A program made the translations under genes and the position numbers. The notes below the pieces were generated by a model. It ran no database searches, had not been told where the DNA came from, and saw nothing but the letters and a program-made list of their open reading frames with translations. Below, piece by piece: positions 1-40,901 of a stretch of 40,901 nucleotides of DNA (the first letter of the stretch is position 1; every line of letters begins with the position of its first letter). The DNA is from an uncultured Eggerthellaceae bacterium (GTDB lineage: Bacteria > Actinomycetota > Coriobacteriia > Coriobacteriales > Eggerthellaceae), in the NCBI GenBank assembly GCA_904420215.1, contig CAJFUR010000168.1, positions 1 to 40,901 on the forward strand, in the 5' to 3' direction.

Positions 1-1
1 A

Positions 2-82
2 CCCGAACCCGAACCCGAACCCGAACCCGAACCCGAACCCGAACCCGAACCCGAACCCGAACCCGAACCCGAACCCGAACCC
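2..82 (+). repeat. CCCGAA hexanucleotide tandem repeat
   Basis: About 13.5 perfect copies of CCCGAA run from the window edge to about base 82, so the full array may be longer. It encodes alternating Pro and Glu. No interruptions are seen, which suggests recent expansion or ongoing slippage. Confidence 0.95.
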
Positions 83-232
83 TTGGATCCTTCCCCTGCC
101 TTGTCGGCGGCTTCGCCGAAACGCCGCTTCGCGCGCTTCCGCCACCTCTACGAAAGCCGCGACGGGGGGCTGTGCGTGTTCGAGGACGAAAGCGGCCACC
201 TCGTCGCCGTCGATGCGTCGCGGCTCGCCTAG
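2..232 (+). CDS. C-terminal part of an unknown protein with a Pro-Glu repeat
   Basis: Only the 3' end is in the window; the start lies upstream. The open frame begins with 13 perfect Pro-Glu dipeptides encoded by CCCGAA hexamers. A short linker follows, then a compact tail containing FRHLYESRDGGL and VDASRLA, and a TAG stop at 230-232. The tail looks like a small folded C-terminal segment tethered by a rigid, extended PE linker. I do not recognise the family. Slippage of the 6-bp repeat would keep the frame, so linker length may vary between strains. The gene converges on asnB, with a hairpin between them. Confidence 0.6.
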   Translation, partial: PEPEPEPEPEPEPEPEPEPEPEPEPEPLDPSPALSAASPKRRFARFRHLYESRDGGLCVFEDESGHLVAVDASRLA

Positions 233-259
233 GGCGGCCTGCGGGCGTGCGGCCGCCCT
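231..259. terminator. Hairpin between convergent genes
   Basis: AGGGCGGCC (231-239) and GGCCGCCCT (251-259) form a perfect 9-bp stem with an 11-base loop. It lies between the stop codons of the PE-repeat gene and asnB. There is no clear T-run, so it is either an imperfect bidirectional terminator or simply a structured 3' end. Confidence 0.45.
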
Positions 260-286
260 GCGGCTGCGGGTTCTTGCGCGTGCCTC

Positions 287-2482
287 CTAGCGCGCGGCGG
301 GCTTTTCCGGCACGGTGCGGTCCACGAAGTAGATGCGGTACCACACAAGGAACATGTAGACGATCCAGATCTTGCGGGAGCGGTCGGCGCCGGCCTTGTG
401 CTCGTCAAGCAGCCGCACCAGTTCGGACGTGTCGAAGAACCGCTCGGCAATGCTCCCGGTGAACCATTCCCGTACCTGCTGGTAGTAGCGCTCCTGCCGC
501 AGCCAGTTCACCACCGGCACGGGGAACCCAAGCTTCTCCTTCTGCGCCCAGTCGCGCGGAATGGCGCGCTCGGCCGCCTCGCGCAGCGTGAGCTTCGTCT
601 GCCCACCGTCGGCCTTCAGGCGCGTGGGGATGGTGGCCGACACGCGGAACACTTCCTTGTCCAGAAACGGCACGCGGCTTTCCAGCGAATGGGCCATGGA
701 CATCTTGTCGGTCTTCAGGAGGATGTCTCCCACCAGCCAGAAGAACAGATCGACGTATTGCATGCGCGTCGTTTCGTCCAAGTCCGCCACCTCGGCATAC
801 ACGGGAGCCGTGACTTCCTGCGGCGTCGGCGGCACGCCTGCCTGCGCCGCCGGGACGCTTTCGCCCGCGTGGCATGCGCTGCCGTTGCCTGTCGCCCCCG
901 CATCTGCCGGGCTTTCGCCCGTGCGGCCCGCAATCCCACCTGCCGCACGGTCTGCATTCCCGTCGCCCGCGCGGCCTGCAATCCCGCCGGCCGTTGCGGC
1001 CGCGTCTCCGTCCCGCCGCGCTGCCGCGTCCGCCTGCGCGGCGCTTCCCGCCGCTCCGCCGCGCTTGCCGGCGCGCAGGCGCTCGCGCTCCTCCACGGAA
1101 AACGCCACGCCGTTGGCATTGGTGTAGTACCAGTCCTCCACCGTCTCGCTCGCGCGCTCGAGGTAGTTCGCCCCGCGCACGCCCAGCGCCCGCGCCGCCT
1201 TCGCGGCCCCGCGCAGCATGGGCTTCGGGCACCACGCCAGCTTGGCGTTCGCGAACGGCGTCTGGTAGATGCGGTAGCCCCCGAAGAACTCGTCGGCCCC
1301 TTCGCCGGAAAGCACGGCCTTCACCTGCGTGGCGGCCAGTTGGTCCACGAAGTACAGCGCCACGGCGGAAGGGTCGGCGGACGGCTCGTCCATGTGCCAT
1401 TGCACGCGCGGCAGGCTCTCCCAGTACTCGTCTTCGGATATGTGCTTGGAAGAATTCGCAATGCCCAGTTCGTCGGCCAGTTCGCGCGCCCACGATATCT
1501 CGTCGCGCTCTCCCTCGTACTCGGCGAAACCCACGGTGAACGTCTTGATGGCGGGGTTTTCCTTGGCAAGGCACGCCGCCATGTAGCTGGAATCGATGCC
1601 GGACGACAAGAACGAGCCCACCTCCACGTCGGCCACGTTGTGGTAGCGCACGCTCTCGCGCATGGCCGCGTCGATGGCCGCCACGGTGTCCTCGCGGCTG
1701 CGGCTCTCGTCGAAGGCGTAGGCGGTACGCCAGTAGCGCCGCATTTCGGTGGTGCCGTCGGCGTGCACGGTCAGGCAGTGCGCGGGCGGCAGCTTGTAGA
1801 TGCCCTTGAAGAACGTCTCGGGCAGCGCCGAGAACTGGAAGCACAGGTACTGCTCCAGCGCCTCTTCGTTGAGTTCGCGCTCGTAGGCGGGGTGTTCGAG
1901 GATGCACTTGATTTCGGAGGCGAAGACGAACTGCGCTCCGCGCCCCGTGTGCTGCAACGTGTAGTAGAAGGGCTTGATGCCAAAGAAGTCGCGCGCGCAG
2001 AAAAGCTCGCGCGTCGTGCGGTTCCAGATGGCGAACGCGAACATGCCGCGGATGCGGTCGAGCACGCCCTCGCCCCAGGCGAGGTAGCCCGTGAGCAGCA
2101 CCTCGGTGTCGGAGCCGGTCTTGAACGCCCAGCCCTGCGCCTCCAGTTCGGCGCGCAGGTCGCGGTAGTTGTATATCTCGCCGTTGAACACGATGGCGAA
2201 GTCGCCTGTGGCGTGCGCGGCCTCGGCGCCGGCTGCGGGCGTGCCGTCGGAGCCGAGGGCGGGGGAGGTGACGCGGGCGTCGTGCTCGCCGGTCGCGCGC
2301 ACCATGGGCTGGTTGCCGCCCTCGAGGTCGATGAGCGAAAGCCTCCGGTGTCCCAGCGCGATGCCGGCGTCGAGGTATTGCCCCTCGCCGTCGGGGCCGC
2401 GGTGCGCCATGATGTCGCACATGGCTTTCAGGATGGGGCGGTCGTCTTCGGTTGCCCCCGTGAATCCGCAGATGCCGCACAT
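287..2482 (-). CDS. asnB: Asparagine synthase (glutamine-hydrolysing), with insertions
   Basis: Makes asparagine from aspartate, ATP and glutamine in the cytosol. The 731-residue protein starts MCGICGF, putting the catalytic cysteine of the class II glutaminase domain at position 2. Typical motifs follow (HRRLSLID, FNGEIYNYRD, ARDFFGIKPFYY), then the synthetase domain with its PP-loop (SSGIDSSYMAA). The start is set by Cys2 and by an AAGGAG site 9 bases upstream; the frame stays open far upstream, but that part is non-coding. The protein is about 100 residues longer than usual because of two Ala/Gly-rich insertions, near residues 60-88 and 466-549. The second contains imperfect repeats of AGGIAGR. 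Both probably form surface loops. The gene is transcribed alone and diverges from the transporter gene. Confidence 0.95.
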   Translation of the reverse strand: MCGICGFTGATEDDRPILKAMCDIMAHRGPDGEGQYLDAGIALGHRRLSLIDLEGGNQPMVRATGEHDARVTSPALGSDGTPAAGAEAAHATGDFAIVFNGEIYNYRDLRAELEAQGWAFKTGSDTEVLLTGYLAWGEGVLDRIRGMFAFAIWNRTTRELFCARDFFGIKPFYYTLQHTGRGAQFVFASEIKCILEHPAYERELNEEALEQYLCFQFSALPETFFKGIYKLPPAHCLTVHADGTTEMRRYWRTAYAFDESRSREDTVAAIDAAMRESVRYHNVADVEVGSFLSSGIDSSYMAACLAKENPAIKTFTVGFAEYEGERDEISWARELADELGIANSSKHISEDEYWESLPRVQWHMDEPSADPSAVALYFVDQLAATQVKAVLSGEGADEFFGGYRIYQTPFANAKLAWCPKPMLRGAAKAARALGVRGANYLERASETVEDWYYTNANGVAFSVEERERLRAGKRGGAAGSAAQADAAARRDGDAAATAGGIAGRAGDGNADRAAGGIAGRTGESPADAGATGNGSACHAGESVPAAQAGVPPTPQEVTAPVYAEVADLDETTRMQYVDLFFWLVGDILLKTDKMSMAHSLESRVPFLDKEVFRVSATIPTRLKADGGQTKLTLREAAERAIPRDWAQKEKLGFPVPVVNWLRQERYYQQVREWFTGSIAERFFDTSELVRLLDEHKAGADRSRKIWIVYMFLVWYRIYFVDRTVPEKPAAR

Positions 2483-2542
2483 GTGGTGATGCTCCTTGCT
2501 CGCGATTGGCTTTCGTGTTGGCCCGTTGCCGCTGCCGTTGCC

Positions 2543-2637
2543 GTTGCTGCCGGGCTGGGGGCGCGGGGCCATGTGGGGCTGCAGAAGCTGCGCAGCCTTC
2601 CGCCCCGCACGACCCCGCGCCCCCAGCCCGGCAACGA
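2543..2637. repeat. Palindromic element family I, copy 1 (intergenic)
   Basis: A long hairpin. The left arm (2543-2569) and right arm (2612-2637) are almost perfectly complementary around CCGGGCTGGGGGCGCGGGG. The loop (about 2576-2605) carries the core GCAGAAGYTGCGCAGCCTT followed by YCGCCCC. The same core recurs at 38824-38847 and, reversed, at 20851-20880, each time between different but self-complementary arms. It sits between the divergent asnB and transporter genes. Confidence 0.8.
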
Positions 2638-2799
2638 CGCGGTTGCGCCGGCTGCCCTCTCGCCGCAACGTTCTCGCATGCTGCATGCCGCAGGCGCGCC
2701 GTGCGCCGCGTGCGTGCCGGCTGGCACTCACATGATAGTGGAAACCGCCCGCCTGCCCAAGGATATCGCCAAAAGCGCAGATATTCGGTGGATTTCCGG

Positions 2800-2805
2800 T
2801 ATAAT
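2800..2805 (+). promoter_or_regulatory. Candidate -10 box of the transporter gene
   Basis: TATAAT lies in an AT-richer island about 100 bases before the transporter start. No good -35 hexamer stands 16-18 bases upstream, so either activation is needed or the match is partly chance. Confidence 0.4.
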
Positions 2806-2905
2806 GGTTAATTCGTTGTTCGCGTGTGCCGGCCGTGTGCGGGCGCGCGGGCGAGAGGGGACCGCCGGCAGGGGTTGCGGCGGCGAGAGGCTTCGGAGGT
2901 TTTCG

Positions 2906-4288
2906 ATGACGGCAACTGGCAAGCCCGCCCGTTCCGCATGGTCGGGCAAGTGGGCGTTCATACTGGCAGCGGCGGCGTCCGCCGTGGGCCTGGGGAATAT
3001 GTGGCGCTTCCCGTATCTGGCCGCCAAGTACGGTGGCGGCACGTTCCTGCTCACCTATCTTCTGCTCGTGTTCACGTTCGGCGTGTCGCTGCTCTTGCTG
3101 GAGACGGCTTTGGGCCGCCTGACGGGGCAGTCGGCCATTGGGGCGTTCAAGCAGTTCGGGCGGAAGTACGCCTTCATCGGCATCCTCGCCTCCGCCGTGC
3201 CGTTCATCATCACGCCGTACTACTGCATCATCGGTGGGTGGGTCACCAAGTACGCAGTGGCCTATCTGGTGGACGGGCCGGCCGCGCTGGCCGACGGCGG
3301 GGGCTTCTTCACGGGGTTCATCACCAGCGACGTGGAAAGCTACCTGTGGATGCTCGTGTTCATGGCCGTCGCGTTCGCCGTGGTGGCGCTGGGGGTGAAG
3401 GGCGGCATCGAGAAGGCGAACCTGTTCATGATGCCCGCACTCATCGTCATGGCCGTGGGCATTGCCGTTTACACCCTCACCATGCCCGGTGCGCTGGAAG
3501 GCGCGCTGTACTACCTTGTACCCGATTTCAGCAAGTTCTCTCCCGAGCTGGTCGTCGGGGCGCTGGGGCAGATGTTCTACAGCCTTTCCCTTGCCATGGG
3601 CATCATGATCACGTATGGCTCGTACCTTGACCGCAAGTCGAGCCTGACGCAGAGCGTCGTGCGCGTGGGCGGGTTCGATCTGGGCGTGTCGTTTCTGGCA
3701 GGCCTCATGATCGTGCCGGCGGCGTTCGTGGCCATGGGGTCGGGCGAGGCGGTGGCGGCCAATTCCGGCCCCTCGCTCATGTTCGTGACGCTGCCTGCCG
3801 TGTTCGCCGACATGGGCGGCGCGGCCGCCGCGATAGGCTTTTTGTTCTTCTTGTTGGTGCTGTTCGCCGCGCTGACGAGCGCCATCTCGCTCACCGAGAC
3901 GTGCGTGTCCATCGTGCAGGACGGCGCCGGCTGGTCGCGCAGGAAGTCGTTTGCCGTGGTGATTGCCGTGGTGGTCGTGGCGGGCATCGTGGTGAACATG
4001 GGGTACAACGGCCTTTCGTTCATCGAGCCCTTGGGCGCCGGCACCAGCCTGCTGGACTTCTTCGACTTCCTTTCCAATTCGGTGGTCATGCCCATTGTGG
4101 CGCTGCTCACGTGCGTGTTCGTGGGCTGGGTGGTGAAGCCGAAACTCATCATCGACGAGGTGGAGCGTTCGGGCCCCTTCCGCCTGAAGAAGCCCTGGAC
4201 GGTCATGGTCAAATACATTGCCCCGGTGCTGGTGGTGGTCATTCTGGTGGCCTACGTCGCCCAGACGTTCGGGATCGTCACCTTCTAG
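2906..4288 (+). CDS. Sodium:neurotransmitter symporter (NSS) family transporter
   Basis: A 460-residue integral membrane protein, probably importing an amino acid or related amine with Na+. The first membrane helix has the family signature (SAVGLGNMWRFPYLAAKYGGG), where the unwound helix binds substrate and sodium in LeuT-type transporters. About 11-12 hydrophobic helices follow. The ATG at 2906 follows GGAGGT by five bases. The substrate cannot be told from sequence. It is transcribed divergently from asnB with a 423-base gap that holds a family I palindromic element and a TATAAT box. The length is normal and no truncation is seen. Confidence 0.93.
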   Translation: MTATGKPARSAWSGKWAFILAAAASAVGLGNMWRFPYLAAKYGGGTFLLTYLLLVFTFGVSLLLLETALGRLTGQSAIGAFKQFGRKYAFIGILASAVPFIITPYYCIIGGWVTKYAVAYLVDGPAALADGGGFFTGFITSDVESYLWMLVFMAVAFAVVALGVKGGIEKANLFMMPALIVMAVGIAVYTLTMPGALEGALYYLVPDFSKFSPELVVGALGQMFYSLSLAMGIMITYGSYLDRKSSLTQSVVRVGGFDLGVSFLAGLMIVPAAFVAMGSGEAVAANSGPSLMFVTLPAVFADMGGAAAAIGFLFFLLVLFAALTSAISLTETCVSIVQDGAGWSRRKSFAVVIAVVVVAGIVVNMGYNGLSFIEPLGAGTSLLDFFDFLSNSVVMPIVALLTCVFVGWVVKPKLIIDEVERSGPFRLKKPWTVMVKYIAPVLVVVILVAYVAQTFGIVTF

Positions 4289-4515
4289 GGGCGCGCTTCG
4301 CTTTTCGCGGGGCTTACGGGGCGCACACGGGTTGGCAAAGGCCTCCAGGGCGCTTCCTTGGCACGGGGGGCGTTGCCCTATCATCCTCTTTGCGTGCGGG
4401 GCGCATGCCGTGCTGCGGGCGGACGCGGGTTTCCGCCGCATGCGGCGATAGCGCCCCTTTCGACGCTCTGCCCTGTGGGCGGGAGAAGCGACAATCCGAG
4501 CGAAAAGAGGATCCC

Positions 4516-4860
4516 ATGATGGAAGACACGATCGACGAGTTGAAGGGCCAGCCCGAAGGCTACGGCAAGGGCGAGAACTACGGCAAGGGCGAAGGCTATG
4601 CCTCCGGGGACCGCTACGGCGACGGCGAGCGCTACGGCGAAGGCTACGCGAAAGGCGAGCATTACGGCGCGGGCAAGGAAGGCTATGCGGAAGGCGAGCG
4701 CTATGCCGGCGGGGGACACTACGGCAAGGGCGAGCATTACGCCTCGGGCGAGAAGTACGCTTCCGGTGAGAAATATGCTTCCGGCGAGAAGTACGCCGGC
4801 GGCGAGCGCTACGGCTCCGGCGAGAAGTATGGGGCGGCTGCAGACGGCGGCGAGCGGTAA
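4516..4860 (+). CDS. Tyr/Gly/Glu-rich hexapeptide-repeat protein
   Basis: A 114-residue hydrophilic protein. After a short leader (MMEDTIDELKGQPE) it consists almost entirely of about 14 six-residue units of the form (K/R/H/G)Y(A/G)xGE, such as KYASGE repeated three times near the end. There is no cysteine, signal peptide or membrane helix. Two ATGs occur in tandem (4516, 4519) after AGAGG. The stop is nine bases from the next gene, a U32-family protein, so the three genes probably form an operon. I do not know the family. The regular Tyr in every unit, beside a pair of putative Fe-S U32 enzymes, makes a modified or structural peptide possible, but that is inference. Lys-Tyr-Gly repeats are also seen in adhesive proteins. 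Confidence 0.75.
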   Translation: MMEDTIDELKGQPEGYGKGENYGKGEGYASGDRYGDGERYGEGYAKGEHYGAGKEGYAEGERYAGGGHYGKGEHYASGEKYASGEKYASGEKYAGGERYGSGEKYGAAADGGER

Positions 4861-4869
4861 GTCCTCGGC

Positions 4870-6021
4870 ATGCAGTCCGTTCCCGCGTGCAGCGTTGCCG
4901 ACGTGGCGGCTGCGGCCCGTGCCCGTGGCCTGACGCTTGGCGAGGTGGTCGAGCGTGCCATGGAACTGGCGGGCCGCAGCCATGCCCAGCGCCTCTACGT
5001 CGGCTCCAACTTCTGCAGCCAATACTTCCTGCGCCAGTCGATGTCGCTGTGGCGGGAGGCGTTCGCTCTCTGCCGCCGGGAGGGCATGGCGGCCACGCTG
5101 GTGGTGCCCGTTGTCTCGCAGCGCGACCTGGCCGAGGCGTGTCAGCTGGTGGAGGAGATCCTCACGTCCTACGGCGACATGGTGGACGAGATCACCGTCA
5201 ACGACGTGGGCATGTTCGCCTATTGCCGCCAAAGGTGCGGGCGGGCCATCAACCTGGGCCGCCTGTTCTTCAAGGAGCCGCGCGACCCGCGCTATGCCGA
5301 CCTGTTCGAGACGCGCCATGCCGTGGGGCTGCCGGCGGTGCTCACGGGGCTTTTTTCCCGCGGTGAGGTGGCCGGGATAGAGATAGACCCCACGCACGCC
5401 GCGCTGGACCTGTCCGAGGTGCGCGGCTTCCTGCCGCAGGTGAGCGTGGGCGTGCACATGCCGTACTGCTACCTTTCGACGGGCAACGTGTGCGAGTTCG
5501 CGGGCATCGGCCGCCCCGTGCGTGAGAAGTTCCGCCCGAACGCCCCCTGTGCGATGGAATGCGCGCGCTGCTCGGTGGGCTATGGGCTGCCCTATGGCAC
5601 GCGCATGCTCAAGTGGGGGCGCACCGTGTACTTTCCCAACCATGGCTGCACCGTGTGCGAGGGCGAGGACTTCCGCATGATCGTGACCCCGTTCGACGTG
5701 CTGGTGCCACGCCGCGACAGCGCGACGCGAAACGGCCCCACCGCCGTGTTCCGCCCGGAGGGGCGCACCGCGCCCGCGGCGCGTGCCGGCGTGCGGGGCG
5801 CCGCGGCGTCGGGTGCGCTTGCAACAAGGGGAAAGCCTGCGGGAAGAGACGATTTGACGGCGGCGGGCGCTTCCGCGCGAAAGGGCGACTTGGCGGCGGC
5901 AAGCATGCGCGCGGCAACAGGCGCCCCTGCGGAAGCGGGCGCGCTGGCAGTGGACGTGCCTGTGGGGGCGAGCCTGCCCACGGCGGCGGGCGCGCCTGTG
6001 GGAGCGGGGGCGCGCCCGTGA
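4870..6021 (+). CDS. U32-family (UbiV-like) protein, first of a pair
   Basis: A 383-residue protein whose first 280 residues look like the TIM-barrel of the U32 group (VDEITVNDVGMFAYC, GRAINLGRLFFKEPRDPRY). A cysteine cluster follows (YCYLSTGNVCEF, then CAMECARC). Similar four-cysteine sets bind a [4Fe-4S] cluster in UbiU/UbiV, so this is probably an Fe-S member rather than a classical protease. Residues from about 300 form an Ala/Gly-rich tail with no recognisable fold. The start at 4870 has only a weak ribosome site, and translation may be coupled to the repeat gene ending at 4860. The last four bases overlap the next U32 gene. The substrate is unknown. Confidence 0.75.
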   Translation: MQSVPACSVADVAAAARARGLTLGEVVERAMELAGRSHAQRLYVGSNFCSQYFLRQSMSLWREAFALCRREGMAATLVVPVVSQRDLAEACQLVEEILTSYGDMVDEITVNDVGMFAYCRQRCGRAINLGRLFFKEPRDPRYADLFETRHAVGLPAVLTGLFSRGEVAGIEIDPTHAALDLSEVRGFLPQVSVGVHMPYCYLSTGNVCEFAGIGRPVREKFRPNAPCAMECARCSVGYGLPYGTRMLKWGRTVYFPNHGCTVCEGEDFRMIVTPFDVLVPRRDSATRNGPTAVFRPEGRTAPAARAGVRGAAASGALATRGKPAGRDDLTAAGASARKGDLAAASMRAATGAPAEAGALAVDVPVGASLPTAAGAPVGAGARP

Positions 6022-6971
6022 ACACGCTGGTTCCGGTGAACGACCGCGCCTATCTGGGGCGCTATGCGCGTGCGGGCGGCGACGAGTTCTACGTGGGCTT
6101 CCACGACGAGGCGTGGCACGCCCGCTTCGGGCGCGCGGCCGACCTCAACCGCATGACCAGCTTCCTCGACCAGGCGAACCCCTACTCGTTCGAGGAAGTG
6201 CTCTCCATTGCCGACGAGGTGCGCGCGCTGGACCGGCGGCTCTACGTGACATTCAACGCCAACGCGTACTCGCGCGCGCAGCTGGATTTCCTGTTCGGCT
6301 ACTTCGAGCGCTTGCGCGAGGCGGGCGCGGCCGGCGTCATCGTGTCGGTTCCCGAGGCCGTGGAGGCGGCTGCCGACAGCGGGCTGGAGGTGGTGGCGTC
6401 CACCATGTGCGGCGTGTACAACGCCCAGATAGCCTGCGTGCTGCGCGACTTGGGCTGCACGCGCGTCATCGTCCCGCGCGACGTGTCGCTGGGCGAGGTC
6501 GAGTGCATCATGCGCGCGGTGCCCGGCCTGGAGTACGAGGTGTTCCTGATGCGCAACGGATGCATCTTTTCCGACTGCTACTGCCTTGGCCGGCACTTCA
6601 AGGGGCGCAACGCGCTGTGCTTCGACGTGCGCGACGTGCGCCGCGAGTTCTTCGTGGAAGGCCCGCCGGCTCTTGCGCAGGCGGCGCGCGAGAACAACGG
6701 GGCATACGGGCGGTTCCACCGCGCGGCGTGCGGGCTGTGCGCGGTGTGGCGCTTCGAGCGCATGGGCGTTTCCGCCGCGAAGATAGTGGGGCGCTCGGAC
6801 GACTCGGAGTTCATTTTGCGCGACATAGAGACGATCCGCCGCAACGTGGAGATTGCGCGGGACTGCGGAAGCGAGCGGGAGTTCCTTGCTCGCATGCACG
6901 TGCCGCCTGAACGCGCCGCCGCCTGCGGCGAGGGCCTGAACTGCTACTACCCGGAAGTGCGCTTCGGGTGA
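6018..6971 (+). CDS. U32-family protein, second of a pair
   Basis: A 317-residue protein with a GTG start inside the GTGA overlap with the preceding stop. The barrel is recognisable from DEFYVGFHDEAWHARFGR, LYVTFNANAYSRAQ and GVIVSVPEAVE. The C-terminal half has cysteines in the usual U32 region (GCIFSDCYCLGRH, and CGLCAVW further on). Two adjacent U32 proteins recall the UbiU-UbiV heterodimer, which performs oxygen-independent hydroxylation in ubiquinone synthesis; RlhA and TrhP are U32 RNA hydroxylases. No quinone or RNA-modification genes flank this pair, so its substrate is open. The repeat protein encoded just upstream is a plausible partner. Confidence 0.8.
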   Translation: MNTLVPVNDRAYLGRYARAGGDEFYVGFHDEAWHARFGRAADLNRMTSFLDQANPYSFEEVLSIADEVRALDRRLYVTFNANAYSRAQLDFLFGYFERLREAGAAGVIVSVPEAVEAAADSGLEVVASTMCGVYNAQIACVLRDLGCTRVIVPRDVSLGEVECIMRAVPGLEYEVFLMRNGCIFSDCYCLGRHFKGRNALCFDVRDVRREFFVEGPPALAQAARENNGAYGRFHRAACGLCAVWRFERMGVSAAKIVGRSDDSEFILRDIETIRRNVEIARDCGSEREFLARMHVPPERAAACGEGLNCYYPEVRFG

Positions 6972-7132
6972 GGGCGCCTCGCGCCCGATGGGCGCCTGCG
7001 GCGGGCGGGCGCCGGTCGCGCCGGGGGCCGGCAAGCGCCGGTGGCGGGTGGGGAGCCCCGCGGCGGGTGGGGGCCCGCGGCAGGCGCGAAGTGGGGATTG
7101 CATCGGGGGCATCCCGGCTGGCGGGTTTGTTT

Positions 7133-7140
7133 GCTATCAT
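7133..7140 (+). promoter_or_regulatory. Extended -10 box before ychF
   Basis: TGCTATCAT carries the extended TG motif. The 3' side is 105 bases from the ychF start. No good -35 is seen. The same word occurs before gatC. The rest of the 6972-7245 gap is G+C-rich with short inverted repeats and no gene. Confidence 0.4.
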
Positions 7141-7245
7141 GGGGCGGACACGTAAAATGCGCAGGCGCATGCAACCCGCACGGAGCCTTCGGACGCCGGG
7201 TGCGCGAGTGCCTGCCGCGCGAGGCATGCAAGCAAAGGAAGTCCC

Positions 7246-8310
7246 ATGTCGCTCTCCATCGGTATCGTCGGGCTGCCCAACGTGGGCAAGTCCACGCTGT
7301 TCACGGCCCTCACGAACAAGGGCGGCCTTGCGGCCAACTACCCGTTTGCCACCATCGAGCCCAACGTGGGCGTGGTGCCGGTGCCCGATGCGCGGCTGGA
7401 CGCGCTGGCAGCCATCGACAACCCGGCGCGCATCGTGCCGGCCACGGTGGAGTTCGTGGACATCGCGGGCCTGGTGGCCGGGGCGAGCCAGGGGGAGGGG
7501 CTGGGCAACCAGTTCCTTGCGAACATCCGCGAGACGGACGCTATCTGCGAGGTGGTGCGCTTCTTCGGCGATGCCGACGTGGTGCACGTGGCGGGCCGCG
7601 TGGACCCGGCTTCCGACGTGGAAACCATCAAGACCGAACTCATCCTGGCCGACATGGCCACGCTGGAAAAGGCCCTGCCGCGCCTTGAGAAGGAGGCCAA
7701 GCGCGACAAGGCCGGCGCCAAGAAGCTGGAGGTGGCGAAGAAGGTGCTCGCGGGACTGGACGAGGGGCACCGCGCGCGCACGCTGGACTTGGACGACGAG
7801 GAGCGCGCGGCGCTGTACGACTTGCACCTGCTCACCATGAAGCCGATGCTCTACGTTGCCAACGTGGACGAAGACCAGCTGGACGCCAGCCTGCCGGAGA
7901 TCGACGGCTGCGCGCCCGTGCCCATTTCCGCGAAGGTGGAGGCCGACTTGGCAGAGTTGGACGCGGAGGAGGCCAAGGAGTACTTGGAAGCCATGGGGCT
8001 TGAGGAAAGCGGGCTTGCGCGCCTGGTGCGCGAGGCGTACCGCCTGCTGGGCCTGCAGAGCTACTTCACCAGCGGCGAGACGGAGACGCGCGCGTGGACC
8101 ATCCCCATCGGCGCGAAGGCCCCGCAGGCCGCCGGCGTCATTCACACCGACTTCGAGCGCGGCTTCATCAAGGCCGAGACGGCGTCGTTTGCCGACTACG
8201 TGGAACTGGGCGGCGAAAAGGGCTGCCGCGACGCCGGCAAGCTGCGCCAGGAGGGCAAGGACTACGTCGTCCAAGACGGCGATGTCATGCACTTCAAATT
8301 CAACGTGTAG
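7246..8310 (+). CDS. ychF: Redox-regulated ATPase YchF (Obg family)
   Basis: A 354-residue, full-length P-loop protein of the universally conserved YchF/OLA1 group. It binds ATP rather than GTP and associates with ribosomes. The G1 motif is at the N terminus (GIVGLPNVGKST), the switch and G3 region reads FVDIAGLVAGASQGEGLGN, and the C-terminal TGS-like domain ends in DFVE-type sequence (KDYVVQDGDVMHFKFNV). A purine-rich site (AAAGGAAG) precedes the ATG. The MNT gene starts 12 bases after the stop, so transcription may read through into the toxin-antitoxin pair. Confidence 0.97.
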   Translation: MSLSIGIVGLPNVGKSTLFTALTNKGGLAANYPFATIEPNVGVVPVPDARLDALAAIDNPARIVPATVEFVDIAGLVAGASQGEGLGNQFLANIRETDAICEVVRFFGDADVVHVAGRVDPASDVETIKTELILADMATLEKALPRLEKEAKRDKAGAKKLEVAKKVLAGLDEGHRARTLDLDDEERAALYDLHLLTMKPMLYVANVDEDQLDASLPEIDGCAPVPISAKVEADLAELDAEEAKEYLEAMGLEESGLARLVREAYRLLGLQSYFTSGETETRAWTIPIGAKAPQAAGVIHTDFERGFIKAETASFADYVELGGEKGCRDAGKLRQEGKDYVVQDGDVMHFKFNV

Positions 8311-8322
8311 GGGGCGCATGCC

Positions 8323-8643
8323 GTGGCGGGCGGAAGGCGCGACATAGAACCCCTTCTCGAGGCGGCCGTGCCGCTCATGCGGAAGCGCGGCATCGCGTCG
8401 GCGGTGCTGTTCGGGTCCTTCGCCAAGGGCACGGCGCACGCCACGAGCGACATCGACGTTGCCGTGTGGCCGGGGGAGGGATGGACGGTCCGCGACTGGG
8501 ACGCGCTGCAAGACGACCTGGAGGCGCTTCCGTCCCTGAGGAAATGGGATCTCGTCCGCATGAACGGGTTCGTGAGCCCGACGCTGAAGGAGATGATCGA
8601 CCGTGACGGAATTGTCCTATATGGACCGGCTGGCCAACCTTGA
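8323..8643 (+). CDS. MNT-type nucleotidyltransferase, antitoxin of a HEPN/MNT pair
   Basis: A 106-residue minimal nucleotidyltransferase. The signature GSFAKGTAHATSDIDV (residues 31-46) has the Gly-Ser and the two metal-binding aspartates (D43, D45). The GTG start at 8323 follows a G-rich stretch. In characterised type VII systems such as Shewanella HepT-MntA, MNT adds AMP groups to a tyrosine of the partner HEPN RNase and so neutralises it. The last 41 bases overlap the HEPN gene, which fits co-translation. Here the antitoxin gene comes first. Confidence 0.88.
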   Translation: MAGGRRDIEPLLEAAVPLMRKRGIASAVLFGSFAKGTAHATSDIDVAVWPGEGWTVRDWDALQDDLEALPSLRKWDLVRMNGFVSPTLKEMIDRDGIVLYGPAGQP

Positions 8644-9034
8644 CGGATTGCTGTGGGAATTGGGCCAGGCCTATGACAAGCCCGTGTTCGAGGACACCTA
8701 CGTGCTTTCCGGCCTGCTGAGCAAGTTCAAGCTCGCCTTCGACCTTTCGTGGAAACTCATGAAGGACATACTCGTCCAGCGCTACGGCATCGTGGACTGG
8801 CCGAAAGGCAGCCCGCGCGAGGCCATAGAGCAGGCCGCCTACAACGGCATCATCGAGGACGACGCGCGCTGGAACGAGATGCGCCTCATGCGCAACGAGC
8901 TTTCGCACAGCTACAACGCCGAGTTCGCAACGGGCTGCGCCCTGAAAGTCCTCGACGAATGGATACCCTTCCTGCAGGCGTTCGGCAGGGACATCAATGC
9001 GAAGGCGTCGGCATGGCAGAAGGAGGGCCGTTAG
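8603..9034 (+). CDS. HEPN-domain RNase toxin (HepT / HI0074-like)
   Basis: A 143-residue helical protein of the family formerly called nucleotidyltransferase substrate-binding protein. It carries RNELSHSY at residues 97-104. This fits both the catalytic R-x4-H motif of HEPN RNases and the fuller R-x4-H-x-Y motif, in which the tyrosine (Y104) is the AMPylation target. The GTG at 8603 is preceded by AAGGAG at a 10-base distance; an ATG at 8621 is an alternative. All key residues are intact, so this looks like a working toxin rather than a relic. Confidence 0.88.
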   Translation: MTELSYMDRLANLDGLLWELGQAYDKPVFEDTYVLSGLLSKFKLAFDLSWKLMKDILVQRYGIVDWPKGSPREAIEQAAYNGIIEDDARWNEMRLMRNELSHSYNAEFATGCALKVLDEWIPFLQAFGRDINAKASAWQKEGR

Positions 9035-9111
9035 GGGCGCTTGGGCGAAAGCGCTCCTTCGCAAGAAGCCGGTAGACGTGCGGTTTGCGAAGCCTGTAGA
9101 CACGGGGTCGA

Positions 9112-9225
9112 ATGCGAAGACAGCACGCCGACGCACCCGACGGCCTCTACGACCTTGCCGCCCGCGCCCTTCTGGAATTCGCCGAAGCCGACAGGCGCTT
9201 CCTCGCCAACGCGCTCGGCGCGTGA
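9112..9225 (+). CDS. Possible 37-residue protein or gene remnant
   Basis: A short open frame (MRRQHADAPDGLYDL...RRFLANALGA) between the HEPN gene and the convergent ATPase gene. The predicted peptide is helical, acidic/basic and amphipathic rather than low-complexity. There is no convincing ribosome site and a stop lies five codons upstream, so it may be a fragment of a lost gene. The rest of 9035-9244 holds nothing recognisable. Confidence 0.25.
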   Translation: MRRQHADAPDGLYDLAARALLEFAEADRRFLANALGA

Positions 9226-9244
9226 AGGCGGCGCTGCCGGGGAA

Positions 9245-10660
9245 TCATGGCTCTTCGTACAGGTCGCGCATCGAGACGAGCATGAGGTCGCCACGGGCGT
9301 CCGCCTTTTTCGCGGTTGCGGCGCCTGCGGGCTTTTTCGTGAAAAGCGCCAGATGACGCTGGTCGTATCCCTTCACGAGCGCTGACCTCGACGCCAGCTT
9401 TTCCAACGCATCGGTCTCGTTGAGGGCGCCGCGCCACTTGCATTCCCCAAGCAGGATCTGCCCGGATGGCTTGTCGGCCGCTATGACGTCGATGTCCACC
9501 TGTTCGCGGGCGGCGGGGTCGGTGCCCCACCAGCGGCCGAACGAGGAAGCGGGGAAGGGGAGCTTTCCTTCCCGGTTGCGCCGTGCAAGCCATTGCAGGC
9601 ATATGTCCTCGAAGCGTTTCCCCACGTAGGTGGAGAATGCCTCGCCGAACGCCGTTTGCGCCGCCGCCCGTCCCGCGCCGCTTTCGATGGCTCCCACGTT
9701 GGGGCTCACGAATCGGTACCAGTACGCGAAGAAGGGGTCGCGCACGATGTAAAGGCCCTTGCGGGACTTCTCCGGATTGTCGCCAAACGGCACGATGCGC
9801 TCGACAAGTCCCAGGCTTTCGAGCGTTTTCAGGTACTTCCCGACCGAAGCCTGCTCGATGCCCGCTGCTTCTGCAATCCGCTTGGGGGAGGTTGCCCCGC
9901 CCGCGATGGCGCTCAGCACGGAATTGTAGTTTGCCGGTTCGCGCAGCTCCTGACGCAGGAGCATCATGGGTTCTTCGTACAGCAGGCCGGCTTTGTTGAA
10001 GAACAGGAACTCGACGTTTTCCTCGAACGGCGCGCCATCGTCAATTTGCGCGAGGTAGTATGGCGTGCCGCCGAACGCCGCGTAGTATGCGACACGTTGA
10101 TCGTCTGTTGCCGACGGAGTCATGCGCGCGGCGTCCAAATAGTCGAATGGCTGCAGCCTGATCTGGGCGGTACGTCGCCCGAAAAGAGGGCTTTTCGCTC
10201 CAAGAACCTTGCTTTCTATGAAGCCTTCGTTGCTTCCGCTGAGGATAATCCGTGCGTTCGTTTCCTTGAATTCGTGATCGATGGCAATCTGCAACGCGGA
10301 GGGCAGCGAAGGCTCGGATTCGGCGGCATAGGGGAATTCGTCGAACACGAAAAGGAAGGGGCCGCCCCTGTCCTTCGCCCGGTTTGCGACGAACGAGAAG
10401 GCGTCCGACCATGAGGCGAACGGCCCGGTTGATGTGGGCAAGTCAAAGAAGCGGTAGGCCGCTTTCGAGAACGAGAGAAGGTTCATTGCGGCGCTTTGGA
10501 CTTGCGCGGTGAAGTAGAGGGTCGGCTTTCCCTTCGAGAACTCGCCAAGCAGCGTCGTCTTGCCGACACGCCGCCGCCCGTAAAGCACGACCATCTGGAA
10601 ACCCCGTTTCCGGTAGAGCCGCTCGAGCATGCCGAGTTCTTCCTCGCGTCCCACGAACAT
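9245..10660 (-). CDS. AAA-family ATPase with C-terminal DUF234-type nuclease-like domain
   Basis: A 471-residue protein starting MFVGREEELGML. It has a P-loop at about residues 28-36 (GRRRVGKTT), a Walker B strand (LFVFDEFPY), a sensor-type region (ILSGSNEGFIESK) and a winged-helix segment (ATSPKRIAEAAGIEQASVGKYL). The C-terminal domain has a D...E-x-K arrangement (VDIDVIA, then LLGECKW) like PD-(D/E)XK folds. This is the archaeal-type ATPase/DUF234 family, common in anaerobes and of uncertain function. AGGAGG lies just upstream of the ATG. Its promoter overlaps a perfect inverted repeat, suggesting tight control. It sits beside the HEPN/MNT pair; a shared defence role is possible but unproven. 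Confidence 0.88.
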   Translation of the reverse strand: MFVGREEELGMLERLYRKRGFQMVVLYGRRRVGKTTLLGEFSKGKPTLYFTAQVQSAAMNLLSFSKAAYRFFDLPTSTGPFASWSDAFSFVANRAKDRGGPFLFVFDEFPYAAESEPSLPSALQIAIDHEFKETNARIILSGSNEGFIESKVLGAKSPLFGRRTAQIRLQPFDYLDAARMTPSATDDQRVAYYAAFGGTPYYLAQIDDGAPFEENVEFLFFNKAGLLYEEPMMLLRQELREPANYNSVLSAIAGGATSPKRIAEAAGIEQASVGKYLKTLESLGLVERIVPFGDNPEKSRKGLYIVRDPFFAYWYRFVSPNVGAIESGAGRAAAQTAFGEAFSTYVGKRFEDICLQWLARRNREGKLPFPASSFGRWWGTDPAAREQVDIDVIAADKPSGQILLGECKWRGALNETDALEKLASRSALVKGYDQRHLALFTKKPAGAATAKKADARGDLMLVSMRDLYEEP

Positions 10661-10679
10661 GGCGCCTCCTGACCGTTGT

Positions 10680-10723
10680 AACTGTCTTGCGAGTATCTTA
10701 CCCGCAAGACAGTTATTTTGCAA
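10680..10723 (-). promoter_or_regulatory. Promoter and palindromic operator of the ATPase gene
   Basis: On the minus strand TTGCAA (10718-10723), a 17-base spacer and TAAGAT (10695-10700) make a good sigma-70 promoter. A perfect 12-bp inverted repeat, AACTGTCTTGCG (10680-10691) and CGCAAGACAGTT (10703-10714), encloses the -10 box. A bound dimer there would block transcription. No repressor gene is adjacent, so the regulator may be the ATPase's own winged-helix segment or encoded elsewhere. Confidence 0.7.
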
Positions 10724-10841
10724 ACGGGTGGTGAAAGCGGGTGCGATTTTCAAAATAACGCAAAGACGCTATGCTGCCACTGTACCGGCAAAGCCCGCGA
10801 ATCGTTTAAAGGATGGCGGGCGGAGCGGTACAGGCGAATTG

Positions 10842-10863
10842 GGGGCTAGTTGCCGCTAGCCCC
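10842..10863. terminator. Hairpin at the end of the small membrane protein gene
   Basis: GGGGCTAG and CTAGCCCC form a perfect 8-bp stem with a 6-base loop that includes the stop codon of the 37-residue gene. There is no T-run after it on the minus strand, so termination is uncertain. Confidence 0.4.
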
Positions 10864-10969
10864 GCTTCTTCTCCCTCTCCATCCGTTGGTGCTTATACTC
10901 TTGCCATAGGGCCAGCACGAAGCTGGCTATGTTGGCCGTTGCTGCCAAGACAAACAAGACTTCATTCAT
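10856..10969 (-). CDS. Small single-helix membrane protein (37 residues)
   Basis: MNEVLFVLAATANIASFVLALW forms a membrane helix over the first 22 residues (shown here: LFVLAATANIASFVLALW), followed by a strongly charged tail (QEYKHQRMEREKKRG). The ATG at 10969 has an excellent ribosome site (AAAGGAGG, 9 bases away), so translation is likely despite the size. The stop lies inside a hairpin at 10842-10863. It resembles small type I toxin-like or regulatory membrane peptides, but I see no clear antisense RNA promoter. It is divergent from larE. Confidence 0.65.
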   Translation of the reverse strand: MNEVLFVLAATANIASFVLALWQEYKHQRMEREKKRG

Positions 10970-11113
10970 AGGCGGTTACCTCCTTTGTGGTTTGGCTCCG
11001 CCCGCACGCGAACTCTGCTGGTACGCGACGGGGGTTCCATCAGATCGAGCGAGCGAAAAACAGCGAATGGGAATTGGAGGGGGCGTGTCTGCCGGCTCCG
11101 CCGTGCACGCAGG

Positions 11114-11144
11114 TTGACTTGGAGTGCGCTTCATGGGGTATGCT
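11114..11144 (+). promoter_or_regulatory. MerR-type promoter of larE (19-bp spacer)
   Basis: TTGACT (11114-11119) and TATGCT (11139-11144) are separated by 19 bases, the over-long spacer typical of MerR-activated promoters. The spacer begins with TGGAG and contains GCTTCA, as in the promoter at 27710-27740 before the merR-larB-larC operon. About 255 bases of untranslated leader (11145-11399) follow; I see no gene or known riboswitch in it. Confidence 0.7.
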
Positions 11145-11399
11145 GTCGCGCGTGATTAGCGGGAGGCGGACTGTGGCGCGTTGGCGGCCCCGGCTGGCGG
11201 CGCTCTGGCTGCACGGGCTGCGCTGGTGGTGCCTGCGGCGCCGCTGGGTGCAAGGGCACGCCGAGCGCCGGCGGTGCCGACGGTCGATGGCGCTGATGGC
11301 GGCGGCGCCGGCGGCAGCAGGCTACGCCGGCCGCCGGTGGCGCCTTCGGAGGCGGCGCGTGCGGCGCGCCGACGGCAGGTCGAAACGGAAGGACGGGCG

Positions 11400-12023
11400 A
11401 TGCGCGGAGATGTGGCAACCGGGCCGGGGCAGGACGTGGGCGCAGAGGCGCTGGAGGACTTCTTCGCGCGCACGCCGCGCCTTGCGGTGGCGTTTTCGGG
11501 CGGGTGCGACTCGTCGTACCTGTTGGCGGCTGCGCTGCGCGCCGGCTGCGACGCGAAGGCCTACATCGTGCGCACGGCCTTCCAGCCCGCTTCCGAAATG
11601 GAAGACGCCCTGCGGCTCGCCGCCGAACTGGGCGCGCCGCACGAGCTGATCGACGCCGACGTGCTCGCGCGCGGTGAGGTGTGCGCGAACGGGCCCGACC
11701 GGTGCTACCGCTGCAAGACGTTCATCTTCTCCACCATCCGCGCGCGCATGGCGCGCGACGGCCTTTCGGTGCTTGCCGACGGCACGAACGCCAGCGACGA
11801 CCCCGCACGCCGCCCCGGCTTCCGGGCGCTCGCGGAACTGCAGGTGGTTTCGCCCCTGCGCCGCGCGGGCATGACGAAGGACGACGTGCGCCGCGCCTCG
11901 CGCTCACTTGGGCTGTTCACGGCCGACAAGCCGAGTTTCTCCTGCCTGGCCGTGCACGTCGAGGCCGGCCAGCCTCTCACGCAGGAGGCCCTCGCCCAAG
12001 CCGCCCGCAGCCTCGCGCGCTAG
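11400..12023 (+). CDS. larE: LarE-like sulfur transferase for nickel-pincer cofactor, short form
   Basis: LarE supplies sulfur to the pyridinium dicarboxylate precursor of the nickel-pincer nucleotide cofactor of lactate racemase-type enzymes. The 207-residue protein has the PP-loop (SGGCDSSYL, residues 33-41) and RCYRCK (Cys102, Cys105) with a third cysteine at 182 (SFSCLAV). Three such cysteines mark the Fe-S-dependent LarE type, which need not sacrifice its own cysteine. It is about 60 residues shorter than usual: the chain stops soon after the third cysteine. The frame is open to 11181, but GGAAGG before ATG 11400 and the family start favour this site. It is unlinked to larB/larC but shares their promoter type. 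Confidence 0.85.
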   Translation: MRGDVATGPGQDVGAEALEDFFARTPRLAVAFSGGCDSSYLLAAALRAGCDAKAYIVRTAFQPASEMEDALRLAAELGAPHELIDADVLARGEVCANGPDRCYRCKTFIFSTIRARMARDGLSVLADGTNASDDPARRPGFRALAELQVVSPLRRAGMTKDDVRRASRSLGLFTADKPSFSCLAVHVEAGQPLTQEALAQAARSLAR

Positions 12024-12108
12024 CCGCCGCGCCGTCTGGGGGCTGCTCCTGCAGGTTTTCGGTCGGTTCCGCCGCGCCCGCGCACTTCCCGCGCGTTCCC
12101 GCTTTCCG

Positions 12109-13521
12109 CTACTCCAGCGTGTTGAGGATGCCCATGAACACGGGGAAGTTCGTCCGCTGGTCGATGATCAGGTACAGGAAGGGCCGGTCGAGGTGCACGG
12201 TCTTCTCGTCCTCGGGAGCCATGGCCGATGCTGCGTTCATGCTCATGGCCGTGGCTGCGCCCGCTTTCGTGCCCTGCTCGTCCACGGCGATGTGCGCCTT
12301 GTGCAGCACCGAGCCGATGTACAGCCCGTTGGCATCCGGCGACAGGCGCGCGAAGTCCGCCAAGCCGGCGTCGAACGCGTCGGGCATCCCGAGCGCGCTC
12401 AGGCCGTCCGCGAGGTCGATGGCGTACTCGCTTTCGAACTTCGGCATGCTGGCGTGCACCACGATGTCCCGCGAACCCTCCAGAATGCCCTGCAGGCGCC
12501 CGCCGTCGAGCGTGGCCGCGTAGTCCTGCACCGACATGCCCTCGGGCGGCAGGATTGCGGCGAAGGCGAACGGGCTTTCCTCGTAGGCGTAGGGCTTCAC
12601 GAACCCCACGGCCTCGCCGTCCTCCAAGTAGTGGTGCTCGGTCGAGAACATCATCCGGGCCTCCTGCGCCGTGCCGTCGGCGGCGGCGAACGTGCCGTCG
12701 CGCACGGCGTCTTCGGTGTAGGGGCTGGCCCAGTCGGCGTCGAAGGCCAAGGCGTTCACCAGGTACAGCACGGCCTCGGCGGGGATTTCCCCGATCAGGT
12801 TCTCCACCATGCCGTCGGTGTTTTCGCTCACCCACGCGTTGATGTCGCGCGCGGTGCCTTGGTCGAAGGCCGCGCGGAAGGCGCCGGCGGCGTAGTAGTC
12901 GGCGTTCGTCTGGAGAAACGCCTGTTCGACTTCGAAGCCGTCCCTGATCCAGAGCGCGTTCGCCAGCTTGAGGGGGCTTGCTGCCGCGCCCGCATCTGCG
13001 GCGCCGCCAGTGGCGTCTGCGTCCCCGCCCGCGCCCTCGGTCGTGCCAGCGACGTTCGCGCCGCCGATGCTCCCTGCCGCCCCGGTGGCCACATACGGCT
13101 CCGCGAGCGACTGGTCGAGCGCGTGCAGGTAGGCGTTCACGTCGGCAACTGGCGCGCCCAGGACCTGCTCGGTTTGGGCCAGCGTTTCGCCGTCCATGCC
13201 GTTGGCGGCCATGCCAAGCGCGTACAGCACGGAAAGCGGCGACATCACCACGTTGCCCTCCGCGGCGGCGCCTTGCTGGAACAGCGCCACGGCGAAGTCG
13301 GCCGCGGCCGTGGCCGCCGGCCCGTCGAGCGCCGCGGGCATGGCCTCCACGTTGCCGGCCTCCACGTTCTCCATCAGGTCTTCGGAGGCCAGCGCCTGCG
13401 TGGAGGAGCAGCCCGAAAGGGCGCCCGCCCCGGTGCCGGCAAGCGCGAGCGCCAGCAGGGCGGCCAATGCGGCGGCGAGCGCCTTTGACGTTGCGGAAAG
13501 TTTCACGAATGCAGGTTTCAT
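12109..13521 (-). CDS. Serpin lipoprotein
   Basis: A 470-residue serine protease inhibitor. The N terminus is a lipoprotein signal (hydrophobic stretch, then LSGCSS with Cys38), so it should be anchored outside the membrane. Serpin landmarks include NVVMSPLSVLYALGMAANG, LANALWI and the C-terminal HLDRPFLYLIIDQRTNFPVF split around VFMGIL. The reactive loop begins at the hinge DEQGTKAGAATA. Counting 17 residues from the hinge Glu places P1-P1' at Ala-Ser (NAA/SAM), suggesting an elastase- or subtilisin-like target. An Ala/Gly-rich insertion of about 35 residues precedes SPLKLANALW. AAAGGA lies seven bases before the ATG. The gene converges with larE. Confidence 0.92.
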   Translation of the reverse strand: MKPAFVKLSATSKALAAALAALLALALAGTGAGALSGCSSTQALASEDLMENVEAGNVEAMPAALDGPAATAAADFAVALFQQGAAAEGNVVMSPLSVLYALGMAANGMDGETLAQTEQVLGAPVADVNAYLHALDQSLAEPYVATGAAGSIGGANVAGTTEGAGGDADATGGAADAGAAASPLKLANALWIRDGFEVEQAFLQTNADYYAAGAFRAAFDQGTARDINAWVSENTDGMVENLIGEIPAEAVLYLVNALAFDADWASPYTEDAVRDGTFAAADGTAQEARMMFSTEHHYLEDGEAVGFVKPYAYEESPFAFAAILPPEGMSVQDYAATLDGGRLQGILEGSRDIVVHASMPKFESEYAIDLADGLSALGMPDAFDAGLADFARLSPDANGLYIGSVLHKAHIAVDEQGTKAGAATAMSMNAASAMAPEDEKTVHLDRPFLYLIIDQRTNFPVFMGILNTLE

Positions 13522-14034
13522 GCCCGTCCTTTCGCGAGGTCGCGTTCCCGAGGGCCGCGCGGACTGGCACGCCTGCGGCCCGTGCGGGCCGGTCCGCCGT
13601 CGGGAGCCGCGCGTGTGGGTTGCGCCCATTCTACCATGCGCGGCGCCGGGTTTCCGCCTTCGCGCCCGTCCCGCAGGCGCGTCGCCGCGCGGGATGCGTC
13701 CCGCCTGCCGCGCCCCGCGCCCTGCGCCCTGTGGCGCCCCGCGCTCGTTGCCCGCTTTGGTTTGCGTCCCCCGCGCCCCGCGTCCCGGCCATTCCGCGCG
13801 CCGTGTCCCCATCCCGACTCTCGCCACTGCGGCAGCTCCCGCCCGTCCCGCGCCCGTTCCGAGCGCAATGCGGTATGATGGCGGGCGAGGAAAGAGGGCC
13901 GTGCCCGTGCGTCCGCGCGGTGCACGAGCACGGCGAGAGAGGCGTGCCCATGCGGTGCAGGCACGGCGCGCGGCGCGTCCGTGCGGGCACGGGCGAAGGG
14001 TGGGGCGTGGAGAATGGCGAGGGAAGACGGACTC
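13522..14034. other. Divergent intergenic region, serpin / recQ
   Basis: About 510 bases without a convincing gene. Toward the serpin, an extended -10 on the minus strand (TGGTAGAAT, 13628-13636) is the best promoter candidate. Toward recQ, TATGAT (13873-13878) is a possible -10. Both lack good -35 boxes. The middle is very C-rich with repeated CGCCCCGC/CCGCGCCC words that look like compositional drift rather than a defined element. Confidence 0.4.
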
Positions 14035-16152
14035 ATGGACAGGGGAGAGCTGGCGCGCAGGGCGCTCAAGGAGTGTTTCGGGTACGACGCGTTTCGCCCG
14101 GGGCAGGGGGAAGTGGTGGACGCGCTGCTTTCGGGCCGCGACGCGCTGGCGGTCATGCCCACGGGCGCCGGCAAGTCGGTGTGCTACCAGGTGCCGGGCA
14201 TCGTGCTTCAGGGCCTCACGCTGGTGGTGAGCCCGCTGGTGTCGCTCATGGGCGACCAGGTGCGCTCGCTTCTGGACGCGGGCGTGCGCGGCGCCTACCT
14301 CAACTCCATGCTCACGCCCGGGCAGCAGGCCACCGTGCTGCGCCGCGCGCTCGCGGGGGCCTACCAGATCATGTACGTGGCGCCCGAGCGCCTGTCCGAC
14401 CCGCGCTTTCTGGACTTCGCCCGCGAGGCCTCCATCCCGCTTGTGGCGGTGGACGAGGCCCACTGCGTGTCGCAGTGGGGGCAGGACTTCCGCCCGTCGT
14501 ATCTGGCCATCGGCGACTTCATAGCGCAGCTGCCGAAGCGCCCCGCCGTGGCGGCGCTCACGGCCACGGCCACCGAGCGCGTGCGCCGCGACATCGTGCG
14601 GCTGCTGGGGCTGCGCGACCCCTTCGAAACCGTCACCGGGTTCGACCGCCCGAACCTGTACTTCGGCGTGGAGCGGCTGGAGCCCAAGCGCAAGGTCGCG
14701 CGCATCGCCGCCTACGCGCTGGAACACGCTTCCGAAAGCGGCATCGTGTACTGCTCCACGCGCAAGGACACCGACAAGATGCACGCCGCGCTCGTTGCCG
14801 CGGGCGTGCGGGCGGTGCGCTACCACGCCGGCATGCCGGCGGGCGAGCGCGCGGAAAGCCAGCGCGCGTTCATTGCCGACGACGCGCCTGTCATGGTGGC
14901 CACGAACGCGTTCGGCATGGGCATCGACAAGTCGAACGTGCGCTACGTCATCCACCACAACATGCCGGGGTCGCTGGAGGCGTACTACCAGGAAGCCGGA
15001 CGCGCCGGACGCGACGGCGAGCCTTCGACGTGCCTGTTGTTCTGGAGCGACGGCGACGTGTCCACCTGCCGTTTCTTCATAGAACAGGAGTCCGGCAACG
15101 AGGAACTCACGCCCGAGGAGGCCGACGCCGTGCGCGCCAGCCGCCGCCGGCTTCTGGAGGTCATGTGCGGCTACTGCCTCACCACCGGCTGCTTGCGCCG
15201 CTACATTCTGGACTACTTCGGGGATTCGCAGGTTTCGCCGGCTTGCCAGCCAGCGGAACGGGCCGACGCTGCGGGGGCTTCCGGCGCCGAATCTTGCGGT
15301 TCCAAGCCCTCCTCGCAATGCGCCCGTTCGGGCGCAAAATTGGTTTTCGAACAAGCCACTGGCTTGTTCGACATCGGGCTTTCGCCGCAATCTTCGGCAC
15401 CAGAAGCCCCCTCGCTGACAGGGGGGACAGCCAGTGAGAGCGGGTGTCCCGCCGGCCCGCAAGCTGGCGGAGCCTTGCGCTGCTGCTCCAATTGCGCGGG
15501 GGACTTCGAGGCGGTGGATGTCACGGCCCTGGCGCGCGCGGTCATGCGGTGCGTGCAGGAGTTGCGCGGAAGGTTCGGCAAGGGCATGGTGGTGGACGTG
15601 CTGCTCGGGTCGCGCAGCGCCAAGGTGCTGGACCTGCATCTGGACGAGGCGGCCAGCTTCCATGCCGTGGACGCCCCGGCCGCGCAGGTGAAGGAGGTCG
15701 TCGAGCTTCTGGCGGCAGGCGGGTACCTGTCCATCACGGAGGGGTCGTACCCGGTGGTGGGGCTGGGGCCGCGCGCCCGCGAGGCGGCCGAGGACGGCTT
15801 CGCGCTGTCGATGAAGCGCGTCGTGCGCAAGCCGGCGCGCGGCCGTGCGGGCGCGGGTGCGGCTGGCGGGGGCGGCGCGGTGTTCGGCGGCTCGGGCGGC
15901 GCGTCTTCCGCGGATGCCGACCCGGCGCTGTTCGAGCGCCTACGCGCGCTGCGCAAGCGCCTGGCCGACGAGGCCGGCGTGCCGCCCTACATCGTGTTCT
16001 CGGACGCGACGCTGCGCGACATGTGCGCGAAGCTGCCCGCCACCGAAGACGAGTTTTTGGACGTGTCCGGCGTGGGCGCCACGAAGCTCGCGCGCTACGG
16101 CGACGCGTTCCTGCAGGAGCTGGCCTCTTGGCAAGAAGGGCAAACGCGCTAG
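14035..16152 (+). CDS. recQ: ATP-dependent DNA helicase RecQ with an inserted palindromic element
   Basis: A 705-residue 3'-5' DNA helicase for recombination and fork repair. Motif I is MPTGAGKSVCYQ, motif II VDEAHCVSQWG, motif III ALTATAT, and motif VI QEAGRAGRDGEPS. The zinc-binding region starts at MCGYCLTTGCLRRYILDYFGDS and ends at CCSNCAGDF. Between these, residues about 413-459 come from a 137-base palindromic element (15274-15410), with further unusual sequence to about 15480. The insertion keeps the frame and the cysteines. A winged-helix segment and a C-terminal HRDC domain (DPALFERLRALRKRLA) follow. ATG 14035 has GAGGGA upstream; ATG 14014 is possible. Confidence 0.94.
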   Translation: MDRGELARRALKECFGYDAFRPGQGEVVDALLSGRDALAVMPTGAGKSVCYQVPGIVLQGLTLVVSPLVSLMGDQVRSLLDAGVRGAYLNSMLTPGQQATVLRRALAGAYQIMYVAPERLSDPRFLDFAREASIPLVAVDEAHCVSQWGQDFRPSYLAIGDFIAQLPKRPAVAALTATATERVRRDIVRLLGLRDPFETVTGFDRPNLYFGVERLEPKRKVARIAAYALEHASESGIVYCSTRKDTDKMHAALVAAGVRAVRYHAGMPAGERAESQRAFIADDAPVMVATNAFGMGIDKSNVRYVIHHNMPGSLEAYYQEAGRAGRDGEPSTCLLFWSDGDVSTCRFFIEQESGNEELTPEEADAVRASRRRLLEVMCGYCLTTGCLRRYILDYFGDSQVSPACQPAERADAAGASGAESCGSKPSSQCARSGAKLVFEQATGLFDIGLSPQSSAPEAPSLTGGTASESGCPAGPQAGGALRCCSNCAGDFEAVDVTALARAVMRCVQELRGRFGKGMVVDVLLGSRSAKVLDLHLDEAASFHAVDAPAAQVKEVVELLAAGGYLSITEGSYPVVGLGPRAREAAEDGFALSMKRVVRKPARGRAGAGAAGGGGAVFGGSGGASSADADPALFERLRALRKRLADEAGVPPYIVFSDATLRDMCAKLPATEDEFLDVSGVGATKLARYGDAFLQELASWQEGQTR
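15274..15410. repeat. Palindromic element family III, copy 1 (inside recQ)
   Basis: Outer arms at 15274-15299 and 15385-15410 are complementary over 26 bases with a few mismatches. Inside are the conserved block AATGCGCCCGTTCGGG (15317-15332) and, 15 bases further, a perfect hairpin (CGAACAAGCC, loop ACT, GGCTTGTTCG; 15348-15370). The same 16-base block followed 14 bases later by a similar hairpin occurs at 37411-37550. The element lies in frame between the zinc-ligand cysteines of RecQ. Confidence 0.75.
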
Positions 16153-16200
16153 CGGGGAAATGCCGCGGAGGCGGGCTGCGCGGGGCCTCGTGCGCGCTGC

Positions 16201-16210
16201 GGGGGGGGGG
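16201..16210 (+). repeat. Poly-G tract (10 G)
   Basis: Ten consecutive G about 50 bases after the recQ stop. A second tract of nine G lies at 16675-16683, so the two flank the small peptide locus. Such runs are prone to slippage. The flanking 16153-16374 sequence contains no gene that I can support. Confidence 0.9.
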
Positions 16211-16374
16211 TCGTGGGCGGCTTCCCCTGCGCGCCGCGGACGTCTGCCGATTTTGCAAGGCATCCCCGAAGCGGCGGCTCGAACCGGGCCAAGCGGACGT
16301 GCAGGCTTGCCGTCGCCGGTTCCGGCCCGCGCACCGCGCGCCCCGCGGGGCGATCGAAATCGGGCCACGGCCCC

Positions 16375-16403
16375 TTGGCGCGCTTCGCCGTCCATGCTAC
16401 AAT
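16375..16403 (+). promoter_or_regulatory. Strong promoter of a possible small RNA
   Basis: TTGGCG (16375-16380), a spacer of exactly 17 bases and TACAAT (16398-16403). No open frame follows. Instead a hairpin with six T comes within about 45 bases, so the product would be a very short RNA convergent with the peptide gene at 16508-16588. Confidence 0.6.
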
Positions 16404-16409
16404 GGAAAC

Positions 16410-16493
16410 AGTCGGTGCCCCGCCTAGCCGGGCGGCATCGGTTTTTTGGTTAAGCCGGTTTTCCTTGCAGGGGTGACCGGCTTTCTCCTTTCT
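16410..16493 (+). ncRNA. Candidate small RNA with two terminator-like hairpins
   Basis: From the predicted start, about 16410, the sequence folds as CGGTGCC...GGCATCG (16413-16440) followed by six T (16442-16447). A second stem, AAGCCGGT/ACCGGCTT (16452-16459, 16476-16483), follows with a T-rich tail. A transcript would be about 40 or about 85 bases and would overlap the 3' end of the convergent peptide mRNA. This matches the layout of type I toxin-antitoxin loci such as Fst/RNAII, but expression is inferred only. Confidence 0.45.
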
Positions 16494-16507
16494 CCAACAC
16501 CGTTCGC

Positions 16508-16588
16508 CTACTCCTCCCTCGCCAGATCGACGATGGCAACCACCACAGTCAGCAGAGCGCAAATCGCGATGACAGTCTGGGCGTCCAT
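16508..16588 (-). CDS. 26-residue hydrophobic peptide, type I toxin-like
   Basis: MDAQTVIAICALLTVVVAIV followed by DLAREE: one membrane helix with a short charged end. Start and stop are supported by a near-consensus ribosome site (AAGGAGG, eight bases upstream) and a good promoter at 16646-16674. Small holin-like toxins of Gram-positive bacteria have the same build, but the match is by general character, not by a specific motif. A convergent promoter and terminator at 16375-16493 could make an antisense RNA. It is too short for usual gene finders. Confidence 0.6.
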   Translation of the reverse strand: MDAQTVIAICALLTVVVAIVDLAREE

Positions 16589-16645
16589 GGCACACACCTC
16601 CTTCCGGAGATGCCGCCCGGCAGGATGCGGCGACGCACCGCCCCT

Positions 16646-16683
16646 ATTGTAGCACGAAAGTGCCGCGATTGCGAGGGGGGGGG
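16646..16683 (-). promoter_or_regulatory. Promoter of the 26-residue peptide with abutting poly-C tract
   Basis: On the minus strand TCGCAA (16669-16674), 17 bases, TACAAT (16646-16651). Nine C (G on the plus strand, 16675-16683) directly touch the -35 box, so slippage could change promoter strength. The 57-base leader contains CCGGGCGGCATC, a word also present in the convergent small RNA. Confidence 0.6.
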
Positions 16684-16861
16684 AAGGCGAATGCACTAGA
16701 AGCGTTCGCGCCTTCTCGATGCGCGCGTCTTTCCCGCTGCCCCGTTTCCCTGCGATGGCCAGAGGACGGGGACGCTTGTGCTGCCGTGACGCAGCGAAAA
16801 ACGTTACGTTACGGCAGCTGGATGCAGGCCGAAGGCGCGGGTTCTGCCGCCCTTGCCGTCT

Positions 16862-17872
16862 TTACGTCTGCTGGCGCTGCTCGGGGACGGACAGGTCGTA
16901 GGAGACCACGAGGGTTCCCCAGTCGAACCCGGCTTGCGCGGCGGCGAAAAGGGCGAGCGCGGTGCCGCAGGCCAGAAGTGCGGCGGCCGCAGCGAGGGTG
17001 ACCTTGCGTGCTGGGGACAGGAGAACCTTCCGGCATTTGGCGTTCGTGCTCGCAACTGTCCCGCCCGCCGCACCTGCGCGCGCCGTCGCCCCCATGTTCG
17101 CTTCCGCCTCCATGTCTGCGCGCGCCGCTTCCGCGTCTACGGGTGCTGGGCCGCTTGCTGCGCCGGCGTCGGCTCCCGCGCGCGGGTCCGCCTCCACGCC
17201 AATCCCCGCTCTCGCAGCCGCGTTTGCGCCCATGGCGCTTGCGCGCGTCGTCGCCCCGGCGCCAATGCCCGCTTCCGCAGTTCCCGTCGTGGGCTTCACG
17301 AAGCGGCTTTTCAGCCAGCTGCCGAACTTCCCGGTGAGGCCCGCGAGGCGCTTGCTGGCGGACAGCGCGCCGAACAGCGCGAACAGTCCCACGCCGCTTG
17401 CCACAAGGCCGACGCCCATTTGGAACGCCCCGGCCGCCGCCTGCCCATGGGCCGCGCCCCATGCAAGCGCGCACGCGCCGAGTGGCGCGCACAGGACGAG
17501 GGCTGCCACCGTCAGCCACAACGCCGCGATGCACAGCCAGATGCACAGATACACGCCCGCGACGGCCAAGGCAAGTGCCAGCGCAAGGGGCACCCAAACG
17601 GGCGACAGCGCCGCCAGCAGCACGACGTTCAGGGCGCGGCTGCCGGTGCTGGCTTTCGCCATGGCTTTCGGCACAGGCGGCAGTTCGGCTATGATCTGCG
17701 CCGCAATGGCATCGACAGGTCCCAAGGCCGCCACGGCGTCTTCCTCGCGCATGCCGTCCTCCATGCGGTCGGCGATCATTTCCTCGTAGAACGCCACCGA
17801 TTGCTCCACCTCGTGGGACGGCAGCTTGCCAAGCGCGCGTCTGAGCGCCCGCGAGAATTCGGTCCCGTTCAT
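16862..17872 (-). CDS. DUF1700-like membrane protein
   Basis: A 336-residue protein. The N-terminal cytosolic part (MNGTEFSRALRRALGKLP...YEEMIADRMEDGMREEDAVAALG) matches the helical start of DUF1700 proteins. Next come several hydrophobic helices (VVLLAALSPVWVPLALALAL, and CIWLCIAALWLTVAALVL), a roughly 110-residue Ala/Gly/Thr-rich linker, and a final membrane helix (AAAAALLACGTALALFAAAQ). DUF1700 proteins are regularly encoded with PadR regulators and may sense or respond to membrane stress; the mechanism is unknown. The start overlaps the padR stop (ATGA), so the two are co-translated. The linker is unusually long. Confidence 0.8.
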   Translation of the reverse strand: MNGTEFSRALRRALGKLPSHEVEQSVAFYEEMIADRMEDGMREEDAVAALGPVDAIAAQIIAELPPVPKAMAKASTGSRALNVVLLAALSPVWVPLALALALAVAGVYLCIWLCIAALWLTVAALVLCAPLGACALAWGAAHGQAAAGAFQMGVGLVASGVGLFALFGALSASKRLAGLTGKFGSWLKSRFVKPTTGTAEAGIGAGATTRASAMGANAAARAGIGVEADPRAGADAGAASGPAPVDAEAARADMEAEANMGATARAGAAGGTVASTNAKCRKVLLSPARKVTLAAAAALLACGTALALFAAAQAGFDWGTLVVSYDLSVPEQRQQT

Positions 17873-18183
17873 TGGTTGGCACCTCGCTTCACGTAGTCGT
17901 AAAGGGACATGACGTCGTCCTGTTCGTTCAGGAACTCCCGGATGTGGGCGCGCCCGGCGTCGGTGATGCGGTAGTACTTGCGCAGCCGCCCGCCGTGCTC
18001 GACGGAGTACACCGTCAGAAGCCCCGCTGCCTCCAGTCGTTTGAGCAGGGGATAGAGGGTCGATTCGGTGAGGTTCAGCACGGCGGGCACGTCCTTGACT
18101 ATCTGGTAGCCGTATGAGTCCTGCCGGCCGATTGAAGCGAGCACGCACACCTCCAGAAACCCGCGCTTCATCTGTGCGTCCAT
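17869..18183 (-). CDS. PadR-family transcriptional regulator
   Basis: A 104-residue winged-helix repressor. The PadR signature is clear: GYQIVKDVP, then LTESTLYPLLKRLEAAGLL and GGRLRKYYRITDAGR. AAAGGAGG lies seven bases before ATG 18183; an upstream in-frame start at 18204 is less likely because it would place the ribosome site inside the gene. It is followed directly by the DUF1700-like gene. The promoter at 18203-18235 carries an ATGT/ACAT dyad typical of PadR operators, so autorepression is expected. The inducer is unknown. Confidence 0.92.
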   Translation of the reverse strand: MDAQMKRGFLEVCVLASIGRQDSYGYQIVKDVPAVLNLTESTLYPLLKRLEAAGLLTVYSVEHGGRLRKYYRITDAGRAHIREFLNEQDDVMSLYDYVKRGANQ

Positions 18184-18202
18184 CCGTATACCTCCTTTCG
18201 CC

Positions 18203-18235
18203 ATATACTATATGTAACATAGTATATGACGTCAA
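18203..18235 (-). promoter_or_regulatory. padR promoter and operator
   Basis: On the minus strand TTGACG (18230-18235), 17 bases, TATAGT (18207-18212). The AT-rich dyad ATATACTA...TAGTATAT with central ATGT/ACAT (18203-18227) covers the -10 and the spacer and fits PadR half-sites. It is one of the few AT-rich islands in the region. Confidence 0.75.
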
Positions 18236-18831
18236 GAAGTGTGGGAGAGCAACCAGCGGAAGGAAAGGAGCGGCGCAGGGGCGGATGCGGACGGTGTTCG
18301 AGGTGGGACGGTCGGGAGGTGGGTGGCGGATGGGCACGGCGCGCAGGAGCGCGGGCGAAAGGAGTCGAACTGCGGGGAAGGGGTTCGTTCGGGCAACAAG
18401 CAACAAGCAACAAGCAACAAGCGTCGGGCGTCTTGCGTGTTCGCTGATAAAATGGCGCGCGTTGCGGCTTGAGCGCCCCTGCGCGCCGCCGCTTTGCTAT
18501 CATGGACACCGTTGAATGTTGCCCGCCCCGTGCGCCGCGCCTCGACAGCGCAGTGCGGCTGCCGCCCGCCGCCCCATGGCCCTGCGGGCCGCCCGCATCC
18601 TGCGACGTGCCGGCTGCCCTGCGACGCGCCCGACGGCCCGGCTGCCCTGCGGCCCCGCACCCGGCGCCCCGCGACCCGACGGCCCGCCGTCCCGCGACGC
18701 GCCCGACGGCCCCGCGGCAAGCGCCCGCGGCCCGACGGCACCGTCGCCCTGCGGCGCGTCCGGCGCCCGGCGGCCCGCAGGCGTGTTGGCGCGCGGGGGC
18801 GGGCGAAGCGAGAAGGGAAGAGCGAACCCCC
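18236..18831. other. Long leader/intergenic region before gatC
   Basis: About 600 bases without a supported gene. It contains four perfect copies of GCAACAA (18393-18420) and an extended -10 (TGCTATCAT, 18496-18503) likely serving gatCAB. A very C/G-rich tract at 18536-18790 includes the 19-mer GCGACGCGCCCGACGGCCC twice exactly (18621-18639, 18694-18712) and a shorter third copy (18671-18685). Open frames here read as Arg/Pro/Ala low complexity and are not convincing. Confidence 0.5.
18393..18420 (+). repeat. 7-bp tandem repeat (GCAACAA x4)
   Basis: Four perfect heptamer copies in non-coding sequence between padR and gatC. It is a likely variable-number repeat because the unit is perfect. 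Confidence 0.9.
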
Positions 18832-19143
18832 ATGACCCAGCATCTCACCGAACGCGACGTGCGCGGCATTGCGGAATATGCGCGCATCGGGCTTTCCGAC
18901 GCCGAGGTGGCGCAGATGACCATCGACCTGAACGCCATCATCGACAGCCTGAAGCCCATCACCGAATACGACCTCGCGGGCGTGCCGCCCACGTTCCATC
19001 CCATCGGGGGTCTCTCGAACGTCATGCGCGAGGACGCCGAAGAAGCCGGCTTCCCGCAGGCCGTCGCCTTGGAGAACGCGCCGAAGCAACAGGACGGGTG
19101 CTTCCTCGTGCCGTCCATTCTGGGCGAAGGGGGCGATCGCTGA
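18832..19143 (+). CDS. gatC: Asp-tRNA(Asn)/Glu-tRNA(Gln) amidotransferase subunit C
   Basis: A 103-residue subunit that links GatA and GatB in the enzyme converting misacylated Glu-tRNA(Gln) or Asp-tRNA(Asn) to the correct amide form. Family features: ERDVRGIAEYARIGLSDAE, then a linker ending in NVMREDAEE and FLVPSIL. AGAAGGGAAG precedes the ATG. The stop overlaps the gatA start (TGATG), giving coupled translation. A cell with asnB makes free asparagine separately; GatCAB is the likely route to Gln-tRNA(Gln). Confidence 0.95.
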   Translation: MTQHLTERDVRGIAEYARIGLSDAEVAQMTIDLNAIIDSLKPITEYDLAGVPPTFHPIGGLSNVMREDAEEAGFPQAVALENAPKQQDGCFLVPSILGEGGDR

Positions 19144-21071
19144 TGGCCGCGACGCGCGACGCGTTCGCCTGCATGGGCGTGCGCGACATCCAGGCGGGCC
19201 TCGCCGCCCGCGAGTTCAGCGCCCGCGAGGTGGCCGCATCCGCGCTCGATCGCGTGCGCGCCCTCGACGGCGCCACCCACGCCTTCTTGGAAACCACCGA
19301 GCAGATGGCGCTCGAACAGGCGGAAAAGATCGACGCGGCGCTGTCTGCGGCCGTCGCGTCGGTCCCGGGCGCGGGCGCGGCTGGGGCTGCCGGCACCCGC
19401 GCCGCCGCCGAGGCCGCCGGTGCCGCGCTTGCCGCATGCGGCCCGCTTGCGGGCGTGCCCGTGGCGTTCAAGGACAACATGAACCTTGCGGGCACGCACA
19501 CCACCTGCTCGTCGCGCATGCTCGCCGCCTATGTGTCGCCCTACACGGCCACGTGCGTGGCGCGCGCCATCGAGGCGGGAGGCATCCCGCTCGGCAAGCT
19601 GAACATGGACGAGTTCGCGTTCGGCAGTTCCACCGAAACGAGCGCCTTCGGCCCCAGCCGCAACCCGTGGGACCTCCAGCGCGTCCCCGGCGGCTCGTCG
19701 GGCGGCAGCGCGGCCGCCGTGGCCGCGGGGCTGGCCACCGTCACGCTCGGCAGCGACACGGGCGGCTCCATCCGCCAGCCGGGCAGCTTCTGCGGCGTCG
19801 TGGCCGTGAAGCCCACTTACGGCGTGGTCAGCCGCTACGGCGTGGTGGCTTTCGGAAGCTCGCTCGACCAGGTGGGCCCGTTCGCGCGCTCGGTGGCCGA
19901 CGCGGCGCTCGCGCTCGATGCCATAGCCGGTCGCGACCCGCTGGACTGCACCAGCCAGGAGGCGGGCGCGGGCTTCGCGGAGAACCTTGCCGAGGGGGTG
20001 CGCGGCATGCGCGTGGGCGTGGTGCCCGCGTTCATGGAGGCCAAGGGCCTCACGCCCGAGGTGCGCGCGAAGGTGGAGGAGGCCGCCGGGCACCTGCGCG
20101 CCCTCGGCGCGGACATCGTTGAGGTGGAGCTGCCCAACGCCCAGGCTGCCATGAGCGCCTACTACGTGCTGGGGCCGTGCGAGGCGTTTTCCAACCTGGC
20201 GCGCTTCGACTCCGTGCGCTACGGCTACTGCGATCCCGGCCACGCCGACTTGGGCGGCCAGTACGAGGCCAGCCGCGCGAAGGGCTTCGGCCCCGAGGCG
20301 CGCCGGCGCATCATGCTGGGAAGCTACCTGCTTTCGGCGGGCGTGTACGAAACCTACTACTACCCGGCGCAGCAGGTGCGCACGCTCATCACGCAGGATT
20401 ACGCGCGCGCCTTCGAGCAGGTGGACTGCATCCTCGCGCCCGTGTCGCCGCGCACGGCGTTTCGCTTCGGCGAAGTGTCCGACCCCACGGACATGTACCT
20501 GTCCGACATGTTCACCATCTCCATCAACATCGCGGGCAACGGCGGCATGAGCCTGCCGGTGGGCCTGGGCGCCGAAACGGGCTTGCCCGTGGGCGTGCAG
20601 CTCATATCTCCGCAGTTCAAAGACCATAACATGCTGCGCGTGGCCGCCGCCTTGGAAACCGTGTACGGCCCTGCGCCGGTGGCCCCCGACTTCCGCGAAT
20701 GCGCAACCTTCGAAGCCCCCGCTGCCATTCCCGACGCCGCCGAAGCCGTCCCCGGCAAAGACCTGCCGGGACTCGCCACGGACGGGGATGCCGCCGCGGG
20801 CGCCCCGGTGCAGGGCGCAACGAACAAGGAAAAGGGAGGTTCCCCCATGCGAAGCGAAGGCTGCGAAGCTTCTGAGCGCAGCATGGCGGAACCTCCCGCC
20901 CCGCAAGTCAAAAGGGGAGGCGAAGGAGGAAGGGCGTCTTCCGCGGCGCCCACAAAGCGAGTTCCGCACGAGCAGGGCAGTCCGGTGGACTGCCCTGGCG
21001 AGCCAGGACTGTCTGAGCGACTGGGCGCTGCGGAAGACGCCCGGTCGCAGGTCGAAAAGGCAGGTGAGTAA
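19143..21071 (+). CDS. gatA: GatCAB amidotransferase subunit A with a repeat-derived C-terminal extension
   Basis: The glutaminase of the tRNA amidotransferase. The amidase-signature core is intact: KDNMNLAGTHTTCSS holds the catalytic Lys, and VPGGSSGGSAAAVAAG and GSDTGGSIRQPGSFCG hold the Ser-cisSer pair. A normal GatA ends near residue 490-515. Here about 125 further residues follow, and much of that extension is made of palindromic DNA elements read in frame: family I at 20834-20897 (residues 564-585) and family II at 20932-21042 (residues 597-633). The extension is probably disordered. Codons continue to TAA one base before gatB, and the gatB ribosome site (AGGTGAG) lies in the last codons of the extension. 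An Ala-rich insertion occurs near residues 75-95. Confidence 0.94.
   Translation: MAATRDAFACMGVRDIQAGLAAREFSAREVAASALDRVRALDGATHAFLETTEQMALEQAEKIDAALSAAVASVPGAGAAGAAGTRAAAEAAGAALAACGPLAGVPVAFKDNMNLAGTHTTCSSRMLAAYVSPYTATCVARAIEAGGIPLGKLNMDEFAFGSSTETSAFGPSRNPWDLQRVPGGSSGGSAAAVAAGLATVTLGSDTGGSIRQPGSFCGVVAVKPTYGVVSRYGVVAFGSSLDQVGPFARSVADAALALDAIAGRDPLDCTSQEAGAGFAENLAEGVRGMRVGVVPAFMEAKGLTPEVRAKVEEAAGHLRALGADIVEVELPNAQAAMSAYYVLGPCEAFSNLARFDSVRYGYCDPGHADLGGQYEASRAKGFGPEARRRIMLGSYLLSAGVYETYYYPAQQVRTLITQDYARAFEQVDCILAPVSPRTAFRFGEVSDPTDMYLSDMFTISINIAGNGGMSLPVGLGAETGLPVGVQLISPQFKDHNMLRVAAALETVYGPAPVAPDFRECATFEAPAAIPDAAEAVPGKDLPGLATDGDAAAGAPVQGATNKEKGGSPMRSEGCEASERSMAEPPAPQVKRGGEGGRASSAAPTKRVPHEQGSPVDCPGEPGLSERLGAAEDARSQVEKAGE
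20834..20897. repeat. Palindromic element family I, copy 2 (inside gatA, reversed)
   Basis: Arms GGGAGGTTCCCCCATGC (20834-20850) and GCATGGCGGAACCTCCC (20881-20897) pair over 17 bases with one mismatch. The loop contains GAAGGCTGCGAAGCTTCTG, the reverse complement of the family I core with one change. It is the same core as at 2580-2605 and 38824-38847, with unrelated arm sequence. Confidence 0.72.
20932..21042. repeat. Palindromic element family II, copy 1 (inside gatA)
   Basis: Outer arms GGGCGTCTTCCGCGGCGCCC (20932-20951) and their complement at 21023-21042 pair with one mismatch. Conserved blocks: CACAAAGCGAGTTCCGCACG (20951-20970) and AGGACTGTCTGAGCGACTGG (21005-21024). Between them is a perfect inner hairpin (AGGGCAGTCC, loop GGT, GGACTGCCCT; 20974-20996). 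The same two blocks occur in hisH with different arms and a different inner stem. Confidence 0.85.
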
Positions 21072-21072
21072 C

Positions 21073-22647
21073 ATGCGCAAGCTCGAAGAGGTCCTGCAGG
21101 ACTGGGAGGCCGTCATCGGCCTCGAGATCCACGCCGAGCTCACCACGCTCGAAACCAAGATGTTCTGCAACTGCAAGCTGGAGTTCGGCGCCGAGCCCAA
21201 CACGCACACCTGTCCGGTGTGCCTGGGCCTGCCGGGCGCGCTGCCGGTGCCGAACAAGGCCGCCATCGAGTCCATCGTGCTGGCCGGCCTTGCCACGAAC
21301 TGCGACATAGAGAAGCGCACGATGTTCTACCGCAAGAACTACATGTACCCCGACATGGCGAAGAACTTCCAGACCACGCAGGGGCCGGTGGCCTTCTGCA
21401 TGCGGGGGCATCTGGACTTGGACGTGGACGGCATCGCCGCCAAGGAGCGTCCCGGCGCGCTTGGGCGCGAAGTGGGCGAGGCGTGGGAGAACGCCGTGCG
21501 CACCGACGAGGGCTACACGGCGCACGTGGGCATCACGCGCATTCACATGGAGGAAGACGCGGGCAAGATGGTGCACGTGGGCGGCGGCGAGGGCCGCATC
21601 GCCGGTGCCACGCACAGCCTGGTGGACTACAACCGCGCGGGCACGCCGCTCATCGAGCTGGTCACCGAACCCGATTTGCGCACGCCCGAGGAAGCGCGCC
21701 TGTTCATGCAGAAGCTGCGCCAGATTTATCTGGCACTGGGCATTTCCGACTGCTCCATGGAGGAGGGGAGCCTGCGCTGCGACGGCAACGTGAGCCTGCG
21801 CCGGCGCGGCAGCGGGAAGCTGGGCGTGAAGACCGAACTCAAGAACATGAACAGCTTCAAGAACCTGCACGACGGGCTGGCCTACGAAATCTGCCGCCAG
21901 GCCGAGGTTCTGGAGGAAGGCGGCCAGATCTACCAGGAGACGCGGCATTGGGACCCGTCGGCCAAGCGCACCATCGTCATGCGCGTGAAGGAGACGGCCG
22001 ACGACTACCGCCTGTTTCCGGAGCCGGACTTGGCGCCCTACGACCTCACCGACGAGTTCGTGGAGCGTGTGCGCGCGAAACTGCCCGAGCTGCCCGACGC
22101 GCGTGCGGCACGCTTCGCCCAGACGTTCGGACTTGCGGCCTACGACGCGCGCCATCTGGTGGAACACCGCTCCACGGCCGACTTCTTCGAGGCGTGCATG
22201 GAATGCGCCGGCGAAGACGCCGCCGCGCTTGCGAAACCGGTGGCGAACCTGGTCATCAACGACGTGACGGCGTGGCTGAACGCGCAAAAGGGGGCCAGCC
22301 TGCAGGCGTCGCCCCTCACGCCCGCGCGCGCGGTGGCGCTCGTGCGGCTGGTGAGCGCGGGCGAGCTTTCCTCCAAGCAGGGCAAGGAGGTGTTCGCCGC
22401 CGTTCTGGAAGAAGACAGGGACCCCGCCGCCATCGTGGAGGAGCGCGGGATGAAGCAGGTGAGCGACGCGGGCGCCATCGAGGGCGTGGTGGACGCGGTG
22501 CTCGCTGCCAACCCCGACAAGGTGGAGCAGTACCGCGGCGGCAAGACCGGGCTTCTGGGATTCTTCGTCGGCCAATGCATGAAGGAAATGCGCGGCCAGG
22601 GCAACCCCAAGGTAATCAACGAACTCCTGGCCAAGAAACTGGGCTAG
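21073..22647 (+). CDS. gatB: GatCAB amidotransferase subunit B
   Basis: A 524-residue tRNA-binding and kinase subunit. The N terminus (WEAVIGLEIHAELTT, MFCNC, CPVCLGLPGALPV) carries the zinc-binding cysteines and catalytic-domain signatures. YMYPDMAKNFQ, EEDAGKMVH and DYNRAGTPLIELVTEPD follow. The C-terminal YqeY-like tail ends NPKVINELLAKKLG. It begins one base after the gatA stop. Length is normal and no insertions are seen, in contrast to GatA. Confidence 0.97.
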   Translation: MRKLEEVLQDWEAVIGLEIHAELTTLETKMFCNCKLEFGAEPNTHTCPVCLGLPGALPVPNKAAIESIVLAGLATNCDIEKRTMFYRKNYMYPDMAKNFQTTQGPVAFCMRGHLDLDVDGIAAKERPGALGREVGEAWENAVRTDEGYTAHVGITRIHMEEDAGKMVHVGGGEGRIAGATHSLVDYNRAGTPLIELVTEPDLRTPEEARLFMQKLRQIYLALGISDCSMEEGSLRCDGNVSLRRRGSGKLGVKTELKNMNSFKNLHDGLAYEICRQAEVLEEGGQIYQETRHWDPSAKRTIVMRVKETADDYRLFPEPDLAPYDLTDEFVERVRAKLPELPDARAARFAQTFGLAAYDARHLVEHRSTADFFEACMECAGEDAAALAKPVANLVINDVTAWLNAQKGASLQASPLTPARAVALVRLVSAGELSSKQGKEVFAAVLEEDRDPAAIVEERGMKQVSDAGAIEGVVDAVLAANPDKVEQYRGGKTGLLGFFVGQCMKEMRGQGNPKVINELLAKKLG

Positions 22648-22765
22648 ACCGGGCATCGGCGGTTGGCAAGGGGGCTTCCGGCATCCTTGGCGACCGCCTG
22701 CGAGGTTCTGCGATGATTCTGGTTCGCGGCGTAAGGCGTTCGATGTGGCGTGAAAAGGAGTTCTT

Positions 22766-25336
22766 GTGGCCGACAACGATTACGTTCAGGTATGGGAAGA
22801 ATCTCAAGAATACGAGCTCGATCTTTCCGATTCGGGGAAAATCATAGACTTTCTTGAACCCGAAAAAGAGAGGCCAAACAAAGCCGAAGAACGCGTGAGG
22901 CAAAGAATAGCTCGCGTGCTCCATTTCGAATACGGGTATCCCAAGGAGTTGATGTGCTTCGAAGCCCCCATTCGTATGGGCAGGGATTTGAGGCATGCGG
23001 ACATCGCCATATACGCAAGCCCTGCGGCGCGCGTCCAGAAGGATCAAGGAAAGATTCTTCTGGTGTGCGAAGTGAAGGCTCCCGAAATCAAGGAGTGCGA
23101 CGGACAGCTCGTCTCCTACGTTTCGGCTTCTTCGGCCGAGGGGGGATTGTGGACCAACGGCACGCAAGTGGTCTATGTGCACAAGGATGCGGTTGCGGGG
23201 AAGATACAGGGCTACATGGGCATTCCTCGATACGGAGAGGCGTGGGACAGCATTGGACGGCTGGACAAGTACAGTCTTTCGACTCCCGTCGATCTCAAAC
23301 TGGTGTTCAAACGGTGCCACAACGAACTCTACAAGGACGGCGCTTATTCCGAAGACATAGCGCTCGACATGGTGCGGATCATTCTTGCGAAGATAGAAGA
23401 CGAGTGTTCCAGCAGCGAGAGGTGCGAGTTCTACATTACGCCCAGCGAATTCGGGTCGGCCGAGGGGAGGAAAGCCGCATGCAGGAGAGTGCGCACGCTG
23501 TTCTCGTCCGTGAAGGCAAAGTACCCCGAGGTGTTTTCCGAATCCGAGGAAATCAACGCAAGCGACAAGACGCTAGCCATCGTGATCAGCAGTCTTCAGA
23601 TGTATTCCCTGCTCGATGCTCCTTACGACGTGATAGGGACGGCATACGAGACATACGTTGCTTCTCATTTGAAAGGGGAGCGCGGGCAATACTTCACCAA
23701 CCGGCTTGTCATCGACATGATGGTGGACATGGTGGATCCTCGCCCTGGGCAAGTGGTGCTCGATCCCGCCTGCGGATCCGGTGGGTTCCTGATCGCTTCG
23801 ATGAACCATGCTCTCGAGGAGATCGAGGCGATGTCCATTTCCTCAATGGCCAAAGAAAAGAAGAAAGGCGAGGTTGCTTCCAGCCTGTACGGCGTCGATG
23901 TGACGAAAAAGCTGGTGAAGGTCGCAAAGGCAAACATGATGCTTGGCCACGACGGTCACGGCGGCATCATTCACCACGACAGCTTGTCCGACTTCGAAAG
24001 CTTTCCGGCGCTTTTTTCGGAACGGGCCGGAGAGGGCAAGCCTCATTTTATTCTGACGAATCCCCCTTTTGGCGCAGGGCATGACACGCGCATCAAGGAC
24101 TCCGCGGTTCTTTCGCATTTCAAAATCGGCCATGTCTGGCAAGTGACGGAGAACGGGGAGGTGCAGTACTCGGACGCTCTCAACACGAACCAGGGCGTTG
24201 CTCCCGAGCTGCTTTTCTTGGAGCGGTGCATCCAGTGGGTTGCCGATGGGGGCGTGGTGGGCATCGTCATGGCAAAAGGCCAGCTGGACAACAAGGAAGC
24301 GCTTGCCGCAAGGAAATTGCTGCTGGACAGCTGCCGCATTCTTGCGGTCGTGAACTTGCACGAAGACACGTTCGAGCCGTTCTGCGGGTCGAAGGCTTCT
24401 GTGATCATTGCCCAGAAAGGGGCCCATCCGGACGCTTATCCCGTTTTCATGGCGATTTCCAACAAGATTGGGCAGACGTCTCGCGGCGTGCCGGTGTTCA
24501 AGCGCGACGATCAGGGTCGCTACATTCTCGAAAATGGGGAAAGGGTTCTCGACGAGGATCTGTCGGACATTGTGCTCGCTTATCGAGCCTTTAGGAAAGG
24601 CGAGCTCAAAGAGACGGCGTTTCGGTTTTCGGTCAGCTCGACTCAATTCCTGCAGGGCAGTTTCTCCCTCAATCCCGTTCAATACCTGCCTGCCCATTCC
24701 GACGCCCAGAAGCGGGTGCTCGAACTGGGCGAGACCGATGATTTCGAACTGCGCAGGATAGGGGACATAGCCACGAGGGTGTTCAATGGTCCCCGGTTCG
24801 TGAGACCTTATGCCGAGGAAGGCGTTGTTGAGGGGCCGGGTATTGTCAAGTATTTTACCGGCACGGCCATCACCCAGATAAAGGCGGAAAACGTCAAATA
24901 TCTCGATAGGAACAAAGCAACGCCTTTGCAAAACCGCCAGCTCGACGAATTGACGGTCCACAAGGGCTACATTGTGGTGAGCGACAGCGGAACCATAGGG
25001 AGGGTTGACTACCTGAGGGCGCAGCACGACGGCTGTGTTGCCACGAATAATCTGATCAGGATTGTCATCGAGGACGAGTTCCTGCGCGGTTTCGTGTATC
25101 AGTATCTGAGGGGGCCTATTGGCCAAAAACTCCTGAAGAAGAATGTGTACGGGACGAATCAAGAACATTTGGAACCCTATATGGTCGCCGACATTCTGGT
25201 GCCCGTTCCCAAAGATCGCAGAATCGTGGAGGACATAGGCGGGATGGTCATCAGGGGAATAGAGAGCCTGGAAGAATGCGCAAGGTGCGAAACGGGTGCT
25301 TCCGCGCTCATGGATCAGCTCGTCACGGGTCAATGA
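22766..25336 (+). CDS. Single-chain restriction-modification enzyme (nuclease-methylase-specificity)
   Basis: An 856-residue protein combining three parts. An N-terminal HsdR_N-like nuclease has Asp79 and Glu102-x-Lys104 (HADIAIY, VCEVKAPE). A type I-like N6-adenine methylase follows, with motif I DPACGSGGFLI at about residue 333 and motif IV NPPFG at about 432. The C-terminal 200 residues form one HsdS-like target-recognition domain (GDIATRVFNGPRF, GYIVVSDSGTIGRVDYL, VPVPKDRRIVEDIG). This is a type IIG/IIL-style layout in which one chain cuts and methylates. GTG at 22766 follows AAAAGGAG. The gene is clearly lower in G+C than its neighbours and is flanked by housekeeping genes, suggesting horizontal transfer. 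All catalytic motifs are present. Confidence 0.85.
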   Translation: MADNDYVQVWEESQEYELDLSDSGKIIDFLEPEKERPNKAEERVRQRIARVLHFEYGYPKELMCFEAPIRMGRDLRHADIAIYASPAARVQKDQGKILLVCEVKAPEIKECDGQLVSYVSASSAEGGLWTNGTQVVYVHKDAVAGKIQGYMGIPRYGEAWDSIGRLDKYSLSTPVDLKLVFKRCHNELYKDGAYSEDIALDMVRIILAKIEDECSSSERCEFYITPSEFGSAEGRKAACRRVRTLFSSVKAKYPEVFSESEEINASDKTLAIVISSLQMYSLLDAPYDVIGTAYETYVASHLKGERGQYFTNRLVIDMMVDMVDPRPGQVVLDPACGSGGFLIASMNHALEEIEAMSISSMAKEKKKGEVASSLYGVDVTKKLVKVAKANMMLGHDGHGGIIHHDSLSDFESFPALFSERAGEGKPHFILTNPPFGAGHDTRIKDSAVLSHFKIGHVWQVTENGEVQYSDALNTNQGVAPELLFLERCIQWVADGGVVGIVMAKGQLDNKEALAARKLLLDSCRILAVVNLHEDTFEPFCGSKASVIIAQKGAHPDAYPVFMAISNKIGQTSRGVPVFKRDDQGRYILENGERVLDEDLSDIVLAYRAFRKGELKETAFRFSVSSTQFLQGSFSLNPVQYLPAHSDAQKRVLELGETDDFELRRIGDIATRVFNGPRFVRPYAEEGVVEGPGIVKYFTGTAITQIKAENVKYLDRNKATPLQNRQLDELTVHKGYIVVSDSGTIGRVDYLRAQHDGCVATNNLIRIVIEDEFLRGFVYQYLRGPIGQKLLKKNVYGTNQEHLEPYMVADILVPVPKDRRIVEDIGGMVIRGIESLEECARCETGASALMDQLVTGQ

Positions 25337-25455
25337 CACGTCGGAAATCCGCTGCCGGCATGTGGGAAGTGGTGCGCCTGCGACAGCTGCAAGGGCGGTT
25401 CCGCCAACCCATCGCCCTTTTCCCTATGGGTGTTTTTCGCAGGTGTGGGGGTGTT

Positions 25456-25485
25456 TTGCCGAGGGCGGGGCGGGTGCGCTATGAT
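25456..25485 (+). promoter_or_regulatory. Promoter before the DUF2797 gene
   Basis: TTGCCG (25456-25461), 18 bases, TATGAT (25480-25485), 45 bases before the gene start. The fit to consensus is moderate. Confidence 0.4.
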
Positions 25486-25530
25486 GCTTGCGAAACATGA
25501 CTGAAAGCGTCGGCGCAAAGGACGGGTTGC

Positions 25531-26673
25531 ATGACGAGGCTTCGCGGGGGCCACACCATGGTTCTGGCCGGTCACGGCTTTGACGGGGAAGGCCCCTACC
25601 TTTCCCTCAACGACATGGAGGCGCGCGCGAAGGTGCGCTACCACGTGCGCGGCAAGACGTTCACGCTCACGTGCTTGCCGCGCCGCATGTGCACGGGGCG
25701 CTTTGACCTCGCCACCCACCGGGCGGAGGTGTGCCCCCTGGACGTCGAACTGTCGCCTGGCTTCAAGGGCACGGTGTGCCCCGCCTGTCAGGAGGCGACG
25801 GGCTTCAACCCCTCGTTCTACTACGCGATCTCCGTTTCGGCGCAGCAGCGCGCCTTCAACGAGCAGCCGCATTACACCTATCTGGCGTACTTCGCGCCCG
25901 GGTTCGTGAAGGCGGGCATCTCGGCGGAGGCGCGCGGCGTGCGCCGGCTGCTCGAGCAGGGCGCCCGCGCGGCGCGGGTGGTGGGACGCTTCCCGAACGC
26001 CTATGCGGCGCGCGAGTTGGAGGCGGCGCTGTGCATGCAGGAGGGCATCTGCGAAACCATGCGCCTGTCGAAGAAGGTGAACCTGTTGGCGCATGCGCGC
26101 TTCTCGTTCGCCGATGCTCGCGCCGCCCTTGACGAAGCCGCCGCGAGCATCGATCTGACCCCCGGCGCCGTCGCAGGCCAGCCGGCTGGTGGGGGCGTCG
26201 CTTCCGACCCCGCTCCTGCCGCCGGTGCGCGCCGCCCGACCGGCGACGCTGCTCCCGTTTCGCGCCCCTGTGCGTCGAAGCGCAGCGAAGGCGTTACATC
26301 CCATGGCGCGCCTGCCGCTTCCGATCCCGTTCCTGCCCCCGTCCCTGCCGCCGGTGCTGCTGCCGCCACGCCGCTCGATGCGGCCATGGAGCGCATGGGC
26401 TGCGGCGAAGGCGGACGGTACTTCGACTTCACGCGCGCCTATTTCGGCGACGCGTCGGTGCCGGCATGCGACGAGATGCAGCCCGCCGACCTCGCGGCCG
26501 GCGCGTGTGCGGGCCGCTGCGTGGGCATGGTGGGCGGCATTCTGGTGCTCGAGCAGGGCGGCATGCACTTTCTGGCCCCCGTGAAGGAGTGGGAGTCGCA
26601 CGTCGTGGAAATCGACGACGGCGAAGTGCTCCACGAGCACGCCTTCGCCCCCGTCCAGATGTCCCTGCTGTAG
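25531..26673 (+). CDS. DUF2797-like protein
   Basis: A 380-residue protein of unknown role. The middle segment (YLAYFAPGFVKAGISAEARGVRRLLEQGARAARVV, split here at FVKAG) and NAYAARELEAALC match DUF2797, which resembles the GIY-YIG fold. Cysteines upstream (CLPRRMC, CPLDVE, CPACQ) could bind zinc. An Ala/Pro-rich linker of about 90 residues (about 215-290) separates this from a C-terminal part (YFDFTRAYFGDASVPACDEMQ, with GILVLEQGGMHFLAPV). ATG 25531 has AAAGGA upstream. Nuclease activity is not assured, since key residues are hard to place. It is a single-gene unit. Confidence 0.75.
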   Translation: MTRLRGGHTMVLAGHGFDGEGPYLSLNDMEARAKVRYHVRGKTFTLTCLPRRMCTGRFDLATHRAEVCPLDVELSPGFKGTVCPACQEATGFNPSFYYAISVSAQQRAFNEQPHYTYLAYFAPGFVKAGISAEARGVRRLLEQGARAARVVGRFPNAYAARELEAALCMQEGICETMRLSKKVNLLAHARFSFADARAALDEAAASIDLTPGAVAGQPAGGGVASDPAPAAGARRPTGDAAPVSRPCASKRSEGVTSHGAPAASDPVPAPVPAAGAAAATPLDAAMERMGCGEGGRYFDFTRAYFGDASVPACDEMQPADLAAGACAGRCVGMVGGILVLEQGGMHFLAPVKEWESHVVEIDDGEVLHEHAFAPVQMSLL

Positions 26674-27143
26674 GTTGCTCGCTGCATTCTCCGAAAGGAA
26701 AGGGCAACGCCCGTCCCGAACCATTGCAGGCGATAACGCTGGGGGCGGTCAATCGGGCGCGGTGACCGTTGCTTCCAGGAAACGCGGGACGTATGGAATC
26801 CTTGCGGGCAAGCATTCGCCTGCTGCCCGAATCAGAGAAAGCGCCATGGCCAAAGCCGCAGGAAGCATGGCGAAGCTGCAGGAAGGAAACATGGTGAAGC
26901 TCTGCCCGTTCTCCCCTCGTAGTCTGTTCTCGTCCAATAAAGGATCGAAAACAACATGCTGCGTTCTCCCCATGGGATCCGCGACGAGGGCGGCGGGGCA
27001 GTGAAAGTCACGACGGCCCACGACGAGCAATACCCAGAAGGGGAAAGTCGCCACGCACCCTTTTCTTCCTTCTTCGTGTGCTGGGACCTGGGGCGGCTGC
27101 TCGCGCTTCTTCGTCAACCTCCCTATGAGTATTTTCTGCAGAT

Positions 27144-27453
27144 GCGGAGACCGCCGTTTGCAACGCTCGGCTGCGGAGGCTGCCGTTTATGGCAAAAAAA
27201 TGCAGAGGTTGACGTTTGTGGCGCAGAGGATGCCGTTTATGGCAAAAAGATGTGGGCGTGTGCGGGGGAAACGGAAAAGGCACGATGCTCGCAGGTACAT
27301 AACCGCAGGTAATTGAGATCGTACCGCGCACCGTGTGCCGCGGGTTGCGAAGCCGCCCTGCCATAAACGGCAGCCTCTGCGCTCGTTTGCCATAAACGGC
27401 AACCTCTGCACCCTCTGCAACCTCCGCAGTCGAGCACCATAAACATCAGCCTC
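27144..27453. repeat. Cluster of TGCCGTTTATGGCA repeats in both orientations
   Basis: Perfect copies of TGCCGTTTATGGCA lie at 27181-27194 and 27231-27244 (forward) and at 27359-27372 and 27388-27401 (reverse). Degenerate copies are at about 27144-27162, 27210-27223 and 27435-27453. Most are preceded by GAGGN (for example GCAGAGG). Each unit contains a small dyad, TGCC...GGCA. Copies to the left point right and copies to the right point left, so the cluster is itself a large inverted repeat around about 27300. Confidence 0.85.
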
Positions 27454-27454
27454 A

Positions 27455-27672
27455 CCGGCGAGTGATGGCTCGCGGCCTTTTGGGAGAAATCCACGGCGCC
27501 CGCGCTGACGTAGCGGACGTGACCCTCGCCGAAGGCAGCGCTACCACCGTGTGCGCGCCACTTGGGGATGTCGTTCGCCACGGGGCGCAAACTCAAGCAT
27601 CCGATGGCCATTATCGGCGCGCCGGCGCCCTTCAAGCCTAACATGACGTAGCTTGCGGGAAAACTCTTTTCC
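27455..27672 (-). pseudogene. Possible fragment of a prepilin-like (DUF1559-type) protein
   Basis: A reading frame contains MLGLKGAGAPIMAIGCL and then WRAHGGSAAFGEGHVRYVS. The second piece resembles the C-terminal H-x(n)-DG-GHV signature of prepilin-type processing-associated proteins, but it has Glu for Asp and a shorter spacing. The expected N-terminal pilin helix is absent and the frame runs into the repeat cluster. If real, this is a broken remnant; a chance resemblance is possible. Confidence 0.22.
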
Positions 27673-27709
27673 ACTGGGCTCAGACTTTTCCGCGGGATTC
27701 TTTCATTGC

Positions 27710-27740
27710 TTGACTTGGAGCGTGCTTCAAGTGTTTTAAT
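27710..27740 (+). promoter_or_regulatory. MerR-type promoter/operator of merR-larB-larC
   Basis: TTGACT (27710-27715), a 19-base spacer and TTTAAT (27735-27740). The spacer centres on the near-perfect dyad ACTTGGAGC-GT-GCTTCAAGT, a classical MerR-family operator. The larE promoter at 11114-11144 has the same -35, start of spacer and 19-base length. A 250-base leader (27741-27990) follows. It contains a partial duplication (GACATGGACGACG and CGTCATGGACGACG) and no supported gene. Confidence 0.8.
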
Positions 27741-27990
27741 GGTGTGGAACGCGACATGGACGACGGTGCGCTCTGCGGCGGACGACTTGCATGCGGCTCG
27801 CGCTGTCGCGGCGACGTCATGGACGACGCGGCCCTGCGGGTGCGAACGCGCTGGCTCATGACTGGCGGCGCCCGCGCCCGGTGCGCGCTGGCGCGACCTC
27901 GGTGAGCGCATGGCAGGCGCCCTGCGCGCCTGGTGTTGCGAGACGCATCGCCGAAAGGGGAAGACGCTTGGAAAGGGGAGAGGACGCCCA

Positions 27991-28374
27991 ATGAAGATAG
28001 CCGAGGCGAGCAAGCGGTACGGCGTTTCGGCCGACACTCTGCGCTATTACGAGCGCGTCGGGCTGTTGCGCCACGTGCCGCGCAACGAAAGCGGCATCCG
28101 CGACTACGACGAGGACAGCTGCCGCGCCATCGAGTTCGTGAAATGCATGCGCGGCGCGGGGGTTTCCATCGAGACGCTGATAGAGTACATGGCGCTGCTG
28201 GAACAGGGCGACCATACGGCCGCCGCGCGCAAGGCCCTGCTGGAGGAGCAGCGCGGTGTGCTGCAGGAGCGCATCGACACCCTGCAGGCGGGCCTCGACC
28301 GGCTGGACTACAAGATCGCCAACTACGACCGCCTGATGGCGTCGCTTGGCTCGGCCCCGAAGGGCCAGGCGTGA
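27991..28374 (+). CDS. MerR-family transcriptional regulator of the lar genes
   Basis: A 127-residue regulator. The N-terminal winged helix has the family signature (IAEASKRYGVSADTLRYYERVGLL) followed by IRDYDEDSCRAIEFVKCMR and a coiled-coil dimer helix (LLEEQRGVLQERIDTLQ). The C-terminal effector part is short and has no metal-binding cysteine cluster, so the signal is unknown; aldehyde- or oxidation-responding MerR proteins of this size exist. GAAAGGGGAGAGG lies upstream of ATG 27991. The stop overlaps larB (GTGA). The operator at 27710-27740 and the matching larE promoter suggest it activates all lar genes. Confidence 0.88.
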   Translation: MKIAEASKRYGVSADTLRYYERVGLLRHVPRNESGIRDYDEDSCRAIEFVKCMRGAGVSIETLIEYMALLEQGDHTAAARKALLEEQRGVLQERIDTLQAGLDRLDYKIANYDRLMASLGSAPKGQA

Positions 28375-29282
28375 ACCGCGCAGAGACGCGGCTCCTGTTG
28401 GAGCAGGTGGCGGCAGGGGAGTTGTCGGCGGAAGAGGCCGCCGCGCGGCTGGAGCGTGCGCCCTTCGAGGACTTGGGCTACGCCAAGCCCGACTTCGCGC
28501 GCGCCGAGCGCCAGGGCGTGGGTGAAGTGGTGTACGGCGAAGGCAAGACCGCCCAGCAGATAGAGGGCATCTGCCGTGCGCTCGTGGCAAGCGGGCAGCC
28601 GCGCGTGCTGGTGACGCGCTTGGACGACGCGAAGGCCGCCGCGCTGGCCGAGGCGTTCGGGACGGCTGCGGATGCGGGCGGGCGCGGCGCGGATGCGGCT
28701 GCGGGCGGCGCGGATGCGTGCGGCGCGGGCGACGTTGCCGGAGCCGCGCTGGCCGAGGCGGGTACCGGATGCGCGGCCGCCGGCGCCGGCGTGCCTGCCG
28801 AGGGCGCCCCCGTGCGGGGGCTTGCGTTCTCGTACCGGCGTGAGGCGCGATTGGGCCTGGTGGGCGGCATGCCGGACGGCCCGGGCGAAGGGTGCGTCGT
28901 GGTGGCGGCCGCCGGAACCAGCGACGTGCCGGTGGCGGAAGAGGCGGCGCTCACGGCCGAGTTTCTGGGCAGCGCGGTCGTGCGCTGCTACGACGTGGGC
29001 GTGGCGGGCATCCACCGCCTGTTCGCGTGTGCCGACGACCTGTCCCGCGCGCGGGTGGTCGTGGCCGTGGCGGGCATGGAGGGCGCTTTGCCCAGCGTGG
29101 TGGCGGGGCTGGTGTCGTGCCCGGTCATCGCGGTGCCCACCAGCGTGGGGTACGGGGCGTCGTTCGGCGGCGTCACGGCGCTTCTGGCCATGTTGAACTC
29201 GTGTGCGAGCGGCGTGTCGGTGGTGAACATAGACAACGGCTTCGGCGCCGGCTATCAGGCGAGCCTGATCAACCGCCGGTGA
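28371..29282 (+). CDS. larB: Nickel-pincer cofactor biosynthesis protein LarB
   Basis: LarB carboxylates the pyridinium ring of nicotinic acid adenine dinucleotide and cleaves its phosphoanhydride, the first step of the cofactor pathway. N-terminal motif: LGYAKPDFARAERQGVGEVVYGEGKT. The PurE-like C-terminal domain carries VVAAAGTSDVPVAEEAALTAEF, GMEGALPSVVAGL and GYGASFGGVTALLAMLNSC. The 303-residue length exceeds the usual about 250 because of an Ala/Gly-rich insertion at about residues 97-145. Start is GTG 28371 inside the merR stop overlap. larC follows after a 46-base gap. Confidence 0.93.
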   Translation: MNRAETRLLLEQVAAGELSAEEAAARLERAPFEDLGYAKPDFARAERQGVGEVVYGEGKTAQQIEGICRALVASGQPRVLVTRLDDAKAAALAEAFGTAADAGGRGADAAAGGADACGAGDVAGAALAEAGTGCAAAGAGVPAEGAPVRGLAFSYRREARLGLVGGMPDGPGEGCVVVAAAGTSDVPVAEEAALTAEFLGSAVVRCYDVGVAGIHRLFACADDLSRARVVVAVAGMEGALPSVVAGLVSCPVIAVPTSVGYGASFGGVTALLAMLNSCASGVSVVNIDNGFGAGYQASLINRR

Positions 29283-29328
29283 ACGTGTCGGCTGGCGTTA
29301 TTGCACGGAGGAAAGGTTGGGAAGACGC

Positions 29329-30228
29329 ATGGGGAACATGCTGTACTTGGAATGCACGTCGGGCATCAGCGGCGACATGACGGTGGCGGCGCTGCTGGAC
29401 GCGGGCGCGCGCGAGGACGTGCTGCGCCGCGCGTTGGACAGCCTGCCGGTGGACGGGTTTTCGGTGCGGGTGAGCCGCGTGAAGAAGTCGGGCCTCGACG
29501 CGTGCGACTTCGCGGTGCTTCTGGATGCGGAACACGAGAACCATGACCACGACATGGCCTACCTGCACGGCCCGACCGGCGCGCCCGGGGATGCCGGTCG
29601 CGGGCACGCGCACGGCGGCGATGACCACGGCCACTCCCACTCCCACTCCCACTCCCACTCCCACTCCCACTCCCACCCCTACCCCCATCCCCGTTCCCAT
29701 GATCACGAGCATCGCGGGCTGCCGGAGATCCTCGCGCTCATCGACGCCGCGGACATGACCGACCGCGCGAAGGCCATCGCGCGCCGCACCTTCGAGGTGC
29801 TTGCCGACGCCGAGGCCAAGGCGCACGGCGTTTCGCGCGACGAGGTGCACTTCCACGAGGTGGGCGCCGTTGATTCCATTGCCGACGTGGTGGCCGCGGC
29901 CGTCTGCTTCGACGACCTGGGCGCAACCGATGTGGTGGTGCCCCTGCTGTGCGAGGGGCGTGGCACCGTGCGCTGCCAGCACGGCATCATTCCCGTGCCC
30001 GTTCCCGCCGTGGTGAACATCGTTTCCGCACACGGCATCCCGCTGCGCCTTCTGGACGTGCAAGGCGAACTCGTCACGCCCACGGGCGCGGCGCTGGCCG
30101 CCGCCGTGCGCACGCGCACGCAACTTCCCGAGCGCTTCGTGGTGGAGCGCGTGGGCATCGGCGCCGGCAAGCGCGACTACGCCACTCCTGGCATTCTGCG
30201 CGCCCTCGTCATCCGCGAGGAAAACTGA
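29329..30228 (+). CDS. larC: Nickel insertion protein LarC, first domain only
   Basis: LarC inserts nickel into the pincer nucleotide using CTP. The protein begins MGNMLYLECTSGISGDMTVAALLDAG, divided here as MLYLECTSGISGDM and what follows. It has a His-rich metal-binding stretch with seven His-Ser pairs, then HFHEVGAVDSIADVV and PVPAVVNI. It ends at GIGAGKRDYATPGILRALVI, where full-length LarC (about 400 residues) enters its second, CTP-binding domain. That domain is missing: no frame in 30229-30785 encodes its usual IDDMTGE-type motif, so this is not the programmed frameshift known in Lactobacillus larC1/larC2. Start is uncertain: TTG 29317, ATG 29329 or ATG 29338. Confidence 0.88.
   Translation: MGNMLYLECTSGISGDMTVAALLDAGAREDVLRRALDSLPVDGFSVRVSRVKKSGLDACDFAVLLDAEHENHDHDMAYLHGPTGAPGDAGRGHAHGGDDHGHSHSHSHSHSHSHSHPYPHPRSHDHEHRGLPEILALIDAADMTDRAKAIARRTFEVLADAEAKAHGVSRDEVHFHEVGAVDSIADVVAAAVCFDDLGATDVVVPLLCEGRGTVRCQHGIIPVPVPAVVNIVSAHGIPLRLLDVQGELVTPTGAALAAAVRTRTQLPERFVVERVGIGAGKRDYATPGILRALVIREEN
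29632..29676 (+). repeat. CACTCC hexamer repeat encoding His-Ser in LarC
   Basis: Seven perfect CACTCC units (29632-29673) plus a final CAC, inside larC. Six-base slippage would add or remove His-Ser pairs without a frameshift and so tune the length of the nickel-binding loop. Confidence 0.95.
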
Positions 30229-30785
30229 CGGAAAGCGGTGCGCTGTTCAACCGTCGCCCTGTTCCATGGGAGATTCCATAAGGGATTCTCTGGGGGTGTG
30301 TCAGCGCTGCGAGTTCCCAGTCCACCGCACGACGATAGGACTCCGATTTGCCGATGCCTGCGCGTTTGGTCGCTGCTTCCGCGGCTGCAATGCAGCTGAC
30401 GGCGACCCTGCGCGGGTGAATGTGGTAGCTGCACGCGGAAGATTTGCAGAATGTGCGGGGAAATGCGGGAACCGTTGTTTTTGCGCCAGATTGAAACTAG
30501 GGTATTGATCTGGTGAAATGCTGAATAATGCCTGTTCAGAGAGGTGGTACAGAATCGACGATTCCTGCAGAATTCTCCCATTGAGGTCTTTTTCCTTGTA
30601 CTTTATCACTATACTGTGCTAAAGTGTTGGGCGGCGACAGAGGACCGGGGGACGGGAATGGCCCCGCCGCGCGCCGCACGCCGCGCGGCCCCGGCGTCCC
30701 GGTGCCGCCCTCCCGTCCTCCGCTGGCAGCGTGCAACTCTGCTGTTTTCGTCGTGCGGGCGTGCGGGCGCGGCGGGAGGGCTATC
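30229..30785. other. Intergenic region and leader before the his operon
   Basis: About 560 bases. The first 350 are less G+C-rich and contain no supported gene. The best promoter candidate is TTGTAC (30596-30601) with TAAAGT (30620-30625), spacer 18, or alternatively the TATACT at 30610-30615. The G+C-rich leader (30640-30785) can fold strongly, including a CCGCGCGGC-type stem at about 30663-30700, and might act in attenuation. I see neither a His-codon-rich leader peptide nor a convincing T-box. Confidence 0.4.
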
Positions 30786-32669
30786 ATGAAAGACTCGGAC
30801 ATCGATGCGAAAAGGATGCGAACGTTGAACCTCGTCACCCCTTCGGGCTTCCGCGACGTGCTCTGCGAAGAGGCCGCCGCCCGCGAATCCATCACGCGCA
30901 GCGTGCAGGACCTGTTCGCCGCGCGCGGGTACCTGCCGCTTGAAACGCCCACGCTGGAAGTGATGGACGTGCTGCAGGAGGGAGGGCGCCTGCCGGGCGC
31001 CCTGTTCAAGTTCTTCGACTCCAAAGGCGCGCTGGTGGCCATGCGCCCCGACGTGACCCTGCAGGTGGCGCGCATGTGCGCCTCGCGCCTGAAGGGCGAG
31101 GCGGGGCCGTGGCGGTTCCGCTACACGCAGCGCGTGTTCCGCGAGGCCGAGGGCGAGCGCGAGTCCGCCCGCGAGGTGACGCAGATGGGCGTGGAATGCG
31201 TGGGCGAGCGCGGTGCCGGCGCGGATGCGGAAATAGTGGGGCTGTTCGCCGAGGCGCTGCGGAAAAGCGGGGTCGGGCGCTTCACGGTGGCCCTTGCCAC
31301 GGTGGGGCCGCTGCGGGCGCTGCTCGACCGTTCGGGCGCGTCCGACGCGTGGAAGGAGGCCGTGCTGGCCGCCTACCACGCCTCCGACTTCGTGGAGCTC
31401 GACCGCCTGACCGCCGCGCCCGCGGCGCCTTCCCCCGCTGCGAAGGCGGGCGTGCCGCCGGCGTATGCTGGGGCGGTGCGGTGCCTGCCGCGCATCCGTG
31501 GCGGGCGGGCGGCCATCGACGAGGCGCGGCGCCTGGTGGAGCCGCTGGGGTGCACCGACGGCCTCGATGACCTCGCGCGCACGTTCGACCTGCTGGCACA
31601 GGCGGGCCTCGAAGACATCCTGATGGTGGACTTCTCGGTCATGAGCTCGTTCGACTACTACACGGGCATCGTCTTTGCCGCCTACTCGCCCCATCTGGGC
31701 GCGGCTTTGGGTTCGGGCGGCCGCTACGACCGCATGATGGGCGTCTACGGCGCCGACCGTCCGGCGGCGGGGTTCGCCTTTTTCCTGGAGCAGGCCATGG
31801 CGGCCTCGGCGGCGGAAAGGGACGCGGACGTTGCCCCAGCCTGCCCTCTGCGCATCGCCGTTCCCAAGGGGTCGCTCAACGCCGACGCGGTGGAGGCGCT
31901 CGCGGCGGCGGGACTGGACGTGGAGGGGTTGGCGAACCCCGGGCGGCAGCTGGTCATCCGCAACGGGAATGTGGAGTTCGTCATCGTGCGCCCCACCGAC
32001 GCACCGGTGTTCGTGGCGCTCGGTGCGGCCGACTGCGGCATCTGCGGCAAAGACTCGCTTCTGGAGGCCAACCTCGACGTGGTGGAGCTGGCCGATCTGA
32101 AGTTCGGCGCGTGCCGCTTCGTGGTGGCCGAGCCTGCGGGGGCGGCTGCGGCGGTGGACGCGCACTACCGCCAACTCGGCTCCATCCGGGTGGCCACCAA
32201 GTACCCGCGCATCACGCGCGCCCACTACGCCAAGTCCGGCGTGCCGGTGGAGGTGGTGAAGCTGCACGGCAACATAGAGCTGGCGCCGCTCACGGGCATG
32301 GCCGAGCGCATCGTGGACATCACGGCCACGGGCACCACGTTGCGCGAGAACGACCTGGTGGTGGTGGAGGACGTATTGGCGTCCACGGCGCGTTTCTTTG
32401 CGAACGCCTGCGCATTCCGCACCGACGCGCGCATCGTGGATCTGGCCCGCGCCCTGCAGGCCCATGCAGCCGCCTGCGAGTACGCCCCCGTTCCCGGCGG
32501 CGCGGCTCCCGCAGCCGCCAGCGCTCCTGCTGCAGCCTCCGGCGCCCCTGCGGCAGCGCTCGGCGCTTCCGCGGCCGACGGCATTCCCACCGCCCCAGCC
32601 GCCAGCGCTCCTGCGACCCCTGCGGCCGCAACCCCCGTCCCGTCCGATCCCGCAAAGGAGAACCTATGA
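30786..32669 (+). CDS. hisZG: Fused ATP phosphoribosyltransferase HisZ-HisG
   Basis: The first enzyme of histidine synthesis, here in one 627-residue chain. Residues about 1-345 are HisZ, the histidyl-tRNA-synthetase-like regulatory subunit (LVTPSGFRDVL, MRPDVTLQVARM, RFRYTQRVFRE, GSGGRYDRMMGVYG). Residues about 354-558 are the short catalytic HisG (LRIAVPKGSLNADAVE, DCGICGKDSLLE, LHGNIELAPL, VDITATGTTLRENDL). An Ala/Pro-rich tail (about 570-627) follows. Short HisG normally forms a hetero-octamer with separate HisZ; a fusion fixes 1:1 stoichiometry. The ribosome site GGGAGGG lies five bases before ATG 30786. The stop overlaps hisD (ATGA). Confidence 0.95.
   Translation: MKDSDIDAKRMRTLNLVTPSGFRDVLCEEAAARESITRSVQDLFAARGYLPLETPTLEVMDVLQEGGRLPGALFKFFDSKGALVAMRPDVTLQVARMCASRLKGEAGPWRFRYTQRVFREAEGERESAREVTQMGVECVGERGAGADAEIVGLFAEALRKSGVGRFTVALATVGPLRALLDRSGASDAWKEAVLAAYHASDFVELDRLTAAPAAPSPAAKAGVPPAYAGAVRCLPRIRGGRAAIDEARRLVEPLGCTDGLDDLARTFDLLAQAGLEDILMVDFSVMSSFDYYTGIVFAAYSPHLGAALGSGGRYDRMMGVYGADRPAAGFAFFLEQAMAASAAERDADVAPACPLRIAVPKGSLNADAVEALAAAGLDVEGLANPGRQLVIRNGNVEFVIVRPTDAPVFVALGAADCGICGKDSLLEANLDVVELADLKFGACRFVVAEPAGAAAAVDAHYRQLGSIRVATKYPRITRAHYAKSGVPVEVVKLHGNIELAPLTGMAERIVDITATGTTLRENDLVVVEDVLASTARFFANACAFRTDARIVDLARALQAHAAACEYAPVPGGAAPAAASAPAAASGAPAAALGASAADGIPTAPAASAPATPAAATPVPSDPAKENL

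Positions 32670-40901: not shown

Follow-up and report, generated by a model that had tools for sequence, protein, structure and literature searches.

Pairs of adjacent U32-type genes, here called U32-A and U32-B, lie beside genes for tyrosine-rich repeat proteins in two bacterial phyla. Sequence comparisons support a functional connection of the repeat protein with the pair, and argue strongly for an Fe–S heterodimer resembling UbiU–UbiV that takes the repeat protein as its substrate. We put at slightly better than even the proposal that this heterodimer, acting independently of O2, hydroxylates the tyrosine rings of its cognate repeat proteins to DOPA.

A minimal three-gene locus

The window, meaning the whole stretch of DNA that was analysed, comprises 40,901 nt from an uncultured Eggerthellaceae bacterium (assembly GCA_904420215.1, contig CAJFUR010000168.1, positions 1–40,901, forward strand). 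Its locus consists of a minimal three genes and lacks an adjacent radical SAM gene:

about 4503–4510, + strand: ribosome-binding site AAAAGAGG of the repeat gene (from sequence)
4516–4860, + strand: Tyr/Gly hexapeptide-repeat protein, 114 aa, 16 Tyr; proposed substrate (ORF; homologues directly precede the pair in eight further genomes)
4555–4836, + strand: repeat array, residues 14–107, one Tyr per six residues (from sequence)
4870–6021, + strand: U32-A, UbiV-like partner, 383 aa, with conserved Cys49, Cys208, Cys227 and Cys231 (from predicted fold, Cys pattern and profile comparison)
6018–6971, + strand: U32-B, UbiU-like U32 protein, 317 aa (from Pfam, profile comparison and Cys conservation)

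As the original prediction had it, the repeat gene lies nine bases before two overlapping genes: its stop at 4860 is followed by the U32-A start at 4870, and U32-B begins with a GTG at 6018, overlapping U32-A by 4 bases. A sodium symporter gene upstream (2906–4288) and a gene for the GTPase YchF downstream (7246–8310) flank the unit in the window and in most, but not all, close relatives; because this flanking is inconstant, they are not counted as parts of the system. Elsewhere in the window are a bacterial serpin gene (12109–13467; Pfam PF00079, E 7e-78), a perfect (ACCCGA)n tract at the contig end (1–82) and a (CCACTC)n tract (29631–29691).

The 16 tyrosines of the repeat protein span residues 16–105, and 13 of the 15 intervals between them are exactly 6 residues (the other two are 4 and 7), so that the earlier count of about 14 units was close. 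Phe, Trp and Cys are entirely absent. We take the repeat ORF to be a real gene, rather than a chance open frame of GC-rich DNA, on three grounds: (i) the codon model score favours it as coding; (ii) its N-terminus (MMEDTIDELK) and Shine–Dalgarno sequence are kept across two genera, with synonymous changes, and in most of nine genomes set side by side an AAAGAGG-like or AAGGAGG-like ribosome-binding site precedes the ATG; and (iii) nine genomes from three genera retain the tyrosine spacing, the remainder of the unit drifting. No known family in Pfam, NCBIfam or PHROGs matches the protein above its cut-off. A suprabasin-like Pfam match (14.8 of 31 bits) reflects composition only and was set aside.

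Assignment of the two U32-type proteins

U32-B is clearly a U32 protein by sequence, matching Peptidase_U32 (PF01136) above the gathering score (95.6 bits against a cut-off of 22.4, E 3.7e-27) and UbiU in profile comparison (probability 99%, E 3e-18). It has four cysteines in a UbiU-type arrangement, Cys182-X6-Cys189-X11-Cys201-X36-Cys238. This spacing is shorter than the CX6CX16CX38C of UbiU; the first three cysteines are in register and the fourth is without a certain alignment. Cys182, Cys189 and Cys201 align on Cys169, Cys176 and Cys193 of UbiU, which are cluster ligands (PMC6747719). Scores against the NCBIfam family models fall far below cut-off for UbiU (27 of 440 bits) and UbiV (17 of 275 bits), and U32-B reaches 38 bits with the TrhP model, whose cut-off is 534 bits. 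Across 41 pairs U32-B keeps seven cysteines, with at most one exception per column. Those near-invariant beyond the UbiU-like four are Cys241, Cys303 and Cys309, which could possibly be ligands of a second cluster. Given these three additional conserved cysteines, the chemistry of U32-B may differ from that of UbiU.

U32-A is much more divergent. Neither Pfam nor NCBIfam gives it a match at E<1, Peptidase_U32 (PF01136) and the UbiV equivalog included, and the earlier naming of two U32 genes is thus borne out by Pfam for U32-B and not for U32-A. We assign U32-A as a very distant U32 protein on the evidence of its predicted fold, the arrangement of its cysteines and profile comparison. The predicted core (residues 1–280, pLDDT about 85–98) is a TIM barrel whose best structural match in VIA-align is 5D88 (Z 13.5, rmsd 3.5, 204 residues), the sole solved U32 protein found; it leads by a small margin, other TIM barrels following at Z 12.4 or less. 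Profile comparison gives 64% for UbiV (E 6e-5) and 16% for UbiU, with Cys49 falling on Cys39 of UbiV, a likeness that is weak and local. Exactly four cysteines are kept across the 41 pairs, with at most one exception per column (40–41/41). Their arrangement, Cys49-Xn-Cys208-X18-Cys227-X3-Cys231, is of the UbiV type (CXnCX12CX3C), with the same last spacing and a longer middle one. The C-terminal tail (residues 283–383, window 5718–6021) is of low complexity and predicted to be disordered, and is short or absent in most relatives. A search of solved structures by sequence with the U32-A and U32-B profiles gave no useful match. The cysteine conservation and profile alignments agree with the original prediction of two Fe–S proteins, here probably of the UbiU/UbiV type.

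Association of the pair with tyrosine-rich repeats

We searched a family set of 138 Eggerthellaceae genomes for the pair and the repeat gene. The pair is carried by 18 of them, and homologues of the repeat gene occur in 9 of these 18 and in none of the 120 pair-less genomes (Fisher 1.3e-9), each of the nine lying immediately upstream of the pair. A match in the pair-less genome G019 was rejected as low-complexity sequence, rich in Ala, Pro and Tyr, within a membrane protein that appears unrelated. The pair is present in Gordonibacter pamelaeae, Eggerthella sinensis, Slackia equolifaciens and Adlercreutzia equolifaciens. The other family pair loci mostly have different Tyr/Gly repeat ORFs with other units. 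A molybdopterin molybdenumtransferase-like (MoeA) gene adjoins or lies near the pair in several Eggerthellaceae genera (L064–L070).

Bacillota loci were obtained from a U32-B profile scan of a public genome set. Pair loci were picked by U32 similarity and never by tyrosine, and most of the Bacillota loci also have Tyr-rich repeats. The repeats found are as follows (L numbers denote pair loci, the first four lines being from the Eggerthellaceae set):

L064: PHGEGYGGHH (GEGYGGHH)
L065: GPHGYGHP
L068: PEGYAGGP, about 7 kb from the pair
L069, L070: GPGGYGGKP
L083, L094, Slackia L071/L105: DYSYGGTYNETTGYT
L084, L087: KKEGYGEGYSHKEG, with related repeats in L091 and L098
L086, L092: repeat protein about one third Tyr
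L093: two tandem Tyr-rich repeat genes
L099, L101, L103: Tyr-rich tails

Further units among the pair loci include KKEGYGEGYSH, GTAYYNSYYN and TDYSYTDYS.

For counting, a Tyr-rich repeat was defined as an ORF of ≥60 aa with ≥4 copies of one Tyr-containing tripeptide within 120 aa, a threshold set after the data had been seen and applied identically to the background. Such an ORF lies within 3 kb of the pair in 26 of the 38 loci with enough flank. The background, drawn at random from five genomes, gives one matching ORF in 760 kb; four of these genomes have the repeat gene and the fifth (G171) comes from a clade having the pair without it. Counted by lineage, a Tyr-repeat lies within about 4 kb of the pair in 13 of 17, or 14 of 17 when L068 is included. 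The link between repeat protein and pair proposed in the original prediction is therefore upheld both within the family and among these loci, and the replacement of the window's repeat by other tyrosine repeats elsewhere is the strongest evidence for it.

The composition of the 26 repeat proteins points to tyrosine as the important residue. No residues other than Tyr and Gly exceed background in all of them, Gly being as universal as Tyr, and the median content of Phe and of Trp is zero. Were a bulky aromatic side chain enough, Phe would be expected, and its scarcity suggests that the phenol group is what counts. The emphasis on tyrosine in the original prediction thus agrees with the finding that unrelated repeats in 14 of 17 lineages share Tyr and Gly and little else. 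Most of the Bacillota and Slackia repeat proteins (L083, L084, L086, L087, L091–L094, L071 and L105) also share a C-terminal GK (as GGK, YGK, PGK or SGK) and are otherwise different.

The main weakness of the case is the set of loci without a Tyr-rich neighbour. Among 392 Lachnospirales genomes searched with the U32-A profile, an Anaerosporobacter-related clade (L104, L124–L131) carries the pair but lacks any nearby Tyr-rich gene, and no neighbouring gene is common to all its members; L130, on a short contig, was left out of the count. No Tyr-rich gene lies near the pair at the single loci L066 and L096 either. Two probes of the genomes without such a neighbour, made with repeat proteins from other loci, found no substrate gene elsewhere, a similarity probe being blind to unrelated repeats. 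In a U32-B tree, loci with Tyr repeats occur throughout the group, and the clade lacking them branches from within it with strong support (100/98). This pattern is consistent with the substrate gene having been lost or separated from the pair, or with a changed substrate. The original prediction held that finding the pair widely without the repeat gene would count against it; this is the case in part, for the Lachnospirales clade, L066 and L096, and elsewhere the link holds.

Neighbouring genes in relatives

In Slackia and many Bacillota loci the repeat gene is adjoined by a gene for a radical SAM protein beginning MANIMLTDxCNL. These loci often add a GNAT-like (acetyltransferase-like) protein, and some add genes for an AMP-ligase, a carrier protein and a glycosyltransferase of family 9. 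They look like larger maturation systems, and none of the named RiPP family models reaches its cut-off. In L092 and L093 the neighbourhood of the Tyr-repeat cluster includes glycosyltransferase family 9 genes and several consecutive genes that look like those for ADP-heptose synthesis, the later ones being assigned to heptose by reading the sequences rather than by family search; glycosylation of the repeat protein is possible there. L090 has a Trp/Tyr-repeat protein (DHGWNDSYANW; 6901–7530) fused to a CFI-box C-terminal domain (NF041770, below cut-off), adjoined by a radical SAM gene and by a further U32 pair that has diverged. It is perhaps a sister system acting on Trp/Tyr repeats.

Proposed reaction and alternatives

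We propose that the three genes would form a dedicated protein-modification unit. U32-A and U32-B would assemble as a heterodimer like UbiV–UbiU, each subunit folding as a TIM barrel that holds a single [4Fe-4S] cluster, and would recognise the flexible Tyr/Gly repeat protein encoded just upstream. The phenol rings of its tyrosines would be hydroxylated without oxygen, most likely to DOPA, with prephenate as the probable oxygen donor, as reported for other U32 hydroxylases. In relatives the pair would act on other Tyr/Gly repeat proteins and, in Slackia and many Bacillota, would do so together with a radical SAM enzyme, frequently joined by an acetyltransferase-like protein, AMP-ligase and carrier protein.

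UbiU and UbiV associate as a heterodimer, each carrying one [4Fe-4S] cluster, and catalyse hydroxylations of ubiquinone synthesis that are independent of O2 (PMC6747719). The U32 hydroxylases characterised so far modify sp2 carbons of rings, their known substrates being RNA and quinone intermediates, and prephenate is the oxygen donor reported for anaerobic ubiquinone synthesis and suggested for the RNA U32 enzymes (PMC11574389). Prephenate dehydratase is present in 24 of 24 pair-bearing genomes tested, which speaks to availability only; it is near universal and discriminates nothing. The hydroxylations by UbiU–UbiV fall on a phenol-type ring. Computation establishes the genes, the conservation of the cysteines, the U32-A fold as a prediction and the link to Tyr-rich repeat genes; we infer the heterodimer, its clusters, tyrosine as the modified residue, the hydroxylation and the donor; ring hydroxylation of tyrosine is chosen because U32 hydroxylases act on ring carbons, and UbiU–UbiV on the ubiquinone ring.

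The same association and composition evidence would fit a pair that modifies the repeat tyrosines by another reaction, such as Tyr–Tyr cross-linking, β-hydroxylation or reductive chemistry, with radical SAM enzymes adding changes in relatives. The three additional conserved cysteines of U32-B and the radical SAM, GNAT-like, AMP-ligase and carrier-protein genes of many loci lend this some weight, but those U32 proteins of this type that have been characterised are ring-carbon hydroxylases (PMC6747719, PMC11574389) and the window's locus manages without an adjacent radical SAM gene; we consider another reaction rather unlikely, although it deserves to be kept in mind. More doubtful is a pair that hydroxylates a small molecule or RNA, with the Tyr-rich proteins as a separate partner (a scaffold, a sink or a transporter of the product). 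The recurrence of different Tyr repeats beside the pair in 14 of 17 lineages argues against such a role, as does the failure to see any metabolic gene shared with the pair across phyla, even though RNA and quinone intermediates are the U32 substrates known (PMC11574389), MoeA lies beside the pair in several genera and no Tyr-rich gene neighbours the pair in the Lachnospirales clade.

Cleavage or processing of the Gly-rich repeat proteins by the pair, as a protease or maturase, seems to us highly improbable. U32 was named after a collagenase-like activity, and that old label and the richness in Gly of the repeats in all members speak for it; but cluster-type cysteines are present in essentially all 41 pairs, the likeness to UbiU places the cluster cysteines in register, and Gly-directed cutting gives no reason for keeping Tyr with Phe and Trp nearly absent.

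Returning to hydroxylation of the repeat tyrosines, there is a fair chance that the pair represents a new class of protein modification. The wider statement, that UbiUV-like Fe–S heterodimers of anaerobic gut bacteria in two phyla constitute an undescribed O2-independent class converting repeat-protein tyrosines to DOPA or other oxidised forms, on substrates that arose repeatedly and have only Tyr and Gly in common, we regard as evenly balanced. If true, a U32 pair dedicated to protein substrates would bring polypeptides within reach of oxygen-free hydroxylation, and would provide a route to DOPA-like proteins in anaerobes, where tyrosinase cannot work. In the open-access papers searched, no account of peptides as U32 substrates was found, the search covering few subscription articles or preprints.

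Comparison with known systems

The closest parallel is UbiU–UbiV (YhbU–YhbV), which likewise has two adjacent U32-type genes and cysteines partly in register with those of the pair. The gene order is reversed, however, with the UbiV-like gene first, and the pair is linked to Tyr-rich repeat proteins and found in Bacillota and Coriobacteriia. A true UbiUV acting in ubiquinone synthesis is not supported: the family cut-offs are unmet, and no ubiT (SCP2) gene occurs in the window neighbourhood, whereas ubiT lies beside ubiU–ubiV in all five annotated UbiV loci examined. Because those cut-offs are unmet, U32-A and U32-B are not called UbiU and UbiV, and the likeness serves as a working type.

With the tRNA and rRNA hydroxylases TrhP and RlhA the pair shares the U32 fold and a weak match of U32-B to TrhP. 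Identity with these enzymes is unlikely, since scores are far below cut-off and the same genome has separate, larger U32 genes (open frames of 625 and 859 aa) that are better TrhP/RlhA candidates. The relatives also resemble radical SAM RiPP systems (PapB-type, SCIFF) in that a precursor-like repeat peptide adjoins radical SAM and maturation-like genes. As in RiPP loci, a precursor-like gene next to presumed modifying enzymes is conserved across genomes, but the repeat proteins are long and without an evident leader.

Mussel foot proteins contain DOPA in Tyr/Gly/Lys repeats; they are eukaryotic, secreted and hydroxylated by an O2-dependent tyrosinase. We take the repeat proteins to resemble them in composition and in regular Tyr spacing, with no homology claimed, and our guess for the function of the product, by analogy, is metal binding or adhesion, as in the mussel proteins.
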